The notes beneath the pieces were generated by a model. It searched no databases. It saw only the letters and a program-made list of their open reading frames with translations, and was not told where the DNA came from. A program made the position numbers and the translations under genes. From assembly GCA_016930915.1 (NCBI GenBank), contig JAFGFU010000014.1, positions 62,001-126,000 of the forward strand: a DNA stretch of 64,000 nt, given 5' to 3'. This document shows positions 1 through 64,000 of the stretch, piece after piece (within the stretch, counting starts at the first letter, position 1; every line of letters starts with the position of its first letter). Origin of the DNA: Campylobacterales bacterium. Lineage in GTDB: Bacteria > Campylobacterota > Campylobacteria > Campylobacterales > Sulfurospirillaceae.

Positions 1-1
1 A

Positions 2-1060
2 AATGTATTTGAAGTGGATGCAACAACGGTAAATTCAGCATGTGCAAATTATGATATTGTACGTAAAATGCGTGCTTCTATTTTAACATTAGGGCCACTT
101 TTAGCTCGTTTTGGACACTGTGAAGTCTCTTTGCCTGGTGGATGTGCTATTGGTCAGCGCCCGATTGATTTACATTTAAAAGCGTTAGAGCAAATGGGCG
201 CTATTATTGAAATCAAACAAGGATATGTGTTAGCCAAAGCTCCCAATGGCTTAAAAGGTGCAACTATTGTTTTTGATAAAGTAACCGTTACTGGTAGTGA
301 AAATATTATTATGGCGGCAGCTTTGGCGCATGGAACAACTACGCTGGTGAATGTTGCCAAAGAGCCTGAAGTGGTGCAATTGTGTGAGATATTAGCCGCA
401 GCTGGGGTGAGTATTAAAGGAATTGGTAGTTCAAAATTAGTCATTGTGGGTAGTCATGGAGCACTGTTAGCTATTCCTGATTTTAGCGTGATTCCTGATC
501 GCATAGAAGCGGGGACTTATTTGTGTGCAGCAGCCATTACCCAATCAAAAATTACCCTTTTAAATGTCAATCCAAACCATTTAGAAGCGGTTATTTTAAA
601 ACTACAACAAATGGGCTTTAGTATAGACGAAAGTGAAAATTCACTTACAATTCATCCGTGTGATAAAATCATGCCATGTGATATTGAAACATCTGAATAT
701 CCAGGCTTTCCAACTGATTTACAAGCGCAATTTATGGCATTGTGCACACAAGCAAAAGGAACAAGTATTATTGATGAGCGTCTGTTTGAAAACCGTTTTA
801 TGCATGTCAGTGAACTTTCTCGTATGGGAGCTAATATTAAACTCAAGGGGCACAGTGCCACAGTAGAGGGAAAAATGAATCTCAATGCAGCAGATGTTAT
901 GGCTACGGATTTAAGGGCTAGTTCGGCACTTATCTTAGCCGCTCTTGTTGCAGAAGGTACCACAAAAATTCATAGAATTTATCACTTAGACCGTGGGTAT
1001 GAAGATTTAGAAGGTAAATTTTCAAAACTAGGTGCGCATATTCAACGATTAGAGGAGTAA
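2..1060 (+). CDS. murA: UDP-N-acetylglucosamine 1-carboxyvinyltransferase (5' end outside window)
   Basis: MurA adds enolpyruvate from PEP to UDP-GlcNAc, the first committed step of cytoplasmic peptidoglycan precursor synthesis. The frame is open from the window's first bases, so roughly 70 N-terminal residues, including the family's conserved Lys near residue 22, lie outside. The active-site loop SLPGGCAIG, with the catalytic Cys codon at 143-145, is present. So are [38 protein letters not shown] and the C-terminal HLDRGYE. A GTG at 14 is only an internal codon. moeA follows 3 bases after the stop, as in other Campylobacterota. Confidence 0.96.
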
Positions 1061-1063
1061 AGC

Positions 1064-2260
1064 ATGGCAAAAGCGTCTGTTGTTTCTTTTGATGAAGCGA
1101 TTCAATGTTCACGTGCATTGGCAACAAAAAAACCACATACCGAATGGGTTAGCCTTTTTGATGCGCTAGGATGTACATTAGCAAACAAGATTACATGTAA
1201 AAAAAATCTTCCCTCTTACAATAATGCTGCTATGGATGGTTTTGCTTTTACTTATAAAGAGGGGTTGCGTGAACTTAATGTTAAAAAAACTATTTTAGCA
1301 GGCAGTGTCGTTGAGGCATGTTTAGTGGGCAATGAGTGTTATAAAATCATGACGGGTGCTAAAGTTCCTTTTGATGCCGATACAATTGTTCCTTTTGAAA
1401 TGTGTCAAGTTTATGATGAAACTATGGTAATTCTCCCTGAGAAGGTTAAAAAAGGAGATGCTCTTCGCTTTAAAGGAGAAGAAGCAACCATAGGTACGAT
1501 GCTCTTAGAGGAAGGGAGAGTTCTAAATTCTAGAGATGTTGCTCTTTTGGCTTCTCAAGGAATTATGATGGTAGAGGTGTATAAAAAACTTCAGATTGCT
1601 GTTTTTTCCACAGGAGATGAATTAAAATCGCCTTGGGAAAATGCCAGTGAAGATGAAATTTATGATATTAATGCTCTCTCACTCATCTCTTTGCTGAAAG
1701 AACATGGATTTTCTGCGCACTATTGTGGGGTGATTCCAGATAATTTAGAATCTGCAACAGACTATTTTGCCCAAATGAAACAGTATGATTTCCTTTTAAC
1801 CAGTGGTGGTGTAAGCATGGGCGAGGCAGACTTTGTTGAGCGAGCCTTAGTGTCAAATGGTTTTAAAGCCTCTTTTCATGGTATTAATATCAAGCCTGGA
1901 AAACCAACTATGATGGGTAAAATGGGTGAAACTATTGTTGCTTCAATGCCTGGAAACCCTTTGGCTGCGTATGTGAATGCTTTAGTTTTTGTTATTCCTC
2001 TTTTGAAAAAACTGCAAGGCACTCAAGACTTTTCTTTTGAAAAAATTGATGCTACGAACAAAGAGCATTTTACAATGCGTTCTGGTCGTGTCAATTTTGT
2101 TTTGGGCAGATTTGAAAATGGTTTTTTTGAAGTTTTTGCGAAGAATAAATATGGCTCTGGCATGGTTAAACCTTTAGTGGGCAGTAATGCTCTTTGGATC
2201 AGTGATTTTTCAACAGAAAGTGTAGAAAAAAACGAAAGAATTAAAATTTTGTTACTTTAA
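1064..2260 (+). CDS. moeA: molybdopterin molybdenumtransferase MoeA
   Basis: MoeA inserts molybdate into adenylylated molybdopterin in the last steps of molybdenum cofactor synthesis, serving enzymes such as formate dehydrogenase or nitrate reductase. The 398 residues are full length. Visible motifs are NNAAMDGFAF near residue 50, KIMTGAKVPFDADTIVPFE, STGDEL near 185, TSGGVSMGEADF near 245, and GKPTMMG followed by SMPGNPLAAYV near 290. The C-terminal domain IV is short. The ATG follows murA by 3 bases with GGAG upstream, so the two are probably co-transcribed. A TTACATGTAA copy at 1191 encodes the TCK of KITCKKN. Confidence 0.95.
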   Translation: MAKASVVSFDEAIQCSRALATKKPHTEWVSLFDALGCTLANKITCKKNLPSYNNAAMDGFAFTYKEGLRELNVKKTILAGSVVEACLVGNECYKIMTGAKVPFDADTIVPFEMCQVYDETMVILPEKVKKGDALRFKGEEATIGTMLLEEGRVLNSRDVALLASQGIMMVEVYKKLQIAVFSTGDELKSPWENASEDEIYDINALSLISLLKEHGFSAHYCGVIPDNLESATDYFAQMKQYDFLLTSGGVSMGEADFVERALVSNGFKASFHGINIKPGKPTMMGKMGETIVASMPGNPLAAYVNALVFVIPLLKKLQGTQDFSFEKIDATNKEHFTMRSGRVNFVLGRFENGFFEVFAKNKYGSGMVKPLVGSNALWISDFSTESVEKNERIKILLL

Positions 2261-2370
2261 GTTCATTAGGGTAAAAAAATTATGTAGTTAGTTTAAAAAA
2301 ACTTGACCTAATGTTTCATTTTGGTTACCATAACTGCTATATCAATGAAGACGCATTTAAAGGAAAAGTT

Positions 2371-3996
2371 ATGTTTCAGGCAGTAAAAATTTCGACTAAA
2401 CTACTTCTCATCTCTTGTTTTACTGTTTTTGGGTTATTGATTCTCTCGTATATTAGTATTCACTCTAGCCTTATAGGAAAGGATTCGCTAGAAACCATCT
2501 ACGAAAAAAATGTTGTTCCTGATACTGAAATCACGAAGGCTCAAGAGACCTTTAATATGATTTTAAAAGATCTAATTTACGTTACGAGTGAATTTTTACC
2601 GACGGGGCAAGCAAAAGAACGCCTTAGTATGATTGAAGAAAAAATGCAACTTTTTTTTACCAAATCATTAAAAAGTGATTTTTTTTCAGAACCGACTTTG
2701 CATCAAAATCTTCATGAGGCTTACACGCGTTATACAGAAAAAATTGTTCCAAAATATAAAGAAATAGCAGAGCTTTATCGTGTTGATAATCGTGAAGATA
2801 TTGGCGATATGGCGGTTGAAATAGAAGCAGATTGTCGTTATATTAGTGAGCGTTTTGAAAATATTTCACGTTTTACAAATCAGCGTGTCAAAGAGATTAG
2901 TAGTGAAATCACACTTCAATTAGACCAAAATTACTATCGGGTATTGTGGGTTTCGTTTCTTGTCTTGGTGGTTTCATCTAGCCTTTTACTTATTATGAGT
3001 CGTTATATTGTTCATCGAATACGACGTATTGGTGAACATTTATCTCTTATTACCCACGATTTAGCACTTAATCGACCCATTAGTATTGCCAATAATGATG
3101 AAATTGGTGAAATTAGCCAAAATATTAATACACTTTTAAGTACGCTGCAGCAAGCATTACTCAAAGCAAAAGAAACCATTTTGTCTAATTCGAAAATTAA
3201 TCAAAATATGCAAAGCTTTTCACATCAAATTACTGATACAGCACAAAAGCAAGATTGTATTGTTGAAAATGTGAAAGCGTTAACGGGAGAAATTACTAAA
3301 GAACTTCAAGCATCGTGTTCTATTTCTGAAGTGTGTGCCGTTTATATGAAAGAAGACTATTCGATGCTTGATCAGATGATTGTGACACTTGAAAGCATTG
3401 TCCAAAGTATTCTTGATGTTAGTAATGATGAAGAAAATATTTCATCTAAAATGAATGATTTAGCCCAACAAACGACACAGATTCGATCTGTTTTGGAAAT
3501 GATTAAAGAGATTGCAGATCAAACAAATTTATTAGCGCTTAATGCAGCCATCGAAGCAGCCCGTGCAGGAGAACATGGACGGGGTTTTGCTGTTGTTGCG
3601 GATGAAGTACGAAAATTAGCGGAGCGTACACAAAAATCTCTTTTAGAAATTGATGCCACCATTAGTGTTGTTATACAAAGTGTTTCTAATGCAAGTGAGA
3701 GCATTCAAGAAAACAGTCATAAAGTGATACACCTTAATGAAAGTGCTATGAAAATTTCCTCAATGGCCAATGAAACGAAAGAAAAAACAGCAAAAAGTTT
3801 ACAAATCACAATGCAATCGTATGAAAAAGCAATAAGTATTGCAAAAGAGATTGAAAATTTATCGTATGGCGTTAATGAAGCAACAGGTTTAGCTCATGCT
3901 AATAAAACGATTGCAGATAATTTATTGCATGTCTGTGATAATTTAAATGATTCTTCTATGGAATTGGAAAAAGAGATAGCCCTTTTTAAGGTTTAA
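2371..3996 (+). CDS. methyl-accepting chemotaxis protein
   Basis: A transmembrane chemoreceptor signalling to CheA/CheW. From the ATG at 2371 it has 541 residues: a first membrane helix at about 8-30, a periplasmic helical sensor of about 160 residues resembling a four-helix bundle, a second helix near 190-213 ([17 protein letters not shown]), a HAMP region, and a long cytoplasmic coiled coil. The conserved hairpin tip reads [20 protein letters not shown] then [18 protein letters not shown]. There is no C-terminal CheR-tethering pentapeptide. An in-frame ATG at 2311 exists, but 2371 has AAAGGAAA in front and places the first helix correctly. The ligand is unknown. Confidence 0.93.
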
Positions 3997-4029
3997 ATGA
4001 ATTTGTGATACAATTAATCCCTAAAAACA

Positions 4030-4058
4030 TTGACATGAAGGGTTTTTTTTGCTAAAAT
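4030..4058 (+). promoter_or_regulatory. sigma-70 promoter of tRNA-Gly (and probably flgA operon)
   Basis: A perfect -35 TTGACA at 4030-4035 is separated by 17 bases from TAAAAT at 4053-4058, predicting transcription start about 5 bases before the tRNA. No other promoter is obvious before flgA, so the operon downstream may depend on readthrough from here. Confidence 0.75.
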
Positions 4059-4070
4059 TTCGTCCGTTTT

Positions 4071-4145
4071 GCGGGAATAGCTCAGTGGTAGAGCACAACC
4101 TTGCCAAGGTTGGGGTCGCGAGTTCGAACCTCGTTTCCCGCTCCA
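4071..4145 (+). tRNA. tRNA-Gly (anticodon GCC)
   Basis: A complete cloverleaf can be drawn. The acceptor GCGGGAA pairs with TTCCCGC, the anticodon loop within CCTTGCCAAGG carries GCC, the T-arm contains GTTCGAA, and the CCA end is encoded at 4143-4145. The flgA reading frame runs through the whole gene and continues directly after it. Confidence 0.97.
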
Positions 4146-5029
4146 TCTTTTTTTTACTTCTTTTTTTTACTTCTCTTTTTTCTCAAACTCTTTATATTAA
4201 TAAAAACTATTGTATTGAACAAGATGCTATTCACGCTTCTTTGTTCGGATATGAAGGTAATGATGTGGTGCTTACTCTTCCATCAGAGCGATCACAGTAT
4301 TCCGTTTCTTCTGGTACTATTCTCTCTTTTTTTCAAGATCGTAACGTAACAGTGATTGATAGCAGTGGTGGAATTGTGACGTTTAAGAGGGATTGTAATT
4401 TAATGGGAAAAGCAAAGATTCTGCAAGATGCTTTATTAAAAAAATTTCAAGATGCTGCTCCTTATTTGAGGATAGAAAAAAAACCTTATATATTTGCAAA
4501 AACATCTTTACCTGAAGATTTTGAACGCTATGAACTAGTTTCGGTAGAGATATCTAATAATATGTTGCACAAAAGTAATGGTTCTTTTTTTGCTTATTTT
4601 CAAATGGGGACGCAGGAGAAAAAACTCTATTTTTTTTATGAGATGGAAGCGAAGGTGCTTGTTTTTAAAGCGAAACATAATTTGCATAACGGTAAAATCC
4701 TCACCAGTGAGGATTATGAGAGTGTTTGGCTTAATTTAGATGATATTCCTATTCGTGCATTAACGCAAGACTTGCCTCATAATTCTATGGTAAAAGGTAG
4801 TCTTAAAGCAGGGCAAATTTTAGCAGATTATCATCTAAGCATTAAAAAAATGTTTTCAAAACAAGAACGTATTAAGGCATTGTTCAAAGAAGAAGGATTG
4901 GTTATCGAAATACAAGCAACATTATTAAGCGATGCTGATGTAGGTGATGTTGTTAAAATTAGAACCGAACAAGGTAAAGTTTTGAATGCAAAAATTATAT
5001 CTTCCAAAGAAGCGATTATCCTCGAATGA
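4145..5029 (+). CDS. flgA: flagellar P-ring assembly chaperone FlgA, start codon unresolved
   Basis: FlgA is the periplasmic chaperone for FlgI during flagellar P-ring assembly. The C-terminal half shows the family's SAF-like region, with [15 protein letters not shown] and [22 protein letters not shown] followed by a C-terminal [17 protein letters not shown] segment. A signal-peptide-like stretch ([13 protein letters not shown]) begins right after the tRNA-Gly. No ATG, GTG or TTG lies in frame between the tRNA and this stretch. The nearest usual starts are inside or before the tRNA (GTG 4085, TTG 4049). The given start is the ATC at 4145, a placeholder for a non-standard start. Family assignment is fairly secure and supported by the ubiX-coaD-tmk neighbours; the start is not. 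Confidence 0.8.
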
Positions 5030-5553
5030 AAAAAATAATTGTAGGTATTAGTGGAGCTAGTGGTGTTGAATTAGGCTTAAAATTTCTTCATGCCCTTCCT
5101 TTAGAAATTGAAAAATACCTGATTGTCTCGGAACACGCAAAAATCGTTTTTAAGAAAGAAGCGAATATAACATTATTAGATAATGAAAATATTGGGGCTA
5201 TAACAGCTTCTGGTTCTTTTAAAACAGATGCTATGGTGATTGTTCCTTGTAGTATGAATACTTTGGCTAAAATTGCACATGGTATTGCGGATAATTTACT
5301 AACACGAAGTGCTGCAGTCATGATTAAGGAAAAACGCCCTCTTCTGTTGGCTCCTCGAGAAATGCCTTTTTCTGCTATTGCATTAGAAAATATGCTAAAA
5401 CTTTCGACATTGGGAATTCACATTGCTCCTCCTATTTTAGGCTATTATGCACAAACGGATACGCTTGATGCAATGGAAAATTTTTTAATTGGAAAATGGT
5501 TTGATCTTTTAGGTATTGAACACACACTTTTTCCTCGATGGGAGGGCGCATGA
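5026..5553 (+). CDS. ubiX: UbiX-family flavin prenyltransferase
   Basis: This enzyme makes prenylated FMN, the cofactor of UbiD-type decarboxylases acting in ubiquinone or menaquinone routes. The 175-residue protein starts with the Rossmann-like IVGISGASGVELGLKFL. It has DAMVIVPCSMNTLAKIAHGIADNLLTR near 70-95 and the KRPLLLAPREMPFSAIALENMLKLS segment, which hold the FMN and prenyl-phosphate binding residues of the family. It is a little shorter than typical UbiX (about 190). The ATG overlaps the flgA stop by 4 bases and the stop overlaps coaD, so translation is coupled. Confidence 0.93.
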   Translation: MKKIIVGISGASGVELGLKFLHALPLEIEKYLIVSEHAKIVFKKEANITLLDNENIGAITASGSFKTDAMVIVPCSMNTLAKIAHGIADNLLTRSAAVMIKEKRPLLLAPREMPFSAIALENMLKLSTLGIHIAPPILGYYAQTDTLDAMENFLIGKWFDLLGIEHTLFPRWEGA

Positions 5554-6032
5554 GAGTTGCAATTTATCCAGGTACATTTGATCCTATTACCAATGGGCAT
5601 ATGGATGTTATTAAGCGTGCTAGAAAGCTTTTTGATAAAGTCTTGGTTGCGGTAGCCATTTCTGAAGAAAAACGCCCTCTTTTTGATATTCAAACACGTG
5701 TTAAAATGGTAAAAGAGGCTATCGTTAATATGGATGGCGTTGATGTCGAACCTTTTGATGGATTATTGGTTAATTTTTCAAAATCTAAAAATATTAGAGT
5801 AATGATTCGTGGGCTTCGTGCGGTGAGTGACTTTGAGTTTGAACTTCAAATGGGCTATGCCAATGCTTCTTTATGGAGTGAAATAGAAACGGTTTATTTG
5901 ATGCCTAGTCTTAAAAATGCTTTTATTAGCTCTTCTGTGGTTCGTTCTATTGCTAAACATGGTGGAGATATCTCACATTTAGTGCCAGAAACAATTCAGC
6001 CTTATGTTCAAAGTAGGTTTACATGTATGTAA
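5550..6032 (+). CDS. coaD: pantetheine-phosphate adenylyltransferase
   Basis: CoaD transfers AMP from ATP to 4'-phosphopantetheine, the penultimate step of coenzyme A synthesis. The 160 residues begin MRVAIYPGTFDPITNGHMDVI, with the nucleotidyltransferase TxxH-like motif NGH. MIRGLRAVSDFEFELQMGYAN and the ISSSVVR signature are also present. The ATG at 5550 overlaps the ubiX stop (ATGA) and has GGAGG at 5541-5545. A GTG-type extension to 5538 is unlikely. The last codons overlap tmk by 10 bases. Confidence 0.96.
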   Translation: MRVAIYPGTFDPITNGHMDVIKRARKLFDKVLVAVAISEEKRPLFDIQTRVKMVKEAIVNMDGVDVEPFDGLLVNFSKSKNIRVMIRGLRAVSDFEFELQMGYANASLWSEIETVYLMPSLKNAFISSSVVRSIAKHGGDISHLVPETIQPYVQSRFTCM

Positions 6033-6607
6033 TATTTGAAGGTGTTGATACCACAGGTAAGAGTACACAAGTCTCTCTTTTTGCTAATCGCCATGAGAAT
6101 GTTTTGACAACCAAAGAACCAGGAGGCACTCCAGCAGGTTTAAAATTACGTGAAATGCTTTTGGGTGGGGAAATTAAGGGCTCATTCAATGCAGAACTTT
6201 TTTTATTTTTAGCCGATCGTGCTTTTCATTATGATACTGTGGTAAAGCCAATGCGTTATGAACGTTTGGTCATTAGTGATCGCGGTTTTTTATCAGGTAT
6301 TGCCTATGCGTGTGCAAATCATAGTGATGTGGATGGCTCTTTTTTGCTTCAAATGAATCGTTTAGCGTTGCAAGAGAATTATCCTGAAAAATTGGTACTT
6401 TTTCTCACCAATGAATCACTCATAAAAGAGCGTTTAAATAGTAAAGAACATGATGCTATTGAAGAGCGTGGTGTAAGCTATTTGTTACAGATTCAAGATA
6501 TAATGCGTCGCATTGTTAAAACCTTACCTATTCAGGTTTTAGAAGTGGATGCTGCAGAAGAAATAGAGACAATTTATAGACAAATTGAGGAATTTTTAAA
6601 TGATTAA
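6023..6607 (+). CDS. tmk: thymidylate kinase
   Basis: Tmk phosphorylates dTMP to dTDP for DNA synthesis. The 194-residue protein opens MYVIFEGVDTTGKSTQ, a P-loop of GVDTTGKST at about residues 7-15. It has the TKEPGGTP motif near 30 and the DR motif in VISDRGFLSGIAYA near 90. The LID region around NSKEHDAIEERG near 140 carries the catalytic basic residues. It overlaps coaD at the start and hisS at the end. Confidence 0.95.
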   Translation: MYVIFEGVDTTGKSTQVSLFANRHENVLTTKEPGGTPAGLKLREMLLGGEIKGSFNAELFLFLADRAFHYDTVVKPMRYERLVISDRGFLSGIAYACANHSDVDGSFLLQMNRLALQENYPEKLVLFLTNESLIKERLNSKEHDAIEERGVSYLLQIQDIMRRIVKTLPIQVLEVDAAEEIETIYRQIEEFLND

Positions 6608-7808
6608 TGCATTAAGAGGAATGAAGGATACACTTTCTCCACAAAGTGAGGTGTATCAATACATTATTGAAACGTGTACACGTATTGCTCAAAATTATGG
6701 ATTTTCACTGATTGAAACGCCTATTTTAGAAGAAACCGCACTGTTTAAGCGCAGCGTAGGTGAAAGCAGTGACATTGTTGGCAAAGAAATGTACCAATTT
6801 ACTGACAAGGGTGGTAATGATGTCTGTTTGCGCCCAGAAGGAACAGCTGGAGTTGTAAGAGCGTTTATTCAACAAAAATTTGATAAAGCTGGTGGAACAC
6901 GACGTTTTTTTTATCATGGACCAATGTTTCGCTATGAAAGACCACAAAAAGGACGTTTAAGACAATTTCATCAGTTTGGTGTTGAGAGCTTTGGTGAGAG
7001 TGATGTGAGAGAAGATGCAACAATTATTTTAATGCTGAAGGCTATTTTTGATGCACTTGGTATAGCATATACTTTAGAAATTAATTCACTTGGATGCTCT
7101 TTATGTATGCCAAAGTATCGTACAACATTGGTTGAATTTTTGGCAACACGAGAAGGATTATGTGAAGATTGTGAGCGAAGGAAGTTAACCAATCCCATTC
7201 GTGTGCTTGATTGTAAAAATGAGCATTGTAAAACATTATTAGCCGATGCACCTTTAATTGTAGATCATTTATGTTTTACATGTAAAGAAGATTTTGGAGC
7301 GCTTAAGACTATTTTAGATGAATTTGGTGTTGCTTATACTATTAATCCTAAATTAGTACGTGGACTTGATTATTATTCTAAAACAGCTTTTGAATTTGTG
7401 AGTGCTGAAATTGGAGCACAAAGTGCGATTGCCGGTGGTGGACGCTATGATAGATTGGTCGAGTTTTTAGATGGCAAGCCGACACCGGGTATAGGTTTTG
7501 CAATGGGAATTGAACGCTTAATGGATTTGGTTAAAATGCCACAAACATCACGCAATGGTTATTATATTGGGGCGTTATGTAACGAGGCATTAAGTGTTGT
7601 TTTTGAATTGGTTGAAGCTAAACGTCGTGAGACGAAGGTGTTAACCACGTATGAGGCAAAATCACTAAAGAATCATCTTAAAATCGCCGATAAAAATGAA
7701 GCAAAATTTTGTGTATGCATTGGAGAAGATGAGCTAGCCAATAATACTGTTTGGATAAAAGATTTAGAGAGTAAAGAAGAAAAAATTATCACTATTGCAC
7801 AATTTTAA
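6600..7808 (+). CDS. hisS: histidine--tRNA ligase
   Basis: A class II aminoacyl-tRNA synthetase charging tRNA-His. The 402 residues start INALRGMKDTLSPQS and contain motif 2 (FRYERPQKGRLRQFHQFGVE near 115). The histidine-A signatures are LVRGLDYYSKTAFEFVS near 255 and AIAGGGRYDRLV. Motif 3 is GIGFAMGIERLMDL near 300, and a short anticodon-binding domain follows. Paired CxxC/CEDCERR cysteines in the insertion near 160-220 could bind metal. The start overlaps tmk by 8 bases. A TTACATGTAA copy at 7276 encodes FTCK. Confidence 0.96.
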   Translation: MINALRGMKDTLSPQSEVYQYIIETCTRIAQNYGFSLIETPILEETALFKRSVGESSDIVGKEMYQFTDKGGNDVCLRPEGTAGVVRAFIQQKFDKAGGTRRFFYHGPMFRYERPQKGRLRQFHQFGVESFGESDVREDATIILMLKAIFDALGIAYTLEINSLGCSLCMPKYRTTLVEFLATREGLCEDCERRKLTNPIRVLDCKNEHCKTLLADAPLIVDHLCFTCKEDFGALKTILDEFGVAYTINPKLVRGLDYYSKTAFEFVSAEIGAQSAIAGGGRYDRLVEFLDGKPTPGIGFAMGIERLMDLVKMPQTSRNGYYIGALCNEALSVVFELVEAKRRETKVLTTYEAKSLKNHLKIADKNEAKFCVCIGEDELANNTVWIKDLESKEEKIITIAQF

Positions 7809-7819
7809 GGAGCAAAACA

Positions 7820-9673
7820 TTGGATTATGGTATTAAAACGTGGGGAAATGACAATTTCTTTATTGAAGATGGTAAAGTAAAAGTCAATACGGGTTGCGAA
7901 CCCTCTTTGATGGAGATTATTCAAGAAATTCGAAAAGATGGTATTCGAGGTCCCATTTTACTTCGTTTCCCACATCTAATCCAAAAACAGATTCGCATGA
8001 TTTATAAAAGTTTTGCGGATGCCAAAAAAGAGTTTAGTTATGAGGGAAGTTTTAATGCTGTTTATCCTCTAAAAGTTAACCAATTTCCAAATTTTGTGAA
8101 AAATCTTGTATCTTTGGGGCAAAAATACAATTATGGGCTAGAAGCAGGATCTAAAGCAGAGTTACTTTTGGCGATGGCGTACAACAACCCAAATGCTCCT
8201 ATTACGGTCAATGGCTTTAAAGACAATGAGATGATTTCGCTGGGTTTTATTGCTGCAGAAATGGGGCACAACATCACCCTTACGATTGAAGGTCTCAATG
8301 AGCTTGAGAGCATTATTTCCATTGCAAAGGACCGTTTTGGATGTGTGCCTAACATTGGTCTTCGTATTCGTTTGCATAGCTCTGGTATTGGTATTTGGGC
8401 AAAAAGTGGTGGGATTAACTCCAAATTTGGTTTAACGTCCACTGAGCTTTTAGAAGCGGTTAATATGATTCGTGATGCTAATTTACTTGAAAAATTTACG
8501 ATGATTCATTTTCATATTGGCTCACAAATTACTGATATTGCGCCCTTAAAAAAAGCACTACGAGAAGCAGGGAATATCTACGCAGAGTTATGCCGTATGG
8601 GTGCAACGAATCTTAGGGCAATTAATCTTGGTGGTGGTTTGGCGGTTGAGTATTCTCAACATAAAACAACCCTGCATAAAAACTACTCTTTAAGTGAATA
8701 TGCCAACGACGTTGTTTATCTTTTAAAAGATATTGCAAATCGTAAGAATGTTTCTGAACCTGATATTTTTATTGAATCGGGTCGCTTTGTTGCAGCACAC
8801 CATGCCGTTTTGGTTGCTCCTGTTTTAGAGCTTTTTTCACAAGAATATACCGATCAAAAACTGCATTTAAAAGAGCATAATCCTCCTTTAATTCAAGAGT
8901 TATTTGATCTATTTAATACCATGAATCGTAAAAATGCGTTAGAATTTTTGCATGATAGTATTGATCATATGGAATCATTACTTACTCTCTTTGATTTGGG
9001 TTATATTGATTTACAAGATCGCTCTAATACAGAGATTTTGGTTAATCTCATTATTAAAAAAGCTGTTGGTCTCATTGCTGATAAAAAGTTAAGTGAAATT
9101 TTAGATATTCAAGACCGTGTTCAAGAGCGATACTTGGTGAATTTCTCACTGTTCCAAAGTTTGCCAGATTTTTGGGGAATTGAACAAACTTTTCCCGTAA
9201 TGCCACTCGATAGACTAGATGAAACACCGACACGTTCAGCTTCCTTATGGGATATTACGTGTGATAGCGATGGTGAAATTGGCTTTAATACAGAAACCCC
9301 TCTTTTCTTGCACGATGTGGACATTAAAAATCGTGATTATTTTTTAGGTTTTTTCTTGGTAGGGGCTTATCAAGAAGTTTTAGGAATGAAACACAACTTG
9401 TTTACCCATCCAACAGAAGCCACCGTCATTATTGATGATGATGGCTTTGAAATACAAAATATGCTTGAGTCTCAAAGTATTAGTGATATTTTAGAAGATC
9501 TTGATTATGACATCAGGGAGGTTCAAGAGAATCTTAATGAACGTATTGAGGCCTCAGATATCATTAGTGACAAAGAGAAAAAGTACATTTTAGGTGAGAT
9601 ATATCTCTTCTTGAATGATAATGGTTATTTAAAGACCATTAATAATAACAATGAAGGTATAAGCAATGGGTGA
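7820..9673 (+). CDS. speA: biosynthetic arginine decarboxylase
   Basis: SpeA decarboxylates arginine to agmatine, the entry to polyamine synthesis, using PLP. The 617 residues begin at a TTG preceded by AAGGAG (7808-7813). The PLP lysine lies in FNAVYPLKVNQFPNFV near residue 75-90. GLEAGSKAELLLA, MIHFHIGSQITDI, INLGGGLAVEY and IFIESGRFVAAHHAVLV follow in family order, and the C-terminal extension typical of SpeA is present. hisS lies 11 bases upstream and cysE overlaps its end. Confidence 0.95.
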   Translation: MDYGIKTWGNDNFFIEDGKVKVNTGCEPSLMEIIQEIRKDGIRGPILLRFPHLIQKQIRMIYKSFADAKKEFSYEGSFNAVYPLKVNQFPNFVKNLVSLGQKYNYGLEAGSKAELLLAMAYNNPNAPITVNGFKDNEMISLGFIAAEMGHNITLTIEGLNELESIISIAKDRFGCVPNIGLRIRLHSSGIGIWAKSGGINSKFGLTSTELLEAVNMIRDANLLEKFTMIHFHIGSQITDIAPLKKALREAGNIYAELCRMGATNLRAINLGGGLAVEYSQHKTTLHKNYSLSEYANDVVYLLKDIANRKNVSEPDIFIESGRFVAAHHAVLVAPVLELFSQEYTDQKLHLKEHNPPLIQELFDLFNTMNRKNALEFLHDSIDHMESLLTLFDLGYIDLQDRSNTEILVNLIIKKAVGLIADKKLSEILDIQDRVQERYLVNFSLFQSLPDFWGIEQTFPVMPLDRLDETPTRSASLWDITCDSDGEIGFNTETPLFLHDVDIKNRDYFLGFFLVGAYQEVLGMKHNLFTHPTEATVIIDDDGFEIQNMLESQSISDILEDLDYDIREVQENLNERIEASDIISDKEKKYILGEIYLFLNDNGYLKTINNNNEGISNG

Positions 9674-10379
9674 GATCTCTTTGTGGGGACAGATAAGAGA
9701 AGATTTTTCACAACCTCTTTTACAAGATCCTGCAATTAACTCAAAAGTTGAGCTTTTTTTTAACTATCCAGGTGTTTGGGCATTGGTCAATTACCGTATG
9801 GCACACGCTTTACATGTAAAAGGGTTTCGTACCATAGCTCGAATGATTATGGGCATTTCACAGGTTATAACCAATATTGATATTCACCCAGCATGTAAGA
9901 TTGGACGACGTGTCTTTTTAGACCATGCTTTTGGTGTTGTTATTGGTGAAACAGCCATTGTTGGAGATGATGTACTGATCTATCAAGGGGTTACCTTAGG
10001 CGGAGTAAGTTTGGCACGAGGCATGAAACGTCATCCAACCATTGGCAATAAGACGGTTATTGGCTCAGGGGCAAAAGTCTTAGGGGATATTCACATAGGA
10101 GAAAACTGCCGTATCGGCTCTAACTCTGTGGTGGTTAAAAGCATCCCTGATGACTCAACGGCGGTGGGGATTCCTGCCCGTATTATTGAAAAAGGGCGTG
10201 ATAAAAATCCTATGGCACACAATAAAATTCCCGATATTAATAAAGAACTTTTCATTTATATGTTTAAACGTATCAAAATTTTGGAAGAAGCTGTTTTAAA
10301 GAGCCATCATGATGCCAAAGTCAAAGATGATGAGCTTGAGACCATCTATAAATGTTACCTTGAATCGGTCAAAGAATAA
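9666..10379 (+). CDS. cysE: serine O-acetyltransferase
   Basis: CysE acetylates serine with acetyl-CoA, giving the O-acetylserine used for cysteine synthesis. The 237-residue protein shows left-handed beta-helix hexapeptide repeats from about residue 75 to 175. These include IHPACKIGRRVFLDHAFGVVIGETA with the catalytic His, GVTLGGVSLARGMKRHPTIG, GSGAKVLGDIHIG and the terminal SVVVKSIPDDSTAVGIPARII. The start overlaps speA by 8 bases. A TTACATGTAA copy at 9810 encodes LHVK in ALHVKGF. Confidence 0.95.
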   Translation: MGEISLWGQIREDFSQPLLQDPAINSKVELFFNYPGVWALVNYRMAHALHVKGFRTIARMIMGISQVITNIDIHPACKIGRRVFLDHAFGVVIGETAIVGDDVLIYQGVTLGGVSLARGMKRHPTIGNKTVIGSGAKVLGDIHIGENCRIGSNSVVVKSIPDDSTAVGIPARIIEKGRDKNPMAHNKIPDINKELFIYMFKRIKILEEAVLKSHHDAKVKDDELETIYKCYLESVKE

Positions 10380-10412
10380 AACTTTTTTGGAATCAAATAG
10401 TTAATTTTTCGC

Positions 10413-10418
10413 TATAAT
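10413..10418 (+). promoter_or_regulatory. -10 box of the aspB promoter
   Basis: A perfect TATAAT sits in a T-rich context (TTAATTTTTCGCTATAATC), as is usual for Campylobacterota housekeeping promoters, which often lack a clear -35. It is 31 bases ahead of the aspB ATG. Confidence 0.7.
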
Positions 10419-10448
10419 CTGCACGATATTTTTACAGGGGAAGTCTTC

Positions 10449-11618
10449 ATGTTATCACAAAGAGTTCAAGTTTTATCACCGTCTTTAACGCTAGCCATTA
10501 CGGCATTAGCAAGAGATCTTAAAGCACAAGGGAAAGATATTCTCAGCTTCTCGGCAGGTGAACCCGATTTTGATACACCACAACGTGTTAAAGATGCTGC
10601 AATTGAGGCTATTCAAAATGGTTTCTCAAAATATACTGCTGTTGCAGGTACACCTGAAGTTTTAAAAGCGATTGCTGGTAAGCTTAAGCGTGAAAATAAC
10701 CTTGATTATAAACCGTCTCAAATTGTTGTTAATGTAGGTGCAAAACACTCATTATTCAATATTTTTCAAGCGATTATTGATGAGGGCGATGAAGTTATTA
10801 TTCCTTCTCCTTATTGGGTAACTTACCCTGAAATTGTGAAGTATTCTGGAGGTATCCCTGTTTATATTGAAACAGATGACTCTACGAACTTTAAAATCAC
10901 ACCTGCACAACTTAAAGCAGCGATTACACCTAAAACAAAAGTTCTTTTGTTTAATACTCCTTCAAATCCAACAGGCTCAGTTTATTCAAAAGCGGATTTA
11001 GAAGCGATTGCAGATGTTTTAAAAGGTACAAATATTTTGGTTGTTTCTGATGAAATGTATGAAAAAATTTTATTTGACAATCTTAAGTTTACTTCTGTTG
11101 CTGCTATTAGCGAAGATATGTATAATCGAACCATTACGGTTAATGGTCTTAGCAAATCTGTTGCAATGCCAGGTTGGCGTTTTGGTTATTTAGCGTGTCC
11201 AATTAAAGAAATTGTGGATGCTATTGTAGATCTTCAAGGTCAGAGTACCTCAAATATTAACTCTATTACTCAAAAAGCGGCTATTCCTGCCTTAAATGGG
11301 GATGTGGATGCTGATATTGAAGCGATGCGTGTTGCATTTGAGAGACGTCGTAACATGGCATATGAACTGTTAAGTAACATCCAAGGATTAAGTGTTGTTA
11401 AGCCAGAGGGTGCTTTTTATCTTTATGTTAATACAAAAGCGATTGAAAATGATTCAATGAAATTTTGTTCAAAACTGCTTGAAGAGACAGGTGTTGCTGT
11501 TGTTCCTGGTCTTGGATTTGGAACAGAGGGTTATTTTAGACTCTCTTTTGCAACCGATGATGCTACAATTAAAGAAGGCATTTCACGTATTAAATCTTTT
11601 GTAGAAAACTACAAATAG
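10449..11618 (+). CDS. aspB: aspartate aminotransferase (class I, PLP-dependent)
   Basis: Transfers the amino group between aspartate/oxaloacetate and glutamate/2-oxoglutarate in the cytoplasm. The 389 residues are full length. Motifs are LSFSAGEPDFDTP near 35, SKYTAVAGTPEVLKA, PSPYWVTYPE near 125, NTPSNPTGSVYS near 175 and VSDEMYEKI. The PLP-lysine segment is TVNGLSKSVAMPGWRFGYLA near 235, and RLSFATDDATIKEGISRI ends the protein. AGGGGAAG precedes the ATG and a strong terminator follows. Related prephenate-type aminotransferases share these motifs, so substrate range is inferred from family and synteny. Confidence 0.93.
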   Translation: MLSQRVQVLSPSLTLAITALARDLKAQGKDILSFSAGEPDFDTPQRVKDAAIEAIQNGFSKYTAVAGTPEVLKAIAGKLKRENNLDYKPSQIVVNVGAKHSLFNIFQAIIDEGDEVIIPSPYWVTYPEIVKYSGGIPVYIETDDSTNFKITPAQLKAAITPKTKVLLFNTPSNPTGSVYSKADLEAIADVLKGTNILVVSDEMYEKILFDNLKFTSVAAISEDMYNRTITVNGLSKSVAMPGWRFGYLACPIKEIVDAIVDLQGQSTSNINSITQKAAIPALNGDVDADIEAMRVAFERRRNMAYELLSNIQGLSVVKPEGAFYLYVNTKAIENDSMKFCSKLLEETGVAVVPGLGFGTEGYFRLSFATDDATIKEGISRIKSFVENYK

Positions 11619-11625
11619 CTTTTGA

Positions 11626-11656
11626 GGGTGCCTTTTTTATGGCACCCTTTTCTTTT
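11626..11656 (+). terminator. intrinsic terminator after aspB
   Basis: GGGTGCC at 11626-11632 and GGCACCC at 11641-11647 form a perfect 7-bp stem followed by a T-rich tract, 8 bases after the aspB stop. Confidence 0.88.
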
Positions 11657-11690
11657 TCAAAACTTCTCACAAAAGTCTGATAGCTTTGCT

Positions 11691-11696
11691 ACAATT
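11691..11696 (+). promoter_or_regulatory. probable -10 box for the GltD-like gene
   Basis: TACAAT in the context TTTGCTACAATTT lies about 32 bases ahead of the start codon, just after the aspB terminator. No convincing -35 is seen. Confidence 0.5.
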
Positions 11697-11727
11697 TATA
11701 CACTATTTTTACAGATAAAGGATGTGC

Positions 11728-12924
11728 ATGAACAAATATGTCATCACACTTGCAAATACATGTTTAGGGTGTAAAAAACCTGCGTGTCAAAAAGGGTGCC
11801 CCGTTCAAACCCCAATTCCTGATATGATTCGTCTCTTTTTGGCAGGTGATATTAAAAAAGCAGGACAAATACTATTTGAAAATAATCCACTCTCTGTCAT
11901 TTGCTCTTTGGTCTGTCCTCATGAAAAACATTGTGAAGGGCACTGTATTTTAAATAAAAAAGGTACAGCAGTCAGTGTTGGAAGTATTGAAAATTATATT
12001 TCTGATCTTTACATTAATGATAAACAATTTGAAAGGCCTATTCGCAATGGTCATAAAGTTGCTATTATTGGTAGTGGTCCAGCAGGTATTGCCTTAGCGT
12101 TTATTTTAGCCGCCAAAGGGTATGAGATTACGATGTATGATGCTCATGATAAAATCGGTGGTGTGCTTCGTTATGGAATTCCTGATTTTAGACTCAACAA
12201 AACAATTTTAGATACGCTTGAAACAAAGTTGTCACAGCTTGGAGTTGTTATTCGTCCTAATATTACTATTGGTAAAAATATTACAGTAGGTGATCTTTTC
12301 CGTGATGAATTTAAAGCTGTTTTCATAGGGACGGGAGTTTGGGCACCAAAAAAATTGGGCATCAAAGGTGAGAGTTTAGGTCATGTACATTTTGCGATAG
12401 ATTATCTTAAAAATCCTTCTGTGCATCATTTAGGTAAAAGAGTCGTCGTTTTAGGTGCAGGTAATGTTGCTATGGACGTTGCAAGAACAGCGGTACGCAA
12501 TGGGGCACAAGAAGTGATTGTGATGTATCGTAAAGGCATGGAAGATATTCCTGCATCGCATCATGAAGTCGAATGTGCTAAAATTGATGGTGTAAAATTT
12601 GATCTTTATAAACAACCCATTGAAATTACAGAGAATGGCGTAAAATATCGCACAACAAATGAAGAGCAAGCAGAAGGTCTTTTTGAAGCAGATTCTATTT
12701 TGATAGCCATTAGCCAAACCGCAAAGGATAATATTATTCAAGGGGCTAGAGAAATTGAAGTTGATGGAAAAGGCTTAGTGATTACAGATGAAAGTGGTAG
12801 AACGACGATGAATGGTGTCTTTGCCTCTGGAGATGTCGTCACAGGAGCTCGAACAGTAGTTGAAGCAGTTGCCTTTTCTAAACGAGTGGGTATTGCAATT
12901 GAGGAGTATATCTCTTCATTGTAA
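11728..12924 (+). CDS. GltD-like NAD(P)/FAD oxidoreductase with N-terminal Fe-S domain
   Basis: The protein (398 residues) resembles the small subunit of glutamate synthase and the related FeS-FAD subunits that pass electrons between NAD(P)H and a partner. The N-terminal cysteines CLGCKKPACQKGCPVQ and CSLVCPHEKHCEGHC fit the two 4Fe-4S clusters of that domain. An FAD motif VAIIGSGPAGIALAF lies near 110 and an NAD(P) motif VVLGAGNVAMDVARTA near 245. GVFASGDVVTGARTVVEAVA closes the FAD site. No gltB-like large subunit is adjacent, so calling it GltD would overreach. The ATG at 11728 has better spacing from AAAGGA than the one at 11722. Confidence 0.85.
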   Translation: MNKYVITLANTCLGCKKPACQKGCPVQTPIPDMIRLFLAGDIKKAGQILFENNPLSVICSLVCPHEKHCEGHCILNKKGTAVSVGSIENYISDLYINDKQFERPIRNGHKVAIIGSGPAGIALAFILAAKGYEITMYDAHDKIGGVLRYGIPDFRLNKTILDTLETKLSQLGVVIRPNITIGKNITVGDLFRDEFKAVFIGTGVWAPKKLGIKGESLGHVHFAIDYLKNPSVHHLGKRVVVLGAGNVAMDVARTAVRNGAQEVIVMYRKGMEDIPASHHEVECAKIDGVKFDLYKQPIEITENGVKYRTTNEEQAEGLFEADSILIAISQTAKDNIIQGAREIEVDGKGLVITDESGRTTMNGVFASGDVVTGARTVVEAVAFSKRVGIAIEEYISSL

Positions 12925-12930
12925 TTTTAA

Positions 12931-12972
12931 AAAGGGTTTTACATGTAAGAATCTTTACATGTAAAACCCTTT
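12931..12972. terminator. bidirectional hairpin built from two inverted TTACATGTAA copies
   Basis: Arms 12931-12948 and 12955-12972 are perfectly complementary over 18 bases with a 6-base loop. Each arm ends in a TTACATGTAA palindrome. The hairpin lies between convergent genes, with A- and T-runs at either side, so it can end transcription in both directions. Confidence 0.8.
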
Positions 12973-12975
12973 GGA

Positions 12976-13221
12976 TTATTTTGATTCTGCGTTAAAACGT
13001 TCTTTTGCTTCTTTAAGTGCATTGATAAGTTCATCTACATTTTCATAAGGAATATGTGCTTTCCAATCAGGTTCTTGTGCATTGTTTTTTAATGAAATAC
13101 CAATGCTTACGACAGGAAAGGATCCATTACCATACGGCTCTTCTAAATGTGAAACAGAGATCATACCATTTTTAGTTCCTGCTAATGAAAATTTAGCCAG
13201 TATTGTATTTTTACCACCCAT
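12976..13221 (-). CDS. conserved small protein of unknown function
   Basis: 81 residues, beginning MGGKNTILAKFSLAGTKNG and ending in a charged helix (VDELINALKEAKERFNAESK). No signal peptide, membrane segment or cysteine is seen. The centre (HLEEPYGNGSFPVVSIGISL) looks like beta strands. It lies 14 bases downstream of lpxD on the same strand and probably shares its transcript. The composition is typical of its neighbours, so it looks like a real gene, but I do not recognise the family. Confidence 0.75.
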   Translation of the reverse strand: MGGKNTILAKFSLAGTKNGMISVSHLEEPYGNGSFPVVSIGISLKNNAQEPDWKAHIPYENVDELINALKEAKERFNAESK

Positions 13222-13235
13222 TATTTTATGTCCTT

Positions 13236-14189
13236 TTAATTCTTTTTAAAAAATCGAGCAAGTTTAGCGTTGTTTTTTAACCATTCACTTTGTAATGTAA
13301 GGGGAAATCCACCGTAAACTTTTCCACCTTCAATTGATTTTGAAACGCCACCACGTGCGGCAATTGTTGCAAAATCACCAATTTCTAAATGTCCAGCAGT
13401 AGCACTCTGCCCTCCCATAACCACATTCCGTCCAAGTTTACTTGAGCCAGCCAAACCTGATTGCGCCACCATAATACAATATTGTCCTATCTCACAGTTA
13501 TGCCCAATTTGAACAAGGTTGTCTATTTTTGTCCCTTTTCTTATAATGGTTGAACCAAAAACAGCACGATCAATGGTACTGTTTGCTCCAATTTCTACTT
13601 CTTCTTCAAGAATCACATTGCCATGATGGTAAATTTTGACGTGCTCGCCTATCTTTGTATGGGCATATCCAAACCCATCACTTCCAATAATTGCTCCTGC
13701 TTGAATGATGCAAGAATCTCCAATGATAGCGTTGTCATAAATAACAACATTTGGATAAATGGTTACATTTTTGCCAATACGTACATTGGAGCCAATAGTC
13801 ACATTGGGCATAATATAACTCCCCTCTTCTACGATGCTACCACTACCAATAACTACATTTTGTGCTAGATGCACTTCTTGAGAAATTGTAGCGGGCATTG
13901 AGGTTTCAAAAGGTTTATGTGCAAAAAGTTTACTTGCATATGCCATACTCAGATAAGGATTTTCACTTAAAATAACTTGAGAGTCTTCTGGAACAAAACT
14001 TTGAAATTCAGGGGTAACAATGATTGCCCCTGCTTTGGTTGTTTTTAAATCTTCTAATAGTTTTTTATCTGAGAAAAAAGAGATATGTGATGGGGTTGCT
14101 TCTTTTAAGGGTGCAAACGAGATGACCTCACAGTCATGACCATCAAATGTTAAATGCATAGTTTGTGCTAAAAAACTAAGTTTCATCAT
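13236..14189 (-). CDS. lpxD: UDP-3-O-acylglucosamine N-acyltransferase
   Basis: LpxD adds the second hydroxyacyl chain in lipid A synthesis. The 317 residues have the N-terminal uridine-binding domain (HISFFSDKKLLEDLKTTKAGAIIV near 30-60). A long run of hexapeptide repeats follows from about 100 to 270 (VVIGSGSIVEEGSYI, IGSDGFGYAH). The catalytic His is in KIYHHGNVILEEEVEIG near 190, and NLVQIGHNCEIGQYC and the C-terminal helix follow. The start overlaps the ilvH stop by one base, an arrangement also seen in Campylobacter. Confidence 0.96.
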   Translation of the reverse strand: MMKLSFLAQTMHLTFDGHDCEVISFAPLKEATPSHISFFSDKKLLEDLKTTKAGAIIVTPEFQSFVPEDSQVILSENPYLSMAYASKLFAHKPFETSMPATISQEVHLAQNVVIGSGSIVEEGSYIMPNVTIGSNVRIGKNVTIYPNVVIYDNAIIGDSCIIQAGAIIGSDGFGYAHTKIGEHVKIYHHGNVILEEEVEIGANSTIDRAVFGSTIIRKGTKIDNLVQIGHNCEIGQYCIMVAQSGLAGSSKLGRNVVMGGQSATAGHLEIGDFATIAARGGVSKSIEGGKVYGGFPLTLQSEWLKNNAKLARFFKKN

Positions 14190-14659
14190 TACATATCCAA
14201 CGCGACAGAACCACTTCTAACGATGTCTGTGGGATTGTATTTCTTAACGGCTTTTAAAAAGTTATCAATACGGTCATAATCATCTGCAACCATGACCACT
14301 ATAAACTCCTCACCACTACTTGCAATGGTTCCATTATAAGCCTTCAACATGGCATCAAGTCCATTAAAGTCTTCATTAAGAGGAATTTTAACAAGGGCTA
14401 ATTCTTTTTCAACAAATTGACCAGACTCAATAACTTTATACGTTGGAATAAGCTTATGCAATTGTTTGACAATTTGCTCTAACACAGGGGCGTTCCCTGA
14501 TGTTACAATGGTCAAACGGGAGAGATTTGTTTTAGGAATAGGTGCAACAGTTAGAGAGTCAATATTATACCCACGACCTGCAAAAAGCCCAGAAATACGT
14601 GATAAAACACCATCTTCATTTAGAACAATAACCGATAAAACGCGTCTTATATGTTCCAT
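14189..14659 (-). CDS. ilvH: acetolactate synthase small (regulatory) subunit
   Basis: The regulatory subunit of the first common enzyme of valine, leucine and isoleucine synthesis. It activates IlvI and carries the valine feedback site. The 156 residues open RRVLSVIVLNEDGVLSRISGLFAGRGYNIDSL, the ACT domain with the glycines that bind valine. The second half (LVKIPLNEDFNGLDAMLKAYNG to DIVRSGSVALDM) is the usual C-terminal ALS domain. ilvI lies 3 bases upstream. Confidence 0.96.
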   Translation of the reverse strand: MEHIRRVLSVIVLNEDGVLSRISGLFAGRGYNIDSLTVAPIPKTNLSRLTIVTSGNAPVLEQIVKQLHKLIPTYKVIESGQFVEKELALVKIPLNEDFNGLDAMLKAYNGTIASSGEEFIVVMVADDYDRIDNFLKAVKKYNPTDIVRSGSVALDM

Positions 14660-14662
14660 CGT

Positions 14663-16354
14663 TTACTCCTTATACTCAAGCATCATGTTGTACAACGTTC
14701 CACCTGCTGGAACCATTGGTAAAACATTTTCAAAACGATCAACGTTAACATCAATCATACAAACAGTGTTTGAAGCGACAGCTTCTTCAAGCGCTTTATC
14801 AAACTCTTCTTTACTTTTAACCCTAAATCCTCGCCCACCAAAACTCTCAACTAATTTTACAAAATCAGGTTGCATTGTTAAATCTGTGGATGAGTAACGT
14901 TTATCATAGAAAAAGGTTTGCCATTGACGTACCATTCCTAAAAACTGGTTATTTAAAATAACATTAATGACAGGAATTTGACTCTCAACAGCAGTCATAA
15001 GTTCTTGAATGTTCATTAAAATAGAACCATCACCTGTAAAATTAATAACCGTCTTTTCAGGCATAGCCACTTTAGCACCAAGTGCTGCTGGAAGTCCATA
15101 CCCCATAGTTCCCAAACCACCGCTGGTAAGCCATTGTCTAGGATAAGAGAACGGATAAAATTGGGCTGACCACATTTGGTGTTGTCCAACATCAGTACAA
15201 ATAAGAGCTTTATCACCCAAAAGTTCACCCACACGCTCAATCGCCCATTGTGGCTTAATCACTTCATTGGAATCTTCATATTTGAGTGGATGAATTTCGT
15301 TATAACGATTTAAAAGGTCGCGCCATGGTTTGTATCTATCCGCTTCAACATGCTCTTTGGCTAAAGGAATCATGGCTTCAATAACATTTTTTAAATCACC
15401 TACAATAGGATAATCAATAGGGACAATTTTTCCAATGCTACTAGGGTCAATATCAATATGAATAATTTTAGCATGTTTGGCGAATTCGCTGAGCTTTCCT
15501 GTAACCCTATCGTCAAAACGTGAACCAAACGCAATCATTAAATCAGCTTCACTCATTGCCATGTTGGCACTGTAACAACCGTGCATACCTAACATGCCAA
15601 GAAGCAGTGGATTTTCATGACCCATAACACCTCGTGCCATTAAGGTTTCAACGGCTGGAATGCCACAAATTTTAGCAAATTCCCTTACCTCTTCAGCGGC
15701 ATTTGAGTTAATGGCACCACCACCAATGTACAAAACAGGACGTTTTGATGCAACAATGGCTTCAATTGCCTTCTTGATTTGACGAGGATTACCTTTGTAG
15801 GTTGGTTTATACGTTTGCATTTTAATTTCAGCTGGATAAGCAAAATGACCGATTTGAGCCGTGACATCTTTAGGAATATCGACATGAACAGGGCCTGGTC
15901 TGCCACTACGTGCAATATAAAAGGCTTCCTTTAAAATACGTGGTAAATCTTTCACGTCTTTAACTAAGTAATTGTGTTTAACACACGGGCGACTAATACC
16001 TACTGCATCAATCTCTTGAAACGCATCCGTTCCAATCATACTAATAGGAACTTGACCGCTAATGACTACCATAGGAATAGAATCCATATATGCCGTAGCA
16101 AGTCCTGTTACAGCATTGGTAAAACCAGGACCACTGGTAACAAAAGCAACCCCTACTTCTCCACTGGCTCTTGCATAGCCATCGGCTGCGTGAATCGCTG
16201 CTTGTTCGTGCCTTGTTAAAATATGTTTAAAATGGTTTTGTTTATACACTTCATCATAAACATTCATAATCGCACCACCAGGATAGCCAAAGACGACGCT
16301 GACATTCTCCTTACGTAGTGCTTCTATGACCATTTGGGAACCGCTTAACTCCAT
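14663..16354 (-). CDS. ilvI: acetolactate synthase large (catalytic) subunit
   Basis: A ThDP-dependent enzyme condensing pyruvate to acetolactate or acetohydroxybutyrate. The 563 residues start MELSGSQMVIEALRKENV. Visible are VFGYPGGAIMNVYDE, the ThDP glutamate in TRHEQAAIHAADGYARASG near 50, and the FAD-binding centre. The ThDP/Mg motif is GDGSILMNIQELMTA then NNQFLGMVRQW near 430-465. The ATG at 16354 has AGGAGAGG in front. The open frame upstream to 16417 is leader sequence containing a hairpin. ilvH follows by 3 bases. Confidence 0.96.
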   Translation of the reverse strand: MELSGSQMVIEALRKENVSVVFGYPGGAIMNVYDEVYKQNHFKHILTRHEQAAIHAADGYARASGEVGVAFVTSGPGFTNAVTGLATAYMDSIPMVVISGQVPISMIGTDAFQEIDAVGISRPCVKHNYLVKDVKDLPRILKEAFYIARSGRPGPVHVDIPKDVTAQIGHFAYPAEIKMQTYKPTYKGNPRQIKKAIEAIVASKRPVLYIGGGAINSNAAEEVREFAKICGIPAVETLMARGVMGHENPLLLGMLGMHGCYSANMAMSEADLMIAFGSRFDDRVTGKLSEFAKHAKIIHIDIDPSSIGKIVPIDYPIVGDLKNVIEAMIPLAKEHVEADRYKPWRDLLNRYNEIHPLKYEDSNEVIKPQWAIERVGELLGDKALICTDVGQHQMWSAQFYPFSYPRQWLTSGGLGTMGYGLPAALGAKVAMPEKTVINFTGDGSILMNIQELMTAVESQIPVINVILNNQFLGMVRQWQTFFYDKRYSSTDLTMQPDFVKLVESFGGRGFRVKSKEEFDKALEEAVASNTVCMIDVNVDRFENVLPMVPAGGTLYNMMLEYKE

Positions 16355-16588
16355 GACCTCTCCTTTCATATTTTTAATAACGGTTTTTGAGCAAAGCTCA
16401 AAAAACCTACGTTGCACTTGGCGCTAAAGCTTGCCTCTTATGAGGCAGAATGTTTTACATGTAACGCAAGGCTCAAATACCTAGCATCTTGTACCCAAAC
16501 TTACCCATATCTTTACATGTAAAAAACTATAAAGTAAATTTTTTACCTTTTGTAGCATTTACGGTCTGTAAAAAAGTGGCTTATTATA
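16355..16588 (-). promoter_or_regulatory. ilvI promoter and structured leader
   Basis: On the minus strand a perfect -10 TATAAT lies at 16588-16583, giving a leader of about 220 bases. The leader holds two TTACATGTAA copies (16513, 16455), a TGCCTC/GAGGCA hairpin (16432-16447), and a stem of GGTTTTTTGAGC with GCTCAAAAACC (16407-16382) just before the ribosome site. A near copy of the 5' arm lies at 16481-16471, so two pairings compete. A 25-codon frame starting around 16560 is rich in Leu and Val but has no ribosome site. This accounts for the gene-free stretch upstream of ilvI. Confidence 0.5.
16455..16522. repeat. two TTACATGTAA palindromes in the ilvI leader
   Basis: Exact copies at 16455-16464 and 16513-16522, 48 bases apart. 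They are members of the window-wide repeat family described under findings. Confidence 0.9.
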
Positions 16589-16669
16589 GCAAAGAAACAT
16601 TAAACTTCTTGCACAATATGCCCTAAATGGCGTCTCTTCCCTCTTCTTTCTGTTTCTTTTTGAAAAAAA

Positions 16670-17563
16670 TCAAGAGAGACAATGTGCCAAAGCGACGCCT
16701 TCACGCAAGCCATCATCAATGACAATACAACGCTTAAAGCCCAATTTTTGCATAATTGCTTTGACAATTAAAATGCCTACAACCACCAAATCACGGCGAT
16801 TTGTTCCCGTAAACCGTTCTGCCTCTGCTTCGCCCAGTCTTATAAGTTGCGTATAAGCTTGATCAAAATCTTTTACATGTAAGATCTTGCCGTTGATTAC
16901 AGAAGCATCATAATGTGCATAATCAAGCCCTTCTAAAAAAGCAGCGACTGTTGTGGGCGTTCCTGCTGTTGTTACTAATTGTAAATAATGTTTCGGTATA
17001 GAGGGAAAATGAACTAGAAAAGAATCAATTGTATTCACAATGCGTGTTACATTTTGTTCAATATTTTCTTTATATTGTTCTGCAACACTAATAATGCCAA
17101 AAGGGAAACTGCACGTGTGTTTCTTGCCATTTTGAGAAAAAACGAATTCTGTTGAACCACCACCCAAATCAAATAAAACATATGTATGAGAAGTAAATCC
17201 TTCTCTTTTTAGTGCATGTTCAATTGCTAAAGAGGTAAAGTTGGCTTCTTTTTCACCTGAAATAATTTCAAAATCAAGTCCAAAACGACGTTTTATCTCT
17301 TTTAAAATAGAGGGAGCATTGTGTGCAACACGCATGGCTTGGGTTGTAACACAGACACATTTCTCATGCGTAAAATCAAAAAGCCTAGAGGCTTCTTCAA
17401 GTGCTTGAAAAATGGCATTTTGTGAACTTTCACAAATCATTTGGTTGAGATGTAAGTCTTTAGCTGTGCGTACAATTTTTTCATATGTTCTTATTTTTTT
17501 CTTGCTTTTACAATCCATTTGTACAATACGTAAGGTATTTGACCCTAAATCACAAGCGATCAT
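16670..17563 (-). CDS. Ppx/GppA family phosphatase
   Basis: An exopolyphosphatase or pppGpp phosphohydrolase acting on polyphosphate or stringent-response nucleotides. The 297 residues show the ASKHA phosphate-binding motifs ACDLGSNTLRIVQMD at the N-terminus and VLFDLGGGSTEFVFS near 130. The conserved acidic ISGEKEA lies near 95. It lacks the C-terminal HD-like domain of the E. coli enzymes, as is normal for the shorter Campylobacterota forms. I cannot decide between Ppx and GppA activity. A small membrane protein gene lies 11 bases upstream on the same strand. Confidence 0.88.
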   Translation of the reverse strand: MIACDLGSNTLRIVQMDCKSKKKIRTYEKIVRTAKDLHLNQMICESSQNAIFQALEEASRLFDFTHEKCVCVTTQAMRVAHNAPSILKEIKRRFGLDFEIISGEKEANFTSLAIEHALKREGFTSHTYVLFDLGGGSTEFVFSQNGKKHTCSFPFGIISVAEQYKENIEQNVTRIVNTIDSFLVHFPSIPKHYLQLVTTAGTPTTVAAFLEGLDYAHYDASVINGKILHVKDFDQAYTQLIRLGEAEAERFTGTNRRDLVVVGILIVKAIMQKLGFKRCIVIDDGLREGVALAHCLS

Positions 17564-17574
17564 AAATCTATCTT

Positions 17575-17799
17575 CTATCGAATGCGTTTGGTAAATAGTT
17601 TAATAACGCCATGTATAACCATACGAATTAAGCCAACAATTAGATAAACAATAAGTGTATAAAGCAGTGGATGGTAAGGCATGTGGTGGGTTGCTAAATG
17701 TTTAAAATGTTCAATAGGATGGGATGCCCATTGATTCATATGCATGCCCAATGCTAAAAAAACAAACAACAAAATAAAAATGACACTCTCTTTTTTCAT
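17575..17799 (-). CDS. small two-helix membrane protein of unknown function
   Basis: 74 residues with two hydrophobic segments (SVIFILLFVFLALGMHM and LLYTLIVYLIVGLIRMVIHG). They are joined by a histidine-rich linker (HPIEHFKHLATHHMPYHP) and followed by a basic tail (KLFTKRIR). The linker could face the periplasm and bind metal, but that is speculation. It is co-oriented with the Ppx/GppA gene and 11 bases upstream of it. Confidence 0.72.
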   Translation of the reverse strand: MKKESVIFILLFVFLALGMHMNQWASHPIEHFKHLATHHMPYHPLLYTLIVYLIVGLIRMVIHGVIKLFTKRIR

Positions 17800-17920
17800 C
17801 AGGTTTCACTTTTTGAGAAATAAAAGATGATTCTAAGAAAATAAAACTTAAGAGTAGGTTTTGTTCATGTTACATAATTGTAGTTTTTTCAGAAAACTAT
17901 AAACAAGTAAAATTCTTAAG

Positions 17921-17926
17921 TATAAT
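17921..17926 (+). promoter_or_regulatory. -10 box ahead of the sulfide:quinone oxidoreductase gene
   Basis: TATAAT lies 75 bases before the start codon. No regular -35 is visible. An imperfect inverted repeat (AGTTTTTTCAGAAAACT, 17882-17898) precedes it. Confidence 0.5.
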
Positions 17927-18001
17927 TTCACTTAACAAGGAAAACCTCAGATTATTGGAAGTAGAATGGGGGAATAATCAACAAAAAAGGACGGGTAATC
18001 T

Positions 18002-19471
18002 ATGCAATCAGATAATATCATCGAAGAAGTGCTTCGTGAGATTGAAAAACAAGAAAGCGTGCTTTCTCGCCGTGAAGCGATGAAACTTTTAGCACTCTCT
18101 CCTCTCGCGGCAGGCGTATTGGGAAGTGCTAGTACGACAACATCTGCTAAAGCAGCTTCAAATGCCAAGGGTAAAATTGTCATTGTCGGTGGGGGACTTG
18201 CGGGTGTTGCAACAGCTGCAAAATTGACGCATAATCTTTCCAATCCTGACATTACTATTATTGAGCCAAATCCAAAATCAGTTTCGTATCAGCCTGGTCA
18301 GACATTGATCGCCGCTGGTGTATGGCAAAAAAGTGATATCACGTATGAAACCGAAAAATTTATTCCCGATGGTGTGAAGTGGATTAAAGACTCAGTCATT
18401 GGCTTTAACCCTGATGCCAATAAAGTCAGTTTGAAAAATGGTACTGAAGTGAGTTATGATTATTTAATTGTTGCAACAGGGTTAATGCTCAATTTTGGAG
18501 CTATTAAAGGATTAGAAGGTGAAATCACTTCCTCTGGAGAAAATGAAATCGTTAAAAAGAAAATAGGCAAAGAAGGGGTTTATTCTATCTATTTTGCAGA
18601 TGGTGCCGTCGATACCTACAAAGGTATTCAAGAACTTATTGTTAAGGCTAAGGCGCACAAAGGCAGTGAAAAACTACAAGCAATTTTTACAGACCCAGAC
18701 ACTGCGATCAAGTGCGGTGGTGCACCTAAAAAAATTATGTATATTGCCCATGATTTATTGAGCAAAGCGGGTGTGAGAGACAAAGTTGAACTGACCTTCT
18801 GTCCTTCAGGTGATAAAATGTTTGGTGTGCCTGAATACCATGAAGCCATTTTAGAGCAGTTTAAAGTCAGAGATTTTAAATGGGAATACAAAACCAATTT
18901 AGTTGGGATAGATACGGAAAAGAAAGTTGCAACGTTTGAGAAAAAATGGCTTGAAAAAGGCGAATACGACCAAGATTTAGAAGAGTACACAATGGTTGTT
19001 AAGAGCCAAAATGTTGAGAAAAAATATGACTTTATTCATATTACTCCACCACAAAAAGCCTCTGATATTGTTGGAAAATCACCTCTTGGTTCTAGCAAAG
19101 GGTGGATGCCTGTGGTTAAAGAGACCTTGCAACATGTCAAATATAAAAATGTTTTTGGAATTGGGGATATTGCAGCGCTTCCTATGGGCAAAACAGGTGG
19201 AAGTGCGAGAAAACAATACGGTGTTGTCGTTGATAATCTCATCGCTGTGATGGAGAAAAAAGAGAAATTACCTGCCGCATATGATGGGTATACGGTATGT
19301 CCATTGATTACGAGTTTAGGCACTATTATGATGGCAGAATTTAACTGGACAGCAAAACCAACACCTTCGTTTCCCCTTGATCCAACACAAGAGCGATGGA
19401 TATGGTGGTTAGTAAAAGTCTATGCCTTAAAACCAATGACTATCTATGGTATGCTCTCAGGGCGCGCTTAA
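18002..19471 (+). CDS. sqr: Tat-exported sulfide:quinone oxidoreductase (mitochondrial-like type)
   Basis: A flavoprotein that oxidises sulfide and passes electrons to quinone. After a 23-residue lead comes a twin-arginine segment (SRREAMKLLALSPLAAGVLG) ending near AKA, so export by Tat is likely. The FAD motif is KIVIVGGGLAGVATAAKL, followed by YQPGQTLIAAG. The two redox cysteines of the family are present: Cys238 in IKCGGAPKKIMY and Cys433 in TVCPLITS. HITPPQKASDIV, NVFGIGDIAALPMGKTGG and the C-terminal amphipathic end match the type that includes human SQOR. The 489-residue length includes the leader. Two cytochrome genes follow and probably take part in the electron transfer. Confidence 0.85.
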   Translation: MQSDNIIEEVLREIEKQESVLSRREAMKLLALSPLAAGVLGSASTTTSAKAASNAKGKIVIVGGGLAGVATAAKLTHNLSNPDITIIEPNPKSVSYQPGQTLIAAGVWQKSDITYETEKFIPDGVKWIKDSVIGFNPDANKVSLKNGTEVSYDYLIVATGLMLNFGAIKGLEGEITSSGENEIVKKKIGKEGVYSIYFADGAVDTYKGIQELIVKAKAHKGSEKLQAIFTDPDTAIKCGGAPKKIMYIAHDLLSKAGVRDKVELTFCPSGDKMFGVPEYHEAILEQFKVRDFKWEYKTNLVGIDTEKKVATFEKKWLEKGEYDQDLEEYTMVVKSQNVEKKYDFIHITPPQKASDIVGKSPLGSSKGWMPVVKETLQHVKYKNVFGIGDIAALPMGKTGGSARKQYGVVVDNLIAVMEKKEKLPAAYDGYTVCPLITSLGTIMMAEFNWTAKPTPSFPLDPTQERWIWWLVKVYALKPMTIYGMLSGRA

Positions 19472-19500
19472 TTTAAGAAATGACACATAAAGGAAAAAAA

Positions 19501-19875
19501 ATGAAAAAAATAAATGTAGTAGGTTCCCTCATTGTTGCCTTGGTTGTTTTAACTGGCTGTGATTCGAAGCCAAAAGAAGAAGTAAAATCGTACAAATATA
19601 CCACGGATGTTGTCTATAAAGAGACATGTTTGCATTGCCATGGTGCAAAAGGAGAAGGTGTTGCTGAGAAAAAAAGTCCTGCCATAAATAAGCTAAGTAT
19701 TCAAGAATTGGAGATGGCATTGTTTGACATTAAAAATGGTGGGCTGGGTCAATCTACTGCTAGTGAACATGAAGTGATGGAGCACAATATGAAAAAACTC
19801 TCTGAAAAAGGGTATGACTACGATATTAAAGCGATGGCAACGTATATTTTCAATACTTTTCATTCCTCAAAATAG
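19501..19875 (+). CDS. monohaem c-type cytochrome lipoprotein
   Basis: From the ATG at 19501 (AAAGGA upstream) it has 124 residues. A lipoprotein signal with LVVLTGC puts the lipidated Cys at 20. A single haem site CLHCH is at 43-47, and the class I cytochrome fold ends in MATYIFNTF. Methionines in HEVMEHNMKKL could serve as the sixth haem ligand. It would be anchored in a membrane facing the periplasm, between the flavoprotein and the cytochrome b encoded on each side. An upstream start at 19480 would only lengthen the signal peptide. Confidence 0.88.
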   Translation: MKKINVVGSLIVALVVLTGCDSKPKEEVKSYKYTTDVVYKETCLHCHGAKGEGVAEKKSPAINKLSIQELEMALFDIKNGGLGQSTASEHEVMEHNMKKLSEKGYDYDIKAMATYIFNTFHSSK

Positions 19876-19886
19876 AACGGATAGGG

Positions 19887-21059
19887 ATGTTTTTTGATCA
19901 AAAATCGCGTCAAAAAACATCCACATATAGTATGAAAAATTCAGAAAATAGTATCTTTGTTTGGCCGTTGTGTACACGTATTATTCATTGGATTATTGCA
20001 CTCTCTTTTTTCTTTGCCTTTGTAACTTCTTTTTTTTATACTCTCTATACATGGCATATTTGTTTTGGCTTTATTTTTGGGATAGTCTTACTTTTTCGGA
20101 TTATTTGGGGATTTATTGGACCTTATTATGCAAGGTTTAAGACGTTCCAACTTAGTTTTAATGCTTTGAAACACTATTTTGTAGAAAAAATACAAAACAG
20201 ATGGCGTAAAATTTATGCGGGGCATAATGCAGCATCTAGTTGGTTTACGATACTTGTTCTTTTTTTGGGTAGTTTTATTGTTCTAACAGGTTTGTTACTA
20301 CAAGGAACGCAAGAAGCCAATGGACTCTTTGGTTTTTTAAATCAAGATTTTTTTCAATCCTCTTTTACCTTTGCTTTTTTGCATCGTTTTGTTTCCTATT
20401 TTCTTTTTGCTTGTGTGATGGTTCATGTTATAGGTGTGTTAATTGAGCAGTTTTACCATAAAACCGATATGGTGTTTGCCATGATTACAGGGTATAAAAA
20501 GGCAGAAGGTCAAGATACGCAGGTCTCTTTAGTGTTGAAATTTTTTGCTTATGGCATTATTATGGTGTGTGTTGGTGTGATTTTACATGTAAAAAGTAAT
20601 GGGGAGACATTTTTAACACATACGCATTTTGAGAGACATGATTTTCAAAGTGAAAACAGTGCGTATGAGCGTTGTTCAAATTGCCATAAGCCCTATCCTC
20701 CTTTTATGCTACCTAAAGATTCGTGGGTGAAAATCATGCAGGGATTAGACAATCATTTTGGTGAAAAAATTACCGAACATAATATTACAAAAGCGGAACA
20801 ACAAAGTATCCAGGATTATTTGGTGGCACATAGCGCTGAGAGCTCCAGTCACAAATTAGCGTTTAAAACACTGCATTCTTTAGGAGAGCTTCGACCCCTT
20901 TCCATGAGTAAAGTTCCTTATTGGAGAGAGGTGCATCATAAAATTGATAAAAAGGTATTTGATTCTTTACATGTAAAAAGCGCTGCAAATTGTTTTGCGT
21001 GCCATCAAAATTTTGAATGGGGTATTTTAGACGCTACGCATATTCATCTTCCTCAATAG
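19887..21059 (+). CDS. cytochrome b561-type membrane protein with C-terminal dihaem c domain
   Basis: A 390-residue apparent fusion. The first part has four membrane helices with likely haem-b ligands at His34 (TRIIHWIIALSF), His57 (YTWHICFGF) and later histidines (FLHRFVSYFLF, MVHVIGVLIEQF). A fifth helix (FFAYGIIMVCVGVILHV) leads to a tail with two c-haem sites, CSNCH at 263-267 and CFACH at 369-373. The layout recalls b561 plus dihaem cytochrome c pairs of other proteobacteria joined in one chain. It probably exchanges electrons between quinol and periplasmic c-haems. The start may instead be the ATG at 19932. Two TTACATGTAA copies encode LHVK. Confidence 0.82.
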   Translation: MFFDQKSRQKTSTYSMKNSENSIFVWPLCTRIIHWIIALSFFFAFVTSFFYTLYTWHICFGFIFGIVLLFRIIWGFIGPYYARFKTFQLSFNALKHYFVEKIQNRWRKIYAGHNAASSWFTILVLFLGSFIVLTGLLLQGTQEANGLFGFLNQDFFQSSFTFAFLHRFVSYFLFACVMVHVIGVLIEQFYHKTDMVFAMITGYKKAEGQDTQVSLVLKFFAYGIIMVCVGVILHVKSNGETFLTHTHFERHDFQSENSAYERCSNCHKPYPPFMLPKDSWVKIMQGLDNHFGEKITEHNITKAEQQSIQDYLVAHSAESSSHKLAFKTLHSLGELRPLSMSKVPYWREVHHKIDKKVFDSLHVKSAANCFACHQNFEWGILDATHIHLPQ

Positions 21060-21089
21060 TATGAAATTTTTTTGAAACATTGTTTTGGC

Positions 21090-21095
21090 TATAAT
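21090..21095 (+). promoter_or_regulatory. -10 box of the pdxJA promoter
   Basis: TATAAT in the context TTTTGGCTATAATCG lies 26 bases before the pdxJ ATG, with T-rich sequence upstream. Confidence 0.65.
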
Positions 21096-21120
21096 CGTTA
21101 AAAATAATAAAGGAACTCTT

Positions 21121-21900
21121 ATGCTTTTAGGCGTAAATATTGATCATATTGCAGTATTAAGAGAAGCACGAAAAATTAATGACCCTGACCCTTTGGATGC
21201 CGTCTCTTTGGTTAAGCGCACAGGAGCAGATCAGATTACGATTCATTTGAGAGAAGATCGCCGTCATATCAATGATAGGGATGCTTTAAAAATTATTGAA
21301 AATGCACAAGTTCCTGTAAATTTAGAGTGTTCTATTAATGAAGAGATTATTGAAAAAGTAATAGAGCTTCATCCTCACCGAGCGACATTGGTCCCTGAAA
21401 AACGTGAAGAAGTCACAACAGAAGGCGGATTGGATGTGCTCAAAAATAAAGAAGTTATTCGTAAAATTGCCAAAAGATTAAAAAAAGAGCACATTGAACT
21501 CTCCCTCTTTATTGACCCGACAAGTGCAATGGTAGAGGCTTCACATGAGATTGGTGCCCAATGGATAGAACTGCATACGGGCCTTTATGCCAACATTTAC
21601 GCTATGCTCTACTCGAATCTCTCTCGCTCAGCGCATAGCATTAAAGCCTTAGAGTTAGATAGAGCATCTTTACATGTAAAGTTAATTGAAGCGACTCATG
21701 AACTTGAAATGGCTGCCAAATATGCCCGTCAATTAGGACTTAGAGTTGCTGCAGGGCATGGTTTAAATTACCATAATGTTAAGCGTATTCTTGACATAAA
21801 AGAGATATGTGAACTGAACATTGGTCAGAGTATTATTGCACGCTCTGTTTTTGTTGGGTTGGAAAATGCCATCAAAGAGATGTTAGGATTGTTACGATGA
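21121..21900 (+). CDS. pdxJ: pyridoxine 5'-phosphate synthase
   Basis: PdxJ closes the pyridoxine ring from 1-deoxyxylulose 5-phosphate and the product of PdxA. From the ATG at 21121, with AAAGGAAC in front, it has 259 residues. Motifs are LGVNIDHIAVLREAR at the start, ITIHLREDRRHI near 50, NLECSINEEI near 72, ATLVPEKREEVTTEGGLD near 95, and VAAGHGLNYHNV with the catalytic His-rich loop. It overlaps pdxA by 4 bases. A TTACATGTAA copy at 21670 encodes SLHVKLI. Confidence 0.96.
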   Translation: MLLGVNIDHIAVLREARKINDPDPLDAVSLVKRTGADQITIHLREDRRHINDRDALKIIENAQVPVNLECSINEEIIEKVIELHPHRATLVPEKREEVTTEGGLDVLKNKEVIRKIAKRLKKEHIELSLFIDPTSAMVEASHEIGAQWIELHTGLYANIYAMLYSNLSRSAHSIKALELDRASLHVKLIEATHELEMAAKYARQLGLRVAAGHGLNYHNVKRILDIKEICELNIGQSIIARSVFVGLENAIKEMLGLLR

Positions 21901-22832
21901 AAAAAATAGCGATTAGTATTGGGGATTTAAACGGAATTGGTCTGGAAATTGCACTTAGAGCACATGAAGAAGTTAAAAAACTGTGCTATCCGATTTATTG
22001 CATTAATGAAAATATGCTTGGTTGGGGTGCTGCGCTTTTAGGCTTAGATGTTCCTTCGGATTTTGAGATACGAGATTGTGGCAAAGTTTTTGAAATTGAA
22101 GCAGGCATTTGTTCAGCAGAAGCAGGAGAGAGTTCGTATGACTCTTTTATTACTGCTGTGGCTTTGGCTAAAAGTAATGAAGTCAGTGGCATTGTTACCC
22201 TTCCTATTAACAAAGAGTCATGGGCAATGGCAGGACTTGAATACAAAGGTCATACCGATGCACTCAGTGATTTATTGGGCTGTGAAGCTATTATGATGTT
22301 GGGATGTGAGGAGATGTTTACCATTTTATACACCCATCATATTCCTTTGTGTGATGTTCCTCATGAAATTAAAGCGAAAAAACTAAAACCTTTTTTACTT
22401 AAAGTCTATGAAGAGCTAGGAGAAGATAAAATCGCTGTTTTAGGACTCAACCCACACGCAGGCGATAATGGCGTTATTGGGGATGAAGAAGAGGAGATTA
22501 AAAAAGCGATTCTTAAAGCAAATCACTTTTTAGAGCGTGAAGTTTTTGTGGGACCTTTTGTGCCTGACATGGCATTTACCAAAGCCAATCGTGAGAAATT
22601 TCGCTACTTTGTCTGTATGTACCACGATCAAGGGCTCATTCCTTTAAAAGCACTCTATTTTGATGAGAGTATTAACGTAAGCCTTAATGCTGGAATTATT
22701 CGAACGTCCGTTGATCATGGAACAGCGTTTGATATTGCCTATAAAGATGGCAATCCTTCAACACTAAGTTATATTAATGCGGTTAAGGAAGCCGTAAAAC
22801 TTGCTACAGGAAAGAAGTTATTAACCTTTTAA
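21897..22832 (+). CDS. pdxA: 4-hydroxythreonine-4-phosphate dehydrogenase
   Basis: PdxA oxidises 4-phosphohydroxy-L-threonine with NAD, feeding PdxJ. The 311 residues include SIGDLNGIGLEIALRA at the start, LPINKESWAMAGLEYKGHTDAL with a metal-binding His near 110-120, and LNPHAGDNGVIGDEE near 185. MYHDQGLIPLKAL near 240 and IIRTSVDHGTAFDIAYK near 265 complete the metal and substrate site. The stop overlaps the convergent selU stop region by 4 bases, with no terminator between them. Confidence 0.96.
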   Translation: MKKIAISIGDLNGIGLEIALRAHEEVKKLCYPIYCINENMLGWGAALLGLDVPSDFEIRDCGKVFEIEAGICSAEAGESSYDSFITAVALAKSNEVSGIVTLPINKESWAMAGLEYKGHTDALSDLLGCEAIMMLGCEEMFTILYTHHIPLCDVPHEIKAKKLKPFLLKVYEELGEDKIAVLGLNPHAGDNGVIGDEEEEIKKAILKANHFLEREVFVGPFVPDMAFTKANREKFRYFVCMYHDQGLIPLKALYFDESINVSLNAGIIRTSVDHGTAFDIAYKDGNPSTLSYINAVKEAVKLATGKKLLTF

Positions 22833-23836
22833 GTATATAAAATGGGTAGATTCTTTAGGATATTAAGGGTTTCACTCTCATTTTTATTCTCAATAAAAAA
22901 GTCAATATGGTGTGGTTTTTTATAGACCACATCATAATATCCAACCAAAAGCATTTCTACTACTCTTTTGATATGATTTTCTTCATAAGCTAATACAATC
23001 TTTTCTTTGAGGCTTTTTTGAATATAAGGAGAAATTTTTTGCATGGCTTCATAAAAAAAGTTAGGAGAGATGGAGTGATAATCTTTTAAAATACGCTCAA
23101 TTCTCTGTGTGAGTGGAGCTGAAATTTCAATACGAAAACCCTTTTGCATCTGTTCATGTAAACGAGAGGGAATGGTGCATTTGCCCATTCTCTTACTCTC
23201 CGCTTCAACGAAAATATAGGCCTTTGGATCAATTTTATGTAAAATTTCGCATACATTATTTTCAAATGCTTTTTGACTGGGTTGAGCTCCTTTGATATGA
23301 CCAAAACTTGAACCTAAATGATTGGCGAGTCTTTCAAGATCTAGTGAGGATGAGAGTTTAGCAATGAGCTCACTCTTTCCGCAGCCTGTATTTCCACCTA
23401 AGAGAATAAAACGGCGGTGAGGAAGGTTATCGAGATAGGAAATAACATAAAAACGGTAGCTTTTATAGCCCTCTTTAAGCCTAAAAACTTGATAGCCTAT
23501 ATGCGAGAGAATAATAGCAAGAGAACTTGACCTAAGCCCTCCTTTAGCGCAGTAAATGCCTATTTTTGAGCCTATTTTAATTTTTTTACCAATCTCTAAA
23601 AGATGTTTTGCGCTATTTTGGCAGATATAGTGAGCGCCTAAAAGTTTAGCATCGTTATGCGAAACATTTTTATAAAGGGTACCTACTTCTTGATGCTCAG
23701 CATCACTTAATGCATAATAATTAGAAGCATTAGGGATGTGCGATTCATCAAACTCTTTGGGACTTCGTGCATCAATGATCAAATCAAAAGAGGATTTTTG
23801 CGCTATAAACGCTTCAATCTCTAAATCTTTTAACAT
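22829..23836 (-). CDS. mnmH: tRNA 2-selenouridine synthase
   Basis: MnmH (SelU) replaces sulfur by selenium, through a geranylated intermediate, at the wobble 2-thiouridine of certain tRNAs. The 335-residue protein has an N-terminal rhodanese domain with the catalytic Cys96 in IGIYCAKGG. A P-loop follows at about 146-155 (GGNTGCGKSEL). YIFVEAESKRMGKCTIP near 215 is another family signature. It implies that the cell makes selenophosphate. It is the last gene of a leftward run and overlaps the HIT gene by 7 bases. Confidence 0.93.
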   Translation of the reverse strand: MLKDLEIEAFIAQKSSFDLIIDARSPKEFDESHIPNASNYYALSDAEHQEVGTLYKNVSHNDAKLLGAHYICQNSAKHLLEIGKKIKIGSKIGIYCAKGGLRSSSLAIILSHIGYQVFRLKEGYKSYRFYVISYLDNLPHRRFILLGGNTGCGKSELIAKLSSSLDLERLANHLGSSFGHIKGAQPSQKAFENNVCEILHKIDPKAYIFVEAESKRMGKCTIPSRLHEQMQKGFRIEISAPLTQRIERILKDYHSISPNFFYEAMQKISPYIQKSLKEKIVLAYEENHIKRVVEMLLVGYYDVVYKKPHHIDFFIENKNESETLNILKNLPILYT

Positions 23837-24321
23837 GGTAGGTACTTTGGAATTAAGCCTTTAAGATGTGTGTAGATTTTTTCAAAATCAGCTCCATATA
23901 CTCTGCTATCCGCAATGGTGGTAATAAAATTGGTATCACCTAACCAGCGAGGAATAACATGATAATGAATATGCTCAGCAATGCCAGCTCCTCCACTTTT
24001 GCCTAGATTCATTCCCAAATTAACTCCCTGCGCTCCAATGCCCTCTTTTAAAAGGACAATGCAGCGCTGAACGATTAAAGACATATGTACCCACACTTCA
24101 GGGCTCAGTTCTTCAACGCAGTCAGTATGGTAGTGAGGAATTACCATAAAATGACCAGGAGAGTATGGGTAGCGATTCATAACAATAAAACAGTGTTCAT
24201 CACGGTAAAGTACATGATGTTCTTCATCTTTTTCGGGATGGTCTGTAATATTACAAAAAACACAACCCTCAGGTTTTTCACTAAAATAAGCACTGCGCCA
24301 TGGTGCGTACATATAATCCAT
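23830..24321 (-). CDS. HIT-family nucleotide hydrolase/phosphorylase
   Basis: 163 residues beginning [15 protein letters not shown], with a zinc-type CVFCNI near 20. The histidine triad HIHYHVIPRW lies near 112 in the context GAGIAEHIHYHVIP. The long form resembles Ap4A phosphorylase-like HIT proteins of Campylobacterota and Aquificae. The substrate is a guess. The start codon overlaps the trpC stop (TAATG). Confidence 0.9.
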   Translation of the reverse strand: MDYMYAPWRSAYFSEKPEGCVFCNITDHPEKDEEHHVLYRDEHCFIVMNRYPYSPGHFMVIPHYHTDCVEELSPEVWVHMSLIVQRCIVLLKEGIGAQGVNLGMNLGKSGGAGIAEHIHYHVIPRWLGDTNFITTIADSRVYGADFEKIYTHLKGLIPKYLPC

Positions 24322-25109
24322 TAATCTACCTTTTTGATTGCACGAAGAGAGGCTTCTATGTCATCTTCTCGCATAAAATGCTCTCCAATTAAAAACGCAT
24401 CCGCACCAACGTGACTTAAGTGCTTTATGGTCTCTTTATTATTCAAGCCACTCTCTGCGACAATAATTTTATTTTGAGGAATAAGTGGCATCAGCTTTTC
24501 GGTTAAGCTCATATCCATTTCAAACGTTTCTAAATTTCGATGGTTAATTCCAATAATATTCGCCCCTGCATAAATTGCTTTGACCAAGTCTTCTTTGTCA
24601 TGTATTTCGACTAAAACTTCGAGTCCAAGTCGTAATGCATACTCCAATAAGTTCTTAAGTTCGGTTTTACTCAGTGCTTTTGCAATCAATAAAATAAAAT
24701 CAGCTCCATAGACCAGCGCTTCTAAAATTTGGTACTCATCAATAATAAAATCTTTACGTAACAGTGGGGTTGGAACATAACGGCGAATTTGAGTGAGGTA
24801 TTCTAAATTGCCTTTAAAATAATGTGGCTCAGTGAGCACAGAGATGGCATCAGCGCCTCCAAGCTCATACGCTTTCGCAATCATTAAAGGGTCAAAGTCC
24901 TCTTTAATAATCCCTTTACTCGGACTTGCTTTTTTGACTTCAGCAATAATACGATAAGGGTTTTGAGGGGTTGCTTTAAGATAGGGCTTTACATCACGAG
25001 GCATAAACGGGTTAAAGGCAAGGCTTCTTCCAAGCCAGTCTATGGTGTATTCTTTTTTCTTTTTTTCCAAATCCTCACGTGTACGCTTAATAATCTCATC
25101 TAAAATCAT
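24321..25109 (-). CDS. trpC: indole-3-glycerol-phosphate synthase
   Basis: TrpC closes the indole ring in tryptophan synthesis. The 262 residues from the ATG at 25109 form a TIM barrel. Motifs are [20 protein letters not shown] near 48-65, [14 protein letters not shown] near 90, [16 protein letters not shown] near 115, [24 protein letters not shown] near 180, and IVAESGL with [10 protein letters not shown]. The chosen ATG overlaps the stop of the TPR gene (ATGA); a longer frame to 25130 lacks a ribosome site. It is away from trpD, which is at 57 kb here. Confidence 0.95.
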
Positions 25110-26374
25110 TCTTTTTTCTCTTTCAAACATTTTTTAATGGCGTTAAGATGTTCTTCAACCTCTTCTTCGATAATAGTCTCCCCCAACTGTTTTATGACAT
25201 CATAGGCTTCTTCACATTTGCCTAGTTTATAATATCCCCACGCCAATGAATCAAGATAAAAAGGAGAGTTTGGTTCCATTTTAAGGGCTTCTTGCACTAA
25301 AGCTACACCTTTTTCAATTTCTATATCGTGGTCAATAAGCAAATATCCATAATAGTTAAAATAGACTGAATCGTGTAAAACACTGGTTACCTCTTCAAAT
25401 TTCACAATAATGGATTGTAAAATTTCAGGACTAAGATTTGGTTTATGCATTTCATACTCATAAATCGCCATTTTTCCCAAATAATCGAGATTTTTGCTCT
25501 CTATATACAAACGCTCTGAAAGGGTATAAGCCTCTGAAAAACGTTTTTGTGTTGCATAAATTTGCAAAAGTATATCTTGGTTAAACGTTGAGTTTTTAAG
25601 AAATTGAATGGCACCGTTCATATCTTTAACATAAAGCATGAGTTCAACAATTTTTTTAGATAACTCTTCATTTTGATGCTCTTTGTAGAGTTTTTTGTAG
25701 GTTGCAACTAATCCTTTGATATTACGCTCTCTGCCATAAATTTCAATAAGTTTAAAACAGGTTTTGTTTCCACAACCTTCCATATTGGCATAGGTTTCTA
25801 AGAGGGCTATAGCATCATCTTTTTTATCTAAAAAGCGGTATTGTAATTCAACAATGTTCATGAGAAGGTCTTCGGATTGTTCTTGTTTATAAGCACTTTC
25901 AAAATATTTAAGCGCTAAATCATAGGCTTTCATTTGTAAGTATAAATTACCTGCAATACTTAAATGCTGAATACTTTTATCATAAGCAATAAGTTTGAGT
26001 ATCTCTTTTTCTGCCTCTTCATAACGTCTTTCTTTAACCAGTTGTCCTACTAAAAGACGGTTAAAGTTTTTTTCATCAGGGTATTTTTGAAGCCCCTCTG
26101 CAATCAGTGCAGGAGCGTCAGGATCGCCTAAAACAAAGGCTAATCCGGCATCTTCAGTTAAATAAACCTTCTTTTGGCTCTTTTCATAGAGATTATGATA
26201 AATTTTACGGGCATTGACATAATCACCGTTTTGCTGATAATGCAAGGCTTGTAAAATAAGATTGTCTTCTTCTTCAAACACTTTTTTAGTGGTTTCATTA
26301 AGCACAACCACCTCTTTTGTGCTACACCCTGCCACTAAAAAAAGAATAACTATAAGCGAATAATACCGGGACAT
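25106..26374 (-). CDS. TPR-repeat lipoprotein
   Basis: 422 residues with a lipoprotein signal ([15 protein letters not shown], lipidated Cys at about 17). A nearly all-helical body of tetratricopeptide-like repeats follows (for example [35 protein letters not shown], and [19 protein letters not shown] near the end). Such proteins act as periplasmic or outer-membrane scaffolds. No specific partner can be named. It overlaps the YkgJ-like gene by 25 bases and trpC by 4. Confidence 0.85.
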
Positions 26375-26730
26375 TCTGTAACTACCTCATCAATGTTTTC
26401 TTTAAAATACTCCCAAAAAGGGAACGTTCTGCACTGAGATGGGCGTACGTCATAGATAGAACACATCTTTTTTTCTCTATTAAAAAAAATGCAACCATAT
26501 CCACCTTCGTACGGTATCTCTTTAATCGTGAAACGATAGCGAATTTTTAGTAAATAGTTATTGATAAAGTTCTCTTTTGTTAATAAAAGTTTTTTAGCAA
26601 TAGCTTCTATCTCTTCGTGGCTCACCCAAATATACCCACTCTCTCCAATGCAACATTTTCCAGCACAGGTTTGACATGCTTTTGGATTAAAAGCATAAGG
26701 AAAGCCCTCTTGATACATTAATCCATCCAT
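26350..26730 (-). CDS. YkgJ-family cysteine-cluster protein
   Basis: 126 residues with the pattern CQTCAGKCCIGESGYIWVSHEEI near residues 18-40. Later cysteines lie in YGCIFFNREKKMCSIYDVRPSQCRTFPFW, which fits the zinc- or iron-sulfur-binding YkgJ (UPF0153) family. The function of the family is not established. An alternative ATG at 26718 overlaps the trmN6 stop and is about as good as 26730. Confidence 0.85.
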   Translation of the reverse strand: MDGLMYQEGFPYAFNPKACQTCAGKCCIGESGYIWVSHEEIEAIAKKLLLTKENFINNYLLKIRYRFTIKEIPYEGGYGCIFFNREKKMCSIYDVRPSQCRTFPFWEYFKENIDEVVTECPGIIRL

Positions 26731-27419
26731 TCAAGGCTCTTTGTTTGTGATTTTTCAAAAATCGCTTTAACACGTTCACTAAACATATCATTTTTATAAA
26801 TAAACAAAGGAGCGTGAATTTTACAGAGTGATTTAGAGTTTTTACGAGCACGTATGAGTACCAATGATGCTTCTTTTTCTTCTTTCGGATAGACGAAACA
26901 GATATCTTCAACATTGAGTTTATGTTGAATCAATGCATGCATTAGACTATCAAGCTGTTTGGCATCGTAACAAAAACAAAAATAACCACGGTTAGAGAGT
27001 GTTTTGCTTACTTTGTGTGCAAAAGCTTCAAAGGGAAGTGCGCTACTATGTCGACTCAAGCTTAGCGTATCCTTTTCGCTCTTAACACCTCCTTTGTGGT
27101 AAAAAGGAGGGTTGGAGATAATATGGTCAAATTTTTCTTCAAATCTCACTTCTAAAAAATCTTTACATGTAAAGGATTCAATGTTTAAGTGATTGGCTAA
27201 AGCATTGGCGTGTGCAATTTCACAATTTTTCATTTGAATATCCAAAAGGCTTACATGTAAAGAAGGAAAGTCACGTTTAAGTAAAAGTCCTAAAATTCCA
27301 CATCCGCACCCTACATCTAAGAGTTTTCCTTTTGGATTAAACGTGCTAATAAAATCATAAAGTAAAAGAGAATCGCTGTTATAGCGATACCCCTCTTTTA
27401 ACTGAAATAGATTGAGCAT
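26718..27419 (-). CDS. tRNA1(Val) adenine-N6 methyltransferase-like protein
   Basis: A SAM-dependent methyltransferase of the TrmN6 (YfiC) type, which methylates A37 of tRNA-Val in E. coli. The 233 residues contain the SAM motif LLDVGCGCGILGLLLK near 36-51, an acidic LLDIQMKNCEIAHAN near 62, and the N6-methylase motif HIISNPPFYHKGG near 108. It starts one base after the coiled-coil gene's stop. Two TTACATGTAA copies encode FTCK and LHVS. Confidence 0.87.
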   Translation of the reverse strand: MLNLFQLKEGYRYNSDSLLLYDFISTFNPKGKLLDVGCGCGILGLLLKRDFPSLHVSLLDIQMKNCEIAHANALANHLNIESFTCKDFLEVRFEEKFDHIISNPPFYHKGGVKSEKDTLSLSRHSSALPFEAFAHKVSKTLSNRGYFCFCYDAKQLDSLMHALIQHKLNVEDICFVYPKEEKEASLVLIRARKNSKSLCKIHAPLFIYKNDMFSERVKAIFEKSQTKSLEWMD

Positions 27420-29777
27420 CTAGCGATAGACCTTAATTTGAAAGCCCCGTGCCTTAGCCTGCTCGATGTTAGAAAGAGCATAGCTTATTTTTGCGCCCTC
27501 GCCTAAGTGACTTTCAACCAACTCTCCACCTGCTTTGGCTCTGGCTTTGCCAAGCCCAATATTTGCAAGAGCGCTAATACGATCAATTTCACTCTCTTCA
27601 ATTCCTATTTTTTTTGCTTTCATCATCTGTAATGAGGCGAAGCCTCCATTATCAACAATGGGTGTTATTTCAAAAAAATATGAACGGTCATATTTTGCTA
27701 AGAAAGCTTGAACATTATTTTTACACGTGACAGAAAGCGCATTCACCCCTGTTCCCATATCTGCACAGCTGATTTGATCAACATAGCGAAGCTTTTCAAC
27801 ACTTAATGGTTTAGCTTCTACAACACGAGTAGATTTCGAACCATCATGTTCTTTGTTTTTGAGTGCATCTAAATATGCCATCTCTTTTTGTTTTAACTCT
27901 TCTTTGAGTTTTACATGTAAAGCGTTAAATGTGTTCTCTTTTTGTTTGAATTCCTCTTGAAGCGCTAACACTTTTGCTTCATAATCCATACGATTTTTTT
28001 CACTCATTGCCAGTTTGGCTTTAAGTGTTTCAAGCTCGTGTGCGTAGCTTTTCGTTGTATTATTTTCACGTTCTTGCATCTTTACATGTAAAGATTCGAT
28101 GAGACTCTCTTTTTGTTTGAGGTTTTCTTTTAATGTTATAAGCGCTTCATGGGCTTCTTTTAGTTTTGTCATATCGGTGCGTTGATTTTTTTCATTTTGC
28201 TCCCCAATCATTGCAAGTTGTGTCCTTAGGGTTTTGAGCTCTTGCTCTTTCGTGGTTGTTTGAAGGGTGAGCGCATGATTGGATTGTGTTAGCTCTTTGG
28301 TTTGGTGTTCCATACGATCATAATTCTCTTTTGCTGTCGCTTTGTATTCACTGAGTTGCTTATCAAGCTGTTCAAGTAATTCTTGTTTATAGCGGTCGAA
28401 ATTAGCAATTTTTTCATTAAAAATGCGGTAGTTTTTATTGTGTGTTTTATTGATTTCATCTACCTTCTTTTGCACTTCCTCATCGATGTTTTTTGTGAGC
28501 ATTTGCAGTTTAGAAATTTCTTCATTCAGTGTTTTGGCTTCGGCTTCTTTTTGATTTAATGCTGTTGCTGCTTCTTGAAGAGATGTTTCTAGGTGTTGAA
28601 TTTTCTTTTGGGTTGCTGTTTCTTCTTCTTGCGTACTTAAACTTAATGTCTCATAGCGCTTTTTTTCATCTTCAAGATAACGTTTGAATTTTTCAAAATC
28701 TTTTTGCCCTTCTAAAATGAGTGCGTCTACATGCTTTTTAGCACTGGAGAGTTCTGCTGAAACCTGTTTTGTTTTTTCTTGTTCAAGTGCAATTCTTTTG
28801 AGCATTTCTTCATCTTTTGCACGAAGTTCTTCTTGATGTTGTGCGAGTATTTGTTCCTGTTCACGTTTAAATTGTTCTTTGGTTTGTGCGTGTTTTTGAA
28901 TCTCTTGTTGTTGCTTTTCTTCTGCTTCTTTAAGCTTTTGCGTATAGTTTTCCATCAATTGTGTTTTACGATTCATCTCATTTTCTTTGGTTTCAAGAAG
29001 GATTTTTTCTTTTTCACTTTGAGTACGCAATGTTTCATTGAGGTCTACAATCTGTTTTTTAAGCTCTGTTATACTCTTTTCATAAGGAATAAATTTGGCT
29101 TGTTCTTCTTCTCTTGCTAATTGGATGGCTTTTTGTGTTTTGGCTTCTTCTTCAGCTTGTTTTGCTTTTTGTATGTGAATTTCTGACTTGAGGGTATTGC
29201 TTTCACTGTTTGCTTTTTGCGCAAGAAGGACATTCTCTTTTTGGAGTTCATTGAGTTTGAGCGTTAGTTCGGTAATATTTTTAAAATGCTGTTCTTCTGC
29301 TTCATTAAGACGCACTGTATTTTGATCAAGCCATGATTTTTTTTCATTTTCATGTTTTGTTTGTTGTTCTTCTAATTTTTGTAGCAGTTCATCTTTATCG
29401 TTTGTAATTAAAAAATTATCATGATGTAAAAAAAGAAGGGTTTTTTGCAAACGAGCAATCATCCGTTTAAGGTCTTGTATTGTTAACGCCTCTTCTGGAA
29501 TAATGTTTCCAAAATCATCAACATAACGATCTAATTCTAAATTGTTTGCTTCCTTACTTTGTGCAAGTGTTGCCTCTTTGTCAATGTAGCGTTTTTGAAG
29601 CTCAAGAGGCAAATCGCTAAATTTAACATCATGTTTAGGAATATAATTCTCACCTAACTCATCAAAAGAGACACCATCAAAATTACCCAAAGTGTAGGAA
29701 GCTATGCCTCCTGTGACGATAAGAGAACCTAAAAAAAGATTGAGCCATTGCGAAGAAGAGAGCGTTTTTTTTAACAT
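27420..29777 (-). CDS. large membrane-anchored coiled-coil protein with OmpA-like C-terminus
   Basis: 785 residues of unknown function. One membrane helix lies near residues 12-32 (WLNLFLGSLIVTGGIASYTL), then an acidic linker, then about 520 residues (roughly 95-620) of Lys/Glu/Gln-rich heptads forming a long coiled coil. The last 130 residues contain two cysteines (QISCADMGTGV, VTCKNN). This is followed by AFLAKYDRSYFFEITPIVDNGG and a segment, IGLGKARAKAGGELVESHLG, that recalls the order of elements in OmpA-like peptidoglycan-binding domains. That comparison is inference. It may bridge inner membrane and cell wall. Two TTACATGTAA copies encode LHVKLKEE and LHVKMQE. Confidence 0.78.
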   Translation of the reverse strand: MLKKTLSSSQWLNLFLGSLIVTGGIASYTLGNFDGVSFDELGENYIPKHDVKFSDLPLELQKRYIDKEATLAQSKEANNLELDRYVDDFGNIIPEEALTIQDLKRMIARLQKTLLFLHHDNFLITNDKDELLQKLEEQQTKHENEKKSWLDQNTVRLNEAEEQHFKNITELTLKLNELQKENVLLAQKANSESNTLKSEIHIQKAKQAEEEAKTQKAIQLAREEEQAKFIPYEKSITELKKQIVDLNETLRTQSEKEKILLETKENEMNRKTQLMENYTQKLKEAEEKQQQEIQKHAQTKEQFKREQEQILAQHQEELRAKDEEMLKRIALEQEKTKQVSAELSSAKKHVDALILEGQKDFEKFKRYLEDEKKRYETLSLSTQEEETATQKKIQHLETSLQEAATALNQKEAEAKTLNEEISKLQMLTKNIDEEVQKKVDEINKTHNKNYRIFNEKIANFDRYKQELLEQLDKQLSEYKATAKENYDRMEHQTKELTQSNHALTLQTTTKEQELKTLRTQLAMIGEQNEKNQRTDMTKLKEAHEALITLKENLKQKESLIESLHVKMQERENNTTKSYAHELETLKAKLAMSEKNRMDYEAKVLALQEEFKQKENTFNALHVKLKEELKQKEMAYLDALKNKEHDGSKSTRVVEAKPLSVEKLRYVDQISCADMGTGVNALSVTCKNNVQAFLAKYDRSYFFEITPIVDNGGFASLQMMKAKKIGIEESEIDRISALANIGLGKARAKAGGELVESHLGEGAKISYALSNIEQAKARGFQIKVYR

Positions 29778-29785
29778 TAAAAACC

Positions 29786-30745
29786 TTATTTTTGTTGTGA
29801 CTTAAGAATATGTGAAACAATATGATAAGCATGGTTAAGTGCAATAGCAATACTTCCACCACTTTTAACAGCAATATCACCTGCAAGGTATAAGCCTTGG
29901 GTTTTGGTTTCATAATTTTCATCAAATTCTGCTTTATTCTCTTCATTGAAGGTAATACCACATTTTTTGAGAAAATCAATCGGCGTTGTTCCACCAATAG
30001 CGTAAATCACTCTATCATAGACGGTATCATACCCATCGGTAAAGTGCACTTTGGGTAAACCATTTTCATTTTCAATGGAAACAATATCCATACCAAGACG
30101 CAGACGCAATTTTTCTTGTCCGTTGTATTCTTGAATCATTTTTAAATTAATATCATTGAGTCTGCTAAAACTCTCTTTACGATAATTTAGCGTAACATTG
30201 TTGGTTTTTGAGAGTTCAAGGGCGTACTCCACGGCAGAATTTCCACCACCTACAAGCAGAATTTTTTCATTTTGAGAGCATTTATCGAGGTTAAAATTGA
30301 TGCGCTCTTTTAAAGAAATCGGCAAAGTATAGTCTGGTTTATTGGGTTTGCCCATTGTGCCAATAGCCACGATGACATATTTGGCAATATAGCCTGCTTT
30401 GCTTGTGACAATACGAAACTCATCCTCTATTTTTGTAATACTTTCTACTTCACTGTTAAAGGCTGTATCAATTTCACCTTTATCGAGTAATGAATCAAAA
30501 TAATTGAGCGTACTCTCTTTGGTGCCATCTCTAAAATCAATGGTACCTTCCAATTTGACCTCTTGACCTTTGTAGTTTTTATCAACACGTTTATTATCTT
30601 TATAGAATTTACGAATGGTTTGAGAGTGGTTGTTTCCCTTTTCAATCATCAAAATATTTTTAATGCCAAACACCTTCGCCTCAACGGCTGCTCCAATTCC
30701 ACCCGGTCCTCCACCAATAATGGCGACATCATAAATTTGCTGCAT
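29786..30745 (-). CDS. thioredoxin-reductase-like FAD/NAD(P) oxidoreductase
   Basis: 319 residues with an FAD motif (VAIIGGGPGGIGAAVEAK) at the start, VIVAIGTMGKPNKPDY near 125, an NAD(P) motif ILLVGGGNSAVEYALEL near 160, and the closing GLYLAGDIAVKSGGSIAIALNHAY. The CxxC redox pair of true thioredoxin reductases is absent. It is therefore closer to YpdA/ferredoxin-NADP reductase-like proteins. A homologue next to proA is what I recall in Campylobacter. The substrate is unknown. Confidence 0.85.
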   Translation of the reverse strand: MQQIYDVAIIGGGPGGIGAAVEAKVFGIKNILMIEKGNNHSQTIRKFYKDNKRVDKNYKGQEVKLEGTIDFRDGTKESTLNYFDSLLDKGEIDTAFNSEVESITKIEDEFRIVTSKAGYIAKYVIVAIGTMGKPNKPDYTLPISLKERINFNLDKCSQNEKILLVGGGNSAVEYALELSKTNNVTLNYRKESFSRLNDINLKMIQEYNGQEKLRLRLGMDIVSIENENGLPKVHFTDGYDTVYDRVIYAIGGTTPIDFLKKCGITFNEENKAEFDENYETKTQGLYLAGDIAVKSGGSIAIALNHAYHIVSHILKSQQK

Positions 30746-30863
30746 GACATTTTCCTCATTTTTTCATCTTTTATGGGGCTGATTATAGCGTGCACATACT
30801 TATGACATATTAAATATAAAAAGTGTAAAATCCCACGAAATCCCTGTATAAGGAATATATAAC

Positions 30864-32099
30864 ATGCACTTATTTTTAGAAAATTCCAAAGTAGCCAGTC
30901 GAATTATCGCGACCCTTGATCCTAAGAAAAAAGGGGATGTGTTATTGGCGATGGCAGATGCCCTTGAAAAAAACAGTGAACGTATTATGGATGAAAACCA
31001 CAAAGATTTAGAAGAAGGTCAACAAAATGGCTTAAGTGATGCCTTGATGGATCGCTTACTACTTAATCCCAAACGTATTGCCGAGATGGCAAAAGCGATT
31101 CGAGAAATTGCAGCACTGAAAGAGCCTGTGGGTCGAGTATTAGAGGGGTGGGTCGTTCCTAGTGGGCTTAGGATTGAGAAAGTGAGTATTCCTATTGGTG
31201 TGGTGGCGATTATTTATGAGAGCCGTCCCAATGTCACCAGTGATACCGCAGCGCTTTGTCTTAAAAGTGGCAATGCCTGTGTACTCAAAGGGGGCAAAGA
31301 GGCGCACCATAGCAACACTATTATTGCGACCATTTTACAAGAAGTCTTAGAGGCGTACGGGCTTCCTAAAGCCATTATCTCTCTTTTACCCGATGCGAGT
31401 CGTGAAGGGGTTGCCAAATTGATTAAAATGGATAAATACGTCGATGTCATTATTCCTCGTGGCGGTGAAGCGCTGATTGCCTACGTAAGTGAAAATGCAA
31501 CTATTCCTGTGGTAAAACACGATAAAGGGGTCTGTCATACCTTTGTAGATAAAGATGCTAATTTAGAGCAAGCTATTGGTATTGTTTTAAATGCCAAATG
31601 CCAACGTCCTAGTGCGTGTAATTCACTCGAAACCCTTTTGGTACACGAAGCCATTGCTTCTACGTTTTTACCAGATATGAAAAAGGCATTGGATGCGACA
31701 GGCGCAGAGATAAAAGGGTGTGAACAAACACAAGCACTTTTACATGTAAGTCTTGCGAGTGATGAAGATTATCATACGGAGCATTTATGCAATGCGTTAA
31801 ACATTAAAATTGTTGAAAGCGTGGATGAAGCGATTGCACATATTGCAACGTATGGCTCCTCTCATTCTGAAGCGATTTTGAGCGAAAATTACACCACGGC
31901 GGAGCGCTTTTTAAATGAAGTGGACGCCGCAAGTGTGTATGTGAACGCCTCCACTCGTTTTACCGATGGTGGTGAGTTTGGTTTCGGTGCGGAAGTAGGC
32001 ATTAGCACCAATAAACTTCATGCAAGAGGGCCTATGGGGATTAATGATTTGACAACGTATAAGTTCAAGGTGTATGGTAAAGGTCAAATTCGCGCATGA
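30864..32099 (+). CDS. proA: glutamate-5-semialdehyde dehydrogenase
   Basis: ProA reduces glutamyl-5-phosphate with NADPH in proline synthesis. The 411 residues include IPIGVVAIIYESRPNVTSD near 110, ALCLKSGNACVLKGGKEA near 133, and VIIPRGGEALI near 195. The catalytic cysteine lies in AKCQRPSACNSLETLLVH near 250, and RFTDGGEFGFGAEVGIST and RGPMGINDLTTYK close the protein. It overlaps the ABC ATPase gene by 4 bases. A TTACATGTAA copy at 31740 encodes LLHVSL. Confidence 0.96.
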   Translation: MHLFLENSKVASRIIATLDPKKKGDVLLAMADALEKNSERIMDENHKDLEEGQQNGLSDALMDRLLLNPKRIAEMAKAIREIAALKEPVGRVLEGWVVPSGLRIEKVSIPIGVVAIIYESRPNVTSDTAALCLKSGNACVLKGGKEAHHSNTIIATILQEVLEAYGLPKAIISLLPDASREGVAKLIKMDKYVDVIIPRGGEALIAYVSENATIPVVKHDKGVCHTFVDKDANLEQAIGIVLNAKCQRPSACNSLETLLVHEAIASTFLPDMKKALDATGAEIKGCEQTQALLHVSLASDEDYHTEHLCNALNIKIVESVDEAIAHIATYGSSHSEAILSENYTTAERFLNEVDAASVYVNASTRFTDGGEFGFGAEVGISTNKLHARGPMGINDLTTYKFKVYGKGQIRA

Positions 32100-32674
32100 G
32101 TGAGAAGGTTTTAGCGATTGAAAACCTTGATTTTGGCTATACCAAAGAGAGGCTTTTGTATGAAAACTTCTCTTTACATGTAAACACAGGCGAGGTGGTG
32201 TGTATTGTAGGGGCAAGTGGAAGTGGGAAAAGTACGCTTTTTGAGCTGATTGCTGGAAATCTTCAGGCTCACAAAGGGAAGATTCATGCAGCAAGAATTT
32301 CACAAATTTTCCAAGATCCTTATACCTCTTTTCATCCTACCTATACCCTTCTTAACCAAATAAAAGATGTAGCTTCTCTTGATGGCTTAGATGCCTTATG
32401 TGAATCGCTTAATTTAGAAAAGCGACTTTTAGAGCAAAAACCCCACCAACTCAGCGGTGGGCAGTTACAAAGATGCTCTATTCTTAGGGCGTTGCTGATG
32501 AAACCAAAGCTTCTTTTGGCGGATGAACCTACTTCTGCACTTGATAATATTACAGGTTTGCATGTCATGCAGTTATTAATGCAATGTTTAGATACCGTAG
32601 GTCTTTTACTGATTACGCACGACAAAGCGTTAGCACGATGGTGTAGCGATAAAATTATTGAATTAAAATCTTAA
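32096..32674 (+). CDS. orphan ABC transporter ATP-binding protein
   Basis: 192 residues, short for an ABC ATPase. It has a Walker A (GASGSGKSTLFELIAG near 38), Q-loop QIFQDPYTSFHP near 72, signature LSGGQLQRCSILRAL near 118, Walker B LLLADEPTSALD near 140 and H-loop LLITHDKAL near 172. The sequence looks like dipeptide/nickel-type ATPases. No permease gene lies beside it: proA overlaps upstream and a DedA gene follows by 12 bases. Substrate unknown. A TTACATGTAA copy at 32174 encodes SLHVNTG. Confidence 0.85.
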   Translation: MSEKVLAIENLDFGYTKERLLYENFSLHVNTGEVVCIVGASGSGKSTLFELIAGNLQAHKGKIHAARISQIFQDPYTSFHPTYTLLNQIKDVASLDGLDALCESLNLEKRLLEQKPHQLSGGQLQRCSILRALLMKPKLLLADEPTSALDNITGLHVMQLLMQCLDTVGLLLITHDKALARWCSDKIIELKS

Positions 32675-32686
32675 AATAGGAAAAGA

Positions 32687-33292
32687 ATGCACGCACTTAT
32701 TGATTGGATTGTTCAAACGGTGAGTAGCTTAGGCTACTTAGGTATTTTTGTGATGATGTTTTTAGAGAGTAGTTTTTTCCCTTTCCCCTCAGAAGTGGTG
32801 ATGATTCCTGCTGGGTATTTAAGTTACAAAGGTGAGATGAATCTTTGGTTTTCCATTGTAGCAGGTATTGCTGGAAGCATTGCAGGCGCACTGTTTAACT
32901 ACTATTTGGCGGTTAAACTTGGACGTAGACTACTTTTAAAGTATGGGCATTATATTTTTTTTACCAAAGAGACCCTCGATAAAGTAGAGAGCTTTTTTAA
33001 AATCCACGGCTCCTTTTCTATGCTTAGTGGCAGGTTGGTTCCTGTAGTGCGTCAATACATCTCTTTACCTGCAGGTCTGGCTCGTATGCATGTAGGGCTT
33101 TTTACGTTTTATACAGGTGTTGGGGCAGGGATTTGGGTCAGCATTTTGGCGCTGCTTGGATATTATTTTGGTCAAAATGAAGCACTGCTTCAAGAGAATT
33201 TACATTTAGCTACGCTGATGGTTGTAGTATTAGTCATTTTAATTGGGGTGATTTATGTGTGGTTACACCAAAGGAAAAAACGTAAACGATAG
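32687..33292 (+). CDS. DedA-family membrane protein
   Basis: 201 residues with about five hydrophobic segments. The DedA signatures are an acidic re-entrant segment [19 protein letters not shown] near 28-46 and [24 protein letters not shown] near 122-145. The C-terminus is basic (LHQRKKRKR). DedA proteins flip phospholipid or undecaprenyl-phosphate carriers in other bacteria. The exact lipid is not deducible here. It follows the ABC gene by 12 bases. Confidence 0.88.
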
Positions 33293-33293
33293 G

Positions 33294-33331
33294 CTTTACA
33301 TGTAAAGATAAAAATCTTTACATGTAAAAAG
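33294..33331. terminator. paired TTACATGTAA hairpin between convergent genes
   Basis: Two palindromes (33296-33305 and 33318-33327), extended as CTTTACATGTAAAGAT and ATCTTTACATGTAAA, are mutually complementary with a short A-rich loop. They sit 1 base after the dedA stop and just after the stop of the convergent DAHP synthase gene, so they probably end both transcripts. Confidence 0.7.
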
Positions 33332-33337
33332 GTTTCA

Positions 33338-34699
33338 CTACGCTAAAAAGCGTTGGCGAGCCGCTTTGAGTGAATCAGCGATGAGAAATGCCAGCTCTAA
33401 AGCTTGGTTAGCGTTAAGGCGTGGGTCACATTGGGTATGGTAACGACATGCAAGGTTTTCTTCGGTAATCTCTTGCGCACCACCAATACACTCTGTCACA
33501 TCTTGCCCTGTCATCTCTAAATGAACGCCACCAGGAAAGGTGCCCTCTTCTTCATGCACTTTAAAAAAGCCCTTCACTTCACGTAAGACTTCATCAAACG
33601 AGCGTGTTTTGTAGTTATTAGAGGCTTTGATGGTATTGCCATGCATCGGATCAATGCTCCAAAGAACTTGTTTACCTGCTGCTTTAACAGCACGCACTAA
33701 TTTTGGAAATTCGGTTTCGATTTTATCTGCACCCATACGCACAATAATATTTAAACGCCCTGCTTCATTTTCAGGATTAAGTTTTTCAATCAGTGCCATT
33801 AAACTCTCAACCGTAGTCGTTGGTCCTGCTTTAATGCCAATAGGATTTTTAACACCGCTTAAAAACTCTACATGTGCTTCGTCGACATCTCGTGTTCGAT
33901 CGCCAATCCAAAGCATATGTGCTGAACAATCATACCAATCGCCTGTTAAACTGTCTTGTCGCGTGAGTGCTTCTTCATAGTTGAGTAAAAGCGCTTCATG
34001 GGATGTGTACACAACGGTTTCGTTAATATTGGGTGTATTCGTAGAGGTAATACCACACGCTTCCATAAACGCTAAAGTCTCAGAGATGCGCTCACAAAGA
34101 TGTTTGTATCTATCTCCCAAAGGGCTTTCAGAAACAAAACCTAATGTCCATTTATGCACCTGATGCAAATCTGCTAAACCACCACGAGAAAAGGCACGAA
34201 GGAGGTTCATGGTTGCGGCTGATTGGTTGTAGGCTTTGAGCATTCGCTTTGGATTTGGGACACGTGATTCTTCCGTAAAATCAATATCATTGATAATATC
34301 ACCACGGTAACTTGGAAGTTTCACCCCATTAAGCTCTTCATAATCACTGGAACGTGGTTTGGCAAATTGCCCTGCTAAACGCCCTACTTTGACGATTGGG
34401 CATCCTCCTGCAAACGTTAAAACAACCGCCATTTGAAGCATGACTTTAAACATATCACGAATATTTACCGCATTAAATTCAGCAAAACTCTCCGCACAAT
34501 CGCCACCTTGAAGCAAAAAGGCTTTACCTGCAACAACATCTGCCAATGAAGCTTTCAGTTGTCTTACTTCACCTGCAAAAACAAGAGGAGGGTATTTGCT
34601 TAGTTCTTGCTCTACACTTTTCAAGCTCTCTTGATTGGTGTAGGTGGGTTGTTGCTTAATTGGTTTTTCTCTCCATGATGAACGCGTCCAAGAACTCAT
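33338..34699 (-). CDS. aroG: 3-deoxy-7-phosphoheptulonate synthase, class II
   Basis: Joins PEP and erythrose 4-phosphate in the first step of aromatic amino acid synthesis. The plant-like class II enzyme is usual in Campylobacterota. The 453 residues show [15 protein letters not shown] near 80, with the metal-binding Cys. [14 protein letters not shown] near 125, [17 protein letters not shown] near 235, WIGDRTR near 265, [21 protein letters not shown] near 345 and [18 protein letters not shown] near 395 follow. A minus-strand -10 TATAAT lies at 34733-34728. The symbol follows local usage for this family. Confidence 0.95.
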
Positions 34700-34880
34700 A
34701 AAAGACCCTTATATATGATTTTTCTTTATTATAATGAGATTGGCTTTAAAGAGAATTGAATGGATTTGTACTATGAGGATGTTTTAAACTGAGAAACAGT
34801 TTTCTAATACAAGAATCTATGATGTTGTCAATCTTATGTTAAAATGTCCTACTTTAGTTTTTTACATGTAAGGATTGTAG

Positions 34881-35345
34881 ATGGAACAATTGCTTCCCGT
34901 TTTGATGATTGTTGCGATGGTCGCATTTATATTGGCAAAACAAATAGGAAAAATTACGAAAAAATTGGACACCTTCTCCCCTGACGTATCGTTTGATCGT
35001 TATGCAAAATTTTCGAGCATTATTCAAGACGAGGTGCGTGAAATAAAACAAAATATTGATAGTTCCAAGAGTATCGATGAACGTTTTTATCTTCTTTTAG
35101 AAGGAAAAGATGAACGTGATGCTCTTGAAATTCTCTCTGATTTCATTCGTAAATTGGTCTTTTTTGAGACGCTTATGGCAAAACAAAAAAGTGCACGTGA
35201 AATTGAAGCAGAACTTTTTGATGTCTTAAATGGTTTAGAACACTTTTTAAAAGAGTTTTGTGTTGATGGCGAAGCGTTAAGCGATGCCCTTAGAGAGCGT
35301 TTATTAGAAGCTTATGAACGCTTAGATGAAGAGGAAGAAGCGTGA
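34881..35345 (+). CDS. membrane-anchored protein of unknown function
   Basis: 154 residues with an N-terminal membrane helix (LLPVLMIVAMVAFILA) and a cytoplasmic helical part. The latter is rich in Glu, Asp and Lys (EVREIKQNIDSSKSIDERF, RLLEAYERLDEEEEA). I do not recognise the family. A TTACATGTAA copy at 34862-34871 supplies part of the AAGGA ribosome site 6 bases before the ATG. It converges on ilvA. Confidence 0.75.
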   Translation: MEQLLPVLMIVAMVAFILAKQIGKITKKLDTFSPDVSFDRYAKFSSIIQDEVREIKQNIDSSKSIDERFYLLLEGKDERDALEILSDFIRKLVFFETLMAKQKSAREIEAELFDVLNGLEHFLKEFCVDGEALSDALRERLLEAYERLDEEEEA

Positions 35346-35357
35346 GGATTTCCTCAC
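35342..35357. terminator. short inverted repeat spanning two convergent stop codons
   Basis: GTGAGGA at 35342-35348 and TCCTCAC at 35351-35357 form a perfect 7-bp stem with a 2-base spacer. It covers the stop of the upstream gene and the end of ilvA. The T-tracts are weak, so termination is only probable. Confidence 0.5.
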
Positions 35358-36565
35358 ACTTCTTCTTTAAAAAGATACCCTGCTTCGTTTAAAAGTCTTC
35401 GAATCTCATTTTGATGCTCCATTCCTTTGGTTTCCAGCATAATCGTAATCTGTGCATCACCATAAGAAAGTTTTGTTGAAAAACGATCATAATCTATTTG
35501 AATAATATTGGCGTTGGCATTCTTGAATAGGTCGGTGAGGCGCATCAGTGAGCCTGGCTTGTCGATAAGTGTAATGACTAACTTCATTTTTCGGTGTGAT
35601 TTAATCAAACCTTTTTCAATGATAATCGAGAGCATCTGCACATCAATGTTTCCGCCGCTTAAAACCGCACCAATTTTAGCATCTTTTTCAAATGGGAATT
35701 TTTGATGCATAATCGCCGCCACACTCGCAGCCCCACCACCTTCAACGACTAGTTTTTGACGCTCAAGTAAAAACAAAATAGCCGCTGCTATCTCCTCTTC
35801 ATCCACGGTGACCACTTCATCGACACACTCTAATATATGCGCTAAATTAGATTCGCTCACATCACGCACAGCGATACCATCAGCGATGGTGCGTACACTC
35901 TTAGAGTTAATGGCTTTTTTGGCATGAAAGGATGTGCACATTGCAGGTGCACCTGCGGCATTGACACCAATAATTTTAATTTTTGGGTCAATCTGTTTAA
36001 TTGCAGATGCCATACCACTAATAAGCCCTCCTCCGCCAATAGGAATGACCACTATATCTAAATCATTGATTTCATCAATCATCTCTAAAGCGATGGTTCC
36101 CTGCCCTGCAATCACTTTTTCATCTTCAAAAGGGTGAATAAACGTGAGTCCATGCTCTTTGGCGTAGGTAAGCGCATAGGCATAGGCTTCATCGTAGTTA
36201 TCGCCATGCAAAATAACTTCTGCACCTAAGGCTTTGGTGCCTGAAACTTTCAAAAGGGGTGTTGCCTCAGGCATAACAATAGTTGCCGAAATACCAAAAC
36301 TACGAGCACTATACCCCACACCTTGCGCATGATTTCCAGCACTGGCTGCAATGACACCTTTTTGGCGTTCTGCTTCACTCAAAGAAGCGATTTTATTGTA
36401 CGCTCCTCTAAGTTTGTACGCCCCTGTAATTTGCAAATTTTCTTTTTTAAGATAGACCTGCGCTCCAACCTCTTCACTTAAAAGCGGCGCTAGTGCACAC
36501 GGAGTATTGGTGATAATATGGCTGATTTGTCGTTTTGCTTGTATGATTTCACTAAGAGGGATCAC
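35354..36565 (-). CDS. ilvA: threonine dehydratase with C-terminal ACT domain
   Basis: A PLP enzyme deaminating threonine to 2-oxobutyrate, the entry to isoleucine. The 403 residues have the PLP lysine in QITGAYKLRGAYNKI near 50, ASAGNHAQGVGYSA near 75, and the phosphate-binding GGGGLISGMASAI near 175. A single C-terminal ACT-like domain (VITLIDKPGSLMRLTDLF near 325) follows. The GTG at 36565 overlaps the previous stop (GTGA) and is preferred over an ATG at 36598 inside the upstream gene. The length fits single-ACT enzymes rather than the 500-residue E. coli IlvA. Confidence 0.93.
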   Translation of the reverse strand: MIPLSEIIQAKRQISHIITNTPCALAPLLSEEVGAQVYLKKENLQITGAYKLRGAYNKIASLSEAERQKGVIAASAGNHAQGVGYSARSFGISATIVMPEATPLLKVSGTKALGAEVILHGDNYDEAYAYALTYAKEHGLTFIHPFEDEKVIAGQGTIALEMIDEINDLDIVVIPIGGGGLISGMASAIKQIDPKIKIIGVNAAGAPAMCTSFHAKKAINSKSVRTIADGIAVRDVSESNLAHILECVDEVVTVDEEEIAAAILFLLERQKLVVEGGGAASVAAIMHQKFPFEKDAKIGAVLSGGNIDVQMLSIIIEKGLIKSHRKMKLVITLIDKPGSLMRLTDLFKNANANIIQIDYDRFSTKLSYGDAQITIMLETKGMEHQNEIRRLLNEAGYLFKEEV

Positions 36566-36996
36566 TTCATTAACCTTTCGTATTCTACTTTTGTACATCG
36601 ATTTTGGATGGCTATTAGCCCATGTGCTTTTGCTTTTTCACATGCGTCATTGTTCACAATGCCAAGCTGTAACCAAAACACTTTCACATCACCTTTTTGC
36701 AAGACTTCTTCAAGTAAACTATTCGCAATTTCAGGCTTACGAAACATATCCACCATATCCACTTGCTCTGGAATGTCTAAAAGACTTCGGTACACTTTCT
36801 CCCCTAAAATCGTCTCTTCTTTAGGATAAACGGGGTAAATTTTAAACCCTTTTTCTTGCAAATAGCGTGCTACTTTATGGCTATCTTTAGTTGGATCAGG
36901 AGAGAGTCCAATAATGGCAATGCTTTTGCACATCGAAAAAATATCTTGAATACCTGCATCATCAGGCATTTTAATGTTTGAAATTTCACATTCCAT
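36562..36996 (-). CDS. CoA-binding (YccU-type) protein
   Basis: 144 residues forming a Rossmann-like CoA-binding domain: KSIAIIGLSPDPTKDSHKVARYLQEKGFKIYPVYP near 25-60. GEKVYRSLLDIPEQVDMVDMFR and FWLQLGIVNNDACEKAKAHGL with NRCTKVEYERL at the end follow. The family is widespread and of uncertain role. It overlaps ilvA by 4 bases, as in C. jejuni to my recollection. Confidence 0.88.
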   Translation of the reverse strand: MECEISNIKMPDDAGIQDIFSMCKSIAIIGLSPDPTKDSHKVARYLQEKGFKIYPVYPKEETILGEKVYRSLLDIPEQVDMVDMFRKPEIANSLLEEVLQKGDVKVFWLQLGIVNNDACEKAKAHGLIAIQNRCTKVEYERLMK

Positions 36997-37063
36997 TTTG
37001 GCTCCTTAAAATAAATTAAGCCAAAAGTGTAGCACTTCATAGCTTTTATTGGGTTTATCTTTT

Positions 37064-37073
37064 TTACATGTAA
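37064..37073. repeat. intergenic TTACATGTAA palindrome after trmA
   Basis: An exact copy 3 bases downstream of the trmA stop codon, preceded by further Ts. Confidence 0.9.
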
Positions 37074-37076
37074 GCC

Positions 37077-38180
37077 TTAAAGCCGTTTTAAAATCACCCC
37101 TGATTCTAAATGTTCGGTATTGGGGAATTGGTCAAACAGGGCAAAATGCTCAATGGAGTAGTTTTGAGAGAGTACCTCCAAATCACGTTTAAGGGTTTGG
37201 GGGTTACAGGAGATGTAAATGATGTTCTCAAAACGTGAAATGAACGCCAAACTCTTCTCATCCATACCAGAACGAGGTGGGTCAACAAAAACATGTGAAA
37301 ACGCATAATCATCTAAATGAATGCCTGCTAAACGATTGAATACACGCTCTTTATTGAGTGCAGAGGTGAGTTCTTCCGCACTTAAGCGTAAAAACGTAAT
37401 GTTAGAGACATCGTTGAGTTCACAATTTTTCAGCGCTGAGGCAATAGAGGTTTTTGAAATTTCTGTGGCGAGCACTTTTTTAAATTTTCCAGCCATAGGA
37501 AGGGTAAAATTACCATAGCCACAGTAAAGCTCTAGCAAATTCTCGCACGATTCAAGATGGCTTAACACCCAGCCAATCATCTTCTGATTCATCGCAGGGT
37601 TGGGTTGGGAAAATCCCCCCTCAATGATATGGTAGCGATAGCTTTTACCCTCTAGTGAAAAACACTCCTCCACAAAATCCTGACTGAGTACTTTTTTAAT
37701 CCCCCGACTACGTCCGATCACAAAAATGCCAAATGCTTCCTCAAGTTTTTTCGCTTCTTCTTCCCACGTTTTATCTAAAGGTTTGTGGTAGATGAGTGTG
37801 ACCAAAAGATGCTCTGAAGAGGCCAAAAACTCAATGGCAAAAATGCGTTCACGAAGCACACGGACATCTTCAATCGCTTTGAGTAATGTTGGCATGAGTG
37901 TGTCAATGCGCTCTTCTACCTTTGGACAGGCATCAATGCATACCGCACCTTTTTTATCCATCGCACCCATAGCGTAGGAAATCTTATCACCCTCTTTCCA
38001 AATGCGAAATTCCGCCCGTCCACGGTAGTGTTCTGAAGCGGATTCAAAGAAGGTAAACTCTTTTACATGTAAAGGTTCAAAAAGCGTCTGAATAGTCGCT
38101 TTTTTATGGGTAACTTGCGCTTCATAATCTAACGCATAGAGCGTACAGCTCCCACATTTTCCAAAATATGAACACTCCAT
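37077..38180 (-). CDS. trmA: tRNA (uracil-5-)-methyltransferase
   Basis: TrmA makes ribothymidine at tRNA position 54. The 367 residues have N-terminal cysteines (CSYFGKCGSCTL), GFSQPNPAMNQKMIGW near 195, and the SAM motif LLELYCGYGNFTLPMA near 215. VFVDPPRSGMDEK lies near 288 and the catalytic Cys in IIYISCNPQTLKRDLE near 315. TrmA-type rather than RlmD-type is inferred from length and the absence of a TRAM domain. TTACATGTAA copies lie inside (38063, PLHVKEF) and 4 bases beyond the stop (37064). Confidence 0.93.
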   Translation of the reverse strand: MECSYFGKCGSCTLYALDYEAQVTHKKATIQTLFEPLHVKEFTFFESASEHYRGRAEFRIWKEGDKISYAMGAMDKKGAVCIDACPKVEERIDTLMPTLLKAIEDVRVLRERIFAIEFLASSEHLLVTLIYHKPLDKTWEEEAKKLEEAFGIFVIGRSRGIKKVLSQDFVEECFSLEGKSYRYHIIEGGFSQPNPAMNQKMIGWVLSHLESCENLLELYCGYGNFTLPMAGKFKKVLATEISKTSIASALKNCELNDVSNITFLRLSAEELTSALNKERVFNRLAGIHLDDYAFSHVFVDPPRSGMDEKSLAFISRFENIIYISCNPQTLKRDLEVLSQNYSIEHFALFDQFPNTEHLESGVILKRL

Positions 38181-38222
38181 GAATCTCCAGTTTATGTATT
38201 TTTATATGTAAAATTATATGTA

Positions 38223-38933
38223 TTAAAGCACGGCACTTGAAAGCAAACCAATCAGTCCACCAAAAACACCACCCCAAACGACCAACCAGCCAAGATGTTC
38301 TCTCATAAATTCTTGAACAATCTCTTTGACCATCTTAGGGCTTAACTCACCAAGTCTTGCATCGATCATCTGCTCAACTGTTTGAAGCATATCATGACTG
38401 AGTGATGAATTTTGTATATTTTGTGCTATTTTTTGCTGAAATTCATTACTTTTTGCGATTTCAACAATGGAATCTTTGAGTTTTATACTAAACGGCTCAC
38501 GAAGTCCCTCTAGGGCACTTGCCCCACCAAACATACCCAGCATTCCTCCAAAAGAGGACTCCATGACTGTTTTAGTCAGTGCATCAAAGGCAGGACTCAC
38601 GTCCATTTCTGCAATAATCGGCGCTAAATCAAGGTGTTTTTCTTCTTTGGTAAAAAAAGCATCCAACTGTTCTTTGGTAAAAAACTGTGTCATCATCAGG
38701 TTTTTAATAGAGGTTTTAAAGGCCTCAAAACGAAGCTCAATGACACCACTACCATAGAAAAAAGGGACTTTTTCAAAGAGCATATGAATGGCAATTTGAT
38801 TGGTAATAGCACCTGAGAGCGCAAAAAGCCCTGCGAGTAAAGACCATTTGGCATAAGGTTCTGGCAGGGCAAATGAAAGCAGTATAACAACTATACTTGC
38901 AAGATTGGTGAGCCAGCTTTTATCGAGTATCAT
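38223..38933 (-). CDS. DUF445-family membrane protein
   Basis: 236 residues with an N-terminal hydrophobic pair (NLASIVVILLSFALPEPYAKW, then LLAGLFALSGAITNQIAIHMLFEKVPF). The GAITNxxAIxMLF signature of DUF445 is present, followed by a soluble helical middle and a C-terminal membrane helix (WLVVWGGVFGGLIGLLSSAVL). The function of the family is unknown. It lies between trmA and the radical SAM gene in the same orientation. Confidence 0.85.
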   Translation of the reverse strand: MILDKSWLTNLASIVVILLSFALPEPYAKWSLLAGLFALSGAITNQIAIHMLFEKVPFFYGSGVIELRFEAFKTSIKNLMMTQFFTKEQLDAFFTKEEKHLDLAPIIAEMDVSPAFDALTKTVMESSFGGMLGMFGGASALEGLREPFSIKLKDSIVEIAKSNEFQQKIAQNIQNSSLSHDMLQTVEQMIDARLGELSPKMVKEIVQEFMREHLGWLVVWGGVFGGLIGLLSSAVL

Positions 38934-38960
38934 TTATTCTCCTTTTAAAAAATCGTGCCA

Positions 38961-40475
38961 TTATACTGTGGCATGTTTTAACTGACGTTTATTGAGCTTC
39001 GCAACACCCTCTTTTTGCTCTTTACGAGGGGTATAATTTTCCCGTAAAAAGGAGGGCATTTTGCGTCCACGAACCGTCATAATATCTTCAATCAATAAAG
39101 CTTTAATTTCCTCTTCCACATGTCCTAAAACTTCACAGAGGTAACGAAATATTAGCTGAGCCAAACGGTCAAGTGAAATCTGCCATGTGGACTCTGTTTG
39201 GCTATAAAGCCACTCACTAAAAGCGTAAAAGCCCTCATAGACTTTGCCCTCTTTCCATAAAAGTGCTGCACTTCTTTTAAAATTTCCACTGTTGTAGACC
39301 ATATCCCAAAAACGGGCAAAGCGCTTCATTTTTTGCATCTGCGCAAAGGGAACTAAGTCATTTTGCAAAATATCATACGGCGGTTTATCGGAGTATTCCA
39401 TACCATAGATTTCATCGTGACGTGAAAGGGTGGTGCCAGAGAGTTTTTTTAAAATCCCAATTTGAATTTCACACTGTGTGAGTGCATAGAGCATGTCCAA
39501 ATTGCGCCCAAATCCCTCTAAACTCTCGCCTGGTAAACCAATGATTAAGTCTACATGTAAATGCGCATGGGTCTGTTGTTGCAAAAAGGCAAGGTTATCT
39601 TCAATTTTTGGAAGGTTTAAACGCCTATGAATATTTTTAGAAATGAGAGGGTCCAGCGTTTGAATGCCCACTTCTAATTGCAGCGCAGCAGGTGGAAACT
39701 GCGCTATCTTCTCTCGCAATTTTTGGGGAAAATGATCAGGAATAACTTCAAAATGGACAAAATACTCCTCTGTTTTTTCAAGAAAGAAGTCTAAGAGTTT
39801 GGTAGCATTTTCAATGCTTAAATTAAAGGTTCTATCAATAAATTTAAAATTGCGAACCCCTCGTTGCCAGAGTTTATCAAGTTCCCCTATAAAACGTCCT
39901 ATCTCAATGTCCCGTACTTTTTTATCGGCGGAAGAGAGGCAAAATTCACAGGTAAAAGGACACCCACGGCTCGCTTCCACATAACAGTAGCGGTTTTTAA
40001 TGTCATGCTCGGTGTAATACGCATAGGGAAGTTTGATGGCGCTCATATCGACCATTGGTGCTTTTATCACTTTTTCGCTGGGGGCATTCTCACTTAAAAT
40101 AGCTTTGCACAGCGTATAAAAAGCAACATCGCCCTCCCCTTGAATGATATAATCAGCCAAAGAAAAATCAACCCGATGGGGAAAATGACTTGCCTCAGGA
40201 CCGCCTAAAATAATAGTAATTTTGGGTGCTACTTTTTTGAGGATAGAGAGAAGTTCTTGCACTTCTAACGCATTCCAAATGTAAGCACCTATGCCAACAA
40301 TTTTTGGCTGATAATTTAAAATCTCCTCCGCCGCATCTGCGACACTGCCATTGATGACAAATTCTAAAATATGCGCTCTTTCTTGAAGCTCCTCTAGGTT
40401 TGCAAATAAATAGCGCTGAGCAATGGAGGTATGGGTATAGCGTGCGTTAAACGTGGTGAGTAAAATTTCTTTCAT
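38961..40475 (-). CDS. B12-binding radical SAM protein (DUF4080-like)
   Basis: 504 residues. The N-terminal cobalamin-binding Rossmann domain covers about 1-130 (TTFNARYTHTSIAQRYL, IVGIGAYIWNALEVQELL, TIILGGPEASHFP). A radical SAM core follows, with the cluster motif GCPFTCEFC near 172. LQLEVGIQTLDPLISKNIHRR and VDLIIGLPGESLEGFG are standard downstream motifs. The C-terminal part with a polar, basic tail (MPSFLRENYTPRKE) matches DUF4080. The reaction is unknown, though the class includes methylases and ring-modifying enzymes. Confidence 0.86.
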   Translation of the reverse strand: MKEILLTTFNARYTHTSIAQRYLFANLEELQERAHILEFVINGSVADAAEEILNYQPKIVGIGAYIWNALEVQELLSILKKVAPKITIILGGPEASHFPHRVDFSLADYIIQGEGDVAFYTLCKAILSENAPSEKVIKAPMVDMSAIKLPYAYYTEHDIKNRYCYVEASRGCPFTCEFCLSSADKKVRDIEIGRFIGELDKLWQRGVRNFKFIDRTFNLSIENATKLLDFFLEKTEEYFVHFEVIPDHFPQKLREKIAQFPPAALQLEVGIQTLDPLISKNIHRRLNLPKIEDNLAFLQQQTHAHLHVDLIIGLPGESLEGFGRNLDMLYALTQCEIQIGILKKLSGTTLSRHDEIYGMEYSDKPPYDILQNDLVPFAQMQKMKRFARFWDMVYNSGNFKRSAALLWKEGKVYEGFYAFSEWLYSQTESTWQISLDRLAQLIFRYLCEVLGHVEEEIKALLIEDIMTVRGRKMPSFLRENYTPRKEQKEGVAKLNKRQLKHATV

Positions 40476-40552
40476 GGTTTCTCGTATTTTTTATTTTATT
40501 ATAATAAAACTTTTTGGTTATCTTTGTTAAAATCCTTCCGCTTAAATGGAAT

Positions 40553-40630
40553 CGGGGCGTAGCGCAGCCTGGCTAGCGCGCTACCTTGGGGTGGTAGAGG
40601 TCGCGTGTTCGAATCACGTCGCTCCGACCA
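40553..40630 (+). tRNA. tRNA-Pro (anticodon GGG)
   Basis: The acceptor CGGGGCG pairs with CGCTCCG. The anticodon stem CTACC/GGTAG encloses the loop TTGGGGT with anticodon GGG, the T-arm is GTTCGAATC, and CCA is encoded at 40628-40630. A TTAAAAT -10-like box lies about 25 bases upstream. Confidence 0.95.
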
Positions 40631-40671
40631 TTTTTGTTGACACATCGTTTCAAAACCTTCCTTTTGTATTC

Positions 40672-40681
40672 TTACATGTAA
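40672..40681. repeat. intergenic TTACATGTAA palindrome before ppsA
   Basis: An exact copy between tRNA-Pro and ppsA, 68 bases ahead of the ppsA start. Confidence 0.9.
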
Positions 40682-40749
40682 AACATTCTAACCTTCTTTC
40701 ATTCTCATTTGTGCTACTATAAAGGTAACTTTTTCTACTGGAGGATGAG

Positions 40750-43122
40750 ATGCGTTATATTCGTTTCTTCAATGAACTTCAACTGAGTGACATTCCCCTC
40801 GTGGGCGGTAAAAACGCCAGTTTAGGTGAGATGTATCAAAAATTAACCCCCAAAGGTATTTTAGTTCCCAACGGTTTTGCAACAACCAGTGAGGCGTATT
40901 ATCTTTTGCTTGAAGAAAATGGCATCAAGGCAATGATTGAAAAGCACCTGCGTCATGTGGATGTTTCCAACACAGATGTTTTACAAGCAAGCGGTAAAGC
41001 CATTCGAGATTGCATTTTAGAAGCAACCCTACCCTTAAGCCTAACACAAGAGCTCTTAAGTGCGTATGCCATGCTTTCACGTGAATATGGGGTTGAACAT
41101 GTGGATGTAGCGGTGCGCTCTTCTGGCACGGCTGAGGATTTACCCGATGCTAGTTTTGCAGGGCAACAAGAGACCTTTTTAAATATAGACTCGCCTGAGA
41201 AATTGCTTCAAAGTGTCAAGCAGTGTTACGCCTCTTTGTTTACAGACCGTGCCATTAGTTACCGTTCTAGCCGCGGGTTTGACCATTTTAAAGTGGCACT
41301 CTCTGTGGGGGCTCAAAAGATGGTGCGAAGTGATAAGGCCAGCAGTGGCGTCATGTTTAGTATAGACACGGAGAGTGGTTCGCACGACCTTGTTTTAATT
41401 AATGCAACATGGGGACTTGGTGAAAATGTGGTGAGTGGGCGGGTAAATGCGGATGAATTTTTTGTTTTCAAACCAACGCTTGCCAAAGGTTTCCCTACCA
41501 TTTTGAAACGCTCTTTGGGGAGTAAAAAAGAGAGAATGCTTTATCATCATCTACATCAAACGATTAATGTCCCCACAAGTAATGAAGAACAAAATAATTT
41601 TTCCATCAATGATGATGAAGTGTTAGCACTTGCCCATCAAGCACTCTTGATTGAAGCCTATTATGAGCGTCCTATGGATATTGAGTGGGCAAAAGATGGT
41701 AACGATGGCAAACTCTACATTGTGCAAGCTCGTCCTGAAACCGTACAAAGCAAGCGAGATATTCAAAGTATTGAGAAGTATACACTTAGTAGCAAAAACG
41801 CAACGATTTTAGCAACGGGGCGTGCTGTGGGCGATAAAATAGGCAGTGGAGCGGTGAAAATCATTCATGATACGTCTGAGTTTGCGTCCTTTAATGCAGG
41901 CGATATTTTGGTGGCCGATACAACCAATCCTGATTGGGAGCCCATTATGAAAAAGGCTTCTGCCGTGGTGACCAATCGAGGAAGTAGAACATGCCATGCT
42001 GCCATTGTCGCACGAGAAATTGGTGTACCAGCTGTGGTTGGGTGTGGCAATGCCACGGACGTTTTAGCGAATGTTCCAGAAGTGACGGTGAGTTGTGCTG
42101 AGGGTGAAGAGGGGTATATTTACGAGGGGAAACTTCCTTTTACATGTAAAACCATTGACATGAACTTACACCCTACCAAAACGAAATTAATGATGAATGT
42201 AGGCAATCCAGCCGAAGCATTCAACTTAGCCAAAATGCCTAATGATGGTGTGGGGTTGGCACGCATGGAGTTTATTATGACGCACTCCATTAATGCGCAT
42301 CCTATGGCATTGGTGGATTTGTATCAGGGAAAAGGGATTGAGGAGGAGGAAAACATTCGCTCTTTTATGAAGCCTTATGTGGATGCTAAGGCTTTTTTTA
42401 TTGATAAGCTTTGTGAGGGGATTGGACTGATTGCTGCGGCATTTTACCCTCGATCTGTCATTATTCGAACGAGCGATTTTAAAAGCAATGAGTATGCCAA
42501 TATGCCAGGGGGCAAGGTGTATGAGGTGGATGAAGAAAATCCTATGATTGGTTTTCGTGGGGCGAGTCGTTACTATGATGAGAGCTATAAAGAGGCGTTT
42601 GCATGGGAGTGTGAAGCCCTTAAAAAGGTGCGTGATGAGATGGGATTGGACAATGTCATTATTATGCTTCCTTTTGTGAGAACGACTGAAGAGGGGAAAA
42701 AGGTTATTGAGATTATGAATGCGCAAGGCTTAGTGCAAGGGCAAAACGGTCTTAAAATTTATGCTATGTGCGAAATCCCTGCCAATGTTATCATTGCCGA
42801 TGCATTTTTAGATATTTTTGATGGGTATTCGATTGGCTCAAACGACCTTACCCAATTGGTGTTAGGAGTCGATAGGGACAGTGGAAAAATCGCACATGTC
42901 TTTAACGAGCGAAATCCAGCAGTCAAAGCAATGCTCAAAATGGCCATAGAGGCGTGTAAAAGACGAGGCAAATACATAGGTATTTGTGGGCAAGCACCCT
43001 CCGATTATCCTGAGATTACAGAATTTTTGGTCAGAGAAGGCATTGAGTCTATTTCACTCAATCCCGATTCTCTCTACAAAATGCACCACGTGGTGGAAGA
43101 AATCGAAGCAAAAGTGCTTTAA
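40750..43122 (+). CDS. ppsA: phosphoenolpyruvate synthase
   Basis: Converts pyruvate, ATP and water to PEP, AMP and phosphate, for gluconeogenesis from organic acids. The 790 residues begin in the ATP-grasp domain ([42 protein letters not shown] near 120). The swivelling phosphohistidine is His416 in [22 protein letters not shown]. The PEP-binding barrel has [42 protein letters not shown] and [20 protein letters not shown], with the catalytic cysteine in [19 protein letters not shown] precedes the ATG, and a TTACATGTAA copy lies upstream (40672). Confidence 0.96.
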
Positions 43123-43616
43123 AATTGTTTTACATGTAAAGACTCTTCATGCTGGGGGAGTCTTTTTTCTATCTCTTCACTGGTGGCTTCACGTACCCCA
43201 ATCACCGTACCATCAAAGACAATACTCATCCCAGCCAAAGAGTGATTGGCATCTAAAACCACTTTATCCTCATCAATGTGTGTAATGATATAACTCATCA
43301 TCAGCTCATCCTCTTCCCCTTCAGCAAAAACCATCTCCATCTCATCACCCACGGCAATGGCTTCATCAAAAAGGGCTCTATCTTCAACCAACACTAAGGC
43401 TTCTTGACGTTCACCAAAGGCATCTTTGGCGCTTAATTCTAAATGAATACTCTCCCCCACACCTTTACCCTCAAGGGCTTTTTCAATGCTTTCAAAAACA
43501 TCACCGTATCCACCATGCAGGTAGATCAAAGGGTTTGCCCCACTGTCGATGAGCGTATTGTGGGTATCAAAAAGGGTATAGTCTAAGGTTACAAGGCAAT
43601 TTTTAGTAATAGTCAA
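43119..43616 (-). CDS. slyD: SlyD-type FKBP peptidyl-prolyl isomerase
   Basis: A prolyl isomerase and chaperone of the cytoplasm. The 165 residues show the split FKBP core: [30 protein letters not shown] near 25-55 and [22 protein letters not shown]. The insert-in-flap domain ([22 protein letters not shown]) and [23 protein letters not shown] near 118-140 follow. The metal-binding His-rich tail of E. coli SlyD is absent. The start is a TTG at 43616-43614 with AAGGA supplied by a TTACATGTAA copy. The gene's 3' end overlaps the ppsA stop and carries the ppsA terminator. Confidence 0.9.
43138..43169 (+). terminator. ppsA terminator embedded in the slyD 3' coding end
   Basis: AAAGACTC at 43138-43145 pairs with GAGTCTTT at 43158-43165 and is followed by further Ts, 15 bases after the ppsA stop. 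It lies within the convergent slyD reading frame. Confidence 0.65.
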
Positions 43617-43638
43617 AAGAATCCTTACATGTAAAAGT

Positions 43639-43666
43639 AAAGAGCCACACGTGAAAGTGACTCTTT
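43639..43666 (-). terminator. terminator after acnB
   Basis: AAAGAGCCAC (43639-43648) and GTGACTCTTT (43657-43666) form a 10-bp stem with one mismatch. On the minus strand it starts 6 bases after the acnB stop and is followed by a T-rich stretch, separating acnB from slyD. Confidence 0.65.
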
Positions 43667-43672
43667 GGTGTA

Positions 43673-46231
43673 TTAGTTAGAAAGTTCGTAGTTCTCAATG
43701 AGATTAAAATTGAGGTATTTGTACACTTTATCGGTTTTTCCCGCTAATTTTTTAGGCACTAAACTCATATATTCTTCCACGCTAGGAAGTCGGCCTAAAA
43801 GTGCACACAGCGCTGCTAATTCAGCACTTCCTAAATAGACCTTGGAGTTAGGTCCCATGCGGTTATCAAAGTTACGGGTTGACGTTGAAAAGACCACCGC
43901 ACCCTCACGGACATTGGCTTGATTGCCCATACAGAGTGAACATCCAGGAATTTCAATGCGAGCGCCTGCATTACCAAAAATAGCATAATACCCCTCTTCA
44001 ATGAGCTGGTTTTTATCCATTTTGGTAGGTGGCGCTATCCACAGTGTCGTAGGAACTTTCCCCTTCCCTTGCAACACTTCGCCTAAAGCTCGGTAATGCC
44101 CAATATTGGTCATACAACTTCCCACAAACACTTCATCAATGGTGTGTGGACGCTCAGGATTGGCGAGTACTTCACTCAGCGTTGCCACATCATCAGGGTC
44201 ATTTGGGCATGCAAGAATTGGCTCTTTAATCTCACTCAAATCAATCTCAATAATTTCTGCATACTCAGCATTCGCATCGGCTTTTAAAAGTTTTGGCTCT
44301 TTAAGCCATGCTTTCATTTTATCGGCACGTCGTTGAAGCGTTATGGCATCCTCGTATCCTGCTTGAATCATTGACTCTAAAAGCACCACATTTGATTTTA
44401 AATACTCAATCACGCTCTCTTCATCTAAGGCAACACTACACGCCGCTGCACTACGCTCTGCACTTGCATCGCTGAGCTCAAACGCTTGTTCGACTTTGAG
44501 TTTTGGAAGTCCCTCAATTTCTAAGATGCGCCCTGCAAAAATGTTCTTTTTGTTTTTCTTTGGAACGCTAAGCAAGCCTTTTTTAATGGCATAGTAAGGA
44601 ATGGCATTGACCAAATCACGTAGCGTAATGCCCGCTTGCATTTCACCTTTAAAACGAACCAGTACCGATTCAGGCATATTTAAAGGCATACTGCCCGTTA
44701 CAGCCGCAAACGCCACCAATCCAGAGCCCGCTGGAAAAGAGATACCAATAGGAAAACGGGTATGGCTGTCTCCTCCTGTGCCTACCGTATCAGGTAGAAC
44801 CATACGGTTGAGCCATGAGTGAATAACACCGTCCCCTGCACGTAAACTCACACCACTGCGTGAGGTGATAAAGGAAGGAAGGGTATGGTGAAGCTTTACG
44901 TCACTGGGTTTTGGATACGCAGCGGTATGACAAAAACTTTGCATTACCAAATCAGCGCTAAATCCAAGAGCGGCAAGCTCTTTAATTTCATCTCGTGTCA
45001 TTGGTCCTGTGGTATCTTGTGAACCAACGGTGAGGGTTTGAGGCTCAACGTACATCCCCGCACGAACACCCTCAACACCACACGCACGTCCGACCATTTT
45101 TTGCGCTAAGGTATACCCTACCCCTTGTTGCTCTTTGGGTTGTTCTGGTTTTGCAAAAATACTCTCAGGCTCCATGCCCAAAGAGGCTCTTGCTTTTGAA
45201 GTAAGTCCTCTTCCAATAATCAAAGGAATACGTCCTCCTGCACGGTACTCATCGGCTAGAGTATTTGGCGTCAGGGTAAAGGTACCAATCACTTTCCCCT
45301 CTTTTTCAACTCTCCCTGCTAAAGGATAGACATCAATAATATCGCCTGTTTCTAAGGCTTCCACATTGACTTCAATAGGAAGTGCACCGCTATCTTCTGC
45401 GGTATTGAAAAAAATTGGCGCAATGGTTGTTCCTAAAATCAATCCGCCTGTTTTTTTATTGGGAACAAAAGGAATCTCTCTTCCCATCCACCATTGAATC
45501 GAATTAATGCCTGATTTACGACTACTGCCTGTTCCTACAACATCACCGACATAAGCAACTTCATACCCTTTGGCTTTGAGCTCCTTGATTTTTTCAAGCG
45601 AACCTGGTAGGCGTTTAACCAACATGGCATTGGCATGCAAAGGAATGTCACTTCTAGTGAACGCTTCACTGGCAGGACTTAAATCATCGGTATTGGTCTC
45701 TCCAGAAACTTTTAAAACCGCTACAGTGATTTTTTCAGCCATAGGCGCTTTACATGTAAACCACTCTGCGTTCGCCCATGAGAGCATGACCTCTTTAGCA
45801 TAGGCATTGGTTTTAGCTAACGCTTCAATGTCATTGAAAGAGCCATAAACTAAAACAATGTTTTTAAGCGCATGACAGGCGGCTTGTGCTACCAAAGCAT
45901 CTGTTGAGCTTAGTGCATCCACAAGAGGTTGGACATTATAGCCTCCAAGCATTGTGCCTAAAATTTCTATCGCTTCTAGGGGGGAAATAGCTTTACATGT
46001 AAGTTTTTTTTGAGCCACATCATTTAAAAAGGCTGCCTTAACGTACGCCGCTTCATCCACACCTGGTAAAACACGGTCGCAGAGTAATGCTTTTAAAAAA
46101 ACCTGATCGCCTTCTTCTTTTTTAAGAAGTTCAATGACTTCTGCTGTTTTTTTTGCGTCCAAAGGAAGAGGAGGAATCCCCAAAGCGGCTCGTTCATTAA
46201 CTTCTATAGTGTACATTTCAAAAAAATTCAT
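43673..46231 (-). CDS. acnB: aconitate hydratase B
   Basis: The iron-sulfur enzyme that isomerises citrate to isocitrate in the citric acid cycle. The 852-residue length and domain order are those of AcnB: a HEAT-like N-terminal domain (residues 1-150), then the swivel domain with [25 protein letters not shown] and [33 protein letters not shown] and [19 protein letters not shown] follow. The cluster cysteines are in [13 protein letters not shown] and [15 protein letters not shown] terminator follows, and ftsK lies 19 bases upstream on the same strand. Two TTACATGTAA copies encode FTCK and LTCK. Confidence 0.97.
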
Positions 46232-46250
46232 TTAGACTCCTTCAGCTGAT

Positions 46251-48392
46251 TCAAACAATAATTTCTCTTTGACCCTTAGAATTTTGAGCGGAGAGAATGC
46301 CCATGGCTTCTAGTTGTTCTACAATGGTAGCGGCTCTATTGTACCCAATATTAAGTCTTCGTTGAATATAAGAGATGGAACTTTTTCGCTCATTTAAGAC
46401 AATGGCTTTGGCATCTTCAAACAATTCATCCAATTCACCACTATCTTTACTTCCAGACCCAGAAGAAAAACCCTCTTCACTCTCTTTTAAAAAACTCTCA
46501 TCATACTGAACAGGACGTTGTTTTTTAAGGTATTCTACCACTTTATCAATCTCATCTTCTGAGGTATAAGGTGCATGTAAACGAATAAGTCCAGAGGTAC
46601 CTGGAGGGGTAAAAAGCATATCGCCATTACCCAAAAGTGAATCTGCTCCCATGGCATCCAAAATAACTTTTGAGTCAATTTTTTGCCCCACTTTAAAGCT
46701 AATGCGTGAGGGTAAATTGGCTTTAATAAGACCCGTGACAACATCGACTGAAGGACGTTGGGTCGCTACAATGATATGAATACCACTTGCTCTTGCCATT
46801 TGAGCTAAACGGGCGATGTAAAACTCCACATCTTTTCCACTGGTCATCATTAAGTCTGCTAACTCATCAATAATAATGACAATGTAAGGCAGCGGTTCAA
46901 CCCCAATACTTTTAGCTTTTTCATTATAATTTTCAATGTTTTTCGTGCGTGACCTACTCATAAGCTGATAGCGTCGCTCCATCTCACTGACCATATTTGC
47001 AAGGGCGACAATGGCTTGTTTTGGCTTGGTAATGACAGGGGTTAAAAGATGTGGAATATCGTTGTAAATCGAAAATTCAAGCATTTTTGGGTCTATCATT
47101 AAAAATCTTAGTGTATCAGGAGAATTACGATACAACAAAGAGAGTAACATCGCATTAATTCCCACACTTTTACCACTTCCTGTTGTTCCAGCAACGAGTA
47201 AATGAGGCAATTTTTTCAAATCGGTCACAAAGGCATTACCCACAATGTCTTTACCTAGCGCAATGGTTAAAGGCGAGGAAGATTTTTTAAAAATATCGCT
47301 CTCTAAAATCTCTTTGAGATAAATGGTTTCAATTTTATGATTAGGCACTTCAATGCCCACAACATCTTTACCAGGAACAGGCGCTTGGATACGAATGGTT
47401 TTCGCCTTAAGTGCCATAGCAAGGTCATCTTGCAGGGTTAAAATGCGTGAGACTTTGACATGAGGGGCAGGTTTAAACTCAAAAGTGGTTACCACAGGAC
47501 CTGAGTAGGTGCGTACCACGTCTCCTTCGATTTTAAAACGTCTAAGCTTCTCTAATAAGTCTTGAATTTTCTGGTCGATTTCATTTTCATTGACATGAAC
47601 TGTTTTTGCAGGTGGATTGGCTAAAAATGTTAACGGAGGGAGTTTAAAATCTTTAGGTTTATCACATTCACCTTGATCAATTTCTAAAAGAAGTTTCGTG
47701 TTTTCTTCTACTTCACTCAAAATCTCGACTTTAGAAGCACTTTTAAGGCGTACAAGGCTTTTTTTAGGCGCTTCTTCTTTTAAAATTTTTTCTTCTTTTT
47801 TTTCTGAATCTAATGGAATCTCTTCATTCAATGTGTTTTCTAAAGTAGTCTCACTTTTCTCATCTAGATTAATCCGTTCTTGTAAAGAAAGCTCCTCTCT
47901 CTCATAAGATGAAATGTACGTTATTTTTTTCTCTGATGCATCTTCTAGGGATTTATCTTTAGTAAAAAGTGGTTTTATAAAACTTAGAAAATCATTAATG
48001 CTAGATTCCACCAAAAGGGTTATGGAAAGTAAAAAAATAGCCATAATAAAAATCCATACGCCTAAAATACCAATGGAACTTTTTAAAAGTTCTACAATCG
48101 AACTGCCAAAACTGCCATGAAACTCATTGCTAACGATGATGGCTTGAGCCATAAGAAAAGCAAAAGAAAGAATCATAGAAGCTAAAAAGACACCAATGCG
48201 TCGTTCATTTACTTGACTCTCTTTGTAAAGCGCAAACGAAGGTAAAATCAGAATAAAAGGATAAATAAATGAAAAATAGCCAAAAACATTTCGGTTAAGT
48301 GATCCAAGATATGCACCAAATTTACCCACAACAGAAGCATCAGGTAAAATAGTCGCTACTCCAAAAAAAAGAAAAATAGCAATAAAAATAAT
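46251..48392 (-). CDS. ftsK: DNA translocase FtsK, probable AUU start
   Basis: FtsK pumps chromosomal DNA at the division septum and supports dimer resolution. After four N-terminal membrane helices and an acidic linker come the motor domain, with Walker A (VAGTTGSGKSVGINAMLL) and Walker B (YIVIIIDELADLMM), and a C-terminal winged-helix gamma domain (SISYIQRRLNIGYNRAATIVEQLEAMG). The first usual codon is a GTG at 48329, but that loses the first membrane helix. The open frame upstream encodes IIFIAIFLFFGVATILPDAS, with an ATT at 48392-48390 placed 9 bases after AAGGAG (48407-48402). No ATG, GTG or TTG occurs in that part. The family is certain; the start is inferred. Confidence 0.93.
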   Translation of the reverse strand: MIFIAIFLFFGVATILPDASVVGKFGAYLGSLNRNVFGYFSFIYPFILILPSFALYKESQVNERRIGVFLASMILSFAFLMAQAIIVSNEFHGSFGSSIVELLKSSIGILGVWIFIMAIFLLSITLLVESSINDFLSFIKPLFTKDKSLEDASEKKITYISSYEREELSLQERINLDEKSETTLENTLNEEIPLDSEKKEEKILKEEAPKKSLVRLKSASKVEILSEVEENTKLLLEIDQGECDKPKDFKLPPLTFLANPPAKTVHVNENEIDQKIQDLLEKLRRFKIEGDVVRTYSGPVVTTFEFKPAPHVKVSRILTLQDDLAMALKAKTIRIQAPVPGKDVVGIEVPNHKIETIYLKEILESDIFKKSSSPLTIALGKDIVGNAFVTDLKKLPHLLVAGTTGSGKSVGINAMLLSLLYRNSPDTLRFLMIDPKMLEFSIYNDIPHLLTPVITKPKQAIVALANMVSEMERRYQLMSRSRTKNIENYNEKAKSIGVEPLPYIVIIIDELADLMMTSGKDVEFYIARLAQMARASGIHIIVATQRPSVDVVTGLIKANLPSRISFKVGQKIDSKVILDAMGADSLLGNGDMLFTPPGTSGLIRLHAPYTSEDEIDKVVEYLKKQRPVQYDESFLKESEEGFSSGSGSKDSGELDELFEDAKAIVLNERKSSISYIQRRLNIGYNRAATIVEQLEAMGILSAQNSKGQREIIV

Positions 48393-48423
48393 AAAAAGAG
48401 TCTCCTTGACGATAACAGATCCT

Positions 48424-48475
48424 TTACATGTAAAAATAATTAAGAGTTGGCATTATAACAAATTATTACATGTAA
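48424..48475. repeat. two TTACATGTAA palindromes between ftsK and flgL
   Basis: Exact copies at 48424-48433 and 48466-48475. The second contains the flgL stop codon, and the first lies upstream of the probable ftsK start. Their spacing is 32 bases. Confidence 0.9.
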
Positions 48476-50868
48476 TCTAAAAGAGACATTGAATTGACCT
48501 TTGCAATCGCTGAAAGCATTGCTTCATATGAATTGCTCACTTGTGTTAATTCCAAATAAGCTTCGGCTAAATCAATACCCACAATATCCTTTTGAACCGT
48601 TACTACATTGACTTTTAATGTTTCTGCTCGTGTTTTAGACTCGGTTAGAGCATTTGATAAAGCACCTATTTTTGTATGCGCTTTTTCTACATGGTCTGCA
48701 ATATGATCTAACTGTGCTAAAGAATTTTGAATACCAATATTTCGAGGATCTGAGGAAGTTGAATCCATGCGGAAATTCCCGCTTCGCACCGCTTCAATCA
48801 TTGCATCTAATTGTTCAAACATATTTACAGAAGGCGTTTCAATGGTTACAGAATCATTTGCCATAAAAGAGAGTGCTGCGCTTGTTGTTCCACTGTAATC
48901 ACCAGCGTTACTATCAGACATGCTAAATTCAATTTTAGATTCTGAAGCTATACGATCTTTAATAGAAAGGCGACCCTGCTCATCAAGCCCTACTTCCACG
49001 CTATTTGTTGCTGTTTTCACAGCATATTGGTACTCTTCTAAATCAGTGCTTGTTGCAGCAGGGACACCATTTGTAGGAATTGTTCCTGCTGTTAACATAC
49101 TCATAATATCTGATAATTGCTGGTAACTTACATTATCGGCACTTGTTGGATTACCGTTTGCATCTAAAATAGAAAAGGAGGCATCTATTGTCCCATCGTT
49201 GTCAGTGTCAACATCAACCGTACTTCCCACATTACTTAAATTAATGGTCGCAGAACGACTGATGCCATTGAGTGTTTTATAGTCAATGTTTAATGCTTTG
49301 CCATCAAGCGTATTACTTCCTGCGACTTCACTGAGTTTTGTTGCACTGGTTGCGTATTCACTGCTTTGTTTTACCACTTGTGAAACATTACTCATTAATT
49401 CATTACCATCTTTTTCAAACCCACGTTCTGTATAGTTAATTGCATCTGGAATACTAAATCCTCCAACCGGAGTGATACCATTGCGTGCAATCAGTGTTGC
49501 ATTCAGCGTTCCTGTTGGATTATCTGCGATAATTTGTCCATTTTCTATACGCACAGAACCTGCACTTAAAGTATATGCAGTTTCAATCGCATTCATTAAA
49601 TTTTGTACTGTTGTTGTTGCGCCAATTGCTAAAGGTGTACCACCTACTAAGATATTATTTGCATCTGGCATAATGTCACTTAAAAGGGTGCTGGCCTTGG
49701 CAACACTTCCCTCTGTCGTTTGAAGTTCATACCCAATTCGATAAACTCCATCATTATAGATGTCTGCTCTAGAACTAATTGTTGTAGCAGAATTGGTTGT
49801 AGAGTAGTTGCTTGCATTAAAAGCAATGATATCAATGTTTGAAGAAGCAAGTAATGCATTGACGTCTGTTTGATTTGCATTACCGACTGTACCAGCAGCG
49901 GCATCTCTGTCCACAGCACCAAAAAGATTCATCTCTAAAACTTGTTTTCCTGTCGTCAAATCTTTTACTTCAATTTGTCCTCTTGCATTCATACTCACAT
50001 CAACGAGTTTATTTGTAGATGTATTGCCATAGACATTTCCGACGCTATCTAACAAATCTTGAATAGAAGAAGTTGAACTGATTTCTATTTTAGTTGAAAA
50101 GGTCTCTCCTGATGTATCTCTACCTGAGAGATAAAATACGGCATTGGGATTATTAGTCGTATCACCATCTGTGTCACCTATCATATCGCGAATCGTATCC
50201 GTTGGTGTTAAATAGACTTTACTAGAGCTTGTATCTGTCCCCGAAGCATCCATAACACTTGGATAAAGTTTTGTTTGATTATACATCGCAACATTGGTTG
50301 AAACTACTTTACTATAATCACTATCTTTACCTAAAAATAGTGATTTACCATCAACATTATACGTTAATTCAACACCAGAACCAACCACAGCTGTTAAACT
50401 TTGCCCATTACCATTGTATGTTCCATCTGCACTGATAGGTTTTGTTGAAAGGGCTGAACCTGAAAATAAAAATTGACCATTTATAGAAGTATTTGCTAAG
50501 TTAATAAGCTCTTTTTTGTAAGCTTCCAATTCATTGGCGATAGCATCCAGACTGGTTTGAGAGTTTGATGCATTGGCGGCTTGTGTTAATTTTGTTTTAA
50601 ATTCATCCAATTTACTTGTAAAACTATTAAGAGTTGTATCAATATTATTTGCAAAATTTTTCGCTTTTGAACTACTATCAATAGACTGTTCAAGAGTAGT
50701 GATTTCATAATTAAGACGCATTGCATCAATGTAAATACTAGTATCTTGATAACTTTGCTGTATCTTTGAACCTGAGTGTATTTGCTGATTAACATCATAT
50801 AACTTTTGTGAAGAAGTACGATAGTTGCGTATTGAATTATTAAACAAAAGTGAATCCGTAACTCTCAT
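48466..50868 (-). CDS. flgL: flagellar hook-associated protein 3 (FlgL)
   Basis: FlgL forms the hook-filament junction. The 800 residues are far longer than the roughly 310 of E. coli, but resemble the long Campylobacter forms. The flagellin-like N-terminus (MRVTDSLLFNNSIRNYRTSSQKLYD) and C-terminus (DIVGIDLAEAYLELTQVSNSYEAMLSAIAKVNSMSLLDYM) make the coiled core. The centre of about 550 residues is a low-charge, Thr/Ser/Asn-rich surface domain. The ATG at 50868 has GGAG 6 bases ahead, and a sigma-54 promoter lies upstream. The stop codon falls in a TTACATGTAA copy. Confidence 0.93.
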   Translation of the reverse strand: MRVTDSLLFNNSIRNYRTSSQKLYDVNQQIHSGSKIQQSYQDTSIYIDAMRLNYEITTLEQSIDSSSKAKNFANNIDTTLNSFTSKLDEFKTKLTQAANASNSQTSLDAIANELEAYKKELINLANTSINGQFLFSGSALSTKPISADGTYNGNGQSLTAVVGSGVELTYNVDGKSLFLGKDSDYSKVVSTNVAMYNQTKLYPSVMDASGTDTSSSKVYLTPTDTIRDMIGDTDGDTTNNPNAVFYLSGRDTSGETFSTKIEISSTSSIQDLLDSVGNVYGNTSTNKLVDVSMNARGQIEVKDLTTGKQVLEMNLFGAVDRDAAAGTVGNANQTDVNALLASSNIDIIAFNASNYSTTNSATTISSRADIYNDGVYRIGYELQTTEGSVAKASTLLSDIMPDANNILVGGTPLAIGATTTVQNLMNAIETAYTLSAGSVRIENGQIIADNPTGTLNATLIARNGITPVGGFSIPDAINYTERGFEKDGNELMSNVSQVVKQSSEYATSATKLSEVAGSNTLDGKALNIDYKTLNGISRSATINLSNVGSTVDVDTDNDGTIDASFSILDANGNPTSADNVSYQQLSDIMSMLTAGTIPTNGVPAATSTDLEEYQYAVKTATNSVEVGLDEQGRLSIKDRIASESKIEFSMSDSNAGDYSGTTSAALSFMANDSVTIETPSVNMFEQLDAMIEAVRSGNFRMDSTSSDPRNIGIQNSLAQLDHIADHVEKAHTKIGALSNALTESKTRAETLKVNVVTVQKDIVGIDLAEAYLELTQVSNSYEAMLSAIAKVNSMSLLDYM

Positions 50869-50900
50869 GTTTGGCTCCAATAAATTTCTTTAAAATAGAT

Positions 50901-50918
50901 AAGCAATTTTAATTCCTT
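50901..50918 (-). promoter_or_regulatory. sigma-54 promoter of flgL
   Basis: On the minus strand AAGGAATTAAAATTGCTT places GG (50916-50915) ten bases from GC (50904-50903). This is the exact -24/-12 spacing and matches the GGAA-N6-TTGCTT form I know from Campylobacter and Helicobacter flagellar genes. rpoN itself is at 54-55 kb. Confidence 0.7.
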
Positions 50919-51033
50919 GTACCAGATATCGACGTTTAGGGGAAATAATTTAACTTTTTAAAGAAAATTATTGTCTTTTTTTAAAAAAAATTGTACAATC
51001 CTCGAACAAACACTTTATTTTAAGGAATTGGCA

Positions 51034-51312
51034 ATGAAAAAAGCGGAATTTATCCAAGCAGTTTCAGAGAAAGCGGGTCTTTCTAAAAAAGACACTCAGA
51101 AAGCTGTTGATGCAGCACTAGAAGCAATTAGTGATGCACTTGTTGCAGGTAAAGAAGTAAGTTTTATTGGTTTTGGTACGTTTAGTACAGCAACAAGAGC
51201 AGCTAGAAAAGCTAGAGTTCCTGGAACTGATAGAGTTGTAGATGTTGCAAAAACAACAGCTGTAAAATTTAAAGTTGGTAAAAAACTTAAAGATGTAGTC
51301 GCAAAATCGTAA
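51034..51312 (+). CDS. hup: HU-family DNA-binding protein
   Basis: A small nucleoid protein that bends DNA. From the ATG at 51034 (AAGGAATT upstream) it has 92 residues: KKAEFIQAVSEKAGLSKKDTQKAVDAAL helices, then VSFIGFGTFSTATRAARKARVPGTD, where the DNA-intercalating arm normally has a proline, and VKFKVGKKLKDVV. Upstream in-frame codons to 50971 lie in the promoter region and are not part of the protein. A strong terminator follows. Confidence 0.95.
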   Translation: MKKAEFIQAVSEKAGLSKKDTQKAVDAALEAISDALVAGKEVSFIGFGTFSTATRAARKARVPGTDRVVDVAKTTAVKFKVGKKLKDVVAKS

Positions 51313-51324
51313 TTTTTACATATT

Positions 51325-51370
51325 AAAAAAGCTTAAATGTTCAGTTTTACTGAGCTTTAAGCTTTTTTTT
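51325..51370 (+). terminator. intrinsic terminator after the HU gene
   Basis: AAAAAAGCTTAAA pairs with TTTAAGCTTTTTT around an inner CAGT/ACTG stem, followed by a run of eight Ts. It lies about 12 bases after the stop, and its T-run abuts the tRNA-Leu promoter. Confidence 0.85.
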
Positions 51371-51371
51371 G

Positions 51372-51377
51372 TATAAT
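51372..51377 (+). promoter_or_regulatory. -10 box of tRNA-Leu
   Basis: TATAAT directly follows the T-run of the HU terminator, 28 bases before the tRNA. Confidence 0.6.
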
Positions 51378-51405
51378 TCCAACTCTTAAAATTCAATCTT
51401 AATGT

Positions 51406-51490
51406 GCCTGAGTGGTGAAATTGGTAGACGCGCTAGACTCAAAATCTAGTATGGAGACATATGCCGGTTCGAGTCCGGCCTCAGGTACCA
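51406..51490 (+). tRNA. tRNA-Leu (anticodon CAA)
   Basis: The acceptor GCCTGAG pairs with CTCAGGT through one G-U. The stem CTAGA/TCTAG encloses CTCAAAA with anticodon CAA. A long variable arm (TATGGAGACATAT) and GTTCGAGTC T-arm follow, with CCA encoded at 51488-51490. The accessory patch with the toxin-antitoxin pair starts right after it. Confidence 0.96.
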
Positions 51491-51551
51491 CCCTCTTTAA
51501 ATCGAACTTTCAGAAGCCTTCTTCTTATTAAAAACTTATCATTCAAAAATA

Positions 51552-51577
51552 CGAGGGTACGTTATAGGGTACGGTTA
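51552..51577. repeat. short tandem direct repeat downstream of tRNA-Leu
   Basis: AGGGTACGTTAT and AGGGTACGGTTAT occur back to back between the tRNA and the decayed toxin gene. This could be the remnant of an attachment site of an element integrated at the tRNA, though no integrase gene is present. Confidence 0.4.
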
Positions 51578-51583
51578 TAGAAT

Positions 51584-51856
51584 CTACTTGAACAGTTTTG
51601 AATGCTTACCAACTTCTACTAAAACTAATTCCACTTCATCATTATTGATTTTGTAAATAAGTAATAAGTCGGGTTTAACATGGCACTCTCTACATCCTTT
51701 ATAGTTACCTATCAAAAGATGGTCTTTATATTTGTCATCCAAGCTCTCATCATTGGCAAGTTTAATGATAATCTCGAAAACGAGTTCTTAATCTATTAAA
51801 GAAAGTTTTTTGTAGGCTTTTTTAAAAGAAGAGGTACGAAAAATAGAATATTTCAT
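51584..51856 (-). pseudogene. YafQ-type toxin gene with a nonsense codon
   Basis: The frame beginning at the ATG 51856-51854 encodes MKYSIFRTSSFKKAYKKLSLID, then a TAA at codon 23 (51790-51788). It continues in the same frame for 67 codons to TAG at 51584. The second part (YKDHLLIGNYKGCRECHVKPDLLLIYKI and VEVGKHSKLF) has the histidines and Asp of the YafQ/RelE ribosome-dependent mRNase active site in the right order. Only one base change (for example CAA to TAA) separates it from an intact 90-residue toxin. The ATG overlaps the antitoxin stop. The fragment after the stop has no good start, so it is probably inactive. Confidence 0.82.
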
Positions 51857-52104
51857 GATTCAAGTTCAGCTTTTAAAGCTTCGATTGAATCAAATGACTT
51901 CCCTTCCCTCTTCTCTAACTCTTTCAGTGCTTTATTCATGCGATCTGTTGGTACTTTTAATTCAAATGGTATAGAGTACGTCATTGCTACTTGTTTGCAA
52001 AAAAGGTTAATACCTTCGCTCAAACTCATACCATATTGTTTTAATACTTCGGATGCAATAAGCTTAGTCTCTTCGTCAATACGAACACTGGTACTTGCTC
52101 TCAT
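51853..52104 (-). CDS. RelB/DinJ-family antitoxin
   Basis: 83 residues starting MRASTSVRIDEETKLIASEVLKQYGMSLSEGINLF. This is the ribbon-helix-helix DNA-binding fold of DinJ, and it is followed by a toxin-wrapping C-terminus (KVPTDRMNKALKELEKREGK). It would repress its own operon and neutralise the YafQ-type toxin encoded by the overlapping downstream gene. That toxin gene carries a nonsense codon. The antitoxin itself appears intact, with GGAG before the ATG. Confidence 0.88.
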   Translation of the reverse strand: MRASTSVRIDEETKLIASEVLKQYGMSLSEGINLFCKQVAMTYSIPFELKVPTDRMNKALKELEKREGKSFDSIEALKAELES

Positions 52105-52129
52105 AGCTTCTCCTTATTTATTTTAAAAA

Positions 52130-52153
52130 ATTGTACCACAAATGAGGTACAAT
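52130..52153. promoter_or_regulatory. inverted repeat, probable DinJ operator
   Basis: ATTGTACC at 52130-52137 and GGTACAAT at 52146-52153 are perfect 8-base inverted repeats with an 8-base spacer, 26 bases upstream of the antitoxin start. This is the usual position for a toxin-antitoxin autorepressor site. Confidence 0.6.
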
Positions 52154-52420
52154 ATACAAGAAGCTCTATGCTGCATTGGATTTTATATTAGCATTTTAAA
52201 AAAGATTGTTTTCTTGTTCAACTCTTGCTTCTATATAAGACTGAATCCCCTCTTCTTTCTCAATACTATCTATAATATTAATCTTGTTATTGGTAACGTT
52301 GTATTGATACCTACTGGAAATAGGACTTTTTTGTCGATTTTTTCTTTTTAAATTCTTATATTGATTTATACAACATAAAAATTAGTAGTCTTAAAAAAGC
52401 CTTTTTATATTCTCTTTTGC
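52154..52420. other. gene-poor AT-rich stretch
   Basis: No convincing gene. A minus-strand frame of about 60 codons ending at 52188 is open but has no usual start codon. A plus-strand frame at 52142-52351 has no ribosome site and a poor composition. The stretch is probably the outer edge of the accessory patch. Confidence 0.45.
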
Positions 52421-52426
52421 TATAAT
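52421..52426 (+). promoter_or_regulatory. -10 box of the small ORF/bpt operon
   Basis: TATAAT in the context TCTTTTGCTATAATC lies 36 bases before the small ORF, with a TTACATGTAA copy (52443-52452) in the leader. Confidence 0.65.
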
Positions 52427-52461
52427 CTGAACTTATTTATTTTTACATGTAAAGGCATAAA

Positions 52462-52632
52462 ATGCAAGGAAATTTATTTGATGATTTAAAATCTTTAAAA
52501 GACAAACTAAATCAAGAAGAAAAAGAAAATAAAGAAAAAATAGTTGAAGCCCAAAAAATGGAAAAAGAACAAAAACTTCACGAACAATTTGAGAAGTTTA
52601 TGCAAAATTCTGGAGTTAAAAAGATACATTAA
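52462..52632 (+). CDS. small charged helical protein
   Basis: 56 residues, beginning MQGNLFDDLKSLKDKLNQEE and ending FEKFMQNSGVKKIH. About half the residues are charged, with Glu/Lys heptads predicting one long helix. There is no membrane segment or cysteine. The start has AAAGG six bases before it, contributed by a TTACATGTAA copy, and a good promoter lies upstream. Its stop is 3 bases from the leucyltransferase start, so the two are likely co-expressed. Function unknown. Confidence 0.7.
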   Translation: MQGNLFDDLKSLKDKLNQEEKENKEKIVEAQKMEKEQKLHEQFEKFMQNSGVKKIH

Positions 52633-52635
52633 GAT

Positions 52636-53361
52636 ATGTTGTTATCCTCTCGCACAATAGAATTTTCAACTTTAGAGACAAAGTGTTCTTATCTTGAAAA
52701 CCGTAAAACACGTATGGAATATAAATATATCGAAAATGCAACGATGGAACTCAATCAAGCGTTAGTAGAAAGAGGATGGAGACGTTTTGGCAACTACTAC
52801 TCAAGGCCGCAGTGTCAAGGATGTACCGCCTGTTTAAGTTTAAGAATCGATGTTGAAAAGTATCAATTTTCTCGTTCTTCAAAACGTGCTTTCAAAAAAG
52901 CAGAAGGACTGCATTATGTTATACAGGCCCCTACAATTAGTACAGAACATTTAGAACTTTATGACAAGTATCATCGTTTCATGGAAATGAAACGTGGTTG
53001 GCAATACTATTATCTCAAACCTCAAAGCTATCATGAACTTTACGTCAGCGGTGCACATAATTTTGGAAAAGAAATACTTTATTTTCATGGAGAAAAACTT
53101 ATCGGTGTTGATTTAATTGATTTTTTAGATAATGGTATCTCTTCAATTTATTTTTATTATGATCCTGACTTTGCCTATTTGTCATTGGGACGACTCTCTA
53201 TTTACGAACAAATTCTTTTAGGTAAAGAGTATGGTTTGAAGTGGATTTATTTAGGCTATTACGTTCAAGAATGTCAAAGTCTAAAATACAAAGCTTCCTA
53301 TGCTCCTTATCAAATTTTACAAAACAATCCCTTATTAGATGAAGAGACAATTTGGGGATAG
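52636..53361 (+). CDS. bpt: aspartate/glutamate leucyltransferase
   Basis: Bpt transfers leucine from Leu-tRNA to proteins with N-terminal Asp or Glu, marking them for degradation by the N-end rule. The 241 residues include the N-terminal cysteine in ETKCSYLENRKTRMEYK, RPQCQGCTACLSLRIDVEKYQFSRSSKRA near 55-85, MEMKRGWQYYYLKPQSYHEL near 115, and LGRLSIYEQILLGKEYGLKWIYLGYYV near 185-210. This is the standard ATE/Bpt layout. It follows the small ORF by 3 bases. Confidence 0.93.
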   Translation: MLLSSRTIEFSTLETKCSYLENRKTRMEYKYIENATMELNQALVERGWRRFGNYYSRPQCQGCTACLSLRIDVEKYQFSRSSKRAFKKAEGLHYVIQAPTISTEHLELYDKYHRFMEMKRGWQYYYLKPQSYHELYVSGAHNFGKEILYFHGEKLIGVDLIDFLDNGISSIYFYYDPDFAYLSLGRLSIYEQILLGKEYGLKWIYLGYYVQECQSLKYKASYAPYQILQNNPLLDEETIWG

Positions 53362-53423
53362 ACTTTTAAAAGTTGGAATTCTTTTTGCTTTTAAGTAATA
53401 ACTGACTTAAAAGGATGAAAGAG

Positions 53424-54254
53424 ATGCACCTTTCAATTACGCATGATATGCTTGCTATCACAATCCAAGAGGACTCGAAGACATTTTATTATTTGCAAAA
53501 CATAGCCAATAAAAATTTCCAAAAGAAAATTGGACGTAAAGAAAAAATGATTATTTTTAAAGAAGATGATGAAATTGTTCAACGTCGTTATTTTCTAAAA
53601 TTATTGAGTAAAATTTATCTAAGAAAAACTAATAATCATGAGCATGCGTCTCTCATCGAAAATGCGTTAGATAGAAGCATCAAAATTGCACTTTTAAAGT
53701 CTAATCAAGTTTTACAAAAGATGAATATTCGTGTTGTGATTGAAGATAATTATGCCGTTGTTTTTCATTTAGGTTCTCATAATACCCTCTTTGCATCGTA
53801 TCTTAAAAGCTATTTTAAAGATCATTTAGTGAGAATTCGTCCTAAAAATAGCACTATTACACTTTATCCGAATTCTAATGTAACTGTAAAACTTTTAGAA
53901 AAACTTTTTGAACAAAAAGAGTTGTTTGGTTGTTTTGTAGAGTTTACATATGTTAAAGAAGAGTTTTTAGCATACAAAAAAAGTTTTGTGGCAAAACGTG
54001 TGAAAAGAAACCGTTATAACGCACTTTTTTCTCTTCTTGAAGAGTACTTTGGTATTTTAGGATGTAAGGTGGAAGACTCTTTTGATATTATTAGACAAAA
54101 TTATCTTTTGCTTGTAAAAAAATATCATCCAGATAGTTGCGGACTTTATGATGGAGATTTACATGTAAAGTATGTTGCGAAGTTTCAAGAGGTTCAAAAT
54201 GCCTATGAAATGCTCAAAATGCACTTTAAACATTCTGAAGCAAAGATTGCTTAG
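53424..54254 (+). CDS. protein with C-terminal J domain
   Basis: 276 residues. The last 65 form a DnaJ-like domain (YFGILGCKVEDSFDIIRQNYLLLVKKYHPDSCG then KFQEVQNAYEMLKMHF) with an intact HPD. The first 200 residues are basic and I do not recognise them, and there are no Gly/Phe or zinc regions. It is probably a specialised co-chaperone that recruits DnaK to one client. The ATG at 53424 is better spaced from AAGG (53411-53414) than that at 53415. It converges on rpoN with a 4-base overlap. A TTACATGTAA copy encodes DLHVKYV. Confidence 0.82.
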   Translation: MHLSITHDMLAITIQEDSKTFYYLQNIANKNFQKKIGRKEKMIIFKEDDEIVQRRYFLKLLSKIYLRKTNNHEHASLIENALDRSIKIALLKSNQVLQKMNIRVVIEDNYAVVFHLGSHNTLFASYLKSYFKDHLVRIRPKNSTITLYPNSNVTVKLLEKLFEQKELFGCFVEFTYVKEEFLAYKKSFVAKRVKRNRYNALFSLLEEYFGILGCKVEDSFDIIRQNYLLLVKKYHPDSCGLYDGDLHVKYVAKFQEVQNAYEMLKMHFKHSEAKIA

Positions 54255-55522
54255 CATGTTAGTGTATACAGTTTTTTCCGTTCTGAAGAGCTTGCGATAT
54301 TGAACTGTTGACGATATTTTGTAATGGTTCGCCTCACCATTTTAATATTAAATTTACCCTCAATAAGTTCAAGAAGTTTAATATCACTAAGAGGTTTTCC
54401 TTTATTCTCCTGCTTAACGAGTTCAATCATATATTCTTTAATAGCACTATTAGAAATATCTTCTTCAAGTGCTGTTGCAAAGAACTGTTTTAAAGGAATT
54501 ACCCCACGAGAACATGAAAGATATTTCCCAGCAATGGCACGTGAAATAGTAGAAGGATTACGTCCTAAATCATCGGCTAAATCTTTGAGTTTCATTGGCT
54601 TGATGGCTTTCCCAAAGAAAAAATCGTATTGATACTCTACAATCATTAATCCAATTTTAAACAGGGTAGCTTTACGCATTTCTAAGGCATCAATCAAATC
54701 TTTAGCATCTTTTATTTTTTGTGAAATAAAACTATGTGTTTCATCCAGACCTTCTGTATCAATTAAGACTTCAGGATAATAAGCATCATTTAATTTTACT
54801 TCAACAACTCCATCTGTATTATAAATAAAAATATCAGGAACAACTTCTCGTTCATCTTCTAAAAAATCAATTGCTGGTGGATTTTTAAAACGCTTAATCA
54901 CACTTAGTGCATCATGAAACAAAGGTTCCTTTCCAAATGATTCAATATTTTCAAAATGTATAATTAGCTTTTCTACTGTTTGATAGAGCCTCTCTTCTAA
55001 ATCAAGGTCTTGAAGTTGAAATAAAAATGCTTCTTTAAGATCAAGCGCTGCAACGCCTAAAGGTTCAATATAAGCAAAGCGCTGTCTTATTTTTTCAATC
55101 TCATCACGTTTTACATGTAGTTTTTGAGCAATTTCATCTAAAGCTTCGACTTCAAAATACCCTTCTGAATCGATGTTCTCAATAATTTCATACGCAATAC
55201 ATTGTGATTTTTCTGTGGGAAAGAGTGGAGGATTTATTTGTTCATAAAGTACTTGAAAGAGCGACTTTTTATCCAACGTTAAAGCTTCAATGGTATCAGA
55301 AACTGATGTTTTAGATACTTCTTGAAAAAAAGTTTTCTTTTCAAATTTTTTTTCAGGGATTTCAGAACCTGCTTTAATCACAATAAAAGGATTTTCTTGA
55401 ACAAAAGGTTCTAGCGTTTCTACTAAAGTTTCGAGATTTGACTGCAAAATAGGCAACCAACCTCTAAGAGTTGAAGAAAACTTTTGTTTACTTGTTTGTA
55501 CAGTAGAAACCCTAAGTTTCAA
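54251..55522 (-). CDS. rpoN: RNA polymerase sigma-54 factor
   Basis: The alternative sigma factor that directs flagellar rod, hook and junction genes in Campylobacterota and needs an activator such as FlgR. The 423 residues have a Gln-containing activator-interacting N-terminus (LRGWLPILQSNLETLVETLEPFVQENPF). The core-binding domain (FAYIEPLGVAALDLKEAFLFQL) and helix-turn-helix (MKLKDLADDLGRNPSTISRAIAGKY) follow. The C-terminal RpoN box is VRRTITKYRQQFNI. It is slightly short, as in relatives. lptB lies 26 bases upstream. Confidence 0.95.
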   Translation of the reverse strand: MKLRVSTVQTSKQKFSSTLRGWLPILQSNLETLVETLEPFVQENPFIVIKAGSEIPEKKFEKKTFFQEVSKTSVSDTIEALTLDKKSLFQVLYEQINPPLFPTEKSQCIAYEIIENIDSEGYFEVEALDEIAQKLHVKRDEIEKIRQRFAYIEPLGVAALDLKEAFLFQLQDLDLEERLYQTVEKLIIHFENIESFGKEPLFHDALSVIKRFKNPPAIDFLEDEREVVPDIFIYNTDGVVEVKLNDAYYPEVLIDTEGLDETHSFISQKIKDAKDLIDALEMRKATLFKIGLMIVEYQYDFFFGKAIKPMKLKDLADDLGRNPSTISRAIAGKYLSCSRGVIPLKQFFATALEEDISNSAIKEYMIELVKQENKGKPLSDIKLLELIEGKFNIKMVRRTITKYRQQFNIASSSERKKLYTLTC

Positions 55523-55548
55523 AATCCATCTCCCTTACCCTTTAGGGT

Positions 55549-56271
55549 TTAAAATCGAAAATCTTCACCAAGATAATACGTTTTAACCAGTTTGTTTTGA
55601 GAAACTTCTTCACTACTGCCACTTGCCAACAAGGTACCATCTTTAAGCACATACGCTCTATCACAAATGGCAAGTGTTTCACGAACATTATGGTCTGTAA
55701 TTAAAACGCCAATACCAAGCTTTGCTAGCTCTTGTACAATACTTTGAATATCAGAAACAGCAATGGGATCAACTCCTGCAAAGGGCTCATCTAAGAGTAG
55801 AAATTTAGGTTGCAAAACCAGTGAACGCGCAATTTCACAGCGTCTTCGCTCTCCTCCACTTAAACTTACGCCATTTCGCTTGCGAATAGGTTCAATATTT
55901 AAAAGATTTAACAGTTCTTCCACACGTTTCATAGCATCCTCTTTATCAGGATGAATAATCTCAGCAGCAAGCATAATATTCTCTTCGACACTTAAATCTT
56001 TAAAGATACTTGATTCCTGAGGCAAATATCCAATACCCAATTTTGCTCTTACATGTAAAGGAATTTGAGTGACATCTTGATTGTCAAAATAAATGGCACC
56101 CGAACTAGGAGGAATAAGTCCACAAATCATATAAAACATCGTTGTCTTACCCGCACCGTTTGGTCCTAAAAGACCTACAACTTCACCGCTGTGAACTTCT
56201 AGAGAAACTCCTTTAATAATCTGTGTCTTTTTGATTGTTTTTTCTAATTGCTGAACTTTAAGCGTATGCAT
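55549..56271 (-). CDS. lptB: LPS export ABC transporter ATP-binding protein
   Basis: LptB powers extraction of lipopolysaccharide from the inner membrane by LptFG. The 240 residues have Walker A (GLLGPNGAGKTTMFYMICGL), Q-loop YLPQESSIFKDLSVEENIM, signature SLSGGERRRCEIARSL, Walker B LLLDEPFAGVDPIAV and H-loop LITDHNVRETLAICDRAY. All of these are LptB-like, including the PFAGVDP wording. The ATG at 56271, with AAGG upstream, is preferred to the longer frame from 56319 inside tsaE. Confidence 0.94.
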   Translation of the reverse strand: MHTLKVQQLEKTIKKTQIIKGVSLEVHSGEVVGLLGPNGAGKTTMFYMICGLIPPSSGAIYFDNQDVTQIPLHVRAKLGIGYLPQESSIFKDLSVEENIMLAAEIIHPDKEDAMKRVEELLNLLNIEPIRKRNGVSLSGGERRRCEIARSLVLQPKFLLLDEPFAGVDPIAVSDIQSIVQELAKLGIGVLITDHNVRETLAICDRAYVLKDGTLLASGSSEEVSQNKLVKTYYLGEDFRF

Positions 56272-56689
56272 GCATGTGAACCTTATAATGTCGTTGTAAA
56301 TCATGGGGACTAATGTCAATTGTACTGTATTCTATACCAAAATGATGTAAGAGTTTTTCAAATTCATCATCACCCCATTCAATGAGATGATAGCCTGGTA
56401 AATCTAACTTTTCGACGAGACCGCTTTTTAAAAATCCTTCACTACCACACTGATAAATATCATAGTGAAATAGTTTTCCTTCATATTCATGTAAAATCGA
56501 AAATGTAGGAGAAGAGATAGCTTCTTGAATATCTAAAGCCTTTGCAAAAGCCTTTACAAAAGCCGTTTTACCACTTGCAAGCGTACCTCTTAAAAGCAGG
56601 ACTCCTGATGAACCTAACGCTTCTTTTATCTCTTTTGCAAACATCTCTAAGTGTGCTAAATCACACACTTTCTCATATGTTGGACTCAT
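56258..56689 (-). CDS. tsaE: tRNA threonylcarbamoyladenosine synthesis ATPase
   Basis: TsaE is the ATPase that resets the TsaBD complex in t6A tRNA modification. The 143 residues have a P-loop (LLRGTLASGKTAFVKAFAKAL near 32-50), SSPTFSILHEYEG near 60, LFHYDIYQC near 72 and HLIEWGDDEFE near 100. The 3' end overlaps lptB and the start overlaps the trpD stop by 4 bases. Confidence 0.93.
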   Translation of the reverse strand: MSPTYEKVCDLAHLEMFAKEIKEALGSSGVLLLRGTLASGKTAFVKAFAKALDIQEAISSPTFSILHEYEGKLFHYDIYQCGSEGFLKSGLVEKLDLPGYHLIEWGDDEFEKLLHHFGIEYSTIDISPHDLQRHYKVHMHAYA

Positions 56690-57669
56690 ATAAGATACGA
56701 GAGCTTGATAATTTCACCAAGCTTATCCCACGCTTTTTTACTCTCAATGGCATAGTGCATCATCTCAAGACCTTCTTGCATATCTCTGGCTTTACCATCC
56801 ACCATCAAAGCACATGCGCCATTTAAAAGCACAATATCACGCTTAGCACCTTTTTCATCGCCCCGTAAAATAGCACGAGTGATTTCAGCATTTTCCACAC
56901 TCTCTCCGCCTCGAATCGCCTCAAGTGGTGCAAGTTTAAAACCATACGCTTGAGGGTCAATTTCACCTTCATGCATGGTCTGATTTTCAATCATGGTGTA
57001 TCGAGTAGGAGAACAAATACTCACTTCATCTAATCCATCAAGAGAGCTAAGTACCATGCTCTTTGTCGTACCTAAAGCTCTTAATGCCTTGCTAAAACGC
57101 TCAATATAATCCACGTGAAAAACACCTACCATCTGTTTTTGAGCTCCTGCAGGATTGGCTAGAGGTCCTAACATATTGAAAATCGTACGATGGGAAAGGC
57201 TTCTTCGAATGGGCATAATGTGTTTCATGCACGGATGATGGTTCATTGCAAACATAAACACAAACCCGCACTCTTCAAGCATTTTCACTTGTTTTTCTGG
57301 GCTTAACGTCAGATTGAGTCCTAGGGCTTTAAGCACATCTGCACTACCAGAAAGTGACGTTGCTGAACCACTACCATGCTTCGCTACCTTACAGCCAAGG
57401 CTTGCTAAAACAATGGATGTCGTAGTCGAAATATTGAATGTACCACTTTTGTCTCCGCCCGTACCTACAATATCTATGATTTCAGCTTTTAAATTTTCGG
57501 GGATCTCCAACTTTACGCTGTGTTCTCTCATAACATTTGCAGCAGCAGCAATTTCTTCAAAACTCTCACCTCGATCATAAAGCTCCACCAAAAAATGAGC
57601 AGCTTCTTCTGTGCTTAATTTATTTTCAAAAAGTGCATCAAACTTTGCATAAGCTTCTTGATAAGTCAT
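56686..57669 (-). CDS. trpD: anthranilate phosphoribosyltransferase
   Basis: TrpD joins anthranilate and PRPP in tryptophan synthesis. The 327 residues contain the PRPP/Mg motif IVGTGGDKSGTFNISTTTSIV near 66-85, KHGSGSATSLSGSADVLKALG near 95-115, NHHPCMKHIMPIRRSLSHRTIFNMLGPLANPAG near 142-173, and SSLDGLDEVS near 210. It lies between tsaE and an S4-domain gene, overlapping both by 4 bases, and away from trpC. No other trp gene is adjacent. Confidence 0.94.
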   Translation of the reverse strand: MTYQEAYAKFDALFENKLSTEEAAHFLVELYDRGESFEEIAAAANVMREHSVKLEIPENLKAEIIDIVGTGGDKSGTFNISTTTSIVLASLGCKVAKHGSGSATSLSGSADVLKALGLNLTLSPEKQVKMLEECGFVFMFAMNHHPCMKHIMPIRRSLSHRTIFNMLGPLANPAGAQKQMVGVFHVDYIERFSKALRALGTTKSMVLSSLDGLDEVSICSPTRYTMIENQTMHEGEIDPQAYGFKLAPLEAIRGGESVENAEITRAILRGDEKGAKRDIVLLNGACALMVDGKARDMQEGLEMMHYAIESKKAWDKLGEIIKLSYLI

Positions 57670-57914
57670 TGCATTTCCCTTACATAATCATTTTGTTGTG
57701 TTTTTGGAATAGTTTTTGTCGCAGGGATTTGTAAGACTTCATACTTCATAATTTTTTCTAAATAGGCAATAGTAATAATATCCCCAACTTTAACATCTTT
57801 AGCAGGCTTCACAACCACACCATTAATGCTTACAACGCCATTTTTGCACATATCTTCAGAGACGGCTCGACGTTTCGTAATATTTACACTGTTTAAAAAT
57901 TTATCAACACGCAT
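57666..57914 (-). CDS. S4-domain RNA-binding protein
   Basis: 82 residues beginning [32 protein letters not shown]. This is an S4 RNA-binding fold like that of Hsp15/RqcP, which bind ribosomal RNA or stalled large subunits. The tail ([24 protein letters not shown]) completes the family pattern. A Campylobacterota homologue sits near rpoN and argG to my recollection. The exact role is not known. Confidence 0.88.
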
Positions 57915-57984
57915 TAAAAACTTCTTTCACTGTGATTTAGGGCTCATTTTATCGAAAGAATATTTAAACTTGCTTTTTAAGCTT

Positions 57985-57994
57985 TTACATGTAA
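57985..57994. repeat. intergenic TTACATGTAA palindrome before argG
   Basis: An exact copy extended to GCTTTTACATGTAAAAAGC, between the divergent S4-domain gene and argG. Confidence 0.9.
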
Positions 57995-58030
57995 AAAGCG
58001 TATTAAGTTATAAGCAAAGTTTTTACAAAG

Positions 58031-58058
58031 TTGCGCTACCATCACGCTATTCTATAAA
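58031..58058 (+). promoter_or_regulatory. possible argG promoter
   Basis: TTGCGC at 58031-58036 and TATAAA at 58053-58058 are 16 bases apart, 19 bases before the argG ATG. Upstream at 57985 lies a TTACATGTAA copy within a longer imperfect palindrome. Confidence 0.5.
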
Positions 58059-58077
58059 TTCTATGAGGATTCGTATT

Positions 58078-59307
58078 ATGAAAAAAAATGTCAAAAAAGT
58101 CGTTTTAGCGTATTCAGGTGGATTGGATACTAGTATTATTTTAAAGTGGCTCCAAGATGAGTATCAATGTGAAGTTGTTACGTTTACTGCCGACATCGGT
58201 CAAGGTGAAGAGCTAGAACCTGCACGCAAAAAAGCGCTCTCTTTAGGCATCAAGCCAGAAAATATTTTTATTGAAGATTTAAAAGAAGAATTTGTACGTG
58301 ATTATGTATTTCCTATGTTTAGAGCCAATGCGATTTATGAGGGTGAGTATCTTTTAGGTACCTCAATTGCCAGACCACTTATCGCTAAACGTCAAGCAGA
58401 GATTGCTGCATTGGTGGGTGCAGATGGTGTAAGTCATGGTGCAACGGGTAAAGGTAATGATCAAGTCCGTTTTGAAATGGGTTATCTTTCCATGAACTCT
58501 GATTTAGTGATTATCGCTCCATGGCGTGAATGGGATTTGAACTCTCGTGAAAAACTGCTTGCATATGCTGAAAAAAATGGCATTAGTATTGAGAAAAAGC
58601 CAGGTAAGTCGCCCTACTCTATGGATGCAAACTTGCTTCATATCTCTTATGAAGGTTTAGTTCTTGAGAACCCAGCTGCTGAGCCAGAAGAAGATATGTG
58701 GCGATGGACGGTTAGCCCTGAAAAAGCACCTGATCTTGCAGAAGTCATTGAAATCACCTATGAAAAAGGTGATCCAGTAGCCCTAAACGGTGTTAAACTA
58801 ACTCCAGCAAATATGCTTACAAAGCTCAATGAACTAGGATGTAAACATGGCATTGGTCGTACCGATATCGTTGAAAACCGTTTTGTAGGAATGAAAAGTA
58901 GAGGATGTTATGAAACACCTGGTGGTACGATTATGCTTCGAGCACACAGAGCGATTGAGAGTATTACATTGGATCGTGAAGCGGCACACTTTAAAGATGA
59001 GATTATGCCTCGCTATGCTAAAACAATTTACAACGGCTTTTGGTTCTCACCTGAACGTGAAATGATGCAAGCGGCCATTGATAAATCACAAGAGAGCGTC
59101 AATGGTACTGTAAAGCTTAAACTTTACAAAGGCAATGTTTCTGTTATTGGGAGAGATTCAAAAACCAATAACCTTTTCAACGAAGCATTTTGTACGTTTG
59201 AAGAAGATGAAGTATATAACCAAAAAGACGCAGAGGGTTTTATTAAACTTAATGCATTACGCTTTATTATTAGTGGGAAAAATAGAAAAAAGCAAGGCAA
59301 AGCATAA
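58078..59307 (+). CDS. argG: argininosuccinate synthase
   Basis: ArgG joins citrulline and aspartate with ATP in arginine synthesis. The 409 residues from the ATG at 58078 (GAGGA upstream) show [18 protein letters not shown] at the start, the ATP pyrophosphatase loop. [12 protein letters not shown] near 90, [14 protein letters not shown] near 117, [17 protein letters not shown] near 180 and [26 protein letters not shown] near 260 follow. The open frame upstream of 58078 is not coding. Confidence 0.96.
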
Positions 59308-59313
59308 TTTTTT

Positions 59314-59736
59314 ATGGAAAAGTCAAGTGAAGATGAATGGAGTGACGAAGCAATTATGAATTTAGTACAAACTGTCACAAAAAGCTTAGAAGTGAGTTCC
59401 GAAGCCTTACATGTAATGCTACGTTTAAGGGCACAAGGAAAATTAGATTTTATACTGATTGATATTCGTGAAATTCCTGAATATTCCTCTTTAAGCATAA
59501 AAGGTACTGATATCTTGCTTCCAACATCAACCCTTCATCTTCACATAGATGAACTTAAGAAGCTACATGATTCTTTATTAGTCTTTTATTGCAGAAGTGC
59601 TAATCGAACATTGCACCTTTTGCACAGTTTAAAACGTATGGGATTTTCTAAAATAGCCCATTTAAGTGGTGGTATTATTGAGTATCAAGGTGAAAAAGTC
59701 AAAAATGCCCCACTCCCTAAAAATATTCGTTCTTAA
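59314..59736 (+). CDS. rhodanese-like sulfurtransferase
   Basis: 140 residues with a single rhodanese domain: LDFILIDIREIPEYSSLSIKGTDILLP near 43-70. The active-site Cys is in LLVFYCRSANRTLHLLHSLKRMGF near 92, and HLSGGIIEYQGEKV follows. The loop CRSANRT fits a sulfurtransferase. The substrate is unknown. It starts 6 bases after argG and has rplI 9 bases after. A TTACATGTAA copy at 59407 encodes ALHVML. Confidence 0.9.
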   Translation: MEKSSEDEWSDEAIMNLVQTVTKSLEVSSEALHVMLRLRAQGKLDFILIDIREIPEYSSLSIKGTDILLPTSTLHLHIDELKKLHDSLLVFYCRSANRTLHLLHSLKRMGFSKIAHLSGGIIEYQGEKVKNAPLPKNIRS

Positions 59737-59745
59737 GGAAAGAAA

Positions 59746-60192
59746 ATGAAAGTTTTATTGATTAAAGATGTTAAAGACCTTGGGAAAAAAGGTGAAATTA
59801 AAGAGGTTAAAGATGGTTACGGTCAAAACTTTTTAATTGGTAAGGGATTTGCTTTATTAGCGACCAATGAAGTTATGCGAAAATACGAATCAGATCAGCG
59901 TAAAAAAGCTGCTGCTGAAGCTGAAGAGATTGCAAATCTTAAAACCATTGAAAAACAATTGGGTGAATTAAAGCTAACAGTGAAACGTAAATTAGGAGCC
60001 AATGGAAGCTTATTTGGTGCCGTAACTAAAGATGAAATTGCACACGAGCTTAAAGAACAACATGCCATTGAAATTGATAAAAAAACTGTTGAAATTGAAC
60101 ATGCCATTAAAACAACAGGCAATTTTGATATTAGTATCAAATTGGGTCATGGTATTCATGCTACGCTTTCGCTTACAATTATTGGAGAATAA
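59746..60192 (+). CDS. rplI: 50S ribosomal protein L9
   Basis: 148 residues with the standard N-terminal domain ([37 protein letters not shown]). The long connecting helix ([28 protein letters not shown]) and C-terminal domain ([24 protein letters not shown]) follow. GGAAAG precedes the ATG. It sits ahead of hslVU. Confidence 0.97.
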
Positions 60193-60197
60193 ATACT

Positions 60198-60743
60198 ATG
60201 TTTGAAGCAACCACCATTCTTGCATGTCGCGGAGAAAACAGAGCGGTTATTGGCGGTGATGGACAAGTAACATTTGGCAATACTGTTCTAAAAAACAATG
60301 CAACTAAAATTCGTAAACTCTACAATGGTCAGATTTTAGCGGGTTTTGCAGGAAGTACTGCCGATGCATTTAACCTTTTTGATATGTTTGAGAGTATTTT
60401 AGAGCAAAAAAAAGGTGATTTGTATAAATCCGTCATTGAGTTTTCCAAAGAGTGGCGTAAAGATAAAATGTTACGCCGTTTAGAAGCGATGATGATTGTT
60501 TTAAATTGTGAGCATATCTTTATTTTAAGTGGCACAGGCGATGTGGTTGAGCCTGAAGATGGTAAAATCGCCGCTATTGGAAGTGGTGGAAATTATGCTA
60601 TTTCTGCAGCCCGTGCACTAGATCGCCATGCAACGTTAGACGAGGAGAGTCTCGTGAAAGAGAGTCTTAAAATTGCCAGTGAACTGTGTATTTACACGAA
60701 TGATCGTATTAAAACTTTTGTTTTAGAGAGTAACAAATCATGA
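60198..60743 (+). CDS. hslV: ATP-dependent protease peptidase subunit HslV
   Basis: The proteolytic ring of the HslUV (ClpYQ) protease. The 181 residues begin [28 protein letters not shown]. By comparison with other HslV the mature active-site Thr is Thr5, exposed after removal of the MFEA propeptide. [25 protein letters not shown] and [16 protein letters not shown] follow. The stop overlaps the hslU start (ATGA). Confidence 0.96.
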
Positions 60744-62065
60744 ATTTAACACCCAAACAAATTGTCTCATACCTCGATGAATATATTATCGGTCAATTTA
60801 ATGCAAAAAAAGCGATTGCAATAGCGCTTCGTAACCGTTATCGTCGTCTTAAACTTGAAGGCGATATGGCAGAAGAAGTTATGCCTAAAAATATTTTAAT
60901 GATTGGCTCTACAGGTGTGGGTAAAACAGAAATTGCCAGACGTATGGCAAAAATGCTCTCACTCCCTTTTGTTAAAGTCGAAGCCAGTAAATATACAGAA
61001 GTTGGCTTTGTTGGACGTGATGTAGAATCTATGGTAAGAGATTTGATGATGGCGTCCATTAATCTTGTTAAAGCTGAACATAAAGAAAAAAATCAAGAAA
61101 ATATTACTTTACATGTAGAAAAAACAATTGTTGAAAAGTTGCTTCCGCCTTTACCTAAAGGTGTAAGTGAAGAGAAAAAAGTAGATTATGAAAAAAGCTT
61201 TGAAAAAATGCGCCAAAAGCTAAGAGATGGCGAACTAGATGAACTCAAAATTGAAATTGAAATTGCTCAAGGTGGTTCTGATTTGGGAGACTCATCACTC
61301 CCACCAGAGATGATAAAAGTTCAAGAATCATTCATTAAAATTTTAGGAACAGGTCAAAGTCCTATCAAAAAAGAGATGAAAGTTAAAGATGCCAAAGAAG
61401 CTCTTAAAATTGAAGCTAGTGAAAAGCTTTTAGATATGGAAGCTGTAAAAAGTGAGGCAAAAGAACGTGCACAAAATGGTGGTATCATTTTTATAGATGA
61501 AATTGATAAAATCGCTGTCAATGCTTCCCAATCGCACAGAAGTGACCCTAGCAAAGAGGGTGTACAACGGGACTTGCTTCCCATCGTTGAAGGAAGTGAT
61601 GTTAATACAAAATATGGAAGTATCAAAACAGATCATATTTTATTTATTTCCGCGGGAGCATTTCATCTAAGTAAACCCAGTGATTTAATTCCTGAACTTC
61701 AAGGTCGTTTTCCACTACGCGTGGAATTAAGTTCATTAACAGAAGAAGTTTTGTACCAAATTTTAACACAACCCAAAAACTCATTGCTTCGTCAATATCA
61801 GGCTTTATTGCAGACAGAAGGTGTCGAACTTATTTTTGAAGAAGAGGCCATTAAAGCTATCGCAAAAATTGCCCAAATGACCAATGAAAAAACTGAGGAT
61901 ATTGGGGCAAGACGTCTACATACAATCATTGAAAAAGTGCTAGAGGACATCAGTTTTACCGCCGATGAACATAAGGGTGAGACTTTACATGTAAAGAAAG
62001 AACTTGTCCATGAAAAGCTAGATGCTATTGTTGAAAATGAAGACAGTAGCCGTTATATTTTATAA
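60740..62065 (+). CDS. hslU: ATP-dependent protease ATPase subunit HslU
   Basis: The unfoldase partner of HslV. The 441 residues have [17 protein letters not shown] at the start, Walker A ([16 protein letters not shown] near 57), the HslU pore motif [15 protein letters not shown] near 85-97, and the helical intermediate domain (about 110-235). Walker B is [12 protein letters not shown] near 248, and the sensor-2 region is [21 protein letters not shown] near 390. The C-terminal SSRYIL is the tail that docks into HslV. TTACATGTAA at 61985 encodes TLHVKKE. Confidence 0.97.
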
Positions 62066-62080
62066 TTAAAAAGAAGCAAA

Positions 62081-62971
62081 ATGAACGAAAAAACAAAAAC
62101 AGGGTATGTTGCCGTTATTGGTAGACCAAATGCAGGAAAAAGCTCTTTACTTAATTGGCTTGTTGGTGAAAAACTCGCATTGGTATCGCATAAAGCCAAT
62201 GCAACACGAAAACGCTTGAATATTATAGCAATGCATGAAGATACGCAGATTATTTTTATTGACACCCCTGGTATTCACGAGCAAGAACGCCTTTTGAATC
62301 AATTTATGCTTGAAGAAGCTATGAAAGCTATGGGTGATTGTGATCTCATCTTATTTCTTGCTCCTGCTAGCGACACGCTTCAAGATTATGTTGATTTCTT
62401 AGCATTAAATAAGGCCAATATTCCTCATATGGTTTTATTAACAAAAACAGATAATATTTCTCAAACAGCACTTTTTAGTAAAATGACTGAATATCAAGCA
62501 TTTCAAGATAGGTTTGTAGCACTTATTCCCACTTCTATCAAGAAAGGAAGCTCACAATCCTATCTTTTGGAAACAATTTCAAAGTACATGCCGGAGCATC
62601 CCTACCTTTATGACCCTGAAATCCTTACCACAGAGCGATTACGAGATATTTATAAAGAGCTGATTCGCGAAGCAATTTTTGAGCACACCAGTGATGAAAT
62701 ACCCTATTTTGCGGATGTAATTATCGATAAAATCGATGAAAAAGAAACAATCGATAATATTTATGCTACTATTATTGTCGACAAAAAGAGTCAAAAAGGG
62801 ATTGTGATCGGCAAAGATGGGCAAACTATAAAAAGAATTGGCTCACATGCACGTAAACTGATTGAACTTTTATCGCAAAAGCGTGTATTTTTGAAACTGG
62901 TTGTTGTTGTAAAACAAGGCTGGAGTCAAGACAAAGAAATATTGAAGAAAATCGGTTATATAGTCGAATAA
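62081..62971 (+). CDS. era: GTPase Era
   Basis: Era is a ribosome-associated GTPase needed for 16S rRNA and 30S maturation. The 296 residues show G1 (VIGRPNAGKSSLLNWLVGEKLALVSHKANATRKR), G3 (IFIDTPGIHEQERLLN) and G4 (MVLLTKTDNI). The C-terminal KH domain is KGIVIGKDGQTIKRIGSHARK near 243-262. It follows hslU by 15 bases. Confidence 0.96.
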   Translation: MNEKTKTGYVAVIGRPNAGKSSLLNWLVGEKLALVSHKANATRKRLNIIAMHEDTQIIFIDTPGIHEQERLLNQFMLEEAMKAMGDCDLILFLAPASDTLQDYVDFLALNKANIPHMVLLTKTDNISQTALFSKMTEYQAFQDRFVALIPTSIKKGSSQSYLLETISKYMPEHPYLYDPEILTTERLRDIYKELIREAIFEHTSDEIPYFADVIIDKIDEKETIDNIYATIIVDKKSQKGIVIGKDGQTIKRIGSHARKLIELLSQKRVFLKLVVVVKQGWSQDKEILKKIGYIVE

Positions 62972-63030
62972 AGAAATCTGTTAAGATCGTTCGTTTTGGA
63001 ACGAAATTTTTAAACTAAAAGGTTTTAAAA

Positions 63031-64000
63031 ATGGGCATGACTGAGGGTCGTCGTTATAGTTCAGAAATCATATCAATAGATTCAAATTCTCTTGCTTCTT
63101 ATATATACTCAAAAAATGAAATAAAGCTTAATAAACTTGAAAAAAGTGATAAAGATGCTTTTTTTATTTCATACCTGCAAACAAGAGATGTTATTAGTAC
63201 AGTTATTGATATTAGTCGCAATATCCCCGATAGTGATTTAAAAGATGCTATAGAAATAAAAGTTTATGATGAATTAGCATTGGACTCTTCTATCGCTTAT
63301 ATGATTAGCTACTTGGAAACTGAATCGAAAGATGCAAAAAATAGGTCATTTAATGTTTTCTTAATTGATCATGCAATTATTACATCAAAATTTGATCCCA
63401 TTCGTGATAAAGTTCGTTACATTGATTATATTACAACGGCACCTTTTCTTTTAAAGTCACTCTATCATAAAAATTTCATTGATCCTGATGGTACACATTG
63501 TTTTGTTTATTTTCAAAAATCAGATGCTTTTTTAGCTATTTATAAAAACGGTGAATACCTCTATTCGAAATCTCTTCATTATTCTTTAAAAGAAATTAAT
63601 GAAAAATTTTGTGAACTTATGGGTGAACGTGTTGATGAAGAAGATTTCTATAAACTCCTTACTAATGAAGGATTAAGGACTTCCAATAATCATTACCAAC
63701 AAAGCTTAATGCAACTTTTTGGTGAAATATTTTTATATATCAGTGATGTTTTGGTATTTACAAAAAGAACGTACAATATCGATGTTATTGATAAAATTTA
63801 CTTAGGTTCTGAAGTAGGATCGCTATCAGGCATAGAAGAATATAGCAAAAGTTATCTTGGATTAGAATCATTTGAATTTAACTTTAGTATAGCCATTAAT
63901 TCAAAAGAGTGGTATATCGATCAAATTCATATTCTTATGATGCTCTCAGCACAAAGTTATATCGAAAATCCAAATGATACACTTAACTTTTCACTTTATA
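63031..64000 (+). CDS. unrecognised gene, 3' end beyond the window
   Basis: An open frame of 323 codons from the ATG at 63031, with AAAGG 13-17 bases upstream, running off the window. It starts MGMTEGRRYSSEIISIDSNSLASYI. It has a predicted mixed alpha/beta fold with no membrane segment in this part. Several acidic, Tyr-rich strands (FNVFLIDHAIITSKFD, THCFVYFQKSDAFLAIYKNGEYL) loosely recall PilM-type actin-like proteins of pilus and competence systems. That is a weak guess. It lies 59 bases after era, in the place where I recall a conserved unknown membrane protein gene in C. jejuni. Confidence 0.65.
   Translation, partial: MGMTEGRRYSSEIISIDSNSLASYIYSKNEIKLNKLEKSDKDAFFISYLQTRDVISTVIDISRNIPDSDLKDAIEIKVYDELALDSSIAYMISYLETESKDAKNRSFNVFLIDHAIITSKFDPIRDKVRYIDYITTAPFLLKSLYHKNFIDPDGTHCFVYFQKSDAFLAIYKNGEYLYSKSLHYSLKEINEKFCELMGERVDEEDFYKLLTNEGLRTSNNHYQQSLMQLFGEIFLYISDVLVFTKRTYNIDVIDKIYLGSEVGSLSGIEEYSKSYLGLESFEFNFSIAINSKEWYIDQIHILMMLSAQSYIENPNDTLNFSLY

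What the first reader, a model, noticed from the sequence alone, without database searches (positions are those of the whole stretch)
18002..21059. Tat-exported sulfide:quinone oxidoreductase with lipoprotein c and b561/dihaem cytochromes
Three same-direction genes encode a mitochondrial-type SQR with a twin-arginine signal, a monohaem lipoprotein cytochrome and a five-helix b-type cytochrome fused to a dihaem tail. SQR normally needs only quinone. The two cytochromes suggest a periplasmic route that either takes electrons from the flavoprotein to c-haems or links quinol to an unknown acceptor. The trio looks like a compact respiratory module that I do not recognise as described.
Basis: partly seen in the sequence, partly recalled or inferred. 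Interest (0 to 1): 0.55.

Follow-up and report, generated by a model that had tools for sequence, protein, structure and literature searches.

The report
Exported sulfide oxidase with cytochrome partners
A bacterium of the genus Sulfurospirillum carries a sulfide-oxidising enzyme that is shipped to the cell's outer compartment, in one operon with two haem proteins and next to a tiny unnamed membrane protein that often accompanies this enzyme in related bacteria; the parts are known kinds, the combination looks new.

Summary
18002-21059 encodes a Tat-exported type II (mitochondrial-type) sulfide:quinone oxidoreductase, a monohaem lipoprotein cytochrome c and a cytochrome b561 fused to a dihaem cytochrome c, with 29- and 11-base gaps. 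The trio lies within 3 kb on one strand in 27 of 397 Campylobacterota genomes: 16 of 16 sampled from the window's genus (Sulfurospirillum) and 11 in five other genera. It is not phylum-wide; most type II SQR loci lack this cytochrome pair. Parts are published: Tat motifs on such SQRs (Han & Perner 2015) and the CytB/dihaem fusion in SHP operons (Meyer 2010). Most likely SQR reduces menaquinone at the periplasmic face while the cytochromes exchange electrons between quinone pool and periplasmic c-haems (inferred). Direct SQR-to-cytochrome transfer and reverse polysulfide reduction stay open.

The parts
17575..17799 (-). 74-aa two-helix inner-membrane protein, associate of type II SQR (proposed new small family), divergent from the SQR gene
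   Evidence: Homologues in 110 of 397 Campylobacterota genomes, 104 of them among the 128 with a strong type II SQR hit; 76 of 112 copies within 3 kb of it; invariant H20, P28, H43, P44 in 27 of 27 aligned; two hydrophobic stretches, about 1-25 and 41-70; AlphaFold helices 2-37 and 44-73, pLDDT 82, pTM 0.40; no Pfam hit for it at E 0.1
17800..18001 (.). divergent intergenic region between the small gene and the SQR gene
   Evidence: Match-to-match gap is 199-211 bases in the 16 genomes of the genus in the sample; promoter-like sites not above chance
18002..19471 (+). Tat-exported type II (mitochondrial-type) sulfide:quinone oxidoreductase, 489 aa
   Evidence: PF07992; human SQR E about 1e-72, Z 51.5; Tat motif; cysteines C238 and C433 invariant in 20 of 20 and in 75 of 75
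19501..19875 (+). monohaem class I lipoprotein cytochrome c, 124 aa (upstream alternative start 19480)
   Evidence: PF00034, CLHCH, LTGC lipobox; M[EA]HN motif with the probable Met ligand in 31 of 34 relatives
19887..21059 (+). cytochrome b561 fused to dihaem cytochrome c (CytB/mDHC chimera), 390 aa (alternative start 19932)
   Evidence: PF01292 + PF09626; solved DHC relatives 2fw5, 2fwt, 3u99; candidate b- and c-haem ligands invariant in 50 of 50

Best explanation
The locus is a periplasmic sulfide-oxidation module. The SQR folds with FAD in the cytoplasm, is exported by Tat, sits on the periplasmic face of the inner membrane by its C-terminal helix, probably with the 74-aa hairpin protein as anchor or docking partner, oxidises sulfide at the two-cysteine site and reduces menaquinone. 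The CytB/mDHC protein is a four-haem conduit that exchanges electrons between the quinone pool and the periplasm, and the lipoprotein cytochrome c carries them on to c-linked acceptors (nitrite reductase, haem-copper oxidase). Sulfane sulfur is handed to periplasmic acceptors such as the three-domain rhodanese found beside SQR or Psr-like operons elsewhere. Shown: gene content, export motif, conserved cysteines and candidate haem ligands, co-conservation, co-occurrence of the small protein. Inferred: enzymatic activity, menaquinone as acceptor, direction of electron flow, the role of the small protein and of the rhodanese.
For: Sequence and predicted fold nearest to human SQR (Z 51.5), a C-terminal helix H466-484, both cysteines invariant. 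Trio in 27 of 397 genomes. CytB/mDHC keeps all candidate haem ligands; its relatives in SHP operons are inferred in print to carry electrons from quinol through CytB and DHCs to a periplasmic haem protein. The genome has two PF00033 cytochrome b loci, one COX1-family oxidase over the cut-off and one NrfA-family gene. Small protein: 104 of 128 genomes with a strong SQR hit against 6 of 269 others; at a looser SQR threshold (E 1e-50) 105 of 182 against 5 of 215; by genus 32 of 35 against 0 of 33 (hand count); of the 76 adjacent copies 58 lie downstream on the same strand, 42 of them within 100 bases, and 17 are divergent. Rhodanese domains in 5 of 5 tested neighbours of SQR (3) or psrABC-like genes (2).
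Against: Most listed type II SQR places have no such cytochrome pair, so the pair is not needed for SQR in general. Seven genomes have SQR plus the cytochrome without CytB/mDHC, which fits direct SQR-to-c transfer better. G167 and G343 have the cytochrome and the fusion beside psrABC-like genes without an adjacent SQR, so they may serve Psr-type chemistry. In G123 the cytochrome c gene is broken by a 23-base deletion although SQR and CytB/mDHC are open. On the SQR tree the trio label needs 7 changes, at least 5 on well-supported branches. Other bacterial SQR structures score no better than flavocytochromes (Z 38.4-40.2 against 38.6-39.6), so only the human enzyme separates the two classes. 24 of 128 SQR-positive genomes lack the small protein, and 36 of its 112 copies are not near the SQR. 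No expression or biochemical data were seen, and the counts are not corrected for relatedness.
Confidence: 0.47

Rival explanations
1. Flavocytochrome-like sulfide dehydrogenase: the exported flavoprotein hands electrons directly to the lipoprotein cytochrome c, and CytB/mDHC carries them into the quinone pool or to other acceptors.
For: Tat export plus a neighbouring c-type cytochrome is the layout of flavocytochrome c (recalled); 34 of 150 listed SQR places have this cytochrome near, 7 without CytB/mDHC, in 4 of these 7 as a two-haem version; three further printed SQR loci (L159, L160, L163) have other one-haem genes beside them, one of them tested and PF00034.
Against: Sequence and fold nearest to human SQR; a C-terminal helix is kept; most listed SQR places lack this cytochrome.
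Confidence: 0.21
2. The module runs in reverse as a polysulfide or sulfur reductase: menaquinol feeds CytB/mDHC and the lipoprotein cytochrome, and SQR (or neighbouring PsrABC-like enzyme) reduces polysulfide.
For: psrABC-like genes follow the trio in 9 of 11 loci outside the genus and sit beside the cytochrome and fusion in G167 and G343; reverse action of Sqr is discussed for Sulfurovum and Thermovibrio (PMC10045233, passages); Sulfurospirillum respires sulfur compounds (PMC4794192, passages).
Against: In the Sulfurospirillum loci searched (window, L040, L155) no psr-like genes adjoin the trio; relatives lie elsewhere. A Psr cluster of S. multivorans has itself been proposed to work as a sulfide dehydrogenase.
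Confidence: 0.2
3. Sulfide detoxification or signalling module, not a respiratory one; the cytochromes are an electron sink.
For: Type II SQRs are described as having low, millimolar sulfide affinity and are linked to heavy-metal tolerance and signalling in other organisms (PMC4584964, passages).
Against: A four-haem conduit plus lipoprotein cytochrome kept in the 16 sampled genomes of the genus (one with a broken cytochrome gene) is costly for pure detoxification (inference).
Confidence: 0.12

Closest known systems
Type II sulfide:quinone oxidoreductase (human SQOR; epsilonproteobacterial type II SQR)
   Same: Fold (Z 51.5), 35% identity over 392 residues, both conserved cysteines, a C-terminal helix; Tat motif reported for all epsilonproteobacterial type II SQRs listed by Han & Perner 2015
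   Different: In this genus linked to a lipoprotein cytochrome c, a CytB/dihaem protein and a 74-aa hairpin protein; the model's last residue aligns with human residue 435, so the extreme C-terminus of the human enzyme is missing
SHP operon: CytB/mDHC chimera + soluble DHC + sphaeroides haem protein (Meyer et al. 2010)
   Same: Same b561-DHC fusion with all candidate haem ligands; same idea of a quinone-to-periplasm haem wire
   Different: No SHP (PF09086) and no soluble DHC in the window trio; on the tree the 21 SHP-operon-type rows are one side of a branch (SH-aLRT 98); partners are SQR and a class I lipoprotein cytochrome
Flavocytochrome c sulfide dehydrogenase (FccAB)
   Same: Exported flavoprotein beside a c-type cytochrome (layout recalled)
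   Different: Flavoprotein nearer human SQR than FccB; monohaem lipoprotein; extra CytB/mDHC and hairpin protein
PsrABC / PhsABC polysulfide-thiosulfate reductase
   Same: Operon neighbour in 9 of 11 trio loci outside the genus; best solved relative of the neighbour's large subunit is 2vpw, deposited as thiosulfate reductase (E 3e-105)
   Different: Not part of the window operon; relatives lie elsewhere in the window's genome

Membership tests
Type II SQR | FAD-binding pyridine-nucleotide-disulphide oxidoreductase fold nearest to mitochondrial SQR | tested here: met
Type II SQR | Two redox-active cysteines of mitochondrial SQR | tested here: met
   C238 and C433 align with the human cysteines and are invariant in 20 of 20 and 75 of 75; that the human ones are the redox pair is recalled
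Type II SQR | C-terminal membrane-binding helices | tested here: inconclusive
   One C-terminal helix H466-484, block pLDDT about 69-85; aligned to human residue 435
Type II SQR | Sulfide:quinone oxidoreductase activity | not testable with these tools
   No assay possible
Flavocytochrome c sulfide dehydrogenase | FCSD flavin-binding domain PF09242 | tested here: inconclusive
   No PF09242 hit for the protein at E 0.1 and none in the genome, but that genome search rang in no control genome
Flavocytochrome c sulfide dehydrogenase | Direct electron transfer to a cytochrome subunit | not testable with these tools
   Needs biochemistry
CytB/mDHC chimera | b561 domain fused to DHC with conserved b- and c-haem ligands | tested here: met
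SHP operon | Adjacent SHP (PF09086) and soluble DHC | tested here: not met
   The window cytochrome is PF00034 and did not hit PF09086 at E 0.1; one-haem genes of SHP-type operons do (3 of 3 tested)
Class I lipoprotein cytochrome c | Single CxxCH, lipobox, Met-type distal loop | tested here: met
   the Met ligand is inferred from the alignment
SQR-associated small membrane protein (proposed here) | Two-helix hairpin with invariant H, P, HP, found mainly with type II SQR | tested here: met

The most novel reading that the evidence does not exclude
Exported type II SQRs of Campylobacterota are not stand-alone monotopic enzymes but have a dedicated small membrane subunit (the 74-aa hairpin), whose two invariant histidines on the periplasmic side form a quinone or haem b site; with the lipoprotein cytochrome and CytB/mDHC it makes a sulfide:cytochrome c oxidoreductase supercomplex that bypasses the bc1 complex.
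Probability: 0.22. Interest if true: 0.65.

Novelty: new variant of a known kind. Interest (0 to 1): 0.42.

Why it matters
Sulfurospirillum is discussed mostly as a reducer of sulfur compounds. One comparative genome paper explains possible sulfide oxidation by a reversible Psr cluster and its main text does not contain the term sqr (PMC4794192), while two others list an SQR in Sulfurospirillum genomes without its neighbours in the passages I saw (PMC7565565; PMC11406935). A conserved exported SQR with its own electron wire in every sampled genome of the genus gives a concrete, testable route. The small hairpin protein is a candidate missing partner for a class of bacterial SQRs, and the CytB/mDHC branch suggests that this haem wire has been attached to sulfur enzymes as well as to SHP.

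Tried and rejected
FCSD membership: considered because of Tat export plus a cytochrome; weakened by sequence and fold; the whole-genome PF09242 search is uninformative because no control rang.

SHP operon membership: suggested by the fused b/dihaem protein; rejected for the window because the cytochrome is not PF09086 and the branches separate. L112 (G167) is a long branch (1.77) whose place is unsure; one of the 21 SHP-type rows (L037) was classed by identity alone, its context was not printed.

Trio as a universal unit of type II SQR: rejected; it is in 27 of 128 genomes with a strong SQR hit, and four SQRs of unnamed genus g6 nest inside the Sulfurospirillum SQR clade without the cytochromes or a small-protein hit.

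Promoter or terminator argument for the operon: scans are at chance level. A haem-b reading of the small protein from the NCBIfam sdhC_b558 hit (17.2 bits, cut-off 96) is far below cut-off and not used. Pfam scans of 27 small-protein members gave only scattered weak hits (best family count 4 of 27, DUF3975, best E 0.008; lowest E 0.002 in one member).

Thresholds and rows dropped: type II SQR was counted at E 1e-110, where stops listing places (150 rows, 128 genomes); 54 more genomes have a best hit between 1e-110 and 1e-50, only one of them with the small protein. Of, the 40 best cytochrome places were used; second matches in the same genome and weaker rows were left out. Of, 99 near-full-length fusion rows were used; shorter and weaker rows were dropped. 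Genus counts were made by hand. The SQR tree (quick method, no bootstrap) holds 75 rows from 72 loci, not all 150 places. Genomes of the genus met only (G397-G403, G398 etc.) were not examined for the trio.

Literature: ten answered searches of the held open-access library turned up, in what I saw, no description of this SQR/cytochrome/CytB-mDHC gene set or of the small protein; most subscription papers are not held. Seen as passages only: PMC2909971, PMC4584964, PMC11406935, PMC4674564, PMC4584990, PMC4794192, PMC6682613, PMC10045233, PMC12403661, PMC7565565. Recalled, not seen: Eisenmann et al. 1995; genome sizes of S. deleyianum and S. multivorans; FccAB layout.
Full report
Setting. The window is part of a 2.23 Mb draft genome (37 contigs, 99% complete). 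Its SQR matches named Sulfurospirillum records at 81-83% (S. cavolei UCH003, Sulfurospirillum sp. SCADC) and an epsilonproteobacterial MAG at 97%. The contigs of those two named records have the same lengths as contigs of G209 and G109, which one search places in the window's genus, so the genus is Sulfurospirillum.

The three genes. The SQR is nearest to human mitochondrial SQR in sequence (E about 1e-72; flavocytochrome c 9e-19) and in predicted fold (Z 51.5, rmsd 1.6 A, 392 residues). Other bacterial SQRs and flavocytochromes score alike (Z 38.4-40.2 and 38.6-39.6), so the argument rests on the human-type enzyme. The two cysteines that align with the human pair are invariant in 20 of 20 relatives, Bacteroidota included, and in 75 of 75 Campylobacterota rows. 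A simple pattern finds the twin-arginine motif in the first 60 residues of 73 of 75 SQR proteins; the two misses have long upstream starts in my ORF calls. That epsilonproteobacterial type II SQRs carry Tat motifs is in print (PMC4584964, passages). The cytochrome is a class I lipoprotein with one haem; an M[EA]HN motif is present in 31 of 34 relatives (missing in a truncated copy, L010, and in L109 and L110), and its Met is the likely sixth ligand (inference). The third protein is a b561-dihaem c fusion with every candidate ligand invariant in 50 of 50.

Conservation. In one sample of 397 Campylobacterota genomes, 27 have SQR, cytochrome and fusion within 3 kb on one strand: 16 of 16 of the window's genus and 11 in genera g12, g41, g49, g52 and g58. 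Of the 99 near-full-length fusion rows used, 28 have the cytochrome near and 27 also the SQR. Seven genomes have SQR plus cytochrome only (in 4 of 7 a two-haem version); G167 has cytochrome plus fusion without SQR. On a tree of 75 SQRs the trio label needs 7 changes (at least 5 on starred branches) against a shuffled mean of 22: clustered, but gained or lost several times. On a tree of 50 fusion proteins the 21 SHP-operon-type rows are one side of a branch (SH-aLRT 98). In 20 printed contexts of that second type a soluble dihaem gene is adjacent in 20 and a one-haem gene beside it in 17; 3 of 3 tested are PF09086, the SHP family. The fusion protein and its proposed quinol-to-periplasm path are published for SHP operons, with such chimeras named for Campylobacter fetus, Arcobacter butzleri and Wolinella (PMC2909971, passages). 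The window genome gave a single match to the fusion, the trio's own.

Context. In 11 of 12 printed Sulfurospirillum-type maps a pdxJ-like gene follows the trio, directly or after one small gene; L045 is the exception. Gene names pdxJ, ppx, pyrG and recJ are recognised by eye, not searched. In 9 of 11 other trio loci a psrABC-like operon follows (not in L093 and L100). In the one taken for family searches (L095) it encodes a Tat-type molybdopterin enzyme (best solved relative 2vpw, E 3e-105; PhsA model E 1e-148 but below its cut-off), an FeS protein and an NrfD-family protein. In the window genome a relative of this PsrA lies at C17:86528-88948, with relatives of PsrB and weakly of PsrC beside it. 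Neighbouring genes of about 400 aa beside SQR (3) or psrABC-like genes (2) have rhodanese domains in 5 of 5 tested.

The small protein. 202 bases upstream of the SQR, divergent, lies a 74-aa gene (17575-17799, minus). Its family is present in 110 of 397 genomes; 104 of them are among the 128 with a strong type II SQR hit, 6 are not (Fisher p 1e-63). If all 182 genomes with a hit at E 1e-50 or better are counted as SQR-positive, it is 105 of 182 against 5 of 215 (p 6e-39), so the link is with the strong, human-like type. By genus it is 32 of 35 against 0 of 33 (p 3e-16; hand count). None of these tests corrects for relatedness. Of 112 copies, 76 lie within 3 kb of the SQR; 58 are downstream on the same strand (42 within 100 bases), 17 divergent (the 16 genomes of the genus and G264), 1 upstream on the same strand. 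The other 36 are farther away or on another contig; in three genomes of family f8 that I read (G252, G319, G333) the gene sits among unrelated genes. Flanking genes differ between families, so the pairing is not one frozen block. The prediction is two helices (pLDDT 82, but pTM only 0.40) with positive ends, hence probably both ends in the cytoplasm and the loop with invariant H20, P28, H43, P44 towards the periplasm, where the SQR would be (inference). No convincing Pfam family fits.

Mechanism. Best reading: sulfide to SQR to menaquinone; the fusion protein and lipoprotein link the quinone pool to periplasmic c-haems. An NrfA-family gene, a COX1-family oxidase and two PF00033 cytochrome b loci are in the genome. 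The evidence against is real: most listed SQR places lack this cytochrome pair; seven have the cytochrome without the fusion; cytochrome and fusion sit with psrABC-like genes in G167 and G343; and in G123 the cytochrome gene has a 23-base frame-breaking deletion. By its size, 2,306,351 bases, G123 may be S. deleyianum DSM 6946 (recalled), an organism I recall as growing with sulfide and nitrate (Eisenmann et al. 1995, not seen); if both hold, the lipoprotein is dispensable there or the sequence is in error. SQR genes in Sulfurospirillum are themselves known (PMC7565565; PMC11406935; passages).

Verdict. A real, conserved gene set made of known protein kinds in a combination for which I found no description in the searches listed, plus a candidate new small SQR partner. 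New variant of a known kind; interest 0.42. After checking against the calls I lowered the best explanation from 0.48 to 0.47 and raised two rivals slightly, because three more SQR loci have other one-haem genes nearby and because bacterial SQRs and flavocytochromes are equally distant by fold.

Noticed in passing
L153, about 5410-5840 (G123): The lipoprotein cytochrome c gene is broken by a 23-base deletion after the haem motif, while the SQR and CytB/mDHC genes beside it are open.
   Followed up: partly
L094-L098, L101-L104; L099, L112: psrABC-like operon directly downstream of the trio in 9 of 11 loci outside the genus, and beside cytochrome and CytB/mDHC without SQR in G167 (L112) and G343 (L099).
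   Followed up: partly
L136, L151, L156, L186, L187: About 400-aa proteins with three rhodanese matches, some with a lipobox, next to exported SQR or psrABC-like genes: likely periplasmic sulfane-sulfur acceptors.
   Followed up: partly
L135 3571-3894; L186 11203-11520: A probably secreted protein of about 105 aa (GQKLxxKxLK near the mature start) beside SQR in genus g12 and beside psrABC-like/rhodanese genes in the window genome; no Pfam hit at E 0.01. That the two are homologous was judged by eye.
   Followed up: no
L082, L085, L086, L087: Four SQRs of unnamed genus g6 nest inside the Sulfurospirillum SQR clade but lack the cytochromes and have no small-protein hit in their genomes, suggesting transfer of the SQR alone.
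   Followed up: partly
L101 6984-7556: In genus g58 a gene with one CxxCH lies between the SQR and a two-haem version of the cytochrome; the one tested is Tll0287-like (PF11845).
   Followed up: no
L058-L062: Bacteroidota (Parabacteroides, Alistipes, Muribaculaceae and others) carry SQR relatives at about 35-41% identity with both cysteines, some with a Tat-like start; no small-protein hit within the fetched flanks.
   Followed up: no
L159, L160, L163: Other one-haem genes near the SQR in families f4 and f8; the one tested (L159 6360-6716) is PF00034.
   Followed up: no
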